Positions 1-64,000 of a stretch of 64,000 bases of DNA are shown piece after piece; positions within the stretch are counted from its first letter, which is position 1, and each line of letters opens with the position of its first letter. Position numbers and translations under genes: made by a program. The stretch comes from Brachybacterium alimentarium (GTDB taxonomy: Bacteria; Actinomycetota; Actinomycetes; Actinomycetales; Dermabacteraceae), in contig NZ_NRGS01000025.1 in the NCBI RefSeq assembly GCF_002332425.1, positions 62,001-126,000 on the forward strand. Reading direction: 5' to 3'. The notes beneath the pieces are model-generated. The model was given only the letters and a program-made list of their open reading frames with translations. It searched no databases and was not told where the DNA came from.

Positions 1-2269
<2,269 letters not shown>

Positions 2270-2328
2270 GGATGAATCGTCCTCCGAAAGTTCAGTGCGG
2301 CGAACGCCGCCAGGTGTCTCGTGACATG

Positions 2329-2430
2329 AAAAAACCCTCGCGCAGGCGAGGGGAGCCGCGTCGGGGCCCGCACAGGCGCACCTGCGCGGTCAGGAGCGCG
2401 GGGCGGGCGCGAACATTGTCCGACGCGGCT
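2329..2430 (-). promoter_or_regulatory. leuS transcription attenuator
   Basis: On the minus strand the leader can form a perfect 11-bp stem (2430-2420 with 2364-2354). Inside it is a 9-bp hairpin (2389-2381 with 2376-2368, one G.U). An intrinsic terminator follows: a 7-bp stem 2352-2346/2341-2335 and then TTTTTT at 2334-2329. The alternative pairing is CGCGCAGG (2388-2381) with CCTGCGCG (2346-2339), which would destroy the terminator. A ribosome at the leader-peptide stop would cover 2388-2381 and allow termination. A ribosome stalled at the leucine codons would leave that segment free. The fold was worked out by hand, without energies. Confidence 0.65.
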
Positions 2431-2455
2431 GCATAAGCAGAAGCCGTCGTGTCAC
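2390..2455 (-). CDS. Putative leucine leader peptide of leuS (21 aa)
   Basis: Too short for routine gene calling. It starts at GTG and begins MTRRLLLMQPRR, with the run CTT-CTG-CTT as codons 5-7 (2443-2435). CTT is uncommon in this GC-rich window, so the run should be sensitive to charged tRNA-Leu. A -10-like hexamer TACCAT (2467-2462) sits six bases before the GTG, suggesting a leaderless transcript. No strong -35 is visible. The stop codon (2392-2390) lies next to an attenuator arm, as expected if the ribosome position chooses the RNA fold. This is inference from sequence only; translation has not been shown. Confidence 0.65.
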   Translation of the reverse strand: MTRRLLLMQPRRTMFAPAPRS

Positions 2456-2538
2456 ATGGTCATGGTACCGCGCCCCCGGTCCTGCATCACGAGGGCAAGC
2501 CGAGGGCGCGGTGAGAGGCATCCGAATAGCGTCACGCC

Positions 2539-3951
2539 TCACATGTTGTCGGCATCCTCCGGTAGGAAGTTGGGGTCTGGCTGCCCGAAGCCTTCTGGGA
2601 GCTTAATTGGGCAGAACTGCTGCATTGTTGGGTTCACGTATTCCTGAGCGATGGTCACCGCGTCCTCGGGGCTCTGTGATTTCTGATTCAGACTATCCTG
2701 CAGCGTAAACATCGCATCCCATATTTTCGTGCCGACCGGCAGTGGCAGTCGAGATTGCGCGTACGGCATTTGGTCGACAAAAAACTGGATCGCGGGGTCG
2801 TAGGCTTCGCGGTCTTTAGCGGCTTCTACGTATGTCGGGATCTTCGCGATTCCGGGCATGTAAATCTTTTGACCCTCGTATCCGGCATAAAATTTCATGA
2901 GCTCCCATGCGGACTTCGACATGCTGGAACCCTTGGGCATGGCGAAGGAGAACCCTCCGGCCCAATTGAAAGGTTCCCCACCCGAGTCGGCGATTGGCAG
3001 GTGCGTCAAGCCGTAGCGAAGATCGGGCTTGTATTTCTTGAGGCTTCCAACCGAGTCAGGGACGCTGATTTGGAACAGTTGCCGGCCAGAGAAGAAGGAG
3101 GTCTGACTGGGGGGAGCGTTGGGTGGCTGGTACGTGGCCTTAAAGGCGTCGACGCGCGGAAAATCGAGTCTGTCAGCCCATTCCGCGTATATTTTTGCAA
3201 CATTTAGCATTTCGTCTGAGTCCAGTGTGACGTTGCACGACTCGTTGTTGAACATCGAAACGCCGTAAGCGTATGCCCACATGAGCAGCGACCCCTGGTC
3301 GTCCCAAGGTATCCACGTGAGCTTCTCGTAGGTTCCGCGCGAGTCTTGAATGTTGAAGGAGTCGTTAATTTCCCACATCTGCTCAATGGTCATTGGCCCG
3401 GTCTCGGGGTCGAGAAGGTCTGGGTCAATGTCGGCCTCTTCGGCAAGGTCTTTATTGTAGAAAAGAGCTCTGGTGTCGGTGTCTAACGGGAGCCCATAAT
3501 ATTGGCCGTCGTAAAAGAGCTCATCTGTAGCGAACTTGACCCAGTTAGACATGAACTCTTCCGGGGAGACCTTTTCGTATTCCTCGATTAGGTCATCAAT
3601 TGGCTCGAGTAGTCCGAGGGAAGCGTACTGTGCCCCATTGAATCGGTCCATCCAGAAGATATCGGGGCCAGTTCTGCCTCTTACGGCGGTGATGACTGGA
3701 GAGTTATCGCCAGCACCGTTGTCGGGGGCGACCGAGACGTTTACCTTTATTTCGGGGTACTGTTCGGAGAATGCTTCGAGGACGGCAGTCTGAGTGTCTT
3801 CGAAACTATTGGAGACGCCCCAAACTCTTACTGTGTCGGGGTCGCGGTCGTCTCCGACAGGTCGGTCGGTGCAGCCGACGATCGAGCCGCCGGCGATGGT
3901 GACGCTCGCTCCGGCACCGAGGGCGCGCAGCAGGGTCCGACGATTGATCAC
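2539..3951 (-). CDS. Sugar ABC transporter substrate-binding lipoprotein
   Basis: Family 1 extracellular solute-binding protein (470 aa) that would deliver a sugar or oligosaccharide to the two permeases encoded just upstream. The N-terminus carries a twin-arginine-like RRTLL and a lipobox ending at Cys27 (SIVGC), so a membrane-anchored lipoprotein is expected. It starts at GTG, overlapping the permease stop by four bases. The mature part is clearly poorer in GC than the signal-peptide part and the permeases: two lines I counted gave 50% and 55%, against 72% in a permease line. Codon choice there is also less GC-biased. The substrate cannot be read from the sequence. Confidence 0.9.
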   Translation of the reverse strand: MINRRTLLRALGAGASVTIAGGSIVGCTDRPVGDDRDPDTVRVWGVSNSFEDTQTAVLEAFSEQYPEIKVNVSVAPDNGAGDNSPVITAVRGRTGPDIFWMDRFNGAQYASLGLLEPIDDLIEEYEKVSPEEFMSNWVKFATDELFYDGQYYGLPLDTDTRALFYNKDLAEEADIDPDLLDPETGPMTIEQMWEINDSFNIQDSRGTYEKLTWIPWDDQGSLLMWAYAYGVSMFNNESCNVTLDSDEMLNVAKIYAEWADRLDFPRVDAFKATYQPPNAPPSQTSFFSGRQLFQISVPDSVGSLKKYKPDLRYGLTHLPIADSGGEPFNWAGGFSFAMPKGSSMSKSAWELMKFYAGYEGQKIYMPGIAKIPTYVEAAKDREAYDPAIQFFVDQMPYAQSRLPLPVGTKIWDAMFTLQDSLNQKSQSPEDAVTIAQEYVNPTMQQFCPIKLPEGFGQPDPNFLPEDADNM

Positions 3952-4871
3952 TTAAAACCTCCGAGAGTGATGCCGCTGATGAAGTAGCGCTGGAACATGA
4001 AGAACAGGATGACCAGCGGCAGCAGCACCAGGAACGAGGCGGCCATGAGCAGGTTGAACTGGATGTCCTGAGCATTGACGGAGCGGAACACCTGCATACC
4101 GATCGACAGTGTCTGTTTGCTGGCGTCCTGAAGGTAGATCAGGGGGCCCATGAAGTCGTTCCATGTGCCGACCGCCGCGAAGATCGCGATCACCGTGACC
4201 GCGGGACGCGCAGTGGGGAACACGATCCGCCAGGCGATGGACCATTCGCTGGCGCCGTCGACACGTGCCGCGTCCATCATGTCCTTCGGCGTCTGCAGCA
4301 TGAACTGTCGCAGGAGGAAGGTGAAGAACCCGCCGGCGAACAGTGCCGGCGCGATCAACGGCACCCAGGTGTTCACGAAGCCGAGGCCCGCCCACATGTC
4401 GAACATCGGGATCAGGGTGACGGGGAAGGGCAGGAACAGGGTGGCCAGCACGATGAAGAACACCTTGTTCCGCCCGGGCCACTCGATGCAGGCGAAGCCG
4501 TACGCCACGATGAAATTCGAGATCACGCTGAAGACCACCACGCTGATCGTGATGATCGCGGTGTTCCGGAAGAACGTCCAGAACGGCATCACGGTGACGG
4601 CGTCGGAGAAGTTCTGCCACCGGAACTCGGTGGGGAACAGGGTGGGCGGGAACTGTGCGAGCTCCTCGGGCGTCTTCAGCGCGGAGATGAGCATCCAGTA
4701 CAGCGGGAGCGAGAACAGGATGAGCACGAGGAGCATCACGAGGCGCGAGATCCAGGCGCCCACCGGGCTCTGCCGGGAGCCGTCCGCGTTGCGGCCGTAG
4801 TCGGACCGCGACTTGAGCTTGGGGGACTGACCGAGATTCTGCGTCCCGGTCTCGAGAGTATTGATAGCCAT
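3948..4871 (-). CDS. Carbohydrate ABC transporter permease (MalG-like)
   Basis: Inner-membrane permease of the CUT1 sugar family (307 aa). It has six probable membrane segments, the first near residues 42-62 (RLVMLLVLILFSLPLYWML). The conserved cytoplasmic EAA loop is seen as DAARVDGASEWSIAWRIVFP near residues 205-225, the contact site for the ATPase. It lies 16 bases after the MalF-like gene and overlaps the binding-protein gene by four bases, so the three are co-transcribed. No ATPase gene is in the operon; the MsiK/UgpC-type protein encoded at 26048-27133 could serve. Confidence 0.92.
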   Translation of the reverse strand: MAINTLETGTQNLGQSPKLKSRSDYGRNADGSRQSPVGAWISRLVMLLVLILFSLPLYWMLISALKTPEELAQFPPTLFPTEFRWQNFSDAVTVMPFWTFFRNTAIITISVVVFSVISNFIVAYGFACIEWPGRNKVFFIVLATLFLPFPVTLIPMFDMWAGLGFVNTWVPLIAPALFAGGFFTFLLRQFMLQTPKDMMDAARVDGASEWSIAWRIVFPTARPAVTVIAIFAAVGTWNDFMGPLIYLQDASKQTLSIGMQVFRSVNAQDIQFNLLMAASFLVLLPLVILFFMFQRYFISGITLGGFK

Positions 4872-4887
4872 GTCTGTGTTCTGCTCC

Positions 4888-5910
4888 TCAGCCGGCCGAC
4901 ACGTCGTAGTTCACGAACCGGCGCGAGAGCCAGTAGATGAGTCCGGCCAGCACCATGCCGAACAGGAACAGCAGCACGGCCAATGCGGAGGCGAAGCCGA
5001 GCTGCCCGTACGAGAAGGCGTTGCGGTACAGGTACAGCATGTAGAACAGCGTCGAGTTGTCCGGGCCGCCGTTGGTCATGATGAACGCCTCGGTGAACAC
5101 CATCATCGCGCCGGAGACGCCCGTGATCAGGTTGAACAGGATCGTGGGAGTCAGCAGCGGAACGGTGATCGAGAAGAACTGGCGGAACTTGCCCGCGCCG
5201 TCGATGCGTGCTGCTTCGTAGAGCGTCTCGGGAATGTTCCGCAGGCCCGCCAGATAGATGAGCGCGGCGTTGCCTGCGCCCAGCTGGGCCATCACGATCA
5301 TCACGATCTTCGCGTAGCGCGGCTCGCCCAGCAGGTTGGTGTCCGGCATGCCGAACAGGCCCAGGAACTGGTTCACGATGCCGAACTGGGGGTTCACGAA
5401 CACGATGAAGATGAACGACATCGCGAACATCGGGATCAGCGAGGGCAGGTACAGCAGGGTGCGGTAGATCGCGACCTCGCGCACGTTGCGGTTCATCGCC
5501 ATTGCCAGCAGCAGGGCCACGATCAGACCGATCGGCACCGCCAGCAGCATGTAGTAGACGGTGTTGCCCACCGAGGTGTGCACCATCGGATCGGCGAACG
5601 CGGCGATGTAGTTCTGGAACCCGATGAATGTCGGAGTCTGCATCCCCGAGTACTGCGTCAGGCTGATCACGAAGGAGTAGATCAGCGGATAGATGACGAA
5701 GACAGCGACCCCGATGATCCACGGTGAGATGAAGAGGAGTCCCAGTCGGAGATTCCGCTTCTCTCGTCCCGTCAGCTTCCTCTTGGCGGATCTACCGCCA
5801 CCGCCGTTCTGGGCTCGGGGCCCGCTCCGCGCAGTGAGGTCGGCGGCGGGGACGGAACCGGGAGACCCGGTCCTCGGTGTGCCCGTCGCGACGGCATCGC
5901 TCGCGCTCAT
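4888..5910 (-). CDS. Carbohydrate ABC transporter permease (MalF-like)
   Basis: Second permease of the sugar importer (340 aa from the chosen start), CUT1 family. A basic Gly/Arg-rich cytoplasmic N-terminus precedes membrane segments beginning near LLFISPWIIGVAVFVIYPL. The EAA loop reads YEAARIDGAGKFRQFFSI. An upstream in-frame ATG (5943) exists, but I prefer the ATG at 5910 because GAAGGGAGAGCG precedes it as a good ribosome binding site. It is first in the operon permease F - permease G - binding protein, read from the promoter near 6023-6052. Confidence 0.92.
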   Translation of the reverse strand: MSASDAVATGTPRTGSPGSVPAADLTARSGPRAQNGGGGRSAKRKLTGREKRNLRLGLLFISPWIIGVAVFVIYPLIYSFVISLTQYSGMQTPTFIGFQNYIAAFADPMVHTSVGNTVYYMLLAVPIGLIVALLLAMAMNRNVREVAIYRTLLYLPSLIPMFAMSFIFIVFVNPQFGIVNQFLGLFGMPDTNLLGEPRYAKIVMIVMAQLGAGNAALIYLAGLRNIPETLYEAARIDGAGKFRQFFSITVPLLTPTILFNLITGVSGAMMVFTEAFIMTNGGPDNSTLFYMLYLYRNAFSYGQLGFASALAVLLFLFGMVLAGLIYWLSRRFVNYDVSAG

Positions 5911-6013
5911 CGCTCTCCCTTCGGATTCTCGCCGCGCCTCCATCGGTGCGGTGACACGGGAAGATCAGGCGTCGGTGCCTTCGTGACCGTCTCCATCCGG
6001 GCCACGTCTTCCC

Positions 6014-6035
6014 GTGTGAGGTAGGTTACTCACAC
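6014..6035. promoter_or_regulatory. Inverted repeat (operator candidate 1)
   Basis: Perfect 7-bp inverted repeat GTGTGAG/CTCACAC with an 8-base centre that contains the -10 of the ABC promoter. A dimeric repressor bound here would block transcription. The divergently encoded ROK protein is the obvious candidate, by position only. Confidence 0.5.
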
Positions 6036-6052
6036 CGATGGACTAAAGGCAA
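6023..6052 (-). promoter_or_regulatory. Promoter candidate of the sugar ABC operon
   Basis: On the minus strand TTGCCT (6052-6047) and TAACCT (6028-6023) are 18 bases apart, a plausible vegetative promoter pointing toward the permease genes. The -10 lies in the loop of the inverted repeat at 6014-6035, and the -35 is next to the palindrome at 6054-6069, so both look placed for repression. Strength and start point are not tested. Confidence 0.5.
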
Positions 6053-6053
6053 T

Positions 6054-6069
6054 AACCGCTTAAGCGGTT
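6054..6069. promoter_or_regulatory. 16-bp palindrome (operator candidate 2)
   Basis: The sequence AACCGCTTAAGCGGTT is a perfect 16-bp palindrome between the divergent ABC operon and ROK gene, touching the -35 side of the ABC promoter. It is a likely site for a dimeric regulator. Which protein binds it is not shown. Confidence 0.5.
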
Positions 6070-6095
6070 GCGTCGTCGGACTGGAAACTGGCTGG

Positions 6096-6155
6096 GCACG
6101 ACGGCACGACGGCACGACGGCACGACAGCAAGACACCAAGACACCAAGACACGAG
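6096..6155. repeat. Two 8-bp tandem repeat arrays before the ROK gene
   Basis: Four units of GCACGACG (the last ends in A) at 6096-6127 are followed, after four bases, by units of GACACCAA at 6132-6147 and a degenerate third ending at the ribosome binding site. They fill most of the untranslated region before the ROK start codon. Unit number could change spacing between operator and gene. Confidence 0.8.
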
Positions 6156-6162
6156 GAGAACT

Positions 6163-7539
6163 GTGCGCGGATCATCGATGACCGACATCGGCGAGTACAA
6201 CGAGAGGCTGGTGCTCCATACGATCCGCAGCTCGCCCGAGGGGATCGGGCAGTCGGACGTGGTCCGCCGCAGCGGTCTCTCCCGCCAGGCCGTCTCCCTG
6301 ATCACCCGGCGCCTGATCGCCGAGGGCATGATCGAGCAGGCGGGCCGGCGCGTCTCCGGGCCGGGGAAGCCGCACACGCTGCTGCGCGTGGTCGCCGATG
6401 CCCGTCTCACGATCGGTGTGCATCTGGATCCGGCGCACATCACTGTGGTCGTCTGCGATCTGGCGGCCCGTCCCGTCGCCCGGGCCACCCTCGATCCGCC
6501 GACCGACGACCCGCAGGCGGACATCTCCCGCATCGCCGCGAAGATCGACGGGCTCACGCTGTCGCTCGGGGCCGCCGCTGCACCGTCGCGTCCGGCCGGG
6601 GCCGATGCTGACCTCGCTGCCGGGGGTGATGTGGCTGGTGGCGGATCAGCGGGCACTGGGGGAGGTCGCGGCCCGACGGGGCCTGAGGCACGAGAGGACG
6701 CCCTCTCCGGGGTGGGTGCTGAGGGGCCGCCGGGCGCAGCGGATGGACTGGCCACGCGACGTCGGCTGCTCGGCATCGGGATCGCGGCGCCCGCCGGCCT
6801 CGATGCCACCGCCGGCATCCTGCGCGACCCGCCCTGGATGCCCGGCTGGCGCGACATCCCGATCGTGGAGGAGCTGAGCGCTGCGACGGGCCTGCCCGCA
6901 GTGCTGGGAAAGGACACCAACGCGGCGCTGACCGGCGAGATCTGGTCGCGCCACCTCGAGAGCACCCAGACCGTGCTGTACATGTACGTGGGCCACGGCG
7001 TCGGCTCGGCGGTCAGCGCCAACGGCGCCGTGCACCGAGGGGGGACCACCCAGGCCGGCGAGATCGGCCACCTGCCCATCGGGCGCGGAGACGACGCCTG
7101 CAACTGCGGACGCTACGGATGCCTGTGCCTGTACACCGACGCGCCGGTGCTCGTGCGTTCGGCCCAGCAGGCCGGGGTCCCGGTGCGCGACGCGGCCGGG
7201 ATGACGGCGGCGATCGATGCTCTGGCTGCTGAGGCCGAGCGCGGCTCCGAACCGGCACAGGAGATCATCGCCGGCCACGGACGTGCACTGGGGGAGGCGA
7301 TCCGCATCCTCGCTGGCGTCCACGATCCTCAGCGGATCATCATCGGGGGGCCCACCTGGCCGGCGCTGCGTGCGCTCGCGGAGCGGCCGGCTCACGAACA
7401 GGTGTCGCAGTGGCTGCAGGGCGCACACGCGACGATGGAGTCCTCGCACCTGGGCGATGACATCGGGGCGATCGGGGCGGCCTGCCTCTTCCTGGACCAG
7501 GAGCTCGCGCCGGGCAGCAGCACCGCCGGATCGCTGTGA
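6163..7539 (+). CDS. ROK family transcriptional regulator
   Basis: Regulator of the ROK (repressor, ORF, kinase) family, 458 aa. A winged helix occupies about residues 16-62 (SDVVRRSGLSRQAVSLITRR). The sugar-binding/kinase-like domain includes the zinc motif CNCGRYGCLC and the preceding GEIGH. A Gly/Ala-rich stretch at about 136-200 interrupts the domain and is unusually long. I chose the GTG because AGGAG stands four bases upstream; the ATG five codons later is too far from it. Divergence from the ABC operon and the palindromes between them suggest it controls sugar uptake; this is inference. Confidence 0.88.
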   Translation: MRGSSMTDIGEYNERLVLHTIRSSPEGIGQSDVVRRSGLSRQAVSLITRRLIAEGMIEQAGRRVSGPGKPHTLLRVVADARLTIGVHLDPAHITVVVCDLAARPVARATLDPPTDDPQADISRIAAKIDGLTLSLGAAAAPSRPAGADADLAAGGDVAGGGSAGTGGGRGPTGPEAREDALSGVGAEGPPGAADGLATRRRLLGIGIAAPAGLDATAGILRDPPWMPGWRDIPIVEELSAATGLPAVLGKDTNAALTGEIWSRHLESTQTVLYMYVGHGVGSAVSANGAVHRGGTTQAGEIGHLPIGRGDDACNCGRYGCLCLYTDAPVLVRSAQQAGVPVRDAAGMTAAIDALAAEAERGSEPAQEIIAGHGRALGEAIRILAGVHDPQRIIIGGPTWPALRALAERPAHEQVSQWLQGAHATMESSHLGDDIGAIGAACLFLDQELAPGSSTAGSL

Positions 7540-7543
7540 GGAG

Positions 7544-7564
7544 GGGCCTGCGCAGCAGAGGCCC
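7544..7564. terminator. Hairpin between convergent ROK and AEC genes
   Basis: Arms GGGCCT and AGGCCC (6 bp, 9-base loop) sit in the 33-base gap between two convergent genes. There is no clear T-run, so it is only a plausible bidirectional terminator. Confidence 0.35.
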
Positions 7565-7572
7565 GGTCGCGG

Positions 7573-8499
7573 TCAGACCCCGAGCACTCCCGAGATCAGC
7601 AACAGCACCACAACGGTGCCGATGGTCGTGATCAGCACCGTGTCTCGTGCGAGGTTCTCCGCGGCGCGGTAGCGGGCGGCGGCCACGTACACGTTCTGTG
7701 CGGTGGGCAGGGCCGCCATCACGACCACTTCGTACAGGGAGTGTCCGCGCAGCCCGAACAGCAGCCCGATCCCGAGGGCGATCAGCGGCATGGCCACGAG
7801 CTTCGCGCCCGAGGAGACGGCGATCAGGCCGCGGTATCCGTCGGCCTTCGCGAGGGGACGGGAGCCGTGCAGGGAGAGCCCGTAGGCCAGCAGCATCCCG
7901 GGGATCGCCATGTCGGCCAGGGACTGGATCGGCTCGAGCACGACGTCAGGGACCGGTACCCGCGCGAGCGAGAGGACCAGTCCGACGGCCGCAGCGATGA
8001 TCGTGGGGTTCGCGGCGACGCTGCGGGCGATCCCGGCCGGGCCCAGGGACTCCTTCTCCGTGATCTGGTGCAGCACGAAGAGGTACAGCGGGTTGTAGAC
8101 GGCCTGCTGGAAGAGGATCACCGGCAGGGCGTGGGAGATGTCCCCGAGCACATAGGCCGCGATGGGGAAGCCCATGTTCGCGCCGTTGACCACCGAGCCG
8201 CTGATCGCGGCGACCACGAGCTCGGTGCCGCGGCGCTCACTGAACACTCGCAGCACGAGCAGCAGCAGGGCGCCGGTCCCCAGTCCGGAGATCCCGGCGA
8301 CCGCCATCGGCACCGAGAAGATCTCCTGCACGTCCGAGCTCAGCAGGCCCACGAGCACCAGGGCGGGGGAGGCGATGAAGAAGGTCGCCCGGTTCAGGAC
8401 ATAGCGCCCGTGCGGGCCGAGGATGCCGGCGCGCCCGGCCACCCAGCCCACGGCGATGAGCGACCAGACGATGAAGAACCCGGCCAGGACTCCGGTCAT
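7573..8499 (-). CDS. AEC family transporter
   Basis: Integral membrane protein of the auxin efflux carrier family (308 aa), whose bacterial members move organic acids such as malate or malonate. About ten hydrophobic segments are visible, beginning FFIVWSLIAVGWVAG and ending TVLITTIGTVVVLLLISGVL. A conserved gap around GANMGFPIAAYVLGD matches the broken-helix region of this fold. It stands alone and converges with the ROK gene. A -10-like TAGGAT lies on the minus strand at 8541-8536. The substrate is unknown. Confidence 0.85.
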   Translation of the reverse strand: MTGVLAGFFIVWSLIAVGWVAGRAGILGPHGRYVLNRATFFIASPALVLVGLLSSDVQEIFSVPMAVAGISGLGTGALLLLVLRVFSERRGTELVVAAISGSVVNGANMGFPIAAYVLGDISHALPVILFQQAVYNPLYLFVLHQITEKESLGPAGIARSVAANPTIIAAAVGLVLSLARVPVPDVVLEPIQSLADMAIPGMLLAYGLSLHGSRPLAKADGYRGLIAVSSGAKLVAMPLIALGIGLLFGLRGHSLYEVVVMAALPTAQNVYVAAARYRAAENLARDTVLITTIGTVVVLLLISGVLGV

Positions 8500-8547
8500 G
8501 AGAGAGCGCGGGGACGACGGGTGATCACGAGGACGATCCTAGACGGC

Positions 8548-8570
8548 ACACGGGAAAGGGGTTCCCGTGT
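8548..8570. terminator. Hairpin after panD
   Basis: Perfect 9-bp arms ACACGGGAA/TTCCCGTGT with a 5-base loop lie 22 bases past the panD stop codon. It is the best terminator candidate for panD, although no T-run follows. Confidence 0.4.
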
Positions 8571-8591
8571 CCGTGGCGAGACTGCGGAGGC

Positions 8592-9017
8592 TCAGACGAT
8601 GCCGCGGGATTCGCGGCCGCTGACCTGGTCGGGCATGCCGGGAACCGGCTGAGCTCCGTCGTGGCCGATCGCGACGATGCGGTTGCTCTCATCGACATGG
8701 ACCACGCGGGGCCGATGCGAGGAGATCTCCGTCTCGTCGAGTTGGCCGTACGCCATGATGATCACCAGGTCGCCGGGGGTGACCAGATGGGCGGCCGCAC
8801 CGTTGATCCCGATCACGCCGCTGCCGCGCTCGCCGTCGATGATGTAGGTGACGAGGCGGTGACCATTGGTGATGTCCACGATGGAGACCTGCTCGTTCTC
8901 GACCAGGCCGGCTGCCTCGGTGAGATCGGGGTCGATCGTCACCGAGCCCACGTAGTGCAGGTCTGCCTGCGTGACGGTGGCCCGGTGGATCTTCGAAGTC
9001 ATGAGTGTGCGCAACAT
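8592..9017 (-). CDS. panD: Aspartate 1-decarboxylase proenzyme
   Basis: Makes beta-alanine from aspartate for pantothenate (coenzyme A) synthesis. Length 141 aa. The self-cleavage site Gly24-Ser25 is present in YVGSVTID, so the chain would split to give the pyruvoyl group. Other family marks are [14 protein letters not shown] and the [15 protein letters not shown] segment. I start at the ATG giving MLRTLM, as in relatives; longer frames have no family similarity. panC, which uses the product, is far away at 42454-43341. It is divergent from the helicase gene with about 70 bases between. Confidence 0.95.
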
Positions 9018-9087
9018 CGTCCTGACAGTCTCCCACGGTGGACACATGCGGGATGATGGCGGTGTTCGTATCGTCAGGAGGATCACC

Positions 9088-10869
9088 ATGCCCAAGGCCC
9101 GTCGCCGACCCGCCCACAGCGCGGAGCGCTTCGAGGACATGGCTCTGCCCGATGAACTGATCGGTGTCCTCGCCGATCAGGGACTCGAGCGTGCCTTCGA
9201 GATCCAGTCCGCGATCCTGCCCGACGCGCTCGCCGGCCGTGATGTGCTCGCCCGCGCCGAGACCGGCTCGGGCAAGACGCTCGCGTTCACGCTCGCGATG
9301 ACCGCTCGCTTCCGGGGCCGCAAGGTGCACCGCAAGCGCCCGCTCGGGATCGTGCTGGTGCCGACCCGTGAGCTCGCCGTCCAGGTTGTCGACACCATCC
9401 ATCCCTTCGCGCGTGCGGTGGGCGTGAAGGCGCAGCTGGTCGCCGGGGGGATGAACATCGAGAAGCAGGCCGACGCGGTCGCCCGCGGCGTCGGGATCAT
9501 CGTCGCCACGCCCGGCCGCCTGATCGACCTCGCCGAGCGCGGGGCCCTCCAGCTGGACCTGGTCGAGAGCACCGTCATCGACGAGGCCGATCACATGGCG
9601 GACCTCGGTTTCCTGCCCGATGTGCGCGACATCCTCGCAGCGATCCCGATGGGGACCCAGAAGATGCTCTTCTCCGCCACGCTCGACGGCCAGGTCGAGG
9701 ACATCGTCGACACCTTCCTGGTCGATCCCGTCAGCCACGAGACCACGCCGGTCTCGGCCGCGGTGACCACGATGGATCACCACGTGCTCGCCATCGAGCC
9801 CTCCGCCAAGCGATCGGTCACCGCCCAGCTCGGAGCGCGCGAAGGCCGCACCCTGATGTTCACGCGCACCCAGCTCGGTGCCGAGCGCGTCGCCCAGGAG
9901 CTCCTCGAGGTCGGGGTGCGCGCCGCTGCGCTCCACGGCAACAAGCAGCAGGGCCTGCGCATCAACGTGCTGGCGGGCTTCCGCGAGGGCGCGTATCCCG
10001 TGCTGGTCGCGACCGACGTCGCCGCCCGCGGCCTCCACATCGATGACGTGACGATGGTCGTGCACGTCGATCCCTCCGACGATCTCAAGGAGTACGTGCA
10101 CCGCTCCGGTCGCACCGCTCGAGCCGGCGCCACCGGCGTGGTCGTCACGCTCGCCCTGCCCCACCAGGTCAACAAGACCCGGGGCATCGTCTCCGACGCC
10201 GGCGTGGAGGCCGCCTGGGCCGATGTCGCCTCGGCGGACGACCCCGCGCTGGACCGGCTCGGCGGGCAGGATCCCTCCGGCGAGCCCGCCGAGGATCCGG
10301 CGCTCGTGAAGTACAAGGGGGCACCCCGCAAGCTCGACATCAACCGCACCTCCGGGGCCGATGCGCGTCGCGCCGAGGAGCGTCGTGCGAACGAGGAGCG
10401 TCGCGCCTCTTGGGAGGAGGAGCCCGAGGGGCCCGCCCAGGGTGGTCGCGGCGGAGCCCGTGGAGGACGGGGCGGTCGCGGAGCCGCCCCCTCACGCGGC
10501 GGTGCCGCCCGTGGTGGAGCCGCTCGTGGAGGAGGCCGCGGAGGCCGCGGAGGACGGTCCGAGACGGCCGGTGCGGAGAGGTCCCGCCCGTCCTCGTCCC
10601 GACCGGCCGGCGGCCGACGGGGCCAGCGCACTGCGGACTCGTCGGAGCGTGATGCCGCAAGCCGTGATCCGCGTGGTCGCGGCGGTTCGGGCAAGGGCGG
10701 CGGCGGTTTCACCGGCGGCAAGGGGGACCAGGGCAGCAGAGGTCGTTCCGGAGGCAAGGGCGCCAAGGGCGGTCCGGGAGGCAAGGGCGGTCCGGGAGGG
10801 AAGGGCGCCAAGGGCGGCCCCCGTTCCGGAACGTCGTCGCGCAGTCCGCGTCGGGGCGGCGGACGATGA
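9088..10869 (+). CDS. DEAD/DEAH box RNA helicase with Gly/Arg/Lys-rich tail
   Basis: ATP-dependent RNA helicase (593 aa). Motif I AETGSGKT is at 57-64, PTRELA follows, and motif II is DEAD at 165-168. Then come [15 protein letters not shown] and [10 protein letters not shown], which complete the helicase core. From about residue 430 the tail is low complexity, first acidic/Arg-rich, then RGG-like repeats, then collagen-like [14 protein letters not shown]. Such tails bind RNA. The ATG follows AGGAGG at six bases. The stop overlaps the serine dehydratase start by four bases, so the two are translationally coupled, an unexpected pairing. Confidence 0.93.
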
Positions 10870-12260
10870 GCATCAGCACCTTCGATCTGTTCAAGATCGG
10901 GATCGGCCCGTCGAGCTCTCACACCGTCGGACCGATGCGCGCGGCGGCTCAGTTCGCCCGCGAGGTGCTCCAGGAGGCGAGCGTCGCCTCCCGCATTGCC
11001 CGGGTCGAGGTGCACCTGTACGGATCGCTGGCCGCCACGGCGACGGGGCACGGCACCCTGGACGCCGTGGTCATGGGACTCGAGGGCAACGACCCCGAGC
11101 ACGTCGACCCGGTGACGGGCCGTGAGCGCGTGGCGGCGATTGAAGCCGATGGCGGCCTTCTCCTCGGCGGCTTGCTCGCCATCGACCTGCGGCCCTCCAC
11201 CATCGTGCTGCACCCCCTCACGATCCTTCCCCAGCACCCCAACGGCATGACCTTCCTCGCCCTCGACGCCGCGGGCGAGGAGCTCGTGCGTCGGCCGATG
11301 TTCTCCGTGGGCGGCGGCTTCGTGCTGGACGAGGCGGACATGGACCGTCCGATCGCCGAGGTGGCGTCCGAGGGGGAGGGGCGCACGATCTTCACCACGG
11401 GGGACGAGCTGCTGCGGGTGTGCGAGGACCGCGGGATCTCCGTCTCCGACGCGATGCTCCTGCGCGAGCGCCAATGGCGCAGCGACGAGGAGATCCGTTC
11501 CGGGCTGCTGCGCATCTGGCGCGCCATGGAGGACTGCATCGACCGAGGGGTGCACATCAGCGGCGTGCTCCCGGGCGGCCTCGAGGTCAAGCGCCGCGCC
11601 TCCTCCTGGTACGACTCCCTCAGCGCCGAGGACCCGGTGCGCCTGCCCATGAACGCCTTCGAGTGGGTCTCGCTCGCCGCCCTCGCCGTCAACGAGGAGA
11701 ACGCTGCCGGAGGCCGCGTAGTCACCGCGCCCACCAACGGCGCCGCCGGCATCATCCCGGCCGTGCTGTACTTCGCGACCACCTACATCGAGGGCGTCGA
11801 CCCCGAGGAGATCGCGGTGCGCTTCCTGCTCACCGCCGGGGCGATCGGTTCGCTGTACAAGGAGCACGCCTCGATCTCGGGGGCCGAGGTGGGATGCCAG
11901 GGCGAGGTCGGTTCGGCCTGCTCGATGGCTGCCGCAGCCCTGTGCGAGGCGATGGGCGGCAAGCCCGCCCAGGTCGAGAACGCCGCCGAGATCGCCATGG
12001 AGCACAACCTGGGGCTGACCTGCGATCCCGTCGGTGGCCTGGTGCAGGTGCCATGCATCGAGCGCAACGCCATGGCGGCCGTCAAGGCGATCACTGCGGC
12101 ACGCTTCGCCCTGCGCGGCACGGGCGAGCACTTCGTCTCGCTGGACACCGTCATCGAGACCATGCGCCAGACGGGCAAGGACATGAACGCGCGCTACAAG
12201 GAGACCGCGATGGGCGGGCTCGCTGTCACTGCGGTCCCGGTCAGCCTCCCCGACTGCTGA
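10866..12260 (+). CDS. sdaA: L-serine ammonia-lyase (single chain)
   Basis: Iron-sulfur L-serine dehydratase converting serine to pyruvate and ammonia. Length 464 aa, the usual size of the one-polypeptide form. The beta-like N-terminal domain begins with [16 protein letters not shown]. The alpha domain shows [13 protein letters not shown] and the cysteine-bearing segment [16 protein letters not shown], with a further Cys in LTCDPVGG and VPCIERN, matching the [4Fe-4S] ligand pattern. The ATG overlaps the helicase stop. No terminator is obvious before the next promoter at 12344. Confidence 0.95.
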
Positions 12261-12343
12261 GCCGCATCGGCCGTGGCGTCCTCGCGCCCGGGCGGCGGTC
12301 GCACACGAGTTTCCCTGTCCCTGGCGGGCCTCCCACGGGCCTC

Positions 12344-12377
12344 TTGACAGCTCTCTCTAGGTTGCTAGCATTCTGTC
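12344..12377 (+). promoter_or_regulatory. Strong leaderless promoter
   Basis: TTGACA (12344-12349) and TAGCAT (12366-12371) have a 16-base spacer, and the ATG of the next gene begins seven bases after the -10. This is a near-consensus vegetative promoter that would start the message at or next to the start codon. Confidence 0.75.
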
Positions 12378-12593
12378 ATGGAAGACAGTTCGGAGACCCC
12401 TCCACCGGCCCCCAAGGTCCAGTTCAACGTGTACCTCCCCAAGGATCTCGTCGTCGCCGTCAAGCATCGCGCGATCGACGAGTCCACGAGCCTCAGCGCT
12501 CTCGTCGACAGAGCGCTGACGCAGTACCTCTCCGCCCCGCCGTCCCCGTCGACCCCGTCTTCCCCGTCCGATCTTCACCGCAAAGACGCCTGA
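12378..12593 (+). CDS. Small ribbon-helix-helix-like protein
   Basis: 71 aa. The middle part [20 protein letters not shown] followed by [16 protein letters not shown] resembles a CopG/Arc-type ribbon-helix-helix DNA-binding domain: one beta strand, then two helices. The tail is a Pro/Ser-rich linker. It would dimerise and bind operator DNA, possibly its own promoter. No ribosome binding site is visible, but a strong leaderless promoter is. It is followed ten bases later by a VOC protein rather than a toxin, so an antitoxin role is not supported. Domain call by eye only. Confidence 0.65.
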
Positions 12594-12603
12594 GGAGCAC
12601 ACC

Positions 12604-13455
12604 ATGGCTGACCGCACCGGCCCCGGCACGACCCACGACGAACCTGAGCGCACGTCACCGCAGGCGATCGCCTTCACCGTCTTCCCGCTGAGGTTCAGCG
12701 CTGATCCGGCGGCGCTGATCGCGTTCCTGCGCACCCTCGGCATGACGCCGCTGATCACGACCGAGGGCGATGGTTTCGCCGACCTCGTGGCCGGCGGAGG
12801 CGGCCGGGTGATGGTGCACGGCGCGGGAGCGGCCTCTGCCACCGCCGCGCCTGCGGGCGAGACCCAGCTGAGCACGGCGGTCCGTTCGGTCGGGGCGGCT
12901 GCGGAGCACCTGCGGGCGGCCGGCCTCGAGGTGACCGTGTGGGACGAGAGCTACGGTCACCAGGGGAACCTCACCGGTCCTCATGGCGAGGCCATCGGGA
13001 TCAACGAGGATCAGGCCGATCCCTACGGCTACGTCCTCCACGACGGCTCCGAGGCCGACCCGCGCCTCTCGGTCACAGCGGTGCGAGCCAGTGCTGAGGG
13101 GCCGGAGAGAGACCGCGACATCGAGATCTTCGCGGCGCTCGGATTCGTTCCCGTCGATGGCGGCAACCACGGGTATCGTGCGCTCGCCAGCCCCGGGCAC
13201 GGCTCGATCGGGCTGCACGAGCCGTCCAGTGGCATGGTGGCGTGTCGGCCCGGTGGCGACCCTGGGCATCCCGACCTGCAGGTCTCACTGGTGCGGCTCG
13301 GATTCGAGACCTCGGAGGATCTCGACGAGCTCGCGGCGCGACTCTCACATGCCGGGTACCCCGCACACGTGGTCACGGACGAGGGTGAGCGACGTCTGCA
13401 CGTCACCGACCCTGACGGTCAGGTCGTCGAGGTGCACCCCCGTTCGGCTCGTTGA
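12604..13455 (+). CDS. VOC family (glyoxalase-like) protein
   Basis: 283 aa with two vicinal-oxygen-chelate-type halves. The first starts FTVFPLRFSADPAALIAFLR (about 20-40) and the second near DRDIEIFAALGFVPVDGG (about 160). The end HVTDPDGQVVEVHP is the usual closing strand. Members bind metals and act as dioxygenases, isomerases or drug-binding proteins; a specific role cannot be read. The ATG follows GAGGAG. It is co-transcribed with the small ribbon-helix-helix gene, hinting at a regulator-effector pair. Confidence 0.75.
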   Translation: MADRTGPGTTHDEPERTSPQAIAFTVFPLRFSADPAALIAFLRTLGMTPLITTEGDGFADLVAGGGGRVMVHGAGAASATAAPAGETQLSTAVRSVGAAAEHLRAAGLEVTVWDESYGHQGNLTGPHGEAIGINEDQADPYGYVLHDGSEADPRLSVTAVRASAEGPERDRDIEIFAALGFVPVDGGNHGYRALASPGHGSIGLHEPSSGMVACRPGGDPGHPDLQVSLVRLGFETSEDLDELAARLSHAGYPAHVVTDEGERRLHVTDPDGQVVEVHPRSAR

Positions 13456-13577
13456 GCAGCAGGACCGCCAGGTGGGGGCGGAATCTGGGCGGTGTCCCGT
13501 GACGTGGGTCTCCTGCGATACGGTTGGGCCGTCCGTTTCGCCCCGGCGGCCCCGGGGCCCGTGAACCAGGAGTACTG

Positions 13578-15557
13578 ATGTCTGACGACGCCGCCACCGC
13601 GATCGAGAATCTCTCGCAGGAGACCCGCACCTTCTCCCCGTCCTCCGAGTTCGTCCAGAACGCGGTCGCCCGCCCCTCGCTGTACCAGGAGGCCGAGCGG
13701 GACCGCCTGGCGTTCTGGCGTTCAGCGGCGAGCCTGCTGAGTTGGAAGACACCGTTCACCGAGACGCTCGACTGGACCGATGCGCCTTTCGCGAGGTGGT
13801 TCGCCGACGGCACCCTGAACGTCGCCTACAACTGCGTGGACCGGCATGTGGAGTCCGGCCACGGCGACCAGGCCGCGATCCTCGCCGAGTACGAGGACGG
13901 CACCGACGCCACCTACACGTATGCCCAGGTCAAGGACGAGATCAGCCGGATGGCGAATGTCCTGACCGATCTCGGGGTCAAGACCGGGGACCGGGTCGCC
14001 ATCTACCTGCCGATGATTCCGGAGGCAGCTTTCGCGATGCTCGCCTGCGCCCGCATCGGCGCACCGCACTCGGTCGTCTTCGGCGGCTTCAGCGCGGATG
14101 CCCTGCGCTCGCGCATCGAGGACGCCGAGGCCCGTGTCGTCATCACGGCCGACGGGCAGAACCGTCGCGGCAAGCAGCTGCCGCTGAAGCCTGCCGTCGA
14201 CGAGGCGCTCGCCACCGGCGGCGACAGCGTCGAGAAGGTCCTCGTGGTGCGTCGCACCGGCGGCGACGTCGAATGGAACGAGGGCCGCGACGTCTGGTGG
14301 CACGAGGCGCGTGAGGACGCCTCGGCCGAGCACGAGCCGGTGTGGGTCGAGGCGGAGCATCCGCTGTTCATCCTCTACACCTCCGGCACCACCGGTAACC
14401 CCAAGGGCATCATCCACACCACCGGCGGTTACCTGACCCAGGCCGCTTATACCCACCGCAACGTCTTCGACATCAAGCCGTCGACCGACGTCTACTGGTG
14501 CACGGCCGACGTCGGCTGGGTCACCGGCCACACCTACGTGGTCTACGGTCCCATGGCCAACCGCACCACCCAGGTGATCTACGAGGGCACCCCGGACAGC
14601 CCGCACCAGGGCCGTTGGTGGGAGATCGTCGAGAAGCACAAGGTCTCGAAGTTCTACTCCTCGCCCACCGCGATCCGCACCGCCATGAAGTGGGGCGAGG
14701 ACATCCCGGCGAAGTACGACCTCTCCTCCTTGAAGCTGCTCGGCAGCGTCGGCGAGGCCATCAACCCCGAGGCCTGGATGTGGTACCGCCGCGTCATCGG
14801 CGGAGACCGCTGCCCGATCGTGGACACCTGGTGGCAGACCGAGACCGGCGCCATCATGATCTCCCCGCTTCCCGGGATCACCGCCACCAAGCCCGGCTCG
14901 GCGCAGGTGCCGCTGCCAGGGATCGGCGCCGATGTGGTCGACGAGTCCGGCAAGCCCGTCGAGAACGGCGAGGGCGGATACCTCGTGCTCGACAAGCCCT
15001 GGCCGGCGATGCTGCGCGGGATCTGGGGCGACCCGGAGCGCTTCAAGGAGACCTACTGGTCCCGCTTCGAGGGTCTCTACTTCGCGGGCGACGGCGCCAA
15101 GCGCGACGAGGACGGCGACATCTGGCTGCTGGGCCGTGTGGATGACGTCATGAACATCTCCGGCCACCGGCTCTCCACCATGGAGATCGAGTCCGCGCTG
15201 GTCAGCCACGAGTGGGTCGCCGAATCCGCCGTGGTCGGCGCGGCCGACGAGACGACCGGACAGGCCGTGGTCGCCTTCGTGATCCTCCGCGGAGGCAACG
15301 AGGATGCGATCGCCGAGGCCGGTGGCGAGGACAAGGTCATCGAGACCCTCCGCGCCCACGTCGGCAAGGAGATCGGTCCGATCGCGAAGCCCAAGCGGAT
15401 CCTCGTCGTCACGGAGCTGCCCAAGACGCGCTCCGGCAAGATCATGCGCCGCCTCCTGCGCGATGTCGCCGAGAACCGCACGGTGGGCGACACCCAGACC
15501 CTCGCCGACGCCTCGGTCATGGACCTCATCCAGGAGGGCATGTCCAGCAAGGGCTGA
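13578..15557 (+). CDS. acsA: Acetate--CoA ligase
   Basis: AMP-forming acetyl-CoA synthetase (659 aa), activating acetate to acetyl-CoA in the cytoplasm. The P-loop-like [11 protein letters not shown] lies near 266-276, the WWQTETG adenylation motif and the hinge are present, and the C-terminal [14 protein letters not shown] carries the catalytic lysine near 621 that acetylation usually controls. The start is the ATG after CCAGGAG; a longer in-frame extension has no family match. The gene stands alone with a repeat-rich gap downstream. Confidence 0.96.
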
Positions 15558-15639
15558 CCCCAAGGGTTGATCCGGACCTGCCCGGTCGGTTGCGACTGCC
15601 GCGGCGAGGTTTCCAGCGCCTGCGGTGGCCGCGGCTGCC

Positions 15640-15790
15640 GGGGTGGACCGGGTTGTCGTGGCTGGCGGGAGCCGGGGCAGCCCGGACGAGGTGCCGGGGT
15701 TGCCGGGGTTGCCGGGGCGAGGCTGCCGGGGCTGCCTCGGTTGCCTGGGTTGCCGGGCCGAGGCTGCCAGGGTTGCTGGGCCGGGCCGTT
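15640..15790. repeat. G-rich repeats of GTTGCCGGG type
   Basis: About 150 bases composed largely of variants of GGTTGCCGGG and GGCTGCCGGG, with at least seven imperfect copies. The plus strand has many runs of three or four G, so G-quadruplexes could form. No gene is visible on either strand. Confidence 0.7.
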
Positions 15791-15801
15791 GTGGGCGGAT
15801 C

Positions 15802-15877
15802 GTGTCGTGGACGGGCCGCTGGTGAGGAGCTCTGGTGCCTACGGCATATGACCTCACCAGCGGCCCGCCCGTGACAC
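15802..15877. terminator. Large 26-bp inverted repeat between convergent genes
   Basis: Arms 15802-15827 and 15852-15877 match at 23 of 26 positions, with a perfect 15-bp core GGGCCGCTGGTGAGG/CCTCACCAGCGGCCC; two of the three mismatches become G.U pairs in RNA. The loop is 24 bases. Position between acsA and the convergent DUF4097 gene suggests a bidirectional terminator, but the length is unusual and a mobile-element remnant is possible. Confidence 0.5.
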
Positions 15878-15892
15878 GCCGACCCGTCAGAG

Positions 15893-16044
15893 CCCGGCGG
15901 GTGATCGTCGCGCCCCTGGGGTGGGCACGGCCCGGCGGGTGATTGTCGCGCCCCTGGGGTGGGCACGGCCCGGCGGGCGATCGTCGCGCCCCGGGGGTGG
16001 GCACAGCCCGGCGGTTGATCGTCATGTCCCTGACGTGGGCTCAG
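15893..16044. repeat. 38-bp tandem repeat array, four units
   Basis: Units begin at 15893, 15931, 15969 and 16007 (period 38). On the minus strand each contains a variant of GGGGACGTGACGATCACC, which is the last coding stretch of the DUF4097 gene (ending GDVTITR). The array lies directly after that gene's stop, so it seems to have grown from the 3' coding end. Units diverge most next to the gene. Confidence 0.8.
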
Positions 16045-16973
16045 CGGGTGATCGTCACGTCCCCGATATCCGACGTGGCGGTCAGCGTCCCGAGCGCGGA
16101 GGAGGAGTCGGCGCCGCGGGTGAGGTCCGGGTCCACCCGCGCCTCGCCCACGTCCGAGCGGGCCTCGACATCCCAGGGCTCGCTGCCCGGGACCTCGACG
16201 TCGATGGTGCCCATGGAGGTGCGGACGGTCACCGTGCCGCCCGCGTCGTCGGGCAGGACCACGTCCACGTCCCCGACCGAACTCGTGACGTCGACCGTGC
16301 TGAGCTCGGAGCCCGCCAGGTCGATGTCCGCGCCGCCCACCGAGGTGGTGACAGCGACGCCGTCCGGTGCTTCGACGGAATCCAGGCTCACGTCGCCCAC
16401 GTCGGCGGTGACCTCGAGCGTCGAGAAGGTGCCGTCGATGTCGACGTCGCCCACTCCCGCCGTCACCGTCAGCGCCATGCCGTGGCCGTCCGGGATGAGC
16501 AGCAGCAGGTCGCGTCCGGGCTGGTCCCACGGCACGGCGGCGGGGCCCTGTGGCTGCTTGACGGTGACGGTCTTCGAGGAATCGCCGCCTCGCTGCGTGA
16601 TCTCGGCGCGGGTGACGTCGCCCTCGGCGGGGAGGGAGATCTCGCCGTTCTCGACCAGCGCGAGGGTCACGTCGTCCACGTCGGCATCGTGCACGACGTT
16701 CACGTTGCCGACGTCGCTGCTCAGCGTGAGCGAGCTGGGGGAGCCGAGCCCGGTAGTGGCCGGGACGTCCGCATAGCGTCGGCCGTCCAGCCAGCTCGTC
16801 GTGGAGTAGGCCACCAGGAACAGCAGCATCAGGAGGAGCACGATTCCTCCCAGCAGCGTGATCACCAGGCGCCAGGGACGATCACCCTGCCGGGACGGGT
16901 TCAGACGGCGCCCGGGCTCGATCCTGGGCCCGGTGGCCTCAAGCGGCTGTGGATCGTGAGGGGGGATGGTCAT
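16041..16973 (-). CDS. DUF4097 family membrane-anchored beta-repeat protein
   Basis: 310 aa. One membrane segment near residues 35-60 (LVITLLGGIVLLLMLLFLVA) follows a polar cytoplasmic N-terminus, so the rest is outside. The outer part repeats short strands of the form VGDVDI, DVGDVSL, SVGDVDV and DIGDVTI, the right-handed beta-solenoid pattern of DUF4097/DUF4098 proteins. It is the third gene of a histidine kinase-regulator operon, overlapping the regulator stop by one base. Such proteins often accompany cell-envelope stress systems; the exact role is unknown. Confidence 0.8.
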   Translation of the reverse strand: MTIPPHDPQPLEATGPRIEPGRRLNPSRQGDRPWRLVITLLGGIVLLLMLLFLVAYSTTSWLDGRRYADVPATTGLGSPSSLTLSSDVGNVNVVHDADVDDVTLALVENGEISLPAEGDVTRAEITQRGGDSSKTVTVKQPQGPAAVPWDQPGRDLLLLIPDGHGMALTVTAGVGDVDIDGTFSTLEVTADVGDVSLDSVEAPDGVAVTTSVGGADIDLAGSELSTVDVTSSVGDVDVVLPDDAGGTVTVRTSMGTIDVEVPGSEPWDVEARSDVGEARVDPDLTRGADSSSALGTLTATSDIGDVTITR

Positions 16974-17626
16974 CAGTGCTCCTCGGATTCCAGATAACGC
17001 AGCACGGCCATGACCCGACGGTTCTCCCCGTCCACCGGCGGAAGGTCGAGCTTGGTGAGCAGGGAGGAGATGTGCTTCTCGACGCTCCCGGCCGAGACGA
17101 ACAGCGTGTCTGCGATCGCCTGGTTGGAGCGGCCCTGGGCCATCAGAGAGAGCACCTCGCGCTCTCGCGGGGTGAGGCCCTCCAGGGTCCGACGACGGCG
17201 GGAGCGGATGAAGATCTGCTGGACCACCTCGGGGTCCAGCCAGGTGCCTCCGTCGCCGACGTCGGAGAGGACCGAGAGGAAATCGTCGACGTCCGCGACC
17301 CTGTCCTTGAGCACATAGCCCAGGCCGCGCGAGGAGTCGGCGATGAGATCCGAGGCGTAGCGCTCCTCGACGTACTGCGAGAGCACCAGTAAGGCGATCT
17401 CCGGACTCTGCTGGCGGATGAGCATCGCGGCCCGCACGCCCTCATCGGTGAAGGTCGGAGGCATGCGCACGTCGATCACCGCGAGATCCGGTGCGTGGTG
17501 GGAGACCGCGGCCAGCAGGGCGTCGGCGTCCCCGACTGCGGCGACCACTTCGTGTCCGGCTTCGGTGAGCAGTCGCTCCACACCGGCTCGCAGCAGCACG
17601 GCGTCATCAGCGATCACGATCCTCAT
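16973..17626 (-). CDS. NarL/FixJ-type response regulator
   Basis: 217 aa. The receiver domain has acidic residues near 7-8 (IADD), the phospho-acceptor Asp52 in VIDVRMPP and a conserved lysine in YVLKDR. A LuxR-type helix-turn-helix fills about 150-205 (LTPREREVLSLMAQGRSN, then LFVSAGSVEKHISSLLTKL). It overlaps the kinase gene by four bases (ATGA), so it is the cognate partner. It probably regulates its own operon and envelope genes; targets are not visible. Confidence 0.93.
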   Translation of the reverse strand: MRIVIADDAVLLRAGVERLLTEAGHEVVAAVGDADALLAAVSHHAPDLAVIDVRMPPTFTDEGVRAAMLIRQQSPEIALLVLSQYVEERYASDLIADSSRGLGYVLKDRVADVDDFLSVLSDVGDGGTWLDPEVVQQIFIRSRRRRTLEGLTPREREVLSLMAQGRSNQAIADTLFVSAGSVEKHISSLLTKLDLPPVDGENRRVMAVLRYLESEEH

Positions 17627-18996
17627 CGGAGGGCCTCCTTGGTGTTCTGGATGGTCTGGGGGTCCTGCGTGTTCTGAGGGTTCTGGGTTCCGGGTCGGGG
17701 AGCGGCAGGCATCGCGACGGCGGCGGACCGAGCGGGGACGGGGAGGACGGCGAGGAGGACGGTTCCGCCGCCGACGGGACTTGCGACCTCCAGCCGGCCG
17801 CCGGTGGCGCGGACGCGGTCGGTCAGGCCAGCGAGGCCGGTGGAGAGGCCGTCGCGATGCACCTGGGCCCCGCCTCGGCCGTCGTCCTCGATGCGCACCT
17901 CCACGGTGTCCCGGGTCTGCCTGACGCTCACGGAGGCGTGCTCGGCCTCGGAGTGCTTGGCGATGTTGGTCAGCGCCTCGGAGACGAGGAAGTAGGCGAC
18001 GGCCTCCCGTTCGCGGTCCAGGCGTGCTCCCCGGCCGTCGTGCAGATCCACGTGGAGCTCGACAGGGATCCGGGAACGCGCGGCCAGGGCCGAGAGGGCG
18101 GCATCGAGGCCACGATCGGTGAGCACCGCCGGATGGATCCCGCGTGCCAGCTGGCGCAGATCCGTCATGACCGCCTTCGCCTCGGAATGCGCCTGGCCGA
18201 CGAGATCGGTGGCCCGATCCGGATCCGTGCGGATGGTGTTCTTCGCGATCCCGAGCGTCATCGCGAGGTTCACCAGACGCGGCTGCACCCCGTCATGGAG
18301 ATCCCGTTCGATGCGCAGGCGCTCCTGCGAGGCGGCATCGACCGCACCCTGCCGACGCTCGACGAGCTCGGCGACCTGCACTCGCAGGTCCTCCTCGGAG
18401 CCGGAGACGAGAACCCTGGCCACCCCGCGATCGGCGAGGGCCCCCAGCACCAGGGAGATGCCCGCGACCACCGCGCAGGACAGCGCGACGATCCCGAGCA
18501 TCCAGCGGGAGAGCTCGAGGGATCCCAGCTGCAGCGCACCCTGGCGCAGCGCGACATCGGCGCTGGTCCAGCCCAGCCACACGGCGATGACGAAGAGGGT
18601 GAAGAAGGCTCCGGCCACGAGCATCGCGAGGTGGTGGTGCAGCACACCGCGCCAGAAGGCACCGGTGCAGAACTCGAGCCAGCGGTCCGACAGCCAGCCT
18701 CTGAACCCGCCACGGCGCGAGCGGCGGGTCGGCGGCAGGATCACCGAGAGCCGATGCACTGCGACGGCGCGACGACGTTCGATCCGCACGATGACCTGCA
18801 TCACCAGGAACCAGGGGATCAGCAGCAGCAATCCGGTCCCGAGCGCCGGCAGGGAACCGAGACCGGTGAAGAAGATCGTGATGCTGATCCAGAACCAGGA
18901 GTAGAACAGCAGGCCTCCGAGCAGCACGGAGGCCAGCGCCGAGGCGCTGAGCCGTGGGCGCTGGGGTGCCGTGGCAGGCACAGTCGTATCGTCCAT
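17623..18996 (-). CDS. Sensor histidine kinase, HisKA_3 (DesK/NarL) type
   Basis: 457 aa. It has several membrane segments: two in the first 80 residues, another near LAMLVAGAFFTLFVIAVWL, and one near LGIVALSCAVVAGISLVLGA. The dimerisation helix ERLRIERDLHDGVQPRL carries the phospho-accepting His near 234. The ATPase domain shows SEALTNIAKHSEA and IEDDGRGG. The start is the ATG at 18996 because a -10-like TACTCT (19009-19004) precedes it by seven bases, suggesting a leaderless message; the longer frame only runs through repeats. It opens the operon with the regulator and the DUF4097 gene. Confidence 0.93.
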   Translation of the reverse strand: MDDTTVPATAPQRPRLSASALASVLLGGLLFYSWFWISITIFFTGLGSLPALGTGLLLLIPWFLVMQVIVRIERRRAVAVHRLSVILPPTRRSRRGGFRGWLSDRWLEFCTGAFWRGVLHHHLAMLVAGAFFTLFVIAVWLGWTSADVALRQGALQLGSLELSRWMLGIVALSCAVVAGISLVLGALADRGVARVLVSGSEEDLRVQVAELVERRQGAVDAASQERLRIERDLHDGVQPRLVNLAMTLGIAKNTIRTDPDRATDLVGQAHSEAKAVMTDLRQLARGIHPAVLTDRGLDAALSALAARSRIPVELHVDLHDGRGARLDREREAVAYFLVSEALTNIAKHSEAEHASVSVRQTRDTVEVRIEDDGRGGAQVHRDGLSTGLAGLTDRVRATGGRLEVASPVGGGTVLLAVLPVPARSAAVAMPAAPRPGTQNPQNTQDPQTIQNTKEALR

Positions 18997-19107
18997 GGCC
19001 CTGAGAGTATTCGGGATCTCGCGAACCTCCCACGGGGCCCGCCCGCGTCCCTCGCGGGGGAAAACCCCCGGGCGTCGCCGTGCGGGTCGCCGGAACCGGC
19101 CGCCGAC

Positions 19108-19207
19108 GGGTGGCGCAGACGTCTCGAGAGCGGGGTGGCTCGGACGTCTTGAGAGCGGGGTGGCGCGGACATCGTGAGCGCGGGGCGGCTCGAACGTTCC
19201 GGGGGCT
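19108..19207. repeat. 25-bp tandem repeats, four units
   Basis: Units start at 19108, 19133, 19158 and 19183. The common core is GGGTGGCTCGGACGTCTTGA, with a few changes per unit. They lie in the 341-base gap between the divergent kinase and LacI genes, about 110 bases from the kinase start. No protein or promoter is visible in them. Confidence 0.8.
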
Positions 19208-19337
19208 CGAGCCGTTCCCTCCTGCCGGGTGTCCCGCGCAGTGGGCGGGCCGCGTTCCGAGGAGATCCTGGGAACAGTGAGCGCCACGACGTGGCATGCG
19301 TGCCCGCCGACGGCCGCCGATGCGGTTCAATGGGGGC

Positions 19338-20528
19338 ATGAGCAGTGACGCGAGTGCCTCCTCCGATGAGACCATCGACCACGCCTCCGAGCCCGACGCG
19401 GTGAGCCCCGACGACGGCACCTCGGGCCAGATGGTCGAGAACCTCGACAGCACGGCCGAGGAGCTGGCCGACAGCGGCCAGCAGCGGGGCACCCTGAGGG
19501 ATGTTGCCGACTCCCTCGGGATCTCCAGCACGGTCGCGCTGCGTGCGCTGCGCGGGGCCGAGGAGGTCAAGCCGCAGATGGTGACGCGGGTCCATGAGAC
19601 GGCGGAGCGACTGCACTTCCCGCTCGAGGAGCTCAGCGAGGAGGAGGACCATCGCGGCGTGGTCGCCGTCCTCGTCAACACCATGCGCAACACCTGGATC
19701 TCGGATCTGGTGCGCGCCATCCGCATCGAGCTGTCGGCCACCGGCCGCACCGCCGTCGTCGTCCCCACCCGTCGTCGCATGCCGGAATACCCGGTGGCTG
19801 CGGATACCGACGCGATCGAATCGCTCGTCCAGCTCGGGGTCGACGGCTTCCTCATGATCTCGGATCTCGCGGACATGGACAGCGTGCTCACGGCCATCGC
19901 GGACCGCCCCCTGGTGGGGATCGGCTGCTCCAAGGAGTTCGTCGGCCGCTTCGACACCGTGCGCATCGACGACGAGGTCGGCCAGGGCCTGCTCGTCGAC
20001 CACCTGGTCGGCCTGGGCCACCGCGAGATCGCGCATATCGGTGGTGTCGGTGCGGCCGTGGCACGCGAGCGCGCCGACGCCTTCCGGGCGGCCATGGAGC
20101 GTCACGGACTGGGCGAGCACGCCCGCGTCGAGCCGGGCGACTTCACCGAGCAGGTGGGCCAGACCGCCGGGTCGATGCTGTTGCGCGGGAGCAAGGTCCC
20201 CACTGCCGTGACCTGTGCGAACGATGTCACCGCCGTCGGGCTGCTCTCCGCCGCCCGGGAGGCGGGGATCTCCGTCCCCGAGGAGCTGGCAGTGGCCGGT
20301 TACGGCAACACCTCGCTGGCCTCGTCCGGGATCTCCCAGACCACGAGCGTGGATCCGAACTCGGATCGCCTCGGTGCGCTGGCCGCGCAGTTCCTCGTCG
20401 AGCGAGTCTCGGGCCTGGACACCCCGGCACGGGATGTCGCGGTCGCGCCGTCGATCGTCGTCCGGCGCTCGAGCTCGGCCGGGCCCCGACCGGAGTCCAC
20501 CAAGCGCAAGCGGATCTCCGTCGACTGA
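19338..20528 (+). CDS. LacI family transcriptional regulator
   Basis: 396 aa. Unusually, the DNA-binding domain is not at the very N-terminus: about 47 acidic residues precede TLRDVADSLGISSTVALRALRGA, the LacI helix-turn-helix. The periplasmic-binding-like effector domain follows, with typical VDGFLMISDLAD and TCANDVTAVGLL. The ATG is six bases after TTCAAT, so it may be leaderless. The neighbouring divergent genes are a two-component operon, not sugar genes, so its target is not evident from context. Confidence 0.9.
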   Translation: MSSDASASSDETIDHASEPDAVSPDDGTSGQMVENLDSTAEELADSGQQRGTLRDVADSLGISSTVALRALRGAEEVKPQMVTRVHETAERLHFPLEELSEEEDHRGVVAVLVNTMRNTWISDLVRAIRIELSATGRTAVVVPTRRRMPEYPVAADTDAIESLVQLGVDGFLMISDLADMDSVLTAIADRPLVGIGCSKEFVGRFDTVRIDDEVGQGLLVDHLVGLGHREIAHIGGVGAAVARERADAFRAAMERHGLGEHARVEPGDFTEQVGQTAGSMLLRGSKVPTAVTCANDVTAVGLLSAAREAGISVPEELAVAGYGNTSLASSGISQTTSVDPNSDRLGALAAQFLVERVSGLDTPARDVAVAPSIVVRRSSSAGPRPESTKRKRISVD

Positions 20529-20649
20529 GCCCCGATCCCGACCCCGGACAGCAGCGTGCGCCCCTCCGGTTCCGCTCGCGTCCCCGGTGGCCGGGCCACC
20601 CTGCTCCGAGAAGCCCTGAAACCCTTCGACCCTGCGTTAGGCTCTGACC

Positions 20650-21132
20650 ATGATCAACACCACGAACGATCCGAGCACGCCGCCCACCCAGCGGTCCATC
20701 GGTGAACTCGTCCAGTCCATCCGCGACGAGCTCCTCGGCGTTGTCCATCATGAGATCGACATCGCCAAGAAGGAGATCACCGGGATCGCGATCAAGGCCG
20801 GCATCATCGCCGCCTGCGCCGCGGTGCTGCTGTTCCTCCTGCTCTCGGCCTGGGTGATGCTGCTGTTCGCCGCCGCCACCGGGCTGCAGGCCCTCGGCCT
20901 GCCCTACTGGGGCGCCTTCCTCATCGTCGCCGGGGTGTTCATCCTGATCGGCGCGATCGCCGGCCTGGTCGCCTTCCTCGTCTTCAAGAAGATCAAGGCC
21001 CCCGAGACGACGATCGAGACCGCGCAGTCCGCGGTCGACGCCGTCCAGGGCAAGCGACGCAGCAACGCCGTCTCCTACGACGACACCTTCGAGGAGCTCT
21101 ACGGCAAGCAGGTCAGCTCCCGCACCGAGTGA
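20650..21132 (+). CDS. Holin-X family (phage holin-like) membrane protein
   Basis: 160 aa, matching the actinobacterial Holin-X/DUF1469 family. An N-terminal amphipathic helix (IGELVQSIRDELLGVVHHEI) precedes two long hydrophobic hairpin segments (about 60-85 and 95-120), then a short charged tail. Despite the name these are chromosomal housekeeping-like proteins of unclear role, and no phage genes are near. TAGGCT at 20638-20643 stands six bases before the ATG, so the message is probably leaderless. Confidence 0.85.
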   Translation: MINTTNDPSTPPTQRSIGELVQSIRDELLGVVHHEIDIAKKEITGIAIKAGIIAACAAVLLFLLLSAWVMLLFAAATGLQALGLPYWGAFLIVAGVFILIGAIAGLVAFLVFKKIKAPETTIETAQSAVDAVQGKRRSNAVSYDDTFEELYGKQVSSRTE

Positions 21133-21219
21133 CCTCTCAGCGGGTGCGCAGGGTGATCCCCGCAATCCCCGAGTGATCCGGAGAGGACTCCACCCTGGCT
21201 GGGCAGTACCCTGGCTCAC

Positions 21220-22659
21220 GTGACTCTCCATCTGCACGACACCGCCACCCGTACCACCGCACCGTTCGTCCCGGTGCGCGAGGGGGCGGTGTCGTTGTAT
21301 GTCTGCGGCCCGACGACACAGGGGGCGCCGCATCTGGGCCATCTGCGCACCTTCGTCGCCTTCGACATCCTGGTCCGCTGGCTCGAGCGCCACGGCTACG
21401 AGGTCGTCCACATCCGCAACGTCACCGACATCGACGACAAGATCCTCGTGAAGTCCGACGAGGCGAATGCCGAATGGTGGGCCTGGTCGCTCCGCTTCGA
21501 GCGCGAGTTCCACGACGTGCTCGATCGCGTCGGGAACCGTCGCCCCACCTACGAGCCGCGCGCCACCGGCCACGTGCCCGAGATGATCGAGCTGATGGAG
21601 CTGCTCATCGAGCGTGGCCACGCCTACGCCGACGGCAACGGCTCGGTGTACTTCGACGTCGCCTCGCACCCCGCTTACGGCTCCCTGACCCGGCAGAGCA
21701 TCGAGGACATGCAGGACGCGGGCGAGGAGAGCGAACCCGGCAAGCGGGACCGTCGTGACTTCGCCCTGTGGAAGGCCGCCAAGCCCACCGAACCGGCGAC
21801 GGCGTCCTGGGACACCCCCTTCGGCCGCGGCCGTCCGGGCTGGCACCTGGAGTGCTCCGCGATGAGCCGCAAGTACCTCGGGGAGACCTTCGACATCCAC
21901 GCCGGAGGCCTCGACCTGCGGTTCCCGCATCACGAGAACGAGCAGGCGCAGTCGCACGCCGCAGGCTTCGGCTTCGCACAGCGGTGGATGCACTCCGGCG
22001 TGCTCACGGTCGACGGGCTGAAGATGGGCAAGAGCCTGGACAACTTCGTCACCGCGGCGCGCGCACTGGCCGAGCACCCCACCGCGGCCGTGCGCCTCGC
22101 GCTGGTGAGCGGCCACTACCGCGCCACCGTCGAGTACAACGCGACCGCGATGCGGGAGGCGGAGGTGGTGTGGGAGCGCTTCAGCACGACCGCACGCCGC
22201 GCAGCGGAGGTGCTCGGCGACGCTCCGCTCGCGGCCCCCGACGCCGAACTCTCCGCGATCGACCTGCCCGAGGACTTCATCGCGGCGATGGACGACGACT
22301 TGGCCGTCCCCGAAGCCCTCGCGGTCGTCCATCGTGAGCAGTCGGCCCTGAACTCCCTGCTCGCCGCAGGAGGCGATGCGGACCGGATCGCTGACGGGCT
22401 GGGCCGGCTGCGGGCCATGCTCGACGTGCTGGGCCTGGATCCGCTGTCCCCGCAATGGGGGAGCACCTCCGGCGCCGCGGGCGCCGAGCACGCAGCGCTG
22501 GATGCGCTGATCACCAGCCAGCTGGCCGCCCGTGCGGCGGCCCGCGCCGAGAAGGACTGGGCCCGGGCCGATGCCCTGCGCGACGCACTGAGCGCCGCCG
22601 GCATCCGCGTCGAGGACGCCCAGGACGGCGCGCGCTGGACACTCGAGACCACCCACTGA
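21220..22659 (+). CDS. cysS: Cysteine--tRNA ligase
   Basis: 479 aa class I synthetase for tRNA-Cys. Zinc-ligand Cys29 is in YVCGPT, the HIGH motif is HLGH at 38-41, further zinc ligands are in HLECSAMS and PHHENE, and KMSKS is KMGKS at 268-272. It could be confused with mycothiol ligase MshC, but the full length and C-terminal anticodon domain support CysS. It starts at GTG. TACCCT (21207-21212) lies seven bases upstream and no ribosome binding site is seen, so it is probably leaderless. It is followed 11 bases later by rlmB. Confidence 0.95.
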
Positions 22660-22670
22660 GGAGAACACCC

Positions 22671-23642
22671 ATGGCAGGCAACAGCTCGCGTCGCGGCGCG
22701 GTGCGCAAGGGCAAGAAGGGCGCGACCGTCGGCTCCGGCGGGGTGCGCCGTCGCGCGCTCGAGGGCAAGGGCCCGACGCCCCGCGCGGAGGAACGCCCCG
22801 CGCACAAGAAGTACGGCAACGCCAAGGGCGGCCCGGGTGCGGCGGGGAACCGTGGCGGCTCCGGCTCGAAGGGCGGCCGCAAGCAGCCCGGCAGCGACCA
22901 GGTCGCCGGCCGCAACGCCGTGCTGGAGGCGCTGCAGGAGAGCGTGCCGGCCACGCAGCTCACGGTCATGGTGCGGATGGACTCCGACGAACGGGTCCGC
23001 GAGATCATGCGTCTGGCCACCGCCCAGGGCGTGCCGATCGCCGAGGCCTCGCGCACCGACCTGGACCGCATGACCGACCACGTCGTCCACCAGGGCGTGG
23101 CCCTGACGATGCCGCCCTACGAGTACGCGGAGATCGAGGACCTGCTGAAGGTCGCCTCGGATGCCTTCGAGACGCCGCTGCTGATCGCGCTGGACGGCAT
23201 CACCGATCCGCGCAACCTCGGCGCGATCCTGCGCAGCGCCGACGCTTTCGGCGTGCACGGCGTGATCCTGCCCGAGCGTCGCAGCGTGTCGATGACGGCG
23301 GCCGTGTGGAAGGTGGCGGCCGGCGCCGCGGGCCGGGTGCGCGTGGCCCAGGTGACGAACCTCAACCGCACCCTCAGCGCCCTCAAGGGCGACGGCGTCT
23401 TCGTGCTCGGCATGGATGCGGACGGCGACGTGACCACTCGTGGTCTCGACCTCGCCACCCAGCCCACCGTGCTCGTCGTGGGCGCCGAGGGCAAGGGCCT
23501 CTCCCGGCTCGCCAGGGAGATCAGCGATCAGGTCGTCTCGGTCCCCATGACCGGTCGCAGCGAGTCGCTGAACGCCTCCGTGGCCGCCGCGATCGCCCTG
23601 TACGAGATCTCCGGAGTGCGCGCGGCCCAGGGCCACGCCTGA
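22671..23642 (+). CDS. rlmB: 23S rRNA 2'-O-ribose methyltransferase (TrmH/SpoU family)
   Basis: 323 aa. The first 80 residues are a basic Gly/Lys-rich extension. The substrate-binding domain begins AGRNAVLEALQESVPA, and the SPOUT knot has DGITDPRNLGAILRSADAFG, VLVVGAEGKGLSRL and PMTGRSESLNASVAAAIALY, the three SpoU motifs. It is predicted to methylate the ribose of a 23S rRNA guanosine (G2251 in E. coli). The ATG follows TGAGGAGAAC. The pairing with cysS is common in actinobacteria. Confidence 0.93.
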   Translation: MAGNSSRRGAVRKGKKGATVGSGGVRRRALEGKGPTPRAEERPAHKKYGNAKGGPGAAGNRGGSGSKGGRKQPGSDQVAGRNAVLEALQESVPATQLTVMVRMDSDERVREIMRLATAQGVPIAEASRTDLDRMTDHVVHQGVALTMPPYEYAEIEDLLKVASDAFETPLLIALDGITDPRNLGAILRSADAFGVHGVILPERRSVSMTAAVWKVAAGAAGRVRVAQVTNLNRTLSALKGDGVFVLGMDADGDVTTRGLDLATQPTVLVVGAEGKGLSRLAREISDQVVSVPMTGRSESLNASVAAAIALYEISGVRAAQGHA

Positions 23643-23671
23643 GGAGCACCAGGGATCGTGCACGCGTGACC

Positions 23672-23712
23672 GAGCCCGGGTCGGTCTGCCCAGTGGCGGA
23701 CCGTCCGGGCTC
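23672..23712. terminator. Hairpin after rlmB
   Basis: Arms GAGCCCGG/CCGGGCTC with an inner CGGTC/GACCG stem form a 13-bp interrupted hairpin 30 bases past the rlmB stop. It lacks a long T-run. It is a likely terminator for rlmB and perhaps also for the convergent membrane gene. Confidence 0.5.
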
Positions 23713-23879
23713 TGTTCACGAGTCGGCGGCCACGGCGCTGTCGGCTCCCATGCCGTTGGCACCCAAGCTCTCCGGAGCCGTGTTTCCCGGGGACGTACCT
23801 TCCGGGCCCGTCGCGTCGGCGTCCATCCCGTCTGCGGCTCGGCTGACGGCCTCAGCCCTGTCGAGACGGGGCGAGGAGG

Positions 23880-24599
23880 TCAGGCTGGATCCGCCGGAGG
23901 CTCCGTCGCAGCAGCATCGCGGTGAGCGCTCGGTGCCCGTACCGGGCGCCGCACGGGCATGATCACACGGGGGAGTGCGAGCTGGATGACCGGCCCGAGC
24001 CCGACGGCGTAGAGCAGCGTGCCGACGCCGACCGGTCCTCCGAGGCTCCAGCCGATCGCCAGCACCAGCACCTCCAGGCAGATCCGCACCGGACCCACGG
24101 GGCGACGCAGACGCCGCGCCAGACCGGTCATGAGACCGTCGCGGGCGCCGGGGCCGAGCTGGGCGCCGATGTAGATGGCGGCGCTGACCCCGTTGACCAC
24201 GACGCCGACGATCATCAGCACGAGCGCCATCGGAAGGCCCTGGACGGACGGCAGCACGAGCATCCCCAGATCGATGCTCACACCGACCCATATCGCGTTC
24301 GCGACGGTGCCGATCCCCGGCTGCTCGCGCAGGGGGATCCACAGCAGCAGCACCACGAAGCTCACCGCGATGCTGAGCGTTCCGACGGTGAGGCCCGCCC
24401 GCTCGGCAAGGGCCGCGTGCAGCACGTCCCACGGGGCACCGCCGAGACCGGAGCGCAGCAGCATCGCGAGGGAGAAGCCGAAGCCGGTCAGCCCCACCAG
24501 CATCTGGAGGAGGCGGAGGGGGAGACGATCCACCCGCAGCTGGTCGCGCAGGGAGAGGTTCGAGAGCGTGCGATCGCCGGCAGGAGGGGGAACGGCCAT
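23880..24599 (-). CDS. YczE/YitT-like membrane protein
   Basis: 239 aa with about five membrane segments. Characteristic text is LRSGLGGAPWDVLHAALAER near the N-terminus and AAIYIGAQLGPGARDGLMTG in the middle, as in the YczE/YyaS family. The function is unknown; some relatives act in transport or protein stability. It lies 12 bases after the DUF4032 gene and is probably co-transcribed. The C-terminus ends in a polar Ala/Pro-rich tail. Confidence 0.75.
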   Translation of the reverse strand: MAVPPPAGDRTLSNLSLRDQLRVDRLPLRLLQMLVGLTGFGFSLAMLLRSGLGGAPWDVLHAALAERAGLTVGTLSIAVSFVVLLLWIPLREQPGIGTVANAIWVGVSIDLGMLVLPSVQGLPMALVLMIVGVVVNGVSAAIYIGAQLGPGARDGLMTGLARRLRRPVGPVRICLEVLVLAIGWSLGGPVGVGTLLYAVGLGPVIQLALPRVIMPVRRPVRAPSAHRDAAATEPPADPA

Positions 24600-24611
24600 G
24601 GTCGGCGGCCC

Positions 24612-25853
24612 TCAGCTGTCGAAGATGGGCAGTGCGGATGTCTCCGTGGTGACCAGGGACTTCTCATCGGGCCGGTGGATCAGCACGTTGAGGATGTAAT
24701 GACGCACGGTCTCGTCGAGGCTGGCATCCGTGCCGGCTTTCTCCGAGAGGAACCACTTGTGCTCGAGCACCTCGTGGTAGAACTCGGGCGGCTCGAGCTT
24801 GGAGCGCATCGATCGCGGGATCGCGCGGACCACCGGCTCGTACTGGTGCTGCAGCCACTCGTGCGCCACGAACTCCTCGTCCTCGGCCTGCTGCTCGGTG
24901 GAAGCGCGGTACTGGTCGAGGTCGTTGAGCAGGCGGCGTGCCTGATTCTCCTGCGCGTCGATGCCGGTCAGGCGCATGAGCCGTCGGGCATGATGGCCGG
25001 CGTCGACCACCTTGGGGAGGATCGACAGCGTGGTGCCGTCGAGATCGGTGGTGATCTCGAGCTCGCCCACGTCGAACCCGAGGCGGTTGAGCTTCTCGAT
25101 GCGAGCCGACACCCGCCACCGCTCATCCGCGGAGAAGCGTTCGCGCTCGGTGAGGGCGGCCCACAGCTCGTCATAACGGCGCACCAGGTCATCGCCCACC
25201 TCGACCGGATCGGCCTCGGGGTCGAAGAGGTCGCCGGCCTGCAGATCCATGAGCTCGCCGATGATGTTCGTGCGCGCCAGGTCGAGGTCGTAGTGCCGCT
25301 GACCGTCCGTGAGCTTCTCGTGCAGCGCGCCCGTCTCGACGTCGACGATGTAGGCGGCGAAGGACCCCGCGTCGCGACGGAACAGGGTGTTGGACAGGGA
25401 GACGTCGCCCCAGTAGAAGCCCTCGATGTGCAGATGCACCAGCAGCACGGCCAGTGCGTCCAGCAGGCGCTGTGCGGTGTCCTCCCGGGAGACCTGGCTG
25501 AACACGGCCCGGTAGGGGAGGGAGAACTGCAGGTGACGGGTGATCAGCACGGCATCCAGCGGCTCGCCGGTGCGCGTGGTGCGGCCCGAGATCACCGCGA
25601 ACGGGACCACCGAGGGCACACCGATGCGGCCGAGGAGACGGAGCATCTCGTATTCGCGCTTGGCGAGGTGATGGTTGATCTCCTTGAGCGCGAGCACTCG
25701 TCCCGAGACGCGCACGAAGCGCACGACGTGACGCGAGATGCCGCGCGGAAGAGCGGCGAGCATGTCCTCGGGCCAGTCCTCCAGCGGCTGGTCCCAGGGG
25801 AGGTCCAGCAGTGCGGGGTCGGCCCGGGACGCGGTGATCTCCAGGGGTGCCAT
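24612..25853 (-). CDS. DUF4032 protein with kinase-like fold
   Basis: 413 aa, belonging to the actinobacterial DUF4032 group. The N-terminal half resembles a lipopolysaccharide-kinase-type protein kinase: VLALKEI (ATP-binding lysine), YEMLRLL, GFYWGDVSLSNTLFRRD (catalytic-loop-like, Asp then Asn) and YIVDVETG (metal-binding Asp). The C-terminal half is helical and specific to the family. Substrate and phenotype are unknown. It precedes a YczE-like membrane gene in one transcription unit. Kinase activity is inference. Confidence 0.75.
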   Translation of the reverse strand: MAPLEITASRADPALLDLPWDQPLEDWPEDMLAALPRGISRHVVRFVRVSGRVLALKEINHHLAKREYEMLRLLGRIGVPSVVPFAVISGRTTRTGEPLDAVLITRHLQFSLPYRAVFSQVSREDTAQRLLDALAVLLVHLHIEGFYWGDVSLSNTLFRRDAGSFAAYIVDVETGALHEKLTDGQRHYDLDLARTNIIGELMDLQAGDLFDPEADPVEVGDDLVRRYDELWAALTERERFSADERWRVSARIEKLNRLGFDVGELEITTDLDGTTLSILPKVVDAGHHARRLMRLTGIDAQENQARRLLNDLDQYRASTEQQAEDEEFVAHEWLQHQYEPVVRAIPRSMRSKLEPPEFYHEVLEHKWFLSEKAGTDASLDETVRHYILNVLIHRPDEKSLVTTETSALPIFDS

Positions 25854-25994
25854 TGCTCCATTGTCTCCTGATCACGACTCGTGTGCCCACCCGATGACAG
25901 TTTTTCACCGCCCGGATACACAAACCTCACGCTGCCGGCTCCGCATCCGTTCCCCGGATCACATCGCGCGGGAGGTCGCGTCCCGTGGATACGG

Positions 25995-26028
25995 CGACGG
26001 GCGCCCGGCAGGAGCCGGACGCCCGTCG
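25995..26028. terminator. Terminator hairpin after the ABC ATPase gene
   Basis: 15-bp arms CGACGGGCGCCCGGC/GCCGGACGCCCGTCG (one G.U) with the loop AGGA lie 19 bases past the ATPase stop on the minus strand. It is a strong stem without a marked T-tract, typical of actinobacterial terminators. Confidence 0.6.
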
Positions 26029-26047
26029 CACGGTGCTGCGGGGAGGA

Positions 26048-27133
26048 TCAGTCGCCCAGGCGCTGACCGTTCTTCGCATCGAAGAGGTGGATGTGACCCT
26101 CGGCCGGACGGAAGTGGACGGTCTCGCCCTTGACCGGGGGACGACGGGCGTCGACTCGTGCGATGAACGGCTTGTCCGTCTCGTCCGCACCCTCGCGGCG
26201 ACCGTAGATGAACGCGTCGGCGCCGAGCTCCTCGACGAGGTCGACCTCGATCGCGATGCCCTGGTTGTCGGAGACCAGCTCGAGGTCCTCGGGGCGGACG
26301 CCCACGGTGACCGAGGTCTCGTCCGTCTCGGAGAGCGTGGAGCGATCCACGGGCACCACGGCGCCGCCGAACTCCACTCCCTGATCGGTGAGCTTCGTGT
26401 CGAACAGGTTCATGGCGGGGGAGCCGATGAAGCCGGCGACGAAGACGTTGTTCGGGTGGTCGTACATGCGGCGCGGGGAGTCCAGCTGCTGCAGGACGCC
26501 GTGGTCGAGGACCGCGACGCGGTCACCCATCGTCATCGCCTCGGTCTGGTCGTGGGTCACGTAGACCGTGGTGACGCCGAGGCGACGCTGCAGCGACGCG
26601 ATCTGGGTACGGGTCGCCACACGCAGCTTGGCGTCGAGGTTGGACAGCGGCTCGTCCATGAGGAACACCTGGGGCGAACGCACGATCGCACGACCCATGG
26701 CGACACGCTGACGCTGACCGCCCGAGAGCGCCTTCGGCTTGCGGTCGAGGTACTCGCTGAGGTCCAGGATCGCGGCGGCGTCCTCGACGCGCTTGCGGAT
26801 CTCGGCCTTGGGGGTGCCGGCGATCTTCAGGGCGAAGCCCATGTTGTCGGCGACCGTCATGTGCGGGTACAGAGCGTAGTTCTGGAACACCATCGCGATG
26901 TCGCGGTCCTTCGGCGGCACGTCCGTGACGTCGCGGTCGCCGATGAGGATGCGGCCGGCGTCGATCTCCTCGAGCCCGGCCAGCATGCGCAGGGCGGTCG
27001 ACTTGCCGGAGCCCGACGGGCCGACGAGGACGAGGAACTCGCTGTCGCCGACCTCGATGTTGAGGTTGTCGACGGCCGGGCGCTCCTGGCCCGGGTAGAC
27101 GCGCGAGGCGTTGTCGAAAGTCACTGTTGCCAT
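26048..27133 (-). CDS. ugpC: Sugar ABC transporter ATP-binding protein (UgpC/MsiK type)
   Basis: 361 aa. Walker A is GPSGSGKST near 37-45, the signature is LSGGQRQRVAMG, and Walker B is VFLMDEPLSNLD with a following switch His in VTHDQTEA. The C-terminal regulatory TOBE-like domain is typical of MalK, UgpC and MsiK. It is a single-gene unit with no permeases beside it. In streptomycetes one such ATPase powers many sugar importers, and the ABC operon at 2539-5910 lacks its own, so shared use is likely. AAGGAG precedes the ATG. Confidence 0.93.
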   Translation of the reverse strand: MATVTFDNASRVYPGQERPAVDNLNIEVGDSEFLVLVGPSGSGKSTALRMLAGLEEIDAGRILIGDRDVTDVPPKDRDIAMVFQNYALYPHMTVADNMGFALKIAGTPKAEIRKRVEDAAAILDLSEYLDRKPKALSGGQRQRVAMGRAIVRSPQVFLMDEPLSNLDAKLRVATRTQIASLQRRLGVTTVYVTHDQTEAMTMGDRVAVLDHGVLQQLDSPRRMYDHPNNVFVAGFIGSPAMNLFDTKLTDQGVEFGGAVVPVDRSTLSETDETSVTVGVRPEDLELVSDNQGIAIEVDLVEELGADAFIYGRREGADETDKPFIARVDARRPPVKGETVHFRPAEGHIHLFDAKNGQRLGD

Positions 27134-27242
27134 GGTGGTGCTCCTTCACCGGCAGGTACGTGCCGGACGGTCCGTTGTGAAGTGATGGTCACCGGTCTCG
27201 ATCGCCCCTCGCGAAGAGGTGCTCCCTTGCACCGGCGAGGTG

Positions 27243-27272
27243 AGTGTATCCCATCTCTCATCTGCCGGAAAA
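27243..27272 (-). promoter_or_regulatory. Promoter candidate of the shared ATPase gene
   Basis: On the minus strand TTTTCC (27272-27267) and TACACT (27248-27243) are 18 bases apart, about 110 bases before the start codon. The -35 touches the left flank of the insertion sequence. The -35 match is weak, so this is tentative. Confidence 0.35.
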
Positions 27273-27279
27273 CCCTCGC

Positions 27280-27338
27280 GTTGACTCACGAGAAATGCCC
27301 GCGAAACGGTTTCGTTGCCTCATGAGAGGGATGCCCGC
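27280..27338. repeat. Left end: two direct copies of the terminal repeat
   Basis: The outer copy starts GTTGACTCACGAG at 27280, the inner copy GTTGCCTCATGAG at 27314; both end in ATGCCCGC. They are in the same orientation, 34 bases apart. Confidence 0.85.
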
Positions 27339-27391
27339 GTAGGTCGGCGTGTCCTGGGCCGTGGCAGCGTCCGGCGGGCCGAGCGTGAGGC

Positions 27392-28648
27392 ATGGGACTG
27401 ACAATGGCGCAGAGGCAGGCGGTCACCCGGCAGGTCGCGATCCGGTATCGGGCGGCGTCCAAGACCGCGAAAACGGTGATCTTGGACGAGTTGTGCGCGA
27501 CGACGGGCTGGCATCGTGATCACGCCCGTAAGGCGCTGCGGCGGGCGTTGGGGCCGCGCCCTGCAGGGCGCACGAGACGGAGGCTGGCGACGCCCCGGCC
27601 GCCGAAGTACGGCCCTGACGTGATGGCAGCGCTGCGGAAGGTGTGGGCGGTGATGGGCGCTCCGGCGGGCAAGCGGATGGCGCCGTTCATGGGCGAGATC
27701 GTGGAGCGGCTGCGGGCGTGCGGCGAGCTCGACCTCAGCGACGAGACCGCTGCGCTGCTGTGTTCGATGTCGGCAGCCACGATGGATCGCCGGCTCGCCC
27801 CGGACCGGAAGAAGCTCCAGATCAGGGGCCGTTCGGGTACGAAGCCCGGCACGTTGCTGAAGTCGCAGATCCCGATCCGGACCTGGGCGGAGTGGAACGA
27901 GGCCGAGCCCGGGTTCGTCGAGATCGACTGCGTCGGCCACGAGGGCGGAGACCCCTCTGGGGACTTCTGCCAGACCCTGACGGTCACCGATATCCACACC
28001 GGCTGGACAGAGACCGCGGCAGTGCGGAACAAGGCCCAGAAGTGGGTGTTCGCGGCGCTGGTCGAGCTTTCCGCGAGGTTCCCGTTTACGGTCAAGGGGA
28101 TCGACTCGGACAACGGGTCGGAGTTCATCAACAGCCATCTGCTGCGCTACTGCCAGGGGCAGAAGATCACCTTCACTCGGTCGCGGTCGGGCAACAAGAA
28201 CGACGGCGCGCACGTGGAGGAGAAGAACTGGTCGGTGGTCCGCAAGACCGTCGGCTACTACCGCTACGACACCGCTGCCGAGCTCGAGCTGCTCGGGCAG
28301 ATCTACGAGGTGCTGCGGTGGCAGACGAACTTCTTCTCGCCCAGCCAGAAGCTGATCTCCAAGACCAGATACGGCGCGAAAGTCACCAAGCGCTACGACC
28401 CCGCGCAGACGCCCTACCAGCGGGTTCTGTCCAGCGAGAAGGTCTCGAAGAAGTCCAAGACCACGCTGACGCGTCAGTACCGCACGCTGAACCCGGCCCA
28501 GCTGCGCCGCGATCTGCTCGACCTCCAAGACCAGCTCCTAGACCTCGTCCGCGCCAAGCACCAACCGACCCGCCTGCCGGTCACCCCGCCGACCGCTTCG
28601 CGGGCAAAAACGAGTGAGGCAACGAAGAAGACCAAGCGGGCATCTTGA
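27392..28648 (+). CDS. DDE (rve-type) transposase
   Basis: 418 aa. The N-terminal helix-turn-helix region contains TVILDELCATTGWHRDHARK. The integrase-like core has Asp179 in EIDCVGHEGG, Asp240 in DSDNGSEFIN and Glu276 in HVEEKNW, the D-D(35)E spacing of retroviral-type integrases. A basic C-terminal tail follows. The exact IS family is uncertain; it looks like the integrase-core group often filed as ISNCY-type. An internal ATG four codons later is an alternative start. The frame is complete, so the element may be active. Confidence 0.88.
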   Translation: MGLTMAQRQAVTRQVAIRYRAASKTAKTVILDELCATTGWHRDHARKALRRALGPRPAGRTRRRLATPRPPKYGPDVMAALRKVWAVMGAPAGKRMAPFMGEIVERLRACGELDLSDETAALLCSMSAATMDRRLAPDRKKLQIRGRSGTKPGTLLKSQIPIRTWAEWNEAEPGFVEIDCVGHEGGDPSGDFCQTLTVTDIHTGWTETAAVRNKAQKWVFAALVELSARFPFTVKGIDSDNGSEFINSHLLRYCQGQKITFTRSRSGNKNDGAHVEEKNWSVVRKTVGYYRYDTAAELELLGQIYEVLRWQTNFFSPSQKLISKTRYGAKVTKRYDPAQTPYQRVLSSEKVSKKSKTTLTRQYRTLNPAQLRRDLLDLQDQLLDLVRAKHQPTRLPVTPPTASRAKTSEATKKTKRAS

Positions 28649-28659
28649 CATGAGGCAAC
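28600..28659. repeat. Right end: two direct copies of the terminal repeat
   Basis: Read on the minus strand, copies start GTTGCCTCATGTC (28659) and GTTGCCTCACTCG (28623), 36 bases apart, both ending in TGCCCGC. The inner copy is inside the transposase coding sequence, the outer overlaps its stop region. Confidence 0.85.
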
Positions 28660-28744
28660 AGGACCCTGTCCGGTCCCGTGTCGACGGAAGGGCGAGCACG
28701 GAGCCGCAGCGGTGCGGCGTGGTCCGCTGCGGGATACTGGGGGA

Positions 28745-29563
28745 GTGGATATCACTGAGCTCACCCGGAAGATCCTCGACCGGCGCGCGAAGGACGGTGA
28801 CCCGCTGCGCATCGTCCAGGCGGGTCATCCCGCCCTGCGCCGCACCTCCCTCTCCGCACGCGGGCGACTGGCCCCCGAGCTGCTGCTGGAGCTGGTCGAC
28901 GCGATGACGGTCACCATGCGCGATGCTCCTGGCGTCGGGCTCGCCGCACCGCAGGTCGGGCTGCCTCTGTCGCTGTACGTCATCGAGGATCGCGTGCGCG
29001 CCGCGGCAGGCGTCGGGTCCGAGGAGGAACAGCACGGGGAGGATGGGGAGCACGGGGAGAACGGGGACGACGCGCCGGATCAGCCCCACGAGTCCCACGG
29101 TCGCCGCGCGGTCGACGACACCGACGAGCTCGACGACCTCGAGGAGCGCGATGCCGAGGACGATCTGCTCGAGCGTCGGCCCGTTCCCCTCCGTGCGCTG
29201 CTGGACCCACAGGTCACGCTGTTGGGCACCGAGCGCGTCTACGCATGGGAGGGATGCCTGTCGGTCGACGGCTGGCAGTCCATCGTGCCGAGGTCCCGCC
29301 GGGTGCGGGTGCAGGCCCTGGAGCTGCTGCCGGGCGGTGAGCTGCGCGAGATCGACGAGGAGCACGTGGGCTGGCCGGCACGGATCCTCCAGCACGAGAC
29401 CGACCATCTGGCCGGGACCCTCTGCCACGACCTGATGGTCCCGCGCTCGTACATCGAGTCCGGGTACGCGCCGTACTACGCGGACCTGGGGGAGGCGGTG
29501 CGTCGCCTCGGCCTGAGCGGGGAGATCGCCGAGCTCGGCGAGGGCGAGGTCATCGCTCGCTGA
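28745..29563 (+). CDS. def: Peptide deformylase with acidic insert
   Basis: Removes the N-formyl group from new proteins. 272 aa against roughly 170-200 for common forms. All three motifs are intact: GVGLAAPQ (63-70), EGCLS (169-173) and HETDH (217-221), giving the Cys and two His metal ligands and the catalytic Glu. Between motifs 1 and 2, residues about 91-147 are an insert dominated by Asp, Glu, Gly and His. It starts at GTG; GATACT lies six bases upstream, so it may be leaderless. The insertion sequence ends about 85 bases before it. Confidence 0.9.
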   Translation: MDITELTRKILDRRAKDGDPLRIVQAGHPALRRTSLSARGRLAPELLLELVDAMTVTMRDAPGVGLAAPQVGLPLSLYVIEDRVRAAAGVGSEEEQHGEDGEHGENGDDAPDQPHESHGRRAVDDTDELDDLEERDAEDDLLERRPVPLRALLDPQVTLLGTERVYAWEGCLSVDGWQSIVPRSRRVRVQALELLPGGELREIDEEHVGWPARILQHETDHLAGTLCHDLMVPRSYIESGYAPYYADLGEAVRRLGLSGEIAELGEGEVIAR

Positions 29564-29658
29564 GACCGCGCCCAGAGCAGCGACGGAGGCGTGCTGCCAG
29601 GCGGGGGCGGTAGCTTGTCCCTGTTCACGACATGCATGACACGAGATGAGGGGAGCCG

Positions 29659-30399
29659 ATGGTGAGCTCGGATGACCAGAACACACCGCAGAGCGGAGAG
29701 CTCGAGGACGGCGACGTCCGCGAGCAGCTCGACGAGCGCTGGCTGTCGGTGATCGATGGCGCCATGAAGGTGCAGGCACCGCTCGCGCGTCGTTATGTCG
29801 AGGGTCTGCGCGCCAAGCACCCGGAGGCCACCGACCGGCAGCTGCTGGAGAAGGTCACCGGACGCTTCTCCTCCCTGATGACGCTGACCGGTGCGGGCAT
29901 CGGCGGGGTCGCGGCGCTGCCGGGTCTCGGCACGGCCGCTGCCCTGGGGCTGACGGTGGGCGAGGGCATCTCCTTCGCGGAGGCCTGCGCGTTCCTCACC
30001 CTCGCCGCGGCGGACATCCACGGTGTCGACATGTCGGACCGCAGCACCCGACGCCTGGTGCTCATGGGCGTGCTCAGCGGTGACCGCGGCGCCGAGATCA
30101 TCGCCAAGGCGATGGGCAAGCAGGGCCTGCAGTGGAACGCGGTGCTCGGCGGGGGCGGCGGCTTCCTGCCCGGTCTGGTGAGCAAGCAGATCTCGAAGTA
30201 CGTGCGGCGTCGGGTGTTCGCCCGCACCGGGAAGCTGTGGCTCGGGCGTCTGCTGCCCTTCGGTGTCGGCGCGGTCATCGGTGGCTTCGGCGCTCGGGCG
30301 GTCTCCCGCTCCGTGGTCGAGGCGATGCTGGAGATCTTCTCCCAGGCACCCACGCTCGAGGGCGAGCTCGCCGGGGACGGCCCCGCGCTCGAGGGCTGA
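29659..30399 (+). CDS. Hypothetical protein, possibly EcsC-like
   Basis: 246 aa. A polar N-terminus is followed by YVEGLRAKHPEATDRQLLEK and a Gly-rich hydrophobic stretch TGAGIGGVAALPGLGTAAAL. Further hydrophobic parts are near 160 (GGGGGFLPGLVSKQ) and 200 (LLPFGVGAVIGGFGARAV). This alternation of amphipathic helices and Gly-rich turns resembles EcsC-type proteins, but I cannot confirm a family. It converges with the pyrophosphatase gene. GGGGAG precedes the ATG. Function unknown. Confidence 0.65.
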   Translation: MVSSDDQNTPQSGELEDGDVREQLDERWLSVIDGAMKVQAPLARRYVEGLRAKHPEATDRQLLEKVTGRFSSLMTLTGAGIGGVAALPGLGTAAALGLTVGEGISFAEACAFLTLAAADIHGVDMSDRSTRRLVLMGVLSGDRGAEIIAKAMGKQGLQWNAVLGGGGGFLPGLVSKQISKYVRRRVFARTGKLWLGRLLPFGVGAVIGGFGARAVSRSVVEAMLEIFSQAPTLEGELAGDGPALEG

Positions 30400-30500
30400 G
30401 TCCCGCCGGGACGTCGGGCGGCGCTCGCGGTGAGCGGGTGCGCGGATGACCGTGCACCGACGCCGACGCGCAGGCGACGAACACAGACGCCGACGCGCAG

Positions 30501-30532
30501 ATGACGAAGGAGGGGCGCCCCTCCTTCGTCAT
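30501..30532. terminator. Perfect 32-bp palindrome, bidirectional terminator
   Basis: 16+16 base perfect inverted repeat beginning ATGACGAAGGAGGGGC, without a separate loop, lies between the convergent hypothetical gene and ppa. In RNA a strong stem with a few central bases unpaired would form in both directions. It is preceded by two copies of GACGCCGACGCGCAG (about 30463-30500). Confidence 0.65.
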
Positions 30533-30571
30533 GCCGGTCCGCTCCGCAGGCGAGGTCCGGGCGATGCGGAC

Positions 30572-31084
30572 TCAGACCTCCTGTGTGAAGTCGTTCTCAT
30601 GCTCCGTGCCGACGGCACGCTGGTAGGACTGACGGATCTCGGCCTCCGCGTCGCTGCGGCCCTCCCAGTGCGCGCCCTCGACGCTCTTGCCCGGCTCGAG
30701 GTCCTTGTAGACCTCGAAGAAGTGCTGGATCTCCAGCCGATGGAACTCCGAGACATCCGTGAGCTCCTGGCGGCGCACCTGTCGCCGGTCGCCGACCGGG
30801 ACCGCGACGATCTTGTCGTCGCCGCCGGCCTCGTCCCGCATGCGGAACATGCCGAGGGCACGGCAGCGGATCAGGCATCCCGGGAACGTGGGCTCCTCGA
30901 GCAGCACGAGGCAGTCCAGGGGGTCCCCGTCCTCACCGAGGGTGCCTTCGATGAACCCGTAGTCATCGGGATAGCGAGTGGCGGTGAACAGCATCCGGTC
31001 CAGGCGGATCCGCCCGTTGTGGTGGTCCACCTCGTACTTGTTCCGGTTCCCGCGAGGGATCTCGATGGTTACGTCGAATTCCAC
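30572..31084 (-). CDS. ppa: Inorganic pyrophosphatase
   Basis: Family I soluble enzyme hydrolysing pyrophosphate, 170 aa. Family marks are [33 protein letters not shown] (metal-binding aspartates) and [10 protein letters not shown] start at the GTG giving [12 protein letters not shown], which matches the usual N-terminus; the frame continues upstream but antisense to dacB. It is divergent from dacB with 66 bases between. The last residues DFTQEV are polar. Confidence 0.95.
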
Positions 31085-31150
31085 GACAGCCGCTCCGTTG
31101 CTCCGGCCCTGTGGGCACTGGTTCTGACCGGGACACCATATCGTGGGGGC

Positions 31151-32560
31151 ATGGTGGGACGAGTACCCGAGCGGGTGTGGCGCACGACGGCGATCGTGCT
31201 GTGCGCCGCCGTGCCCGCGAGCTTCTATCTGATCGGGGATCTCACCGACGCCTTCCCGGGGGTGCTCACGATCAGCTCCGAGCAGGAGGGCCCCGAGGCG
31301 GGCCCGCGTGCGCAGGCAGAGGACTGGGACCGTGTCCCCGCCGCCGCGCCAGGGCCTGACGTGGCACCGGAGGTCGACCCCACCAGCAGTGCTGACCTGG
31401 AAGAACGCATGTCCGCGCATGCTGGGGACCCCGTGGTGGACGACGGGCTCGCCTTCAGCGTGGTCGACGTCGAGACCGGCGAGGTCATCGCCGCACGGGA
31501 TGCTGACGCCGCACGGGTCCCCGCCTCGACCCTCAAGCTGCTCACCGCCGCCGCTGTGCTGCGCCTGTACACCGGGGACGAGGTGCTGACCACCCGCGCG
31601 ACCGTCGAGGACGGACTCATCACTCTCCAGGGCGGTGGTGACATGACTCTCACCGATGCCGACCTGCGCGACCTCGCGACCCAGGCGGCGCAGCTCGCCA
31701 CCGACCAGGGCACCGAGGAGGTCTCGCTCGCGCTGGACACCAGCTATCTCAGCGGCGGCGCGAACCCTGCTTGGGGCAGCAACGGCACAGCGGGCGGGTG
31801 GGTCACGCCCACCGCCACGCTCGCCCTGGACGAAGGCTGGCTGGACGGCGAGCAGTACGGACCCAAGTCGACCGACCCGGAGGGGGACGTCGCCCGGCGT
31901 TTCGTGGAGCTGCTCGAGGAGCAGGGGCTCACGGTGACCGGGAAGGTCACGTCGGCCGACGCGCCGACTGAGGCGCCGAGCGTCGAGGTGCATTCCGCTC
32001 CGCTCTCCGAGATCGTGCAGCACACGCTCCTGATCTCCGACAACACCACCGCCGAGCTGCTGGCCCACCTCGTCGCGGCCGCTCGCGGCGACGAGACCAC
32101 TACGGAGGGGGCTGCCGCTGCGGTCGAGGCCGAGGTGCGCGACCTCGCCACCGAAGCCGGAGTCCCCGCGGAGGATCTCGAGGCGCTCACGATCCGTGAC
32201 GGGTCCGGGCTCTCGACGGAGGACCGGGTCCCGCCGGCCCTGTTCTCCGCAGTGCTCGCCCAGGCATCCTCGCCCGAGGAGCCTGTCCTGCAGCAGATCC
32301 TGTTCGACGTCCCGATCGCCGGGCTCAGCGGAACCCTCGCCGACAGGTTCGGCGACCAGGACGTCAGCGACGCCCGCGGCCTGGTGCGAGGCAAGACCGG
32401 ATATCTCGGAGGCTCCTCCACCCTGGCCGGCACCGTCGTGCTGGCGGACGGACGCACCGCCGGCTTCTCGATCGTGGTGCACGGCTTCGACGGCGCCGAC
32501 GCCGACGCAGCCCGCGCCGCGGTCGACGACGTCGCCGCAGAGATGGTCAGGGGTTCCTGA
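31151..32560 (+). CDS. dacB: D-alanyl-D-alanine carboxypeptidase/endopeptidase (PBP4 type)
   Basis: 469 aa. An N-terminal membrane segment ([20 protein letters not shown]) exports the enzyme to act on peptidoglycan stem peptides. Active-site motifs are STLK at about 126-129, SDN in LISDNTTAE, and KTG near 415 (RGKTGYLGG). The large insert between the first two motifs is normal for this class (S13). TATCGT at 31139-31144 stands six bases before the ATG, so the gene is probably leaderless. Its stop shares one base with the tilS start. Confidence 0.93.
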
Positions 32561-33657
32561 TGGCCGGACCGCCCCCGGTCGTCGCCCGCGGCAGGACCGC
32601 GGTGCGCGGCGCGCTCGCCCAGCGGCTCGAGACGCTCGCGGACGACACCGCCGTGGGCAGGCTCGCGCCCCGCGTGGTCGTGGGTCTCAGCGGGGGAGCG
32701 GACTCGCTCGCGCTGCTGGCGACGACGGTCTGGGTGGCGTCACGCATGGGGCTGGAGTGCGAGGCGGCGATCGTGGACCACGGGCTCCAGGACGAGTCCT
32801 CCTCCGTCGCCGAGCGTGCCCGGGCCCAGGCCGAACGGCTGGGGGCGACGGCCCACGTGCTGCGGGTGGGGGTGGACCCCGACGCTCCCGGCGGGCTCGA
32901 GAACGCGGCGCGCGATGCCCGTCATGCCGCGCTGGACGCACTGCTCGAGGATCGAGGCGCCCTCGCCCTCCTGCTCGGCCACACCCTCGATGACCAGGCC
33001 GAGCAGGTGCTGATGGGCCTGGCACGCGGTGCTGGGCCGCGGGCGCTGGCAGGGATCCCGCGCTCTCGCGACGCGCTGCTGCGGCCGTTCCTCGGCACCG
33101 GCCGCGACGAGTCCACGGCGCTGCGCCGGGAGGACACCGAGGAGATCTGCCGCCTCCATGACCTGGAGTGGTGGGAGGACCCGATGAACGCGGACGAGTC
33201 GATGCTCCGCGCCCGGGTGCGGCATCGGGCGCTCCCGCTGCTGCGGGAGGTCCTCGGCGAGCAGGTCGATGTGAACCTCGCCCGCACCGCCGACCTCCTC
33301 CGCCCCGACGTCGACCATCTCGACGCCGAAGCGCACGACCTGCTGGATTCGCTGGTCCGGGACGGCGGCGAGCAGCGTGAGGAGGAGGACCTCCTGCTCC
33401 TGGACGTCCATGCTCTGGCCGTCGCTCCCGCCGCACTGCGCACCCGCGTGCTGCGGGACGCCTCGCGGCGGGCTCGGCACCTCTGCGAGGAGGAGACGGA
33501 ACGCGCCGGGTCCACCAAGTCGCTGCTGCGCCGGCAGGTGCTCACGATCGACGCTCTGGTGGTCTCATGGCATGGTCAGGCAGCAGTACCCGTACCGGGT
33601 AGGATCGAGGTCGCTCGCCGCGACGGCCTGTTGGTGTGGCGCCGTACGGATCCGTGA
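32560..33657 (+). CDS. tilS: tRNA(Ile)-lysidine synthase
   Basis: 365 aa N-type ATP pyrophosphatase that changes C34 of the CAU-anticodon tRNA-Ile to lysidine. The PP-loop SGGADS is at 44-49, and [20 protein letters not shown] follows. The segment RNDD-like [19 protein letters not shown] is typical of TilS. The C-terminal domain is short. Translation is coupled to dacB by a one-base overlap, and hpt follows, the usual tilS-hpt-ftsH order. Confidence 0.95.
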
Positions 33658-33701
33658 GCCGCGGCGGACGCACCCCACCACGTTCCCTGGAGGAGATCCG
33701 C

Positions 33702-34256
33702 GTGCCCCAGACGCACCACCATCCCGATGTCGAACGGATTCTGCTGGATGAGCAGCAGATCCGCGAGAAGGTCACCGAGCTCGGTGAGCAGATCGCCGCG
33801 GACTACGCGGACGAACCGCCGATCCTCGTGGGTGTCCTCAAGGGTGCGGTGATGGTGATGGCCGATCTCGCCCGTTCGATCCCGCTGGACGTCGAGATGG
33901 ACTGGATGGCGGTCTCCTCCTACGGCTCGGGCACGAAGTCCTCCGGCGTCGTGCGGATCCTCAAGGATCTCTCCGCCGACATCGACGGGCGCCGCGTGCT
34001 GATCGTCGAGGACATCATCGACTCGGGCCTGACCTTGAAGTGGCTGCTGTCGAACCTCCGTTCGCGCGGCCCCAAGAGCGTCGAGATCTGCACCCTCCTG
34101 CGCAAGCCGGAGGCGGCGCGGGTGGAGATCGACGTGAAGTACGTCGGCTTCGACATTCCCAACGAGTTCGTGATCGGCTACGGACTCGACTTCTCGGAGG
34201 CCTACCGGAACCTCCCCTACGTGGGCGTGCTCAAGCGCTCGGTCTACGAGGACTGA
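33702..34256 (+). CDS. hpt: Hypoxanthine phosphoribosyltransferase
   Basis: 184 aa purine-salvage enzyme forming IMP/GMP from hypoxanthine or guanine and PRPP. The PRPP loop [14 protein letters not shown] is near 100-113, and [15 protein letters not shown] and [18 protein letters not shown] are also family marks. The GTG start follows GGAGGAGATCC. It is separated from ftsH by one base. Confidence 0.95.
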
Positions 34257-34257
34257 T

Positions 34258-36372
34258 ATGGCGGACACCTCCTCCAAGCAGAAGAACACCAAGGGCAGGA
34301 AGCGCCGCCCGTTCACGTCGGTGGCGATCTGGATCCTGGTGGCACTGCTGCTGGGCATGGCCCTGTTCTCGCTGTTCGGCCGCGACGGCTACCAGGAGAT
34401 CGACACCCAGCAGGGTCTCGAGCTGCTCGAGGGCGGCACCGTCGAGCAGGCCAAGATCATCGACGGCAACCAGCAGCGCGTGGACCTCGTCCTGACCGAG
34501 GACTTCGTCGACGGCGATGACGACAAGGGCAAGCAGGTCCGCTTCTCGTACGTCAATGCCCGCGGCGCCGATGTCGTGCAGGCGGTCGAGAACGCGGCGC
34601 CCGAGAAGGGCTACACCGACGAGATCGCGTCGAGCTCGTGGTGGTCCACCCTGCTGCTGTCGTTCCTCCCGCTCGTGCTCCTGATCGCCGTGTTCTGGTT
34701 CCTGATCATGAACGCCCAGGGCGGCGGCGGCAAGGCCATGCAGTTCGGCAAGTCCAAGGCGAAGCTGTTCAACAAGGAGGCCCCCAAGGTCACCTTCGCG
34801 GACGTCGCCGGCGCCGAGGAGGCCGTCGAGGAGCTCGACGAGATCAAGCAGTTCCTCGTCGACCCGGGCCGGTACCAGGCCGTGGGCGCCAAGATCCCCA
34901 AGGGCGTGCTGCTGTACGGCCCTCCCGGCACCGGCAAGACCCTTCTGGCCAAGGCCGTCGCCGGCGAGGCCAACGTGCCCTTCTACTCGATCTCGGGCTC
35001 GGACTTCGTGGAGATGTTCGTGGGCGTCGGCGCCAGCCGCGTGCGCGATCTGTTCTCGACCGCGAAGGAGAACGCCCCGGCGATCATCTTCATCGACGAG
35101 ATCGACGCTGTCGGCCGTCATCGCGGCGCCGGCATGGGCGGCGGCCACGACGAGCGCGAGCAGACCCTGAACCAGATGCTGGTGGAGATGGACGGGTTCG
35201 AGGAGAACCAGAACGTCATCCTCATCGCCGCCACCAACCGCGTGGACATCCTGGATCCCGCCCTCCTGCGCCCGGGGCGGTTCGACCGTCAGATCGGGGT
35301 GGAGGCCCCTGACCTCAAGGGCCGCCTGCACATCCTCGGCGTGCACGCCAAGGGCAAGCCGCTCGCGCACGACGTCGACCTCGAGGCCGTCGCCAAGCGC
35401 ACCATCGGCATGTCCGGCGCAGACCTCGCCAACGTGCTCAACGAGGCCGCGCTGCTGACCGCCCGCTCGGGCAATCAGATCATCGACGACCGTGCTCTGG
35501 ACGAGGCCATCGACCGCGTGTCCATGGGACCACAGCGCTATTCGAAGGTGATGTCCGATCGCGAGCGCCAGATGACGGCCTACCACGAGGGTGGTCACGC
35601 CCTGGTGGCCGCGGCGATGAACAACTCCGCGCCCGTCACCAAGGTGACGATCCTGCCGCGCGGGCGTGCTGGCGGCTACACCATGGTGGTGCCCACCCAG
35701 GACCGCAACTACCAGTCGCGCAACGAGCTGCTGGACCGCCTCGCCTACGCGATGGGCGGCTATGCCGTGGAGGAGAGCATCTTCCATGACGTCACCACCG
35801 GACCCAGCTCCGACCTGCAGAACGCCACGAAGATCGCCCGCACGATGGTCATGCAGCTCGGTATGAGCGACGCCGTCGGCCAGGTCGCCCTCGCGGGCGA
35901 GCAGGACGAGGTCTTCGTGGGCATGCAGCAGGGGCAGGCGCCCCGCTTCAGCGCCGAGACCGCGAGCGTGATCGACCAGGAGGTGCGCCTGCTCCTGGAC
36001 AATGCGCTGGACGAGGCCTGGTCGGTGATCGTGGAGAACCGTCACGTCCTCGATCGCCTGGTGGAGGAGCTGCTCGAGAAGGAGACCCTGAACGAGCGCG
36101 AGCTCTCGGCGATCTTCTCCGACGTCACCAAGCGCCCGCTGCGCGAGGTGTGGCAGTCCAGCCAGGAACGGCCCGCTCTGGCGGCGCCCCAGGCCGGTGC
36201 GGCCACGACGGCGACCGGTGCCGAGTCGCATGACGCGGGCGAGCCCCTGCAGCCGAATCCGCCCGAGCTCCCGCATCCCGGAGGGGACGGCCCCGAGATC
36301 CCCGGCGCCCCGCACGGCGACGGCACGGGCGAGGGCTACGGCTACGACGGCGGCCCCGGGACGGGGCGCTGA
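34258..36372 (+). CDS. ftsH: ATP-dependent zinc metalloprotease FtsH
   Basis: 704 aa membrane-bound AAA+ protease. Two membrane segments are at about 19-41 and 128-148, with an outside domain between. Walker A GPPGTGKT is at 221-228, Walker [12 protein letters not shown] follows, and the zinc site HEGGH is near 443-447. Past about 630 the tail is Ala/Pro/Gly-rich and ends [11 protein letters not shown]. It lies in the conserved tilS-hpt-ftsH-folE run. Confidence 0.97.
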
Positions 36373-36373
36373 G

Positions 36374-36940
36374 ATGGCCGTCGATCACGCACGGGTGGAG
36401 GCGGCCGTCCGGGAGATCCTCGCCGGCATCGGCGAGGATCCGGACCGGGACGGGCTGCTGGACACCCCGGCACGGGTGGCGCGCATGTACTCCGAGGTCT
36501 TCGAAGGCCTGGGCCAGGATGCCCACGAGCCGCTGTCGACCACCTTCGACATCGACCACCAGGAGCTCGTCCTGGTGCGCGACATCCGCTTCCACTCGAT
36601 GTGCGAGCACCACCTGCTGCCGTTCATGGGAACCGCCCACGTCGGGTACATCCCCGACGGCGGGACCGTCACCGGGCTGAGCAAGCTCGCGCGTCTGGTG
36701 AATGTCTATGCGCGCCGTCCGCAGGTGCAGGAGCGTCTCACCTTCCAGATCGCCGACGCGCTGATGAGCGAGCTGGGCGCGGCAGGTGCGATCGTCGTCA
36801 TCGAGGCCGAGCACATGTGCATGTCGATGCGCGGGGTGCGGGCCGAGGGCGCGCGCACCGTCACCAGCGCCGTGCGAGGCATGCTGCGCGAGAGCTCGAG
36901 CACCCGGGCCGAGGCCATGAGCCTCATCAACCGGGCGTGA
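36374..36940 (+). CDS. folE: GTP cyclohydrolase I
   Basis: 188 aa, first enzyme of folate synthesis, GTP to dihydroneopterin triphosphate. Zinc ligands are Cys77 and His80 in MCEHHLLPF and Cys149 in [29 protein letters not shown] and the final AEAMSLINR are family signatures. It starts one base after the ftsH stop (TGAGATG) and opens a folE-folP-folBK run. Confidence 0.97.
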
Positions 36941-36944
36941 TCGC

Positions 36945-37805
36945 ATGAGCTCCACCGCCCGACTGCGCCCGGCGGGCCTCCCTGACTCGCTCGAGTCGGA
37001 GGAGACCCTCGTGATGGGTGTGCTGAACGTGACGCCCGATTCGTTCTCCGACGGCGGCGAGCACTTCGCGACGGACGACGCCCTCGCCCACGGCCGCTTG
37101 TTGGCGTCCCAGGGTGCGGCGATCATCGACGTGGGCGGCGAGTCCACCCGACCGGGCGCTCCCCGGGTCGATGAGGACGAGGAGCTGCGGCGCGTGATCC
37201 CCGTGCTCCGCGGCCTGGCCGATGAGGGCATCGTGACCAGCGTGGACACCATGCGCGCTTCCGTGGCCGTCGCGAGCGTCGAGGCCGGCGCGCTCATCGT
37301 CAACGATGTCTCGGCCGGTCGTGCCGATGAGGACATGGGCAGCGAGGTCGCCGGACTGCGCACGGTGCGCGGGACGCCCCCGGTGTTCATCGCGATGCAC
37401 TGGCGCGGGCACAGCGACGTCATGAACGAGCTGGCCGTCTACGACGACGCCTCCCGCGACAGCGCGACGGAGCTCGAGGACCGCCTGATCGCGCTGCGCG
37501 AGGCCGGCGTCGAGGACCGCTTCCTGGTGGCCGATCCCGGACTCGGCTTCTCCAAGACAGGCGAGCAGAACTGGGACGTGCTCGCCGACTGGGACGGCAT
37601 CGCATCCCACGGGCTGCCGATCCTCATCGGCGCCTCCCGCAAGCGCTTCGTGAGCTCCCTGGGCGTGGACCGCGATGCAGCGACCGCCGCGATCAGCGCC
37701 TACAGCGCGGAGCGCGGCGCCTGGGCGGTGCGAGTGCACGACGTCCCCTCCTCCCTCGCCGCGGTCCGCGTCGGCGACAGACTGCGCCGGAGCGCCCGCC
37801 GATGA
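36945..37805 (+). CDS. folP: Dihydropteroate synthase
   Basis: 286 aa, joins the pterin pyrophosphate with para-aminobenzoate; the sulfonamide target. Signatures are MGVLNVTPDSFSDGG (24-38), IIDVGGESTRPGA and the later LIGASRKRFVSSLG. It starts five bases after folE ends and overlaps folBK by four. Confidence 0.97.
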   Translation: MSSTARLRPAGLPDSLESEETLVMGVLNVTPDSFSDGGEHFATDDALAHGRLLASQGAAIIDVGGESTRPGAPRVDEDEELRRVIPVLRGLADEGIVTSVDTMRASVAVASVEAGALIVNDVSAGRADEDMGSEVAGLRTVRGTPPVFIAMHWRGHSDVMNELAVYDDASRDSATELEDRLIALREAGVEDRFLVADPGLGFSKTGEQNWDVLADWDGIASHGLPILIGASRKRFVSSLGVDRDAATAAISAYSAERGAWAVRVHDVPSSLAAVRVGDRLRRSARR

Positions 37806-38746
37806 GCACAGCGCACGACAGCACCCACAGCACCCCCCACCGCGCGGACTCCCCGCGCACGCCCGGCGTCCTCGATCTGATCGAGGTGACCGGGATCAGG
37901 GCCTGGGGCCGCCACGGTGTGCTCAGCCAGGAGAAGGATCTCGGCCAGCAGTTCGTGGTCGACGTGAGGCTGCACCTGTCCACGGAGCCGGCCGGCCGCA
38001 CCGATGCGCTCGCGCGCACCGTGAACTACGCCGAGGTCGCTGCCGCCGTCCACGAGGAGATCGGCACCGGCTCCTACGACCTGGTGGAGGCTCTCGCCGA
38101 GCGGATCGCGTCCCGGATCCTCACCGAGACGGGCCATCCTCTGGTGCGTCGGGTCGACGTGACGGTGCACAAGCCCTCCGCCCCCGTCGGCCTGCCGGTG
38201 GGCGATGTCGCCGTCACGATCACGCGGGACGCGGCACCGGTGGACGCGGTCCTCGCGCTCGGCACCAACCTCGGAGACCGCGAGGCGCACCTCGCCCGGG
38301 CGCTCGAGCTGCTCAGCACGACGGACGGCATCGAGGTGGCCTGGACCGGGCCCGTGCTGGAGACCGCCCCCGTGGGAGGGCCCGAGGGCCAGGAGGCCTT
38401 CCTGAACTCGGTCATCGGGGTGAGCACGGTGCTGGGTCCGTTCGAGCTGCTCGACGCCGCCCGCCGAGCCGAGCGCGATGCGCACCGGGAGCGCCTGGTC
38501 CGCTGGGGCCCGCGCACGCTGGACGTCGACGTCATCACCTACGGCACCAGTCTCAGCGACGACGAGGAGCTGACCCTTCCGCACCCGCGCGCCCACGAGC
38601 GTGCCTTCGTGCTGGCCCCCTGGCACGCCGCCCGCGCGGAGGCGGCGCTGCCCGGCCGCGGGCCGGTCTCCGATCTCCTGGAGCTGGCCGCGGACCGCGA
38701 CGGTCTGCGCGCGGGCCCGACGATCCCGGGATTCGACCGTCCGTGA
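37802..38746 (+). CDS. folK: FolB-FolK fusion: dihydroneopterin aldolase / HPPK
   Basis: 314 aa bifunctional protein. Residues about 20-135 are the aldolase (IEVTGIRAWGRHGVLSQEK). Residues about 145-305 are the pyrophosphokinase, beginning AVLALGTNLGDREAHL, with LLDAARRAERDAHRERLVRWGPRTLDVD holding the ATP/pterin signature; this is split here as RWGPRTLDVDVITYG. The two steps directly precede FolP, encoded just upstream. The ATG overlaps the folP stop by four bases. Confidence 0.94.
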   Translation: MSTAHDSTHSTPHRADSPRTPGVLDLIEVTGIRAWGRHGVLSQEKDLGQQFVVDVRLHLSTEPAGRTDALARTVNYAEVAAAVHEEIGTGSYDLVEALAERIASRILTETGHPLVRRVDVTVHKPSAPVGLPVGDVAVTITRDAAPVDAVLALGTNLGDREAHLARALELLSTTDGIEVAWTGPVLETAPVGGPEGQEAFLNSVIGVSTVLGPFELLDAARRAERDAHRERLVRWGPRTLDVDVITYGTSLSDDEELTLPHPRAHERAFVLAPWHAARAEAALPGRGPVSDLLELAADRDGLRAGPTIPGFDRP

Positions 38747-39252
38747 GACCTCTCAACGTGCCGATCCTCCTGCTGATCCTCGTGGTCGGCGCAGGTTTCG
38801 GCGCCCAACTGCTCGAGACCCTCTCCACCCGCGGATACACCCTCCCGATCGCCGGATGGCTGACCACCCTGGTGCTGCTCATCCTGGCCGGGGTGCTGCT
38901 GATCTACGGGATCCCGCTGCGCCGGTACATGCTCGAGAGCGAGGAGCGGCGAACGCATCCGAGCCTGGCTCCGCGTCGGCACCAGATCGATCTGCCCACG
39001 GCGTTCCGCACCGTCCTGCTCGCGCGGGCCTGCGCCTACACCGGAGCGGTGGTCGGAGGGATCTTCACCGGGCAGGCGCTGTTCCTGCTCGTCACCGGCA
39101 CCGGGGACCTGCTCGGTGCCACCCTGCCCACGGGCACGGCCGCGGTGGCCGGGCTCGCCCTCGGCGTGCTCGGCGTGGTCGTCGAGCGCTGGGGTCAGCT
39201 GCCCCCGGACGACGGCGAGGGCTCCGGCGAGGAGGCCGGCGCGAGCCGCTGA
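38743..39252 (+). CDS. DUF3180 family membrane protein
   Basis: 169 aa, starting at GTG inside the folBK stop (4-base overlap). Four membrane segments are evident: NVPILLLILVVGAGFGAQLL, WLTTLVLLILAGVLLIYG, a third near ACAYTGAVVGGIFTGQALFL and a last near AAVAGLALGVLGVVVERWG. It is a conserved partner of folate genes in actinobacteria; function unknown. Confidence 0.85.
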   Translation: MRPLNVPILLLILVVGAGFGAQLLETLSTRGYTLPIAGWLTTLVLLILAGVLLIYGIPLRRYMLESEERRTHPSLAPRRHQIDLPTAFRTVLLARACAYTGAVVGGIFTGQALFLLVTGTGDLLGATLPTGTAAVAGLALGVLGVVVERWGQLPPDDGEGSGEEAGASR

Positions 39253-39357
39253 CTCCCGGTGCGCTCCGTGGGTCGACGTGACCTCCGACGTTCGGCGGGG
39301 GTGTCCGTCCACCCTCGGCGAAGCGCCGTCGCGGCATGAAGTGACACGATGGCTCCC

Positions 39358-39927
39358 ATGACTTCCGCGCCCGAACCTCCCGAGCGATCAGCCCACCCTC
39401 TGCACGTCGTCCCCGACGAGCCGGAGATCCAACGTGCACCAGGGGCCCGGCTCGGCGCCGACGGCCTGCGCACCGTCTCGCCACGGCTGGTGCCCGCACG
39501 CTACGTCGCGTCGATCGTGGGCTATGCGATCTGGGTGCTCATGATCGCCGGAGCGATCGTCGCCGCGGCGCTGACCGGTTGGTGGTGGCTCTCCTTGATC
39601 GGACTGGTCCCGCTGGTCATCCTGCTGCAGAGCATCCTGCTCACCCCGCGTCGGGTGCGGGCGATCGGATACCTCGACGCGGAGGAGGACCTCACGATCG
39701 CCAGCGGCATCATGTTCCGCAAGGTGCAGACGATCCCGTACGGGCGCGTGCAGTCGGTGAAGATCGACGAGGGCCCGGTGGATCGCCGGTACGGCCTCGC
39801 GAAGCTCACCGTGACCACTGCCGCCGCCGTCTCCAGCGTCGTGCTGCCGGGCCTGCCCAAGCAGGAGGCCGAACGGCTGCGGGCGATGCTGACCGAGCGC
39901 GGCATCGAGACCATGGCCGCCCTGTGA
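39358..39927 (+). CDS. PH domain (bPH_2, YdbS-like) membrane protein
   Basis: 189 aa. Two membrane segments (about 50-75 and 78-98) precede the bacterial pleckstrin-homology-like domain, with the family pattern TIASGIMFRKVQTIPYGRVQSVKI and a final AERLRAMLTERG. It pairs with the larger PH protein encoded directly downstream (4-base overlap), like YdbS-YdbT in Bacillus. An ATG three codons upstream is a possible start. The role is probably at the cell envelope; unproven. Confidence 0.8.
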   Translation: MTSAPEPPERSAHPLHVVPDEPEIQRAPGARLGADGLRTVSPRLVPARYVASIVGYAIWVLMIAGAIVAAALTGWWWLSLIGLVPLVILLQSILLTPRRVRAIGYLDAEEDLTIASGIMFRKVQTIPYGRVQSVKIDEGPVDRRYGLAKLTVTTAAAVSSVVLPGLPKQEAERLRAMLTERGIETMAAL

Positions 39928-41558
39928 ACACGCCCGACGCAGTGAACCCTTCGGAGGCGGAGAACGGTCCCGAGGCGCCGAACGCCCCCGGCGCGGAGCG
40001 TGCCCCCGAGACGCCGCGCCGCCGCACCCATCCGATCACTCCTCTGGTGACCGGGTGGAAGATCGTGGTCGCCATCGTCGCCGTGGTCTCCGCGCAGAAC
40101 ATCGCCCGGCTCGTCAACGACTTCTCCGTGTCCAAGGCGCTCATCGGAGCCGGCGTGATCCTCGCCGCAGTCGTGATCGCCATCGTGCTGTCGGCGATCA
40201 GCTGGTGGTTCATGACCTATGCGGTCGATGAGGAGGGGGTGTCCCTGCATACCGGCGTGATCAGCAAATCGCGTGAGTACGCACCCCGGGCCCGCATCGA
40301 ATCGGTCTCTGTCGAGCGCCCGCTGCTCGCCCGGCTGCTGGGGCTCGCGAAGGTGCGGGTCGAGATCGCCGGGGGCGGGGAGTCGTACCTCGACATCGAG
40401 TACGTGAAGTCCGCCGACGCCGAGCAGCTGCGTCAGCGCATCCTCGGCGTCGCCGCCCGTGCCCGGACTCCTGAGGGCGAGAGCCCTGATCAGTCGGAAG
40501 GGGCCGCGGCCGACGCCCCGCAGGCCGACCGCGACGCGGCGCACCGGACCGAGGGGACCCACGAGACCAGTACGGTCGACGGCACCGGCGAGGACGCGCC
40601 GGGAGCGCTGCAGAAGCTCCTCTACGACGGGGTGACCGACGGCGACATGATCGCCACGATCCCCACCGGTCGGCTGGTGCGCTCGCTCGTGCGCGATCTG
40701 GGATTCCTCGTCGGCATCGTCATGAGCATCCTCGGGCTGGGCGTGGCGATCGGGCTCGGGATCTGGACGGACGGCTTCTCCTTCGCGATGATCATCGCCC
40801 TGGCCCCGGCAGCGTTCACAGTGCTGAAGTACGTCTTCGGCAAGATCGAATCCGGGTGGGGCTTCGTCTCCCGGGACACCGACCGCGGCCTGCGCATGCG
40901 CCGCGGCCTGGCCAACACCCGCACCGACAACATCGCCTCGGGACGCGTCCAGCGCTTCTCGGTCCGTCGGCCGCTGCTGTGGCGCACACCCGACTGGACG
41001 GCGGTGACCGTGACGGTCGCCGGTATCGATGACGATGACGAGAACGGTGCCCAGAGCGTGCTGCCCGTCGGCACGCGCGAGGAGCTCGGCGCCACGCTCG
41101 GCCACCTCGCGGCCCCGCTGGGGACCGACGACGACCTCGCCGCCCTCGAGCACCTGCTCACCGCGAAGGCGCGGGAGATCCACGGGATCCGGACCCCCGC
41201 CCGGCTGTTCTGGATCTCCCGACGCACGGACGTCACCGTGCTGCTTCCCGGCGCGCTGATCCATCGCAGCGGCATCCTGACCAGGACCGTGGAGATCGTG
41301 CCCCGCGAACGGATCCAGCAGACCACGCTCAGCGAAGGTCCGCTCAGCCGTCGGCTCGGTGTGCTCGACCTCGCGGTGCACGTGGCGGGGGAGGACCTGC
41401 ACATCTCTGCGATCCCCCTGCAGGACGCCCTCGCCCTCCACGGGACCCTGGCCCGCGACGCACGGACGCTGCGCCGCTACCGGGATCGCGAGCAGTGGCC
41501 GCAGCCGATCCTCGGCCGATCCTCGACCGCTCCGCACGCGTCCCAGGAGGACCGATGA
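39924..41558 (+). CDS. PH domain (bPH_2, YdbT-like) multidomain membrane protein
   Basis: 544 aa. Two membrane hairpins each precede a bPH_2 domain: the first domain contains GVISKSREYAPRARIESVSV, the second RGLANTRTDNIASGRVQRFS, and a third match is RSGILTRTVEIVPRERIQQT near the C-terminus. An acidic Gln/Glu/Thr-rich linker at about 190-230 separates the first two. It starts at GTG overlapping its PH partner. The pair is likely co-assembled in the membrane. Confidence 0.8.
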   Translation: MNTPDAVNPSEAENGPEAPNAPGAERAPETPRRRTHPITPLVTGWKIVVAIVAVVSAQNIARLVNDFSVSKALIGAGVILAAVVIAIVLSAISWWFMTYAVDEEGVSLHTGVISKSREYAPRARIESVSVERPLLARLLGLAKVRVEIAGGGESYLDIEYVKSADAEQLRQRILGVAARARTPEGESPDQSEGAAADAPQADRDAAHRTEGTHETSTVDGTGEDAPGALQKLLYDGVTDGDMIATIPTGRLVRSLVRDLGFLVGIVMSILGLGVAIGLGIWTDGFSFAMIIALAPAAFTVLKYVFGKIESGWGFVSRDTDRGLRMRRGLANTRTDNIASGRVQRFSVRRPLLWRTPDWTAVTVTVAGIDDDDENGAQSVLPVGTREELGATLGHLAAPLGTDDDLAALEHLLTAKAREIHGIRTPARLFWISRRTDVTVLLPGALIHRSGILTRTVEIVPRERIQQTTLSEGPLSRRLGVLDLAVHVAGEDLHISAIPLQDALALHGTLARDARTLRRYRDREQWPQPILGRSSTAPHASQEDR

Positions 41559-42457
41559 ACGCACCCCGGCTCGGCATCGGCGTGATCGGGGCCGGCCGTG
41601 TCGGCGCGGTCCTGGCGGCGGCGCTGCGCGCCGAGGGCCACGCGATCACCGGTGCCTACGCGGTGTCCGACGCCTCTCGGGACCGGGCCGCGGACCTGCT
41701 GCCCGGGGTGCCCCTGCTCGGGGTGCCCGAGATCGTCGAACGCAGCGAGATGCTCCTGCTGGCCGTTCCCGATGACCAGCTGGGGCCCCTCGCCGCAGGC
41801 ATCGCCGCGACCGGCCTCTCTCCCGGAGGGCAGCTCGCCGTGCACACCTCCGGGCTCCACGGCATCGAGGTGCTCGCACCGCTCGCCGAGGTCGGATGCG
41901 CGCCGCTGGCCATTCATCCGGCGATGACCTTCACCGGAACCCGGGCCGACCTGTCCCGGCTGATCGGCTGCCCGATGGCGATCACCGCAGCGGACACCTT
42001 CCTCCCCGTCGCGGGGGCGCTCGTGGTCGAGCTCGGAGGCGATCCGGAGGTGCTCGCCGAGGGCGACCGTCCGCTCTACCACGCCTCCCTCGCCCACGCC
42101 GCGAATCACCTGGTGGTGCTGGTGGATCAGGCGCGTGAGGCCCTCGCACGGATCGGCATCGCCGATCCTGGCGCCTATCTGCGGCCCTTGCTGGAGGCCT
42201 CGCTGGACGAGTCGCTGCGCCACGGCGCCCGCGCGCTCACCGGCCCCGTCATGCGCGGGGACGCGGGAACCGTCGCCACCCACCTCGAGGCGCTCGAGGA
42301 CCTTGATACGACCGACGCCTCCGGAGTGCGCGGAGACACGACGGACACCTACCGCGCACTGGCGCTGGCCGCGCTGTCCCGTGCGAAGATCCCCGAGAGC
42401 AGCCGGGCCCGGATCCGCGGACTGCTCGAGGAGAACCCGCCCAGGGAGGACGCATGA
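41555..42457 (+). CDS. Rossmann/DUF2520 dehydrogenase-like protein
   Basis: 300 aa. The N-terminus IGVIGAGRVGAVLAAALRAEG is an NAD(P)-binding GxGxxG fold, and the C-terminal half (LYHASLAHAANHLVVLVDQA onwards) is the helical DUF2520 domain. Such proteins resemble ketopantoate reductase and pyrroline-5-carboxylate reductase. It overlaps panC by four bases, so a role in pantothenate synthesis, perhaps ketopantoate reduction, is a reasonable guess. Activity is not proven by the sequence. Confidence 0.8.
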   Translation: MNAPRLGIGVIGAGRVGAVLAAALRAEGHAITGAYAVSDASRDRAADLLPGVPLLGVPEIVERSEMLLLAVPDDQLGPLAAGIAATGLSPGGQLAVHTSGLHGIEVLAPLAEVGCAPLAIHPAMTFTGTRADLSRLIGCPMAITAADTFLPVAGALVVELGGDPEVLAEGDRPLYHASLAHAANHLVVLVDQAREALARIGIADPGAYLRPLLEASLDESLRHGARALTGPVMRGDAGTVATHLEALEDLDTTDASGVRGDTTDTYRALALAALSRAKIPESSRARIRGLLEENPPREDA

Positions 42458-43341
42458 TCACGACACCGCAGGCCGCACGCCCTGCCGGCGACGGGCCGGA
42501 CCGGACCACCACGCTGATCACCACCAAGACCGAGCTGCGCGCGCGGCGAGCCGAACTCGAGGGCACCGTCGCCGCGGTCTTCACCATGGGGGCGCTGCAC
42601 GAGGGGCACCTGGCATTGGTCTCCCGCGCCAGGGAGCTCGCCGATCACGTGCTCCTCACCGACTTCGTCAATCCCCTGCAGTTCGGACCCGGCGAGGACT
42701 ACGAGGCCTATCCCCGCGACCTCGACGCCGACCTCGCCGTCGTCGACGGCCTGGTCGACCTGGTCTTCGCCCCCGCCGTCGAGGAGATGTATCCGATGCT
42801 GCCGCCGACCGTCTCGGTGACTGCAGGACGGGCGGGCACGATCCTCGAGGGAGCCGCCCGTCCGGGACATTTCGACGGTGTGGTCACCGTCGTCACCAAG
42901 CTCCTGCAGCTGACCTCCCCGCAGCTGGCCGTCTTCGGACGCAAGGATGCCCAGCAGCTCGCGATCATCCAGCGGCTGGTCGCCGACCTCGATCTGCCGG
43001 TGCGGATCGAACCCGTCGAGATCCACCGGGAGGCGAGCGGACTGGCCCGCTCCAGCCGCAACGCCTACCTCTCCGATCAGGGCCGGGAGCAGGCCCTCGC
43101 CCTGTCCCGCACGATCGCTGCGGCCCGGGACGCAGCGCCCTCGGCAGCAGCCGTCCGCCGGGCGCTGGTCGCCGCCGTCGACCGGGCGGAGATCGACTGG
43201 GACTACGCCCTGGCGCTGGATCCCGCGACTCTCGAGGAGATCACCGCGGACCACCGGGGAGAGGTGCTCGTCGTGCTCGCCGGGCGCGTCGAGGACGTCA
43301 GACTGCTGGATGCGGCTGTGGTGGTGGCGACAGCGGACTGA
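42454..43341 (+). CDS. panC: Pantothenate synthetase
   Basis: 295 aa, joins pantoate and beta-alanine with ATP. The nucleotide motif MGALHEGH is at 45-52, [19 protein letters not shown] and [10 protein letters not shown] follow, and the KMSKS-like [13 protein letters not shown] closes the site. It uses beta-alanine from PanD (8592-9017). It lies between the DUF2520 gene and lysS. Confidence 0.96.
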
Positions 43342-43384
43342 CCGGACCAGCAGATCCTCGGGGAGTGATGAGAGAATGCGGACC

Positions 43385-44893
43385 ATGAGTGAGAACGCAC
43401 CTGCCCTCGACCCCACGGACACCTCCGACCAGGTAGCGGTCCGCAAGTCCAAGCGGGAGCGGCTGCTGGAACGCGGGGAGGAGGCCTACCCGGTCTCGGT
43501 CCCCGTCACGACCACGATCGCCGAGGTCCGCGCGTCCTACGGCCATCTCGAGGCCGGCCAGGAGACCGAGGACCGCGTCGGCGTCGCCGGCCGTGTCGTG
43601 TTCCAGCGCAACACCGGCAAGCTCGCCTTCGTCACCCTGCAGGACGGCGCCGGTGAGCGCCTGCAGATCATGGCGTCGCTCGCGGAGATCGGCGAGCAGC
43701 GGCTGGCGGACCTCAAGGCCGATGTCGACCTGGGGGACCACGTCTTCTTCCACGGCCGGGTCGGCGCCTCGCGCCGCGGGGAACTCAGCGTCTTCGCCGA
43801 GACCTGGCGAATGGCCGCGAAGGCCGTGCGCCCCCTTCCGGTGCTCCACGCGGAGCTGTCCGAGGAATCCCGCGTGCGTCATCGCTACGTCGACCTCATC
43901 GTGCGCCAGCAGGCCCGAGACGCGGTGCGCCAGCGCGCCGAGGTGATGCACTCGCTGCGCGAATCGTTCCGCGAGCGCGATTTCGTCGAGGTCGAGACCC
44001 CGATGCTCCAGGTGATCCCCTCGGGCGCCGCGGCACGCCCGTTCGTCACCCATATGAATGCCTTCGATCTCGATCTGTATCTGCGAATCGCTCCTGAGCT
44101 GTTCCTGAAGAGGGCCGCCGTGGGCGGTCTCGAGCGGGTGTTCGAGGTCAATCGCAACTTCCGCAACGAAGGCGCAGATTCCACGCATTCGCCGGAGTTC
44201 GCGATGCTCGAGGCATACCAGGCCTACGGCGATTACGACACGATCGCGGACCTCACGCAGACGCTGATCCAGGAGGCCGCCCAGCGTGCCACCGGTTCCC
44301 AGCAGGTCACTCTTGCGGATGGTTCGGAGTACGACTTCTCCGGGGAATGGAAGAAGATCACGGTCTACGGCTCCCTCTCGGAATCCCTCGGCGAGGAGAT
44401 CACCCCCGAGACGACTCCGGAGAAGCTGCGCGAGATCGCCCGGTCGCTCGACCTCGACCTGGAGCACCCGAAGTTCGGTCACGGGAAGCTGGTCGAGGAG
44501 CTCTTCGAGAACCGTGTGGGCGATCACCTCTACGAGCCCACGTTCGTGCGCGACTTCCCGGTCGAGACCAGCCCCTTGGTGCGTGCCCACCGCAGCACTC
44601 CCGGAGTGGTCGAGAAGTGGGACCTGTACGTGCGCGGCTTCGAGCTCGGCACCGGCTACTCCGAGCTGGTCGACCCCGTCATCCAGCGCGAGCGCTTCGC
44701 CCAGCAGGCCGGCCTCGCGGAGCAGGGCGACGACGAGGCGATGCTCCTGGACGAGGACTTCCTCGAGGCCATGGAATACGCACTGCCCCCGACGGGCGGC
44801 ATGGGAATGGGAGTGGATCGACTGCTCATGGCGCTCACGGGACTCGGCATCCGCGAGACCATCCTCTTCCCGCTCGTGAAGCCGGAGGCCTGA
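43385..44893 (+). CDS. lysS: Lysine--tRNA ligase (class II)
   Basis: 502 aa. The OB-fold anticodon domain includes [20 protein letters not shown]. Class II motif 2 is [20 protein letters not shown] and motif 3 [15 protein letters not shown]. The start chosen is the ATG giving MSENAP; an ATG three codons upstream (MRTM) is also possible. GAGAAT lies seven bases before, so the message may be leaderless. The small membrane gene begins one base after its stop. Confidence 0.96.
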
Positions 44894-44894
44894 G

Positions 44895-45062
44895 ATGGAT
44901 TCAGGATTCTGGTTCGAGGCCGGCGCATTGCTGCCATCTATCGGCGTGGGCCTGCTGTTCTGGTTCGTGATGCGTGCCGTGCTGCGCGCGGACCGACGGG
45001 AACGAGAGGCCCAGCGCCAGGCGGAGCAGGAATACCGGGACCTTCGCGCCTCCGAAGAATAG
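44895..45062 (+). CDS. Small membrane protein (55 aa) between lysS and lsr2
   Basis: Begins one base after the lysS stop (TGAGATG) and ends TAG. Sequence features: a single membrane helix near residues 10-30 (ALLPSIGVGLLFWFVMRAVL), then a charged helix rich in Arg, Glu and Gln (REREAQRQAEQEYRDLR), which could be a short coiled coil. Tight spacing argues for translation with lysS. Small proteins of this shape often stand before lsr2 in related actinobacteria. Function unknown. Confidence 0.75.
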   Translation: MDSGFWFEAGALLPSIGVGLLFWFVMRAVLRADRREREAQRQAEQEYRDLRASEE

Positions 45063-45192
45063 AAGTATCGCTCGGTACACATTTTCTGCGACGGATTGAT
45101 ATTCGTTCATTTCCCGTGGATACTGGGCGTCGATCGCGATCTGTACACCGGACCGCGCACCCGAGATACCCAGACCAATGAGGGAGCATCCC

Positions 45193-45522
45193 ATGGCACG
45201 GAAGACCTATGTGGAGCTCGTCGACGATATCGACGGCGACAAGGCATCGCAGACCGTGAGCTTCTCGGTCGATGGCGTCGACTACGAGATCGACCTGTCC
45301 GACCAGAACGCCGAGAAGTTCCGCGAGGAGCTCGGTGGATGGATCGCCAAGTCGCGTCGTGTCGGAGGCCGTCGCAGCCGCGGCACCGCAGCCCGCGCCG
45401 GCGGCCCGAACGATTCCGCACGGATCCGCGAGTGGGCCCGGAGCGCGGGCTACGAGGTCCCGGATCGTGGCCGCATCTCCGGCACGATCCGCAAGGCATA
45501 CGAGGACGCCCACGCGAAGTGA
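45193..45522 (+). CDS. lsr2: Lsr2 family nucleoid-associated silencer
   Basis: 109 aa. The N-terminal oligomerisation domain is ARKTYVELVDDIDGDKASQ followed by VDYEIDLSDQNAEKFR. The DNA-binding domain ends IREWARSAGYEVPDRGRISG, with the AT-hook-like RGR at 92-94. Lsr2 is the actinobacterial counterpart of H-NS, binding AT-rich acquired DNA. AGGGAG precedes the ATG. The upstream gap (45063-45177) is relatively AT-rich and could be autoregulated. Confidence 0.95.
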   Translation: MARKTYVELVDDIDGDKASQTVSFSVDGVDYEIDLSDQNAEKFREELGGWIAKSRRVGGRRSRGTAARAGGPNDSARIREWARSAGYEVPDRGRISGTIRKAYEDAHAK

Positions 45523-45559
45523 TCGCGTAGTTCCCGCCGGGGATCGACCTCCCCGTCTG

Positions 45560-45597
45560 AGAAGAGCTCGTCGCCAGCAATGGCGACGGGCTCTTCT
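45560..45597. terminator. Terminator hairpin after lsr2
   Basis: 17-base arms 45560-45576 and 45581-45597 (AGAAGAGCTCGTCGCCA and its partner, one G.U) with the loop GCAA. The stem is strong and A/T-rich at its base in both directions, so it likely ends both lsr2 and the convergent galM operon. Confidence 0.75.
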
Positions 45598-45678
45598 GCT
45601 GCGGGCTCCTCGTACCAGGGCTCCGGTGGGGTCACCAGGCCGTGGCCATGGGGCCGGGTCCGGGGTGACCGGGCCGGG

Positions 45679-46650
45679 TTACCAGCCCCGGATGGACCAG
45701 GCGGCCTCGTGCTGCAGTCCAGGGCTGAGGCGCACCACGTCGGTACCGCTGCGGAAGGCATCGGGCGGGCAGGTCATCGGTTCGACGGCGAGCCCGAGAC
45801 GGTTCTGCTCCGGCTCCGGCCGATCCGCGGTGTGGATCTGCAGCCACGGGCACTCCTCCCCGGCCGTGAGCTCGACGCCGGTGCCGCCGGGCGCCGTGAC
45901 GGAGACGGTCAGATGGCCGTCCTGGTCCCGTCCGAGGTCGGTGAAGGCATGGTCGATGAACTGTGACCCGATGACACGTGCGGAGCGGAAGTCGAAGTCG
46001 CTGCCGGGCGCGACCGGCTCGGTCCCCGTGGGGAGCAGACGGTCCTCGGTGACGGTCAGCACGGTGCCGGCCTCGACCTGGAGGGACCAATCGTCCAGCG
46101 GCTCCGGACCCGCGACCAGGTACGGATGCGGGCACACCCCGTAGGGGGCGTCCCGGTGTCCGATGTTGCGGGCGGTGACGGTCGTGGTCAGGCCGGACTG
46201 CGGGTTCAGCGCATGCCGGACCGTCAGCTCCAGGTGGAACGGGTACCCGGGGGAGGGGAACAGCTCGGTGCGCAGCTGGACCGCCTCTGTCGTGGTGGAC
46301 ACGGGGGAGAAGGGCTGGAAGGACACCAGACCGTGCAGGGCGTTTCCTCGCTCGGGCTCGGTGAGTGCGGCCTGGATCTGCTCCCCGTCCCAGGTGTAGG
46401 CGCCGTCCCCGATGCGGTTGGGCCACGGGGCGACGATCGCGCCCCGGTAGAACTGGATCGGTCCCTGTTCCGGGTTGCGGACCAGCAGATCCCGGCCGGA
46501 GACGGTCAGGGACTCGAGCACGGCGCCCACGGCGGAGACCTCGGCGCGGTACGTCCCCGCGGTGAGGGTGAACAGCTCTCCGCGGTCGCGGCCGACGTCG
46601 GCCCCCGTGGCGTCCGGGGCAGGGATACCGGTGGGCTCGTACTCGTTCAT
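45679..46650 (-). CDS. galM: Aldose 1-epimerase (mutarotase)
   Basis: 323 aa. The family pattern is seen in VRNPEQGPIQFYRGAIVAPWPNRI split by eye: the key NRI...G segment PWPNRIGDGAYTW, the catalytic His region GNALHGLV, and NIGHRDAPYGVCPHPYLV. Catalytic Glu is probably in LAVEPMTCPPDAF. It interconverts alpha and beta sugar anomers. It is last in the lutABC operon, overlapping lutC by four bases, an uncommon partnership that links sugar and lactate use. Confidence 0.87.
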   Translation of the reverse strand: MNEYEPTGIPAPDATGADVGRDRGELFTLTAGTYRAEVSAVGAVLESLTVSGRDLLVRNPEQGPIQFYRGAIVAPWPNRIGDGAYTWDGEQIQAALTEPERGNALHGLVSFQPFSPVSTTTEAVQLRTELFPSPGYPFHLELTVRHALNPQSGLTTTVTARNIGHRDAPYGVCPHPYLVAGPEPLDDWSLQVEAGTVLTVTEDRLLPTGTEPVAPGSDFDFRSARVIGSQFIDHAFTDLGRDQDGHLTVSVTAPGGTGVELTAGEECPWLQIHTADRPEPEQNRLGLAVEPMTCPPDAFRSGTDVVRLSPGLQHEAAWSIRGW

Positions 46651-47447
46651 GCGGTCTTCTCCTGGGTGGGGTTCGTCGAGGAGCGCTTCGCCGTCGGCTT
46701 CCGCGCGGAGGCCTTCTTCACGGCCGCTTCGGCCTCGGCCTCGGGATCCGGTTCCGGCTCGATGAACACGATGTCGAGCCTGCGCGGGCCATGGACGCCC
46801 TCGACCCGGCTGAGCTCGATGTCGCTGGTCGCGCTCGGCCCGGAGACCATCGTCCAGGCCGCCCGCGGATCCTCGGCCATGCGTTCGATCGCCTTGGGGA
46901 CGCCCAGCACCACCTGGTCCTCCTCGACCACCACGACGTGATGATCGGGGACCAGGGTGATCACCCGGCGACCGCCGATGCCGTCCGCGCGCAGCACGAG
47001 GGTGCCGGTCAGGGCGATCGCGGTATGGCAGCCGGTGAGCACGGCATCGATGTCGTCGAGCTCGCGAGGGCCGGCGGTCCCGTCGTCCTGGGAGACGTCG
47101 GCCGTCACCGATGAGGTCCAGGCCTCGGGCAGCTCGGGCGGCACGATCACGCGGGCGGCGTCGCCGAGCGCCTCGGCGATCACCGCGGCTGCGCCGTCGG
47201 CCGTGGTGCGGTGCACGACGGCGGTGTAGTCCTCCAGGCGCTGCACGAGCACGTCGCGCACCTTCCCGCGGTCGGTGGAGACCTCCTGCTTGTCGTCGGC
47301 CCGCTGGTAGGCGCGGGGCACGTCCTCGGCATCGGTGACCTCGTCGCGGCGCGGGACCGCGAGCGCGGAGCGCACCCTGGCGAGGATCTCGTCCTTGGCG
47401 CTCACACCGGGGGTGCGAGTGGGGCGCTCGTCCGTCCAGTCGCTCAT
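46647..47447 (-). CDS. lutC: Lactate utilization protein C (LUD domain)
   Basis: 266 aa. The LutC/YkgG domain spans about 20-215, with LTGCHTAIALTGTLVL, ADGIGGRRVITLVPDHHVVVV and TMVSGPSATSDIELSRVEG, the last close to the family signature GPSRTADIE. The C-terminus adds a Glu/Ala then Lys/Arg-rich tail. LutABC oxidises L-lactate to pyruvate. It overlaps lutB and galM by four bases on each side. The start is the ATG giving MSDWTDERP. Confidence 0.92.
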   Translation of the reverse strand: MSDWTDERPTRTPGVSAKDEILARVRSALAVPRRDEVTDAEDVPRAYQRADDKQEVSTDRGKVRDVLVQRLEDYTAVVHRTTADGAAAVIAEALGDAARVIVPPELPEAWTSSVTADVSQDDGTAGPRELDDIDAVLTGCHTAIALTGTLVLRADGIGGRRVITLVPDHHVVVVEEDQVVLGVPKAIERMAEDPRAAWTMVSGPSATSDIELSRVEGVHGPRRLDIVFIEPEPDPEAEAEAAVKKASARKPTAKRSSTNPTQEKTA

Positions 47448-49042
47448 GCCTGCTCCTCGTCCGTGGCCGGGCCGTCTGCGGCAGCATCGGGGCCGCCCGT
47501 GCGCGAGTCGCTGCTCGGCGAGTCGGGGTTCTTGGCTCGGTCCCGCTCCCGGGCGTCCCACCAGCTGCGGAAGGACGTGCCGGGCTTGGGCAGGTCGCGG
47601 TGGTCGGTCCAGCCCGGAACCAGCGGAAGCATGCCGGGGAGCTTGCCGATGTTGTCCCCGGGCAGCACCTTCGACAGCGGCCCGGCCGAGCGCACCGCCT
47701 TGTCGTAGGCGCGCGGGGAGCTCATCAGCTTGCTCGCGCCCTTCATCGCCACGTCCCAGGTGCCGCGGAACTGTCCCGAGGTCTCACGGCGCTGATCGAC
47801 GTCCTCTGCGCGCATGTGCACCAGGATCTTGGGGATGTCGATCTTCACCGGGCACACGTCGTAGCAGGCACCGCAGAGGCTCGAGGCATAGGGCAGCGAC
47901 GTGTTCGGGTCATCCGGACCGTGCATCCCCGTCATCTGCGGCGAGAGGATCGCACCGATGGGGCCGGGATAGGTGGAGCCGTAGGCATGGCCGCCGGTGC
48001 GCTCGTAGACCGGGCACACGTTCAGGCAGGCCGAGCAGCGGATGCAGTGCAGCGCGCTGCGGCCTTCGGGGTCCTCGAGGACGGCGCTGCGACCGTTGTC
48101 CAGCAGCACCAGGTGGAACTCCTGCGGTCCGTCACCCTCGGTGACGCCTGTGAACAGCGTCGTGTACGGGTTCATCCGCTCTCCGGTGGAGGAGCGGGGC
48201 AGCAGCTGCAGGAAGACCTCGAGATCCTGGAAGGACGGGACGATCTTCTCGATCCCGACCACGGAGATCAGGGTCCTGGGCAGTGTGAGGCACATGCGGC
48301 CGTTGCCCTCGGACTCGACGACCACCATCGTGCCGGTGTCGGCGACGGCGAAGTTCGCCCCCGAGATGGCGACCCCTCCGGGGAGATCCAGGAACTTCTC
48401 GCGCAGGAAGCGGCGGGAGGCCTCCGCCAGTGCGGCGGGATCATCGGTGATGTCCGGGTCGATGTCCGGCATGGACCGCAGGAAGATGTCCCGGATCTCC
48501 GCGCGGTTGCGGTGGATGGCCGGGACCAGGATGTGGCTGGGGGTGTCTCCGGCGAGCTGCACGATAAGCTCGGCGAGGTCGGACTCGATCGCGTGGATGC
48601 CCGCGTGGGCAAGGGTCTCGTTGAGCCCGATCTCCTGGGTCGCCATCGACTTGACCTTGAGCACCTCCTGCGCATCGCGCTCGAGGGCCAGACGGGTGAC
48701 GATCTCCCCGGCCTCGTCGGCATCGCGGGCCCAGTGCACCACGCCGCCGGCGGCGGTCACGGAGTCCTCGAGCTGCTCCAGCAGCTCCGGGAGATGATCG
48801 GTGACCTGCCATTTCAGGGCACTGCCGGCGTTGCGCAGCTTCTGCCAGTCCCGCACCTCGCGGACTGCGGAGGCGCGCTTGGTCTGGATGGTGGCGGTGG
48901 CATGGCGCAGGTTGCCGCGCAGAGTCTCGTCGCCGAGCTCCGAGCGGGCGGCGTCCGGGAACGACTGCGTTCCGCGCAGGTTCGAGGAGGGCGAGGCATG
49001 CTGGGGTCGGATGGACGGGATGCCGAGGTCGACGGTGCTCAT
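47444..49042 (-). CDS. lutB: Lactate utilization iron-sulfur protein B
   Basis: 532 aa. The N-terminal LUD domain (VKSMATQEIGLNETLAHAGI, ISGANFAVADTGTMV) is followed by two ferredoxin-type clusters CIRCSACLNVCPVY and CGACYDVCPV that would hold [4Fe-4S] centres. A variable C-terminal region ends Asp/Gly-rich. It is a core subunit of the lactate-oxidising complex, co-transcribed with lutA and lutC with four-base overlaps. Confidence 0.94.
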   Translation of the reverse strand: MSTVDLGIPSIRPQHASPSSNLRGTQSFPDAARSELGDETLRGNLRHATATIQTKRASAVREVRDWQKLRNAGSALKWQVTDHLPELLEQLEDSVTAAGGVVHWARDADEAGEIVTRLALERDAQEVLKVKSMATQEIGLNETLAHAGIHAIESDLAELIVQLAGDTPSHILVPAIHRNRAEIRDIFLRSMPDIDPDITDDPAALAEASRRFLREKFLDLPGGVAISGANFAVADTGTMVVVESEGNGRMCLTLPRTLISVVGIEKIVPSFQDLEVFLQLLPRSSTGERMNPYTTLFTGVTEGDGPQEFHLVLLDNGRSAVLEDPEGRSALHCIRCSACLNVCPVYERTGGHAYGSTYPGPIGAILSPQMTGMHGPDDPNTSLPYASSLCGACYDVCPVKIDIPKILVHMRAEDVDQRRETSGQFRGTWDVAMKGASKLMSSPRAYDKAVRSAGPLSKVLPGDNIGKLPGMLPLVPGWTDHRDLPKPGTSFRSWWDARERDRAKNPDSPSSDSRTGGPDAAADGPATDEEQA

Positions 49043-49824
49043 GAGGCTCTCCCCAAGATGGTCTGCGAGGGCACGAAGGGCTCCTCCCGGGTGGAGGCGA
49101 GGATCTGGGCGAGGTGCACCGACTGCGGTGCAGCGCCGTTGCGACGCAGCTTGCCGCCGATGTTCATCAGGCACGAGGCATCGCCGGCGACCACGAACTC
49201 GGCGCCGGCGGAGACCACGTTCGCGGCCTTGTCGGTCACCATCGCGTCGGACGTGGCGTCGTTCTTCACCGAGAAGGTGCCGCCGAACCCGCAGCAGGTG
49301 TCGGACTCGGGGAGATTCCGGACCTCGATCCCCTCGACGGCCCGCAGCAGCTTCACGGGGCGGGCGCCGACCTTGAGTACCCGCATCGAGTGGCAGGTCG
49401 GGTGATAGGTGACGCTGTGGGGGAAGTAGGCGCCGACATCGGTCACCTTGAGCACGTCCACGAGCAGCTCGGAGAGCTCGTACGTCTTCGCGGAGACGGC
49501 GGCGGCGCGCTCCTCGAGCTCGCTGTCGCCCTCGTGCTGAGCGACCAGCTGGTGCTGATCGCGCACACAGCCCGCGCAGGACCCCGACGGCATCACGATC
49601 GCGTCGATGCTGTCCAGCGATGGCTCGTAGGTGTCCACGAAGCTGCGCACCACGGGGGCGGCCTCCGTGTAGTAGCCGGTATTGGTGTGCATCTGCCCGC
49701 AGCAGGTCTGCCGCTTGTCGAACACGACCTCGTGGCCGAGCCGCTCCAGCAGGGTCACGGTGGCCCGGGCGACGTCCGGCGCCATCACGTCCACCAAGCA
49801 CGTGGTCATCAGCGAGATGCGCAT
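49039..49824 (-). CDS. lutA: Lactate utilization protein A (CCG domains)
   Basis: 261 aa. Two cysteine-rich CCG domains are visible, with TCCGQMH near 41-47 and TCCGFGG near 180-186, plus PSGSCAGCVRD and HPTCHSMR; these bind iron-sulfur clusters related to heterodisulfide reductase. First gene of the lutABC-galM operon. The promoter must lie in 49825-49970, where I see no clear regulator site; an LldR/GntR operator is not recognised. Confidence 0.94.
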   Translation of the reverse strand: MRISLMTTCLVDVMAPDVARATVTLLERLGHEVVFDKRQTCCGQMHTNTGYYTEAAPVVRSFVDTYEPSLDSIDAIVMPSGSCAGCVRDQHQLVAQHEGDSELEERAAAVSAKTYELSELLVDVLKVTDVGAYFPHSVTYHPTCHSMRVLKVGARPVKLLRAVEGIEVRNLPESDTCCGFGGTFSVKNDATSDAMVTDKAANVVSAGAEFVVAGDASCLMNIGGKLRRNGAAPQSVHLAQILASTREEPFVPSQTILGRAS

Positions 49825-49970
49825 CCGCCGTCCTTCTTTCCTGGTCGTCTTCCTGGCCGACGTCCTGGTCGGCCTGGTCCTGCTCGATCGGGGTGTCCTG
49901 CGGTGAACCGCCGGGCCTGCCGGCGACGGACGGGCCGTCGGCCTCCCGGACAGGAAGCCGACGACGCCGC

Positions 49971-51455
49971 TCAGGGGTGCTCGAGCCCCAGCGAGTGCGC
50001 CGTCGCCTCGAGGGAGCGGTGCGCGGCGTCGGGATCGTCGTTCAGCGAGGTGCCCCAGCTGGGGACCATCTGCGAGATCGTCGGGCGCCAGCCCTCGATG
50101 CGGTCGGGGAACATGCGCTCGAGCAGGTTGAGCATGATGCTCGTCGCAGTCGAGGCGCCCGGGGACGCGCCCAGCATGCCGCTGATGGAGCCGTCCTGCG
50201 CGCTGATCAGCTGCGTGCCGAACTGCAGGACTCCGTGCTTGGTGGCATCAGGGGCGATGACCTGGACGCGCTGGCCCGCGGTGACCTCCTCCCAATCGGC
50301 GTCGACGGCGGAGGGCATGTACTCCAACAGCGCCTCGAAGCGCTGGTGCCGGGTCGCCGCGACCTGGGAGATCAGGTACACCATGAGATCCAGGTTCGGC
50401 GGGGCGACCGCCATCATCTGGGTGAGGTTGGAGGGCTTCACCGACGCGAACAGGTCGGTGTAGCTGCCGGACTTGAGGAACTTCGGGGACCACCCCGCGT
50501 ACGGCCCGAACATGAGCGAGCGCTTCCCGTCGACGTGACGGGTGTCGAGGTGGGGAACGCTCATCGGCGGCGCGCCGACGGCGGCCTTGCCGTACACCTT
50601 CGCATCGTGACGGGCGATCACGTCGGGGTTCGTGCAGCGCAGCCACTGGCCGGAGATCGGGAACCCGCCGAAACCGCGGATCTCGTCGATACCGGACTTC
50701 TGGAGCAGCGTGAGAGCCGCGCCGCCGGCGCCGACGAAGACCTTCGGTGCCCGGACCACCTGGATCGAACCATCGGTCGTGGAGCGCACCATGACGCCCC
50801 AGTCCGTGCCCATCCGGCGCAGATCGATGACCTCGGAACCGGTCGCGACCGTCGTGCCGCCGCGGCCGGAGAAGTCCAGCAGCTGATTGGTCAGCGCTCC
50901 GAAGTCCACATCGGTGCCGTCGGGCGAATAGGTCGCGGCGATCGTCTCCGTGACGGGACGGCCCTCGGTGACCAGCGGCGCCCACTCCTCGAGCTTCGCG
51001 TGCTCGGTGGTGAACTCCATACGGTCGAACAGCGGGTTCGCGGTCAGCGCCTCATGGCGGCGACGCAGGTAGTCCACGCTCTCCATCCCGTGCACGAAGC
51101 TCATGTGCGGCACGGAGTTGATGAAGGAGGAGGGGTCCCCGATGCGGTCGTTCTCGACCAGGTGCGACCAGAACTGCCGGGACACCTGGAACTGCTCGTT
51201 GATGGTGATCGCCTTGTGGGGGCTGACCGATCCGTCGACGTCCTGCGGGGTGTAGTTGAGCTCGCACAGTGCGCTGTGACCGGTGCCGGCGTTGTTCCAG
51301 CCGTCACTGGACTCCAGGCCCAGCTGGTCGAGCTTCTCGAGCACGACGATGTGCCAATCCGGTTCGAGCTCGGTGAGCATCGCGGCGAGTGTGGCGCTCG
51401 CGATCCCGCCGCCGATCAGCACTGCGTCAGCACGGGTCACGTCCAGGTCTGCCAT
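49971..51455 (-). CDS. mqo: Malate:quinone oxidoreductase
   Basis: 494 aa FAD enzyme passing electrons from malate to the quinone pool at the membrane. The FAD motif GGGIASAT is at 15-22, and SSDGWNNAGTGHSALCELNY is the family signature. Further marks are FVGAGGAALTLLQKSGI and MLGASPGASTATSIML. It stands alone upstream of lutA, with its own promoter region containing a 17-base palindrome near 51542. Confidence 0.95.
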   Translation of the reverse strand: MADLDVTRADAVLIGGGIASATLAAMLTELEPDWHIVVLEKLDQLGLESSDGWNNAGTGHSALCELNYTPQDVDGSVSPHKAITINEQFQVSRQFWSHLVENDRIGDPSSFINSVPHMSFVHGMESVDYLRRRHEALTANPLFDRMEFTTEHAKLEEWAPLVTEGRPVTETIAATYSPDGTDVDFGALTNQLLDFSGRGGTTVATGSEVIDLRRMGTDWGVMVRSTTDGSIQVVRAPKVFVGAGGAALTLLQKSGIDEIRGFGGFPISGQWLRCTNPDVIARHDAKVYGKAAVGAPPMSVPHLDTRHVDGKRSLMFGPYAGWSPKFLKSGSYTDLFASVKPSNLTQMMAVAPPNLDLMVYLISQVAATRHQRFEALLEYMPSAVDADWEEVTAGQRVQVIAPDATKHGVLQFGTQLISAQDGSISGMLGASPGASTATSIMLNLLERMFPDRIEGWRPTISQMVPSWGTSLNDDPDAAHRSLEATAHSLGLEHP

Positions 51456-51533
51456 GTTTCTCCGTTCAAGCGGTCTCGGGGCGCACCGGTGCGCGCCGCG
51501 TGAACGGTCTCGCGCGTCGAGGTGGCCGTGCCC

Positions 51534-51550
51534 ACCAGGGTAACCCTGGT
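51534..51550. promoter_or_regulatory. Palindrome over the mqo -10 (operator candidate)
   Basis: ACCAGGGTAACCCTGGT is a perfect 8+1+8 inverted repeat. On the minus strand it contains TACCCT (51542-51537), a likely -10 for mqo about 80 bases before the start codon. Regulator unknown. The rest of the gap 51551-51753 holds imperfect GGTCCGGGCCGA-like repeats and no gene. Confidence 0.5.
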
Positions 51551-51753
51551 CCTGTCGCGAGGAGGTATCGGAACCGGCTTTCCGGACCAGGGACCCGGGC
51601 AGGTGGTCCGGGCCGACGTCCGGGTCGACAGTCAGGGGCGAGGGCCTGGGGTGAGGGTCTCGGCCGATGGTCTGGTCTGACGGTCCGGGCCGAGGGACCG
51701 GACCGACAGCCCGGAGCGATGCGTCGCAGAGGTCGAGGGGTCCCTGCCCGGGC

Positions 51754-52431
51754 TCACACGGTCGCGGCGCTGCGCGCCTCGAGATCCTCCAGCAGCAGCT
51801 CGACCCTCCGGCCGAGCAGGGCCGTCGCGACGACGATCATGGTCGCCGCACCGAACAGGAAGGCCAACGGCCACAGGAACGAGCACACCACGATCCACAC
51901 CCCGAGCAGCAGGATCAAAGCGAGGAACCGCGCCGGCACGGTGCCGGGCACCAGGAGCGCCAGCCGCCACGCGACCAGCAGGTCCTGCCGTCGCACTCGG
52001 GGGACCGCCACGAGCACCGCGGCGCTGACCGTCGACCAGGTGGCGCTGACCACGGCCAGGCCGGCCAGGATGAGCGGAGCCACCGAGCCGGAGGCCCCGC
52101 CGCCAATCACGATCCAGATCATCGAGACGGAGCCCAGCTGGACGATCATCAGGGGAAGCAGCCGCAGAGTGGCCGTCACGAACTGTCGCCTGTAGCTCTC
52201 CCACATCACAGGCAGCGCCTTCACCTTCGCCCCGTGGCGAGATGCTCGAAAGGCGTCAGCGGCGGCGACACTCGCGGGGGCGACCCCCAGTGCCACGAGG
52301 CCCAGGAGGCTGAGGAGCATCCAGACGAGGTTGATCCGCAGGACCAGATAGACCAGCTCGACCCCTTCGTTCAGGCGCGTCACCCAGACGGGGACCTCCG
52401 TCGGGCCCGCAGGTGTTCCGGTGCGATTCAT
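51754..52431 (-). CDS. DUF624 (YesL-like) membrane protein
   Basis: 225 aa with about five membrane segments. The N-terminal pattern LRINLVWMLLSLLGLVALG followed by PASVAAADAFR is typical of YesL/DUF624 proteins, which are usually found near carbohydrate-use genes. Function unknown, possibly regulatory or transport-linked. It is divergent from the alpha-L-fucosidase gene with 179 bases between, which fits that association. Confidence 0.78.
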   Translation of the reverse strand: MNRTGTPAGPTEVPVWVTRLNEGVELVYLVLRINLVWMLLSLLGLVALGVAPASVAAADAFRASRHGAKVKALPVMWESYRRQFVTATLRLLPLMIVQLGSVSMIWIVIGGGASGSVAPLILAGLAVVSATWSTVSAAVLVAVPRVRRQDLLVAWRLALLVPGTVPARFLALILLLGVWIVVCSFLWPLAFLFGAATMIVVATALLGRRVELLLEDLEARSAATV

Positions 52432-52610
52432 GGAGGCAGGCTATCGGCTCCGTGTGTGAGGCCGTGCACAGCGTCCAAGGGGCACTCTCAGCAGAGAACC
52501 GATGTCTCTACAGAGGGGTGTCACGTAGCGATCGGCGCCCGCTGCAGAATTCACGTCTGTCTCGGGAAATCTTCACCCGGCGGTTCATCAAAGGCCCGAT
52601 CTTTGGTGGA

Positions 52611-53924
52611 ATGGGTTCCATGCACAGCACCCGGCGCGCCGACGCGCTCTCCACTGCTCCCGCTGTTCTCGCTCCGACACCCGCCCAGCTCGCGTGGCAG
52701 AAGGACGGACTCGGCGTCTTTTTCCATGTCGGGGTGAACACCTTCGCCGGGAAGGAATGGAGCGACGGCACCCTGGCCCCGGACACGTTCGACCCCAGCG
52801 ATCTGGACGCTGACCAGTGGGTGCGCACCGCCCAGGACCTCGGGGCGAAGTACGTGGTGCTCACCGCGAAGCACCACGACGGCTTCTGCCTCTGGCCCAC
52901 GGCGACCACCGCGTACTCCGTGGCCTCCTCGCCCTGGAAGGACGGCGGCGGAGATGTGGTGGCCGAGGTCGTCGATGCCTGCCGTCGGCACGGGATGAAG
53001 CTCGGGCTCTACCTCTCGCCCTGGGATCGGAACGCCCCGCAGTACGAGGACCCCGAGACCTACGACGAGTTCTACCTCGCACAGCTGCGCGAGCTGTGCA
53101 CGAACTACGGAGAGCTGCATGAGCTGTGGTTCGACGGTGCCGGATCGGCCGGTCGTGAATATGCCTGGGACCGGATCGGCGAGGTGATCGCGGAGCTGCA
53201 GCCGACGGCGATGGTCTTCAACATGGGCCCCGCCACGATCCGCTGGGTGGGGAATGAGGATGGCCTGGCGGCGGATCCGGTCGAGTACGTCACCACCTCC
53301 ACCGACCTCAACAACTACGACGAGGACGTCATCGAGACCGGCGAGGCCGTCTACCTGCCGCCCGAATGCGACGTCTCGCTGCGCAAGGGCTGGTTCTGGC
53401 AGCCGGGGGAGGAGCCCAAATCACTCTCTCACCTGCTGGCCATCCACGATCGATCCATCGGCCTGGGCGCCAATCTGCTGCTGAACATCCCGCCGGACCG
53501 GCGCGGTCGCCTCGACGAAGCCGATGTGGAGCGTGTCAGAGAGCTCGCCGAGGCGTTGCAGCAGCGGTTCGGCGATCCTGTCGAGGCCGTGCTCGAGACG
53601 GGTGGCGCAGGCGCCGTCCGTGCGCAGTTTCCCGCCGGGAGGACCTTCGACCATGTCGAGATCCACGAGGCGCTCGAGGAGGGGCAGCGGGTCGCCGCTC
53701 ACCGGGTCCTGCTCGAGGACGGCACGGTCCTGGCCACGGGCGGGAGCATCGGCGTGCGGCGCATCCATCGCCTCGAGACGCCGGTGCAGTCAGACTCGCT
53801 CGTCGTCGAGGTCGACGGGCCAGGTGCAGTGATCGAGTCCGTCGCCGTGCACGACGCCGGCGACGCACCGACTCCTGACTCGGACATCGCATACAGCGCG
53901 ACCACGCAGAGGCCCGTGTCCTGA
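52611..53924 (+). CDS. Alpha-L-fucosidase (GH29)
   Basis: 437 aa glycosidase releasing L-fucose. Family 29 features: LGVFFHVGVNTFAGKEW, YVVLTAKHHDGFCLWPT, LGLYLSPWDRN and ELWFDGAGS, where Asp175 is the likely nucleophile. After the barrel (LGANLLLNIPPDRRG) there is a beta-rich C-terminal domain. No signal peptide is seen, so the enzyme is probably cytoplasmic and acts on imported fucosides. The ATG at 52620 is an alternative start. Next come fuconate-pathway genes. Confidence 0.9.
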   Translation: MGSMHSTRRADALSTAPAVLAPTPAQLAWQKDGLGVFFHVGVNTFAGKEWSDGTLAPDTFDPSDLDADQWVRTAQDLGAKYVVLTAKHHDGFCLWPTATTAYSVASSPWKDGGGDVVAEVVDACRRHGMKLGLYLSPWDRNAPQYEDPETYDEFYLAQLRELCTNYGELHELWFDGAGSAGREYAWDRIGEVIAELQPTAMVFNMGPATIRWVGNEDGLAADPVEYVTTSTDLNNYDEDVIETGEAVYLPPECDVSLRKGWFWQPGEEPKSLSHLLAIHDRSIGLGANLLLNIPPDRRGRLDEADVERVRELAEALQQRFGDPVEAVLETGGAGAVRAQFPAGRTFDHVEIHEALEEGQRVAAHRVLLEDGTVLATGGSIGVRRIHRLETPVQSDSLVVEVDGPGAVIESVAVHDAGDAPTPDSDIAYSATTQRPVS

Positions 53925-54086
53925 GGCCGAGGTTCTGAGACGTGGTGGGTCGGCCTGCGCCGCGCGTGTCCGACGCGCACCTCCTCAGGGGATGCGCCCT
54001 TCTAGAGGTAGGAGGTCTGCGGACAGCGGCGCGGACTGTGTTGCGCGGCCGGCGCGACCGAGCGCCGTAGATGGTGATGCTCAGCC

Positions 54087-54125
54087 TTGCGTCGGCCGCC
54101 GTCCGTCCGTAATCTACGTCTAGAC
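54087..54125 (+). promoter_or_regulatory. Promoter and operator candidate of the fucose operon
   Basis: TTGCGT (54087-54092) and TAATCT (54110-54115) have a 17-base spacer. Immediately downstream GTCTAGAC (54118-54125) is an 8-bp palindrome across the expected start point, well placed for a repressor such as the FadR-type protein encoded at 57444-58136. The link is positional. Confidence 0.55.
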
Positions 54126-54183
54126 ATCGGAGGACTGTGGGAGGAACGCTCACAACCTGATCCGAGCAGATTCGAGGAGAACC

Positions 54184-55497
54184 GTGCCGACCATCAGTGA
54201 CCTGCGTGTGCATGACGTCCGCTTCCCGACCTCACGGGACCTGGACGGATCAGACGCCATGAACCCGGACCCGGACTACTCGGCCGCCTACGTCGAACTG
54301 CTCACCAGCGACGGTGAGACGGGCGAGGGCCTCGTGTTCACCATCGGCCGGGGCAACGATGTGCAGTGCGCGGCGATCGAGGCGCTCGCCGGCCATGTCG
54401 TGGGCCGGGACGTCGATGCCCTGCTCTCGGGGTTGGGCGACTTCTCCCGCGAACTCGTCGGCGATTCCCAGCTGCGCTGGCTCGGTCCGGAGAAGGGCGT
54501 CATGCACATGGCGATCGGCGCCGTGGTCAACGCTGCGTGGGACCTTCGTGCGCGCCGTGAGGGCAAGCCGCTCTGGCTGCTGCTGGCAGAGCTCGCCCCG
54601 GAGCAGATCGTCGACCTGGTCGACTTCCGCTACCTGTCCGACGCGCTCACCCGGGACGAGGCGCTCGAGATCCTGCGACGCACGGAGCCCGGGAAGTCGC
54701 AGCGCATCGCCGCTCTGCAGGCCGACGGCGTCCCGGCCTACACGACCACCCCGGGATGGCTCGGCTACAGCGACGAGAAGCTCATCCGGCTGCTGCGCGA
54801 GGCACGCGACGAAGGCTTCGACATGGTCAAGCTGAAGGTCGGCGCCGACGTCGAGGACGATGCGCGACGCATGCGGATCGCCCGCGAGACGATGGGGGAG
54901 GGCTACCCGATCGCGATGGATGCGAATCAGCGCTGGGATGTCGCGGACGCCGTGGCCTGGCTCGAGCGGCTGGCTCCCTACGATCCGGCGTGGATCGAGG
55001 AGCCCACCAGCCCCGATGATGTGCTGGCCCACGCCGCGATCCGTCGGGCGATCGCCCCGTTGCGGGTGGCCACCGGGGAGCAGATGCAGAACCGCATCAT
55101 CGCCAAGCAGCTCCTGCAGGCCGGAGCTCTCGACGTGCTCCAGCTCGACGCCTCCCGGGTCGGAGGGGTCAACGAGAACATCGCGATCCTGCTGCTGGCC
55201 GCGAAGTTCGACATCCCCGTCTGCCCGCATGCGGGTGGAGTGGGCCTGTGCGAGCTCGTCCAGCACTACGCGTTCTTCGATGCCGCCGCCGTCGCCGGAC
55301 CGCGCTCGGACCGCTACATCGAGTACGTGCACCACCTCCACGAGCACTTCGAGGATCCCGTCGTGATCGACCAGGGTTCCTACGCCGCACCCACGAATCC
55401 CGGTTCGGGAGCGCGAATGCACGAGCGCTCCGTCCAGGAGCACCTGTTCCCGCAGGGCGACGTCTGGAAGGATCTGAGCGATGCCGACGCCTCCTGA
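54184..55497 (+). CDS. fucD: L-fuconate dehydratase
   Basis: 437 aa enolase-superfamily enzyme making 2-keto-3-deoxy-L-fuconate. The N-terminal cap starts [20 protein letters not shown]. Catalytic KLK is at 216-218, metal ligands Asp246 (DANQRW) and the IEEP Glu near 272, and the catalytic His in [12 protein letters not shown] near 349. The length and text closely match fuconate dehydratases. It starts at GTG after GAGGAGAACC. It overlaps the next gene by 17 bases. Confidence 0.92.
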
Positions 55498-56527
55498 CAC
55501 CGCCTCCGCCGGCCCCGCCGGTCCCACTGATCCCGCCGGTCCCACTGACCCCTCTGGCCTCTCCGGTGCTGCGGCGCCGGATGCGCCTGCGCGTCGTCGG
55601 CGCAACCCGTTGCCGGAGCTCGGCTTCGGAGCTGCTCAGCTCGGCAACCTCTACCGCGTCACCACCGACGACGAGGCGCGCGGCGCCGTCGACGCGGCGT
55701 GGGAGGGCGGGATCCGGATGTTCGACACCGCGCCGCACTACGGCATCGGGACCAGCGAGCGGCGCCTCGGGGCTCTCCTCGCGGACCGTCCCCGGGAGGA
55801 GTATGTGCTCTCGACCAAGGTGGGGCGGCTGCTCGTGCCCGGCCCCGGTGACGGCGACGACATGGAGCATGAGTTCGCCGTTCCGGACGATCACATCCGG
55901 GTGTGGGACATGAGCGGTCAAGGGATCCGGCGCAGCCACGCGGAGTCCCTCGAGCGGCTCGGCCTGGACCGGGTTGACATCCTGTATCTGCACGACCCGG
56001 AGGAGGGCCCCACCGAGCAGGCGTTCGCGGAGGCCCTGCCCACTCTGGCCGCGATGCGGGAGGAGGGCCTGATCAGCCGCATCGGCGTCGGCTCCAAGGA
56101 CGTGGACGTCCTCACCCGCGCCGTGCGCACCGGCCTGGTGGACGTGGTCATGGTCTCCGGTCGCTACACCCTGCTCGAGCAGCCCGCCGCGGAGCAGCTG
56201 CTGCCCGCCTGCCTGGACCATGAGGTGGAGGTGGTCGCGGTATCCGTCTTCAACTCCGGGATCCTCTCCCGGCCCACGGTGCCGGACCGCGCGAAGTACG
56301 AGTACGGCGACGCGCCCGTCGATCTCCTGCAGCGTGCTCGCGAGCTGGCCGCGCTCGCCGTGCGCTACGGCGTCGAGCTCCCCGAGCTGGCGATCCGCTA
56401 CCCGCTGCGGCACCCCGCGATCTCCTCCGTCGTGCTCGGGATGCGCACCGCCGATCAGGTGCGCCAGAACATCGAGCGCTGCCTGCGGGAGATCCCCGAG
56501 GAGATCTGGGAGCAGATCGATGCGTGA
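55481..56527 (+). CDS. Aldo/keto reductase, probable L-fucose dehydrogenase
   Basis: 348 aa. Residues 1-45 are Pro/Ala/Gly-rich low complexity, then the barrel starts [16 protein letters not shown]. The catalytic tetrad is seen as Asp and Tyr in [10 protein letters not shown], Lys in LSTKVGRLL and His in YLHDPEEG. It fits the D-threo-aldose/L-fucose 1-dehydrogenase group, which makes L-fuconolactone. The ATG lies inside fucD (17-base overlap) and the stop inside the next gene. Confidence 0.85.
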
Positions 56528-57410
56528 GGTCCGCACGGATGCCCACCTGCACCTGTGGGATCTCGCCGGAGGCGGTTACGGCTGGCTCGCGGAAGCCCCC
56601 GAGGCTCTGCGACGGAACGCCCGCTGGGACGCGGCTGCGCCTCAGCTCGACGCACTCGGGGTGGAGCGCGTGGTGCTCGTGCAGGCCGACGACACCCGGG
56701 CGGACACCCTCGCGATGCAGGAAGCGGCCACCGCGATCGAATCGAGCGCCAGGAGCAGGCCCGGGGCTACGGGAGTGCAGTGCGTGGACGTGGTCGCGTG
56801 GCTGCCCTTGGCCGATCCCGGTGAGTGCGCGCGCCTGCTCGGGGACGGTACGGCGATGGCCCACGTCGTGGGCGTGCGCCAGCTGATCCACGACGATCCG
56901 GATCCCGGCGTCCTGGATCGCGCCGAGGTGCGCGAGAGCCTCGGCCTGCTCGCCGCCAGGGGCCTCCCGCTCGACGTCCCGGACGCCTTCCCCCGGCATC
57001 TCGACCAGGCCGCGCGCGTCGCGGCGGAGGTGGAGGGCCTGGTGGTGGTGCTGGACCACCTGGGGAAGCCACCGCTGGGGGACGTCGCCGAGATGCAGGA
57101 GTGGGAGCGGTCCCTGCGGGGCGTCGCGGCGCAGAAGGGCACGGTCGCCAAGATCTCCGGCCTCTCGACCAGTGGCCGGGGCTTCGCAGCGTCCGGCGCA
57201 CTGCGCACCGCCCTCGACCTCGCCCTCGAGGTGTTCGGGCCGGAACGCCTGATGTTCGGCAGCGATTGGCCGATCGCGCCCACGCCCTTCGACCTGGGAT
57301 CGGGGACCGGGCCGCTGCTCGAGCTGCTGGGGGAGCTGCCGTCCGAGGATCGTGCCGAGATCATGCACGGCACCGCGCAGCGGGTCTACCGGCGGCTCTC
57401 GACCGCCTGA
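56520..57410 (+). CDS. Amidohydrolase, probable L-fuconolactonase
   Basis: 296 aa TIM-barrel hydrolase of the amidohydrolase-2 family. Metal-site text is DAHLHLWDLAGGGYGWL at the start, VLDHLGKPP in the middle and MFGSDWPIAP near the end. In this operon it should open L-fuconolactone to L-fuconate, between the dehydrogenase and FucD steps. It overlaps the reductase gene by eight bases. Confidence 0.88.
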   Translation: MREVRTDAHLHLWDLAGGGYGWLAEAPEALRRNARWDAAAPQLDALGVERVVLVQADDTRADTLAMQEAATAIESSARSRPGATGVQCVDVVAWLPLADPGECARLLGDGTAMAHVVGVRQLIHDDPDPGVLDRAEVRESLGLLAARGLPLDVPDAFPRHLDQAARVAAEVEGLVVVLDHLGKPPLGDVAEMQEWERSLRGVAAQKGTVAKISGLSTSGRGFAASGALRTALDLALEVFGPERLMFGSDWPIAPTPFDLGSGTGPLLELLGELPSEDRAEIMHGTAQRVYRRLSTA

Positions 57411-57443
57411 TCCCGCGCTGATCCCGCGCGGGGCGGGCCCCGC

Positions 57444-58136
57444 TCAGCCGGCCGAGAGCCCCTTCTGGATCCAGCTCTCGACCCCGCCGATATGGGCAGC
57501 GGCATGCACACGCGCCAGATCCGCCCGACCGGCGCGCAGCGCGTCGAGGATGCGACGGTGCTCGGCGAGCGTCGCCTGCACCGCGGAGTCCTCCGTGAGC
57601 CCGCGCCATACCCGGGCGCGGGCGGTGGCGCTCGCGAGCCCTTCGAGCATCGAGGCGAGGTAGGCGTTGGGGCACCGGCTCGTGATGAGCTGATGGAAGT
57701 CGATGTCTGCCTGGACGAGATCCTCGACCGAGGAGTGGTCCGAGAGGTCGACCATGAGCTGCTCGAGCCGCTCGAAGTCATGGTCGCTGAGGTGCGGGCA
57801 GGCCTGCTCGACAGCAGTGGGCTCCAGCAGGCGGCGCACCTCGAGGATCTGTCCCTCACCCGATCCCTGATGCAGGTCCAGGATGAATCCCAGCGACTCC
57901 ACCAGCAGGCTCGGGGCGAGGGAGGTGACATAGGTGCCATCGCCCTGGCGCACGTCCAGCACACGGATCACGGAGAGGGCCTTGACGGCCTCGCGCAGGG
58001 AGTTGCGGCTCACGCCGATCCGCTCGGCGAGCTCCTTCTCCGGCGGCAGACGGTCCGACGGACCGAGTTCGCCGTCGATGATCATCTGCTTGATCGCATC
58101 GATCGCACGGTCCGTCACAGCATGCGGTGCTGGCAT
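57444..58136 (-). CDS. FadR/GntR family regulator (FCD domain)
   Basis: 230 aa. The winged helix is in the first 75 residues (LPPEKELAERIGVSRNSLREAVKAL, GDGTYVT). The FCD effector domain has the metal-binding pattern with Asp/His in ADIDFHQLI and His in AEHRRIL and AAHIGGVE. It converges on the fucose operon, and members often sense sugar acids, so control of fucD is likely. The ATG at 58136 is preceded by GAGGAGTGGG; longer frames lack support. Confidence 0.9.
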   Translation of the reverse strand: MPAPHAVTDRAIDAIKQMIIDGELGPSDRLPPEKELAERIGVSRNSLREAVKALSVIRVLDVRQGDGTYVTSLAPSLLVESLGFILDLHQGSGEGQILEVRRLLEPTAVEQACPHLSDHDFERLEQLMVDLSDHSSVEDLVQADIDFHQLITSRCPNAYLASMLEGLASATARARVWRGLTEDSAVQATLAEHRRILDALRAGRADLARVHAAAHIGGVESWIQKGLSAG

Positions 58137-58319
58137 CGTGTCCCACTCCTCGCCGGACCGGCGTACGTGCCGGTCACGCATCGGTTCGATGCTAGTCGAA
58201 GTGGGCTGCACCCGGGAGTCGAACGGGCGTGCCCGCCCACGGCGGGCCGGTTCTCGCGAACCGCAGAGCGGGGGAAGCACGACGGGCCCGTCCGGGAACC
58301 TTGACCGTGCGGGTTCGTC

Positions 58320-58360
58320 GGGGATCTGCCGGGATCTGCCGGGATCTGCGGGGATCCGCG
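58320..58360. repeat. Tandem decamers GGGATCTGCC
   Basis: About four head-to-tail units of GGGATCTGCC/GGGATCCGCG lie in the 420-base gap between the FadR-type gene and clpC. Apart from these repeats and a -10-like TAGTCT shortly before clpC, I see nothing coding in the gap. Confidence 0.7.
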
Positions 58361-58556
58361 GGAGCCCTGTGCAGGGGCAGCGCCCGGCAGACCGCTGGGC
58401 GCGCTCGCCGTCAGCTCCCCGTGCCGCACCCCATTCCGCACCTCATGTCGCGCCCGCCTGTCCCGCCCGCCCGTCACGCCCGCGGCGAACAGGCGCGGCT
58501 TCCGCGCCGAATCCGCGTAGTCTCGAGCCATCACCACCACCGGACGGGGGAGGACC

Positions 58557-61139
58557 ATGTTCGAACGCTTCACCGATCGCGCCCGTCGCGTCGTCGTCCT
58601 GGCCCAGGACGAAGCACGGCTGCTGAATCACAACTACATCGGCACCGAGCACATCCTGCTGGGACTCATCCACGAGGCCGAAGGAGTCGGCGCCAAGGCG
58701 CTCGAAGCCCTCGGCGTGACCCTCGATGCCGTGCGCGAGCAGGTTCGCGACATCATCGGCGAGGGCAACCAGACCCCCAGCGGCCACATCCCCTTCACGC
58801 CCCGTGCGAAGAAGGTGCTGGAGCTGAGCCTGCGCGAAGCGCTGCAGCTGGGACACAACTACATCGGCACCGAGCACATCCTGCTGGGCCTGCTGCGCGA
58901 GGGCGAGGGCACTGCGGTCAAGGTGCTCTCCCGCCTCAAGGCCGAGCCGTCGGCCGTGCGGCAGGAGGTCATCGAGCGCCTCTCCGGCTACCAGGGCAAG
59001 GAGCCGGCCACCGCCGGCGGCCCCTCCGAGGGTCAGCCCGCCGGATCGCTCGTGCTGGACCAGTTCGGCCGCAACCTCACGCAGGCCGCCCGTGACGGCA
59101 ACCTCGACCCGGTCATCGGGCGCGAGCACGAGGCCGAGCGGGTCATGCAGGTGCTCAGCCGCCGCACCAAGAACAACCCGGTGCTGATCGGCGAGCCCGG
59201 CGTGGGCAAGAGCGCCGTCGTCGAGGGCCTCGCCCAGTCCGTCGTGGCCGGGGACGTCCCCGAGACGCTCAAGGACAAGCAGATCTACACCCTCGACCTC
59301 GGTTCCCTGGTGGCGGGCTCCCGCTACCGCGGTGACTTCGAGGAGCGCCTGAAGAAGGTGCTCAAGGAGATCCGCACCCGCGGCGACATCATCCTGTTCA
59401 TCGACGAGATCCACACCCTCGTGGGTGCGGGTGCCGCCGAGGGGGCGATCGATGCCGCGAGCATCCTCAAGCCGATGCTGGCCCGCGGCGAGCTGCAGAC
59501 CATCGGCGCGACCACTCTCGAGGAGTACCGCAAGCACATCGAGAAGGACGCCGCGCTCGAGCGCCGCTTCCAGCCGATCCAGGTGGATCAGCCGTCGGTC
59601 GCGCACACGGTCGAGATCCTCAAGGGCCTGCGCGACCGCTACGAGGCGCACCACAAGGTGACGATCACGGATGCCGCCCTGGTGGCCGCCGCGAACCTCG
59701 CGGACCGCTACGTCAACGATCGTTTCCTGCCGGACAAGGCGATCGACCTGATCGACGAGGCCGGTGCGCGCCTGCGCATCCGCCGTCTCACCGCGCCGCC
59801 CGAGCTCAAGGAGTTCGACACGCGCATCGAGGAGACGCGGAAGAAGAAGGAAGAGGCGATCGACGGCCAGGACTTCGAGCTCGCCGCCTCCCTGCGCGAC
59901 GAGGAGCAGCAGCTCAAGTCCGAGCGCGACGAGAAGGAGAAGGCCTGGCGCCATGGCGAGAACGACGCGGTGACCACGGTCTCCGAAGAGGTCATCGCCG
60001 AGGTGCTCGCCGCCTCCACCGGCATCCCGATCGTGAAGCTCACCGAGGAGGAGTCCTCGCGGCTGCTCAACATGGAGGACGAGCTCCACAAGCGCGTCAT
60101 CGGTCAGCACGAGGCCATCAAGGCGCTCTCGCAGGCGATCCGGCGCACCCGCGCGGGGCTCAAGGATCCCAAGCGCCCGGGCGGCTCGTTCATCTTCGCC
60201 GGGTCCACCGGCGTCGGCAAGACGCTGCTGGCCAAGGCGCTGGCGGAGTTCCTCTTCGGCGACGAGGAGTCGCTCATCCAGCTGGACATGTCCGAGTTCG
60301 GCGAGAAGCACACCGCCTCGCGGCTGTTCGGCTCGCCTCCCGGCTATGTCGGCTACGACGAGGGCGGACAGCTCACCGAGAAGGTGCGTCGCAAGCCGTT
60401 CTCCGTGGTCCTGTTCGACGAGGTGGAGAAGGCCCATGTGGACATCTTCAACTCGCTGCTGCAGATCCTCGAGGACGGTCGGCTCACGGATTCCCAGGGT
60501 CGCATCGTCGACTTCAAGAACACCGTGATCATCATGACCACCAACCTCGGCACCCGCGACATCGCCAAGGGCGTGTCCCTGGGCTTCAGCGCCGGGGGTG
60601 ACCTCTCCACCGACTACGAGCGGATGAAGGCGAAGGTCCACGAGGAGCTCAAGCAGCACTTCAAGCCCGAGTTCCTCAACCGCGTCGATGACGTGGTCGT
60701 GTTCCCGCAGCTCTCGCGCTCGGAGATCGTCGAGATCGTCGACCTGGAGGTGGGCAAGCTCGGCAAGCGTCTGCAGGACAAGGACATGTCGATCGAGCTC
60801 GCACCGGCCGCGAAGAGCGTCGTCGCGGAGAAGGGCTTCGACCCGGTCCTGGGCGCTCGTCCGCTGCGTCGTACGATCCAGCGCGACATCGAGGACGTCC
60901 TGTCGGAGAAGATCCTCTTCGGCCAGGTCCACGTGGGCGACACGATCCTCGTGGACGCGGAGGGCGAGGGCCTGCTCGGCGAGTTGACCTTCAGCCGCCG
61001 TACGCCCGACGGCACGGTCGAGCCGATCAGCGAGAACATCGATCTCGAGTCGGTCACCCAGGCTCGGTCGGAGGAGCTCACGCATCCTGATGCCCCGGTG
61101 GAACCGGGCACGGACAGTGCGGAGGCCAGTACCTCCTGA
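58557..61139 (+). CDS. clpC: ATP-dependent Clp protease ATPase subunit ClpC
   Basis: 860 aa AAA+ unfoldase feeding ClpP. Two Clp-N repeats are visible near residues 22 and 97 ([13 protein letters not shown], twice). The first ATPase has GEPGVGKS near 214 and [20 protein letters not shown]-like coiled part lies near 425-455. The second ATPase has GSTGVGKT near 551 and [11 protein letters not shown]. The C-terminal tail is acidic. GGGGGAGG precedes the ATG. A good terminator follows. Confidence 0.97.
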
Positions 61140-61145
61140 TCGGTG

Positions 61146-61178
61146 AGGGCCGGTCCCGCGTCACGCGGGGCCGGCCCT
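61146..61178 (+). terminator. clpC terminator
   Basis: 15-base arms AGGGCCGGTCCCGCG and CGCGGGGCCGGCCCT (one G.U) with a 3-base loop are followed by TTT. It lies seven bases after the clpC stop. The remaining gap to 61451 holds a 12-base direct repeat GAGCAGCAGATC (61381, 61396) and no gene. Confidence 0.75.
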
Positions 61179-61451
61179 TTCCGCGTGCGGGGCGGTCAGG
61201 GCGGCCGCGGGGGCCGCCCTCACCGCCGGTCGGCGAACCTGGCGACGGTCGGCGGCGACCTGTCCTGGGCTGGCGCGGCACGTGTCAACAGGTCTCGGCA
61301 CCGCACCGGCATCCTGGATCGTCCCCGGCGGCCTGGCGACGCGGAGCTGACGGCCGTGGGCAGCACCGCACGATCACCATGAGCAGCAGATCCACGAGCA
61401 GCAGATCGCTCTGAGAGCTGATCTCGACATCGATGAGGAAGGAACCCACGA

Positions 61452-62333
61452 ATGGGCGAATTCATCGACTGGATGCTGTCCTTGTCCGGGCAGGTCGAGG
61501 ACTGGATCCTGGTCGTCGCCGACGCCTGGTGGGTCTACCTCGTCATCTACGGGCTGTCCGCACTGGACGGCTTCTTCCCGACGGCTCCGAGCGAGTCGAC
61601 GATCGTGTCGCTCTCCTCCCTGTGGTCCTCCTCCGGCCGGCCCTACCTCCTCCTGATCGGTCTCGCGGCATGGATCGGGGCCTGGACCGGGGACAACATC
61701 GGCTACTGGCTCGGGAGCAAGATCGGCTGGGAGCGCTTCCGGTTCCTGCGTGAGGGCAAGGGGCGCACGGCGGTCGAAGCCGCTGAGCGTGGCTTGCAGC
61801 GACGCGCGCTGCTCTTCCTCATGACCGCCAGGTACATCCCCTTCGGACGCACGGCCGTCAACCTCGTCGCCGGGGCGGTGCACTTCCCGCATGCCAAGTT
61901 CTGGCCGCGCTCCCTGCTGTCGACCTTCGTGTGGGCCGTGTACTCCTGCGCGATCGGTGCCATCGCCGGTGCCTGGTTCGGTGAGCACAACCTGCTGGCG
62001 ATCACGGTCGCGCTCGTCGCCGCCGTGGTGCTCGCGCTGATCGCCGAGCGCGTGATCAACGCCGTCCACCGCACGCTGGACCGCCGCGCCGAGGCCCTTG
62101 GAGAGATCGTCCCGGACCGGGACGAGGACGAGCCCCTCTCCGGACCGGAGGGGCCGACGGCCCAGGCCGCCCACGCCGCCGCGGCGCAGGACTCGCAGGA
62201 CTTCGCCTCCCAGGTTCCGCAGGACTCCGCCTCGCAGGTCCCGCTGGATTCCACCGGTCCGCGGGCGAGCGGGACGCCAGAGCTCGCAGATCCAGAACCC
62301 GTCACCGCACAAGGACAGGACAGTCCCGCATGA
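61452..62333 (+). CDS. DedA family membrane protein
   Basis: 293 aa. The DedA/SNARE-associated fold is seen in the segments GLSALDGFFPTAPSE, WIGAWTGDNIGYWLGSKIG and RYIPFGRTAVNLVAGAVH, followed by hydrophobic helices to about residue 205. Members help flip lipids such as undecaprenyl phosphate. The last 80 residues are a polar tail with repeats (ASQVPQDSASQVPLDS). It overlaps the acetyltransferase gene by four bases. Confidence 0.9.
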   Translation: MGEFIDWMLSLSGQVEDWILVVADAWWVYLVIYGLSALDGFFPTAPSESTIVSLSSLWSSSGRPYLLLIGLAAWIGAWTGDNIGYWLGSKIGWERFRFLREGKGRTAVEAAERGLQRRALLFLMTARYIPFGRTAVNLVAGAVHFPHAKFWPRSLLSTFVWAVYSCAIGAIAGAWFGEHNLLAITVALVAAVVLALIAERVINAVHRTLDRRAEALGEIVPDRDEDEPLSGPEGPTAQAAHAAAAQDSQDFASQVPQDSASQVPLDSTGPRASGTPELADPEPVTAQGQDSPA

Positions 62334-62839
62334 CCATCAGCATCCGCCCGGCGCTTCCCGCTGACGTACGAGCCATCAACGCGCTCGTCGAGCCGATGAC
62401 GCACACCGGGATCCTGCTCGGCAAGGATCTCGTGTCGTACTACGAGGCGGTGCAGGAGTTCCTCGTCGCCGTGGACGACAGCGGGGAGGTGGTCGGTTGC
62501 GGCGCCCTCCACGTGATGTGGGAGGACCTCGCCGAGGTGCGCACCCTGGCGGTGCACGACAGCCAGCGCAGCACCGGACTGGGGCACCGCATGCTCGTCG
62601 CGCTGCTGGAGCGCGCCACGCAGCTCGGGCTCAGCCGCGTCTTCTGTCTCACCTTCGAGGTCGAATTCTTCGCCCGTCATGGCTTCGAAGTGATGGCCGA
62701 GGTGGTCGAGCCCGAGATCTACAACCAGCTCCTGCGCTCTCCGGACGAAGGCATCGCGGAGTTCCTCGACTTGGCTCGCGTCAAGCCCAACACTCTCGGC
62801 AACACCCGCATGATCTGGACGCTGCCGAGCGGGGACTGA
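62330..62839 (+). CDS. argA: Amino-acid N-acetyltransferase (N-acetylglutamate synthase, short type)
   Basis: 169 aa GNAT protein, first step of arginine synthesis. GNAT features: VVGCGALHVMWEDLAEVRTLAVH, acetyl-CoA loop RSTGLGHRM and ARHGFEVM. It resembles the short Rv2747-type enzyme rather than the long ArgA. Other arg genes are not in the window. Start and stop are both clear; the ATG overlaps the DedA stop. Confidence 0.88.
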   Translation: MTISIRPALPADVRAINALVEPMTHTGILLGKDLVSYYEAVQEFLVAVDDSGEVVGCGALHVMWEDLAEVRTLAVHDSQRSTGLGHRMLVALLERATQLGLSRVFCLTFEVEFFARHGFEVMAEVVEPEIYNQLLRSPDEGIAEFLDLARVKPNTLGNTRMIWTLPSGD

Positions 62840-62896
62840 CAGGCTCCCGGATCGGCGCTGCAGCGACCGGAACACCCCGTCGTCGGAACCCGTGGG

Positions 62897-63766
62897 TCAG
62901 GGGAGGCGCAGTCCCTCCTCGGTCCGCGCGGCGAGCCCGTCGGCCACGAGGGACGTCATGCAGCGCTCCACGCGGGGCCGGTCCTCGGGATCCAGCGCGA
63001 GCAGATCCTTGGTCGGCGCCTCGCCGTCGCGGCGCAGGGCCGCCATGATCTGACCGCGCATCTGACGGTCGGTGCCCTCGAAGGTCTGGCGACGTCGGGT
63101 GTCGACGGGAGCGGCCGGGCTGCCGCCGGCGACCCAGGCGCACCCGTTCTCGGCCAGGGGGCATTGCGCGCAGCGAGGGGAACGAGCAGTGCACACGAGA
63201 GCCCCGAGCTCCATGACCGCCTGGTTCCAGGCGACCGATCGCTCACGCTCGGCCGGCAGGCTGCGCGTGGCCAGCGCGCGCTCCGCCGCCGAGTAGGAGC
63301 GGGCGGGCAGGGCGACGCCTTCGACGCTCCGGGCGAGGACGCGCCGGATGTTGGTGTCCACCACGACGGCACGGTCATGGTGGGCGAACGCGGTGATGGC
63401 AGCGGCCGTGTACTCGCCGATGCCGGGCAGGGCGCGCAGAGCGTCGAGCCCGCGAGGGACCGTTCCCCCATGCTCGCGCACGATCGTTCTCGCGCACTCC
63501 TGCAACCGCAATGCGCGGCGCGGATATCCCAGCCGGTCCCAGCAGCGCAGGACCTCCGAGGTCGGGGCGTCTGCGAGATCCGCGGGGGTGGGCCACTGCC
63601 GCATCCACTCCGTCCACCGGGGGAGCACCCGCGAGACTGGGGTCTGCTGCAGCATCACCTCGGAGACCAGCACGGCCCAGGCGGAGGTGTCCTCATGACG
63701 CCAGGGGAGATCGCGGCCGTGGTGGGCGAACCACTCGATCACCGTCTCCACGCTGAGGTCAGACAC
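62897..63766 (-). CDS. mutY: A/G-specific adenine glycosylase
   Basis: 289 aa from the chosen GTG. It removes adenine mispaired with 8-oxoguanine. Catalytic Glu is in SEVMLQQTPVSRV, the helix-hairpin-helix is LPGIGEYTAAAI with Asp in VVDTNIRRVL, and the iron-sulfur cysteines are CTARSPRCAQC...C (x6, x2, x6 spacing). The open frame extends to an ATG at 63862, but those 32 codons would run through a perfect 15-bp hairpin and lack family similarity, so I prefer the later start. The C-terminal NUDIX-like region is short. Confidence 0.9.
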   Translation of the reverse strand: MSDLSVETVIEWFAHHGRDLPWRHEDTSAWAVLVSEVMLQQTPVSRVLPRWTEWMRQWPTPADLADAPTSEVLRCWDRLGYPRRALRLQECARTIVREHGGTVPRGLDALRALPGIGEYTAAAITAFAHHDRAVVVDTNIRRVLARSVEGVALPARSYSAAERALATRSLPAERERSVAWNQAVMELGALVCTARSPRCAQCPLAENGCAWVAGGSPAAPVDTRRRQTFEGTDRQMRGQIMAALRRDGEAPTKDLLALDPEDRPRVERCMTSLVADGLAARTEEGLRLP

Positions 63767-63796
63767 CTGATCTGTCGGAGGTGTCTGCTCCTGAGC

Positions 63797-63832
63797 ACTG
63801 CGGGGCGGGACCTCTCGGTCCCGCCCCGCAGT
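63797..63832 (-). terminator. Terminator hairpin between mscL and mutY
   Basis: Perfect 15-base arms ACTGCGGGGCGGGAC/GTCCCGCCCCGCAGT with a 6-base loop, 35 bases past the stop of the upstream minus-strand gene. It overlaps the long form of the mutY frame, which argues that mutY starts after it. Confidence 0.65.
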
Positions 63833-63867
63833 GAGGAGAGGTGGTGCCGGGGCACCATTCATGTCGT

Positions 63868-64000
63868 TCAGACCTGGGGAGGCGTTGCGCCACCCTGCTG
63901 AGGGGGCGTGGTGCCGTCCTGCGGAGCCGTGCTGCCGTCCTGGAGGGGAGCAGCGCCAGCAGCGTGCTGAGGAGCCAGGGCGTCACGGATCTCGGTGAGG
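63868..64000 (-). CDS. mscL: 3' end of probable large-conductance mechanosensitive channel
   Basis: Only the last 44 codons are visible. They read LTEIRDALAPQ and then a Gln/Gly/Pro/Thr-rich tail ending GGATPPQV. The segment LTEIRDAL matches the C-terminal helix of MscL, the channel that opens on osmotic downshock. The repeat-like tail (LQDGST, PQDGTT, PQQGGAT) is a lineage extension. The rest lies beyond the window, so the call rests on a short match. Confidence 0.55.
   Translation of the reverse strand, partial: LTEIRDALAPQHAAGAAPLQDGSTAPQDGTTPPQQGGATPPQV

Follow-up and report, generated by a model that had tools for sequence, protein, structure and literature searches.

Leader and terminator upstream of leuS

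The window, a 64,000-nt stretch of Brachybacterium alimentarium DNA (contig NZ_NRGS01000025.1, positions 62,001 to 126,000), opens on the minus strand with the 5' part of leuS, which is closest to Brachybacterium (in the first 290 residues, as much as 88% with named relatives; same-genus genomes 74-90%). Reading the minus strand upstream of this gene locates a leader open reading frame, an outer stem (P1) and a terminator at the places given in an earlier sequence-only reading of the same DNA, whose 21-codon GTG frame with CTT-CTG-CTT before leuS and 11-bp outer stem with a T6-tailed terminator are borne out by the sequence and, for the stem and terminator, also by folding:

2462..2467, minus strand: -10-like box TACCAT, 6 nt 5' of the GTG (read directly; putative leaderless start)
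2390..2455, minus strand: leader open reading frame, GTG (2455-2453) to TGA (2392-2390), 21 codons, VTRRLLLMQPRRTMFAPAPRS (read directly)
2435..2443, minus strand: control codons CTT CTG CTT, Leu 5-7 of the leader (read directly)
2420..2430, minus strand: P1 5' strand, AGCCGCGTCGG (fold, pair counts, spacing)
2365..2419, minus strand: variable inner region (inner hairpin), containing the final codons and the stop of the leader (fold, alignment)
2354..2364, minus strand: P1 3' strand, CCGACGCGGCT, 1 base 5' of the terminator arm (fold, pair counts)
2329..2352, minus strand: intrinsic terminator, CCCTCGC (2352-2346), loop CTGC, GCGAGGG (2341-2335), T6 (2334-2329) (sequence and fold)
2..2269, minus strand: leuS, leucyl-tRNA synthetase, 5' part, ATG at 2269, running off the window (TIGR00396 leuS_bact, E 2.9e-200)

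P1 consists of 11 perfect pairs (2430-2420 with 2364-2354); counted from the leucine codons, its first base (A2430) comes fifth, and its core GCCGCG (2429-2424) is preceded by the five spacer bases ATGCA lying behind those codons. The minimum-energy fold of the leader, composed of P1, the inner hairpin and the terminator, reaches -64.1 kcal/mol and beats all 200 dinucleotide shuffles (z -3.88), a favourable outcome for the folding check that the sequence-only reading had proposed. The terminator hairpin alone has a computed energy of -12.7 kcal/mol, and in the alignment the inner region is highly variable in both length and sequence.

Several further features were observed in the surrounding DNA. 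A strong inverted repeat at 2467-2512 (minus strand; fold of -35.5 kcal/mol) ends with the initial T of the -10-like box and thus spans the -35 position; it could mark where the upstream operon ends, or be an operator, and inverted repeats seem by eye to occupy a comparable place in some Brachybacterium relatives. Farther upstream, three co-directional open reading frames (2539-5943, minus strand) appear by eye to encode a sugar ABC transporter, with a binding protein and two permeases. Just past the T-run, the motif CATGTC (within 2323-2334, minus strand) is by eye similar across many families, though it lies beyond the expected 3' end. The sole match in the window at Rfam gathering score is an msiK RNA (RF01747, 58.1 bits) at 27135-27193 on the minus strand.

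Distribution in the genus, the family and the class

A leuS match was obtained in all 38 same-genus genomes searched, and a Leu-Leu-Leu leader with a GTG or ATG frame is present in 36 of the 36 readable upstream regions; the two unreadable ones, L007 and L016, are cut at contig ends, and L055 and L059, equal to them in length, have the element. Conservation of the leucine codons in relatives, named as a check by the sequence-only reading, therefore holds in every readable region of the genus. Within the Brachybacterium family, leaders occur in two main forms, a long, window-like one and a short one ending at or just past the leucine run (mostly LLLP-stop). Leaders of at most nine codons account for 16 of the 41 family records and stop before or within the P1 5' strand. 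One Brachybacterium locus, L030, was observed to keep the leucine leader and P1 and to be without a T-run after the second hairpin.

Beyond the genus, a class survey was conducted in which 109 of 246 genomes gave a leuS match at E 1e-40, 107 of them non-Brachybacterium, and 80 upstream regions were analysed. The leader scan, defined as a TAnnnT box followed by a short frame with Leu-Leu-Leu and ignoring P1, found the leader in 44 of these 80 regions. In cluster f24, all 19 regions have the leader, which reads exactly MRAVRLLLSEPR in 16 of them, and the peptide VRGLLLLIGPR is typical of cluster f25.

A covariance model (R1) was built from 19 sequences of other families (alignment A3); since no Brachybacterium row was included, the window constitutes a true test. 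A mixed alignment of Brachybacterium and other families (A2) was not used for the model because its terminator arms were one base out of register. R1 finds the window copy at 2457-2329 with 44.7 bits and E 1.4e-9 (next window match 0.26), and over the whole genome of the same organism the window element ranks first at 8.8e-8 (next 0.28). It adds two loci, L144 and L145, from the 36 scan-negative class regions, and it matches in 166 of 394 class genomes at E 0.01 or better, in a scan whose stricter filters missed the window's own genome, which was found in the separate window and whole-genome searches. Downstream of 40 R1 matches chosen for family diversity, a LeuS N-terminus is present in 37. 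The element occurs in 25 family clusters, and the window copy is homologous to it.

Among 80 named loci, some of which cover only about 250 bases upstream of leuS, R1 identifies 23 of 23 Brachybacterium-type loci, one of six from other Dermabacteraceae and none of 51 outside the family (including Actinomyces, Schaalia, Cellulomonas and Actinotalea). From the other genera of the family nine genomes were covered, and two have the element: L046, which has the leader and whose counterpart L077 scores 23.9 bits with R1, and L050, which scores 32.4 bits. L051, a divergent leuS match from one family member, gives no R1 match.

Codon-to-stem geometry, covariation and the proposed switch

The relation between the leucine codons and P1 is highly regular in these leaders. 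Of 111 distinct leaders, drawn from 25 family clusters, 109 have GCCG(C/T) starting exactly 5 nt past the last leucine codon; up to 36 records in this count were chosen by R1, which favours 5-nt spacing, and the rest came from P1-blind leader scans. The two exceptions are leaders with a fourth leucine codon. The scan of these leaders gave no Leu-run start for L267. The stop codon, in contrast, lies 0, 1, 3, 4, 5, 8, 9, 13 or 14 codons past the last leucine. In these sequences, the constant feature is the distance from the leucine codons to P1 and not the position of the stop, and the idea that the stop position sets the switch was rejected because the stop moves over 0-14 codons. The weight that the sequence-only reading had placed on the leader stop adjoining an antiterminator strand likewise finds no support, given the 16 short leaders among the 41 family records and the Streptomyces-type leaders, which stop directly past GCCGCGC.

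In 33 distinct family leaders, the first leucine codon is CTC (23), CTT (4), CTG (4), CTA (1) or TTG (1), synonymous change by which the amino acid is kept. The last leucine codon of the run is CTT in 102 of the 111 leaders, and CTT makes up 5 of the 252 leucine codons in six window open reading frames. Among the 111 distinct leaders, 104 have a TAnnnT box whose end is 6 or 7 nt upstream of the start codon, the class-scan leaders in this count having been preselected for such a box within 16 nt. Together with the TACCAT 6 nt upstream in the window and the Streptomyces homologue reported as leaderless in PMC8079986, this makes a leaderless GTG, as suggested by the sequence-only reading, probable.

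Pairing in P1 was assessed in two alignments, A1 with 37 Brachybacterium-family sequences (leaving out L030, which is without a T-run, and the near-duplicates L026 and L031) and A3 with 19 sequences of other families and no Brachybacterium. In A1, the pairs of P1 and the terminator hold in 98.8% of cells (terminator pairs in 100% of counted cells), both partners are changed in 10 cells (2.7 in shuffles), and the covariation score is reached by no shuffle; three pairs show double-sided change, a number reached by 41 of 500 shuffles and one of two measures, out of five, that shuffles attain about this often (41 and 45 of 500). The compensatory changes in P1 amount to 8 cells in 2 pairs, 7 of its 11 pairs being invariant. 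In A3, the pairs hold in 97.4% of cells, with 4 double-changed cells against 0.5 in shuffles and P1 compensatory changes in 3 cells of 2 pairs; the number of pair types is no better than in shuffles, and one covariation measure is reached by 298 of 500. Covariation support for P1 in these alignments is modest. As to covarying stems in relatives, which the sequence-only reading had named as a check, P1 shows compensatory changes in both alignments, while the antiterminator pairing shows none in the family.

These observations point with good confidence to transcription attenuation at leuS that is mediated by a ribosome, responds to how far tRNA-Leu is charged and probably lets the cell raise LeuS output when charged leucine tRNA runs short. 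In the mechanism proposed, whose leaderless start, termination, stalling and direction of response we infer, transcription would start at or next to the GTG, and the first ribosome would begin on the leader at the 5' end. With charged Leu-tRNA plentiful, the ribosome would clear CTT-CTG-CTT and leave, P1 and then the terminator would form, and most transcripts would end near 2329. With charged Leu-tRNA short, the ribosome would wait at a leucine codon and cover the five spacer bases and the GCCGCG core, P1 would be blocked, and RNA polymerase would more often pass the terminator into leuS. A ribosome is reported to cover about 12 nt downstream of the codon being read (PMC4833913); counted from the last leucine codon, a 12-nt footprint would span the 5-nt spacer and the GCCGCG core. 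The sensing half of this switch is well supported.

A constitutive terminator accompanied by a chance open reading frame, with no regulation, would agree with the finding that the window terminator forms in every computed ribosome state. It is nevertheless very improbable in view of the conserved leucine run with synonymous change, the fixed spacing, the covarying P1, the leuS context and the isoleucine version found at an isoleucine-pathway gene, described below. A T-box or another described riboswitch is scarcely credible: T-boxes have been reported upstream of actinobacterial ileS (PMC1262725), but a search of Rfam 15 at gathering score gave no match to any family at the window element or at six homologous loci.

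How the ribosome's position would be passed on to the terminator is less clear-cut. The sequence-only reading had proposed three states, in which CGCGCAGG (2388-2381) pairs with CCTGCGCG (2346-2339), breaking the terminator, unless blocked by a ribosome at the leader stop. The two segments are indeed perfectly complementary over 8 bp at these positions, but when the inner region was shuffled 2000 times, 83 of the shuffles also gave complementarity of at least 8 bp, and within the family the pairing holds in 76.6% of cells with zero compensatory change. Enforcing it costs 14.4 kcal/mol in the whole leader (-49.7 versus -64.1) and 7.0 kcal/mol even with the P1 5' strand removed (-36.2 versus -43.2), and short-leader relatives terminate translation well before the CGCGCAGG region. 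Because the enforced pairing is costly and matched by shuffles, mutually exclusive folds of this kind are unsupported, as is this antiterminator itself; this exact model is improbable.

A second three-state arrangement would have the P1 3' strand (CGCGGC, 2360-2355) pair with the terminator loop and 3' arm once a ribosome masks the P1 5' strand. The pairing appeared convincing at first because it is possible in most species: it gives the best terminator-free fold of the window without the P1 5' strand, 2.1 kcal/mol above the best fold, and its cells are paired at 97.2% in A1 and 85.7% in A3. As an antiterminator it nonetheless failed its controls, which indicate that GC-rich sequence alone would yield as much. 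Random loops do equally well (median fraction 0.585, 78 tails), and so do shuffled strands (median 0.55) and random hairpins (median 0.61; 71 tails for both); compensatory change is zero in A1 and amounts in A3 to one cell, no more than shuffles would lead one to expect. A mechanism built on this pairing is thus a doubtful, though possible, account. Shuffling the inner region also leaves terminator-free folds as easy as they are with the native one (median 0.52 over 104 tails, none of them at 0.05 or less). Records without a pattern-found terminator, and six tails whose terminators were doubtful, were excluded from the shuffled-strand, hairpin and inner-region tests. No specific antiterminator pairing that survives these controls was found in these sequences.

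Alternatively, P1 may aid termination directly, for example by serving as a pause hairpin or through stacking on the terminator, and a stalled ribosome would remove that aid without any anti-antiterminator. This would fit the short gap of 1 to 3 nt between P1 and the terminator arm in A1 and A3, given the pairs as drawn, as well as the antiterminator searches, which found none; on the other side, the terminator hairpin is stable alone at -12.7 kcal/mol. In the window, the terminator remains the best fold without the P1 5' strand, its probability passing from 1.0 to 0.99, and removal of this strand lowers terminator probability by at least 0.3 for nine of the 40 family records, including one whose terminator had been misplaced. 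Direct aid by P1 can be entertained only tentatively as the output step, and the expected antiterminator step of the leucine attenuator emerges as a gap unsupported by these sequences.

An isoleucine counterpart and relation to known attenuators

Two of the 40 R1 matches and six further loci have isoleucine codons (e.g., MPSQVLIIVRRAG) in place of leucine codons, each before a citramalate-synthase-like gene; at two of them, the partial protein has TIGR00977 as its best match (E 1.3e-75 and 3.9e-75), with scores that fall short of the cut-off for the full length. A model built from these eight loci (R2) matches in 168 of 394 genomes, some matches being leuS elements (e.g., G280). Among 50 R2 loci, 49 contain a citramalate-synthase fragment match and none a leuS match. 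The search itself yielded 30 of these loci; they all belong to cluster f22, seven are training loci, and for them gene presence in the locus was the only criterion; the other 20 were picked from other clusters, and the citramalate-synthase match lies downstream in 19.

The loci L274, L275, L283-L288 and L293-L341 from other genomes show, at citramalate-synthase-like genes, an isoleucine leader, a stem and a terminator in the layout of the leuS element. The remaining one of the 50 R2 loci, L342, has at about 60-165 a frame VRTRILVVMQRAG, behind which come a stem and a terminator-like hairpin with a T-run; it lacks a citramalate-synthase match and looks like a branched-chain leader.

In both the leuS and the citramalate-synthase families the codons match the pathway of the gene, which argues for sensing by codon. 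It is tentatively suggested that the two share one design, widespread in Actinobacteria, in which a leaderless start is followed by control codons (two or three), a short step (5 nt at leuS, 3-8 nt by eye at citramalate synthase), a GC-rich stem gating termination and a terminator behind it, with no dedicated antiterminator, so that a codon swap would re-target the switch from leucine to isoleucine. Among the matches listed in a search of the open-access literature, an isoleucine counterpart at citramalate synthase is not mentioned. This natural Leu/Ile codon swap makes the sensing step directly testable.

Classical proteobacterial attenuators of amino-acid operons and of pheST combine control codons, an adjoining stem and a terminator. 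The window element resembles them in its control codons, its stem beside the codons and its terminator, and a stem whose 5' strand would be covered by a ribosome on the control codons is present in the form of the P1 core. It differs from them in being probably leaderless and in having no demonstrated antiterminator. The pheST case is also mentioned in PMC1262725.

The leuA LEU element is described, in the relevant passages of PMC1262725 and PMC8079986, as an actinobacterial leucine leader peptide with a proposed pseudoknot and no typical terminator. The window element shares with it the leucine leader peptide in Actinobacteria; the LEU element precedes leuA, whereas the gene downstream in the window is leuS.

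The closest counterparts are found in Streptomyces. Classical attenuators were predicted before leuS in Streptomyces coelicolor and S. avermitilis (Seliverstov et al., 2005; PMC1262725), and, as described there, they have in common with the window the leuS gene, the leucine leader peptide and a terminator with a T-run. For S. lividans TK24, PMC8079986 reports leuL2, MRAVRLLLSEPR, as a leaderless transcript with a hairpin and uridines before leuS; its start site comes from RNA-seq, whereas that of the window element is predicted from sequence. The f24 copies, which carry this S. lividans peptide, agree with the window in Leu-Leu-Leu, the 5-nt spacer, GCCGCG/CGCGGC and the adjacent terminator. 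They differ in the terminator arm (CCCCTC against CCCTCGC in the window), in an inner region unrelated in sequence, and in leaders that end 4 codons past the leucine run, compared with 0 to 14 codons in the Brachybacterium family.

As a homologue of the Streptomyces element, the window element belongs to an already known kind, and part of its wider distribution may already be in print, with Lopatovskaya et al. (2010), as cited in PMC4833913, having treated attenuators of synthetase genes. This analysis adds the breadth of occurrence, the drifting stop at a fixed distance between the leucine codons and P1, the isoleucine counterpart and the antiterminator tests, which failed. What had been predicted for two Streptomyces species is thereby extended to an element that a covariance model backs in many families of the class.
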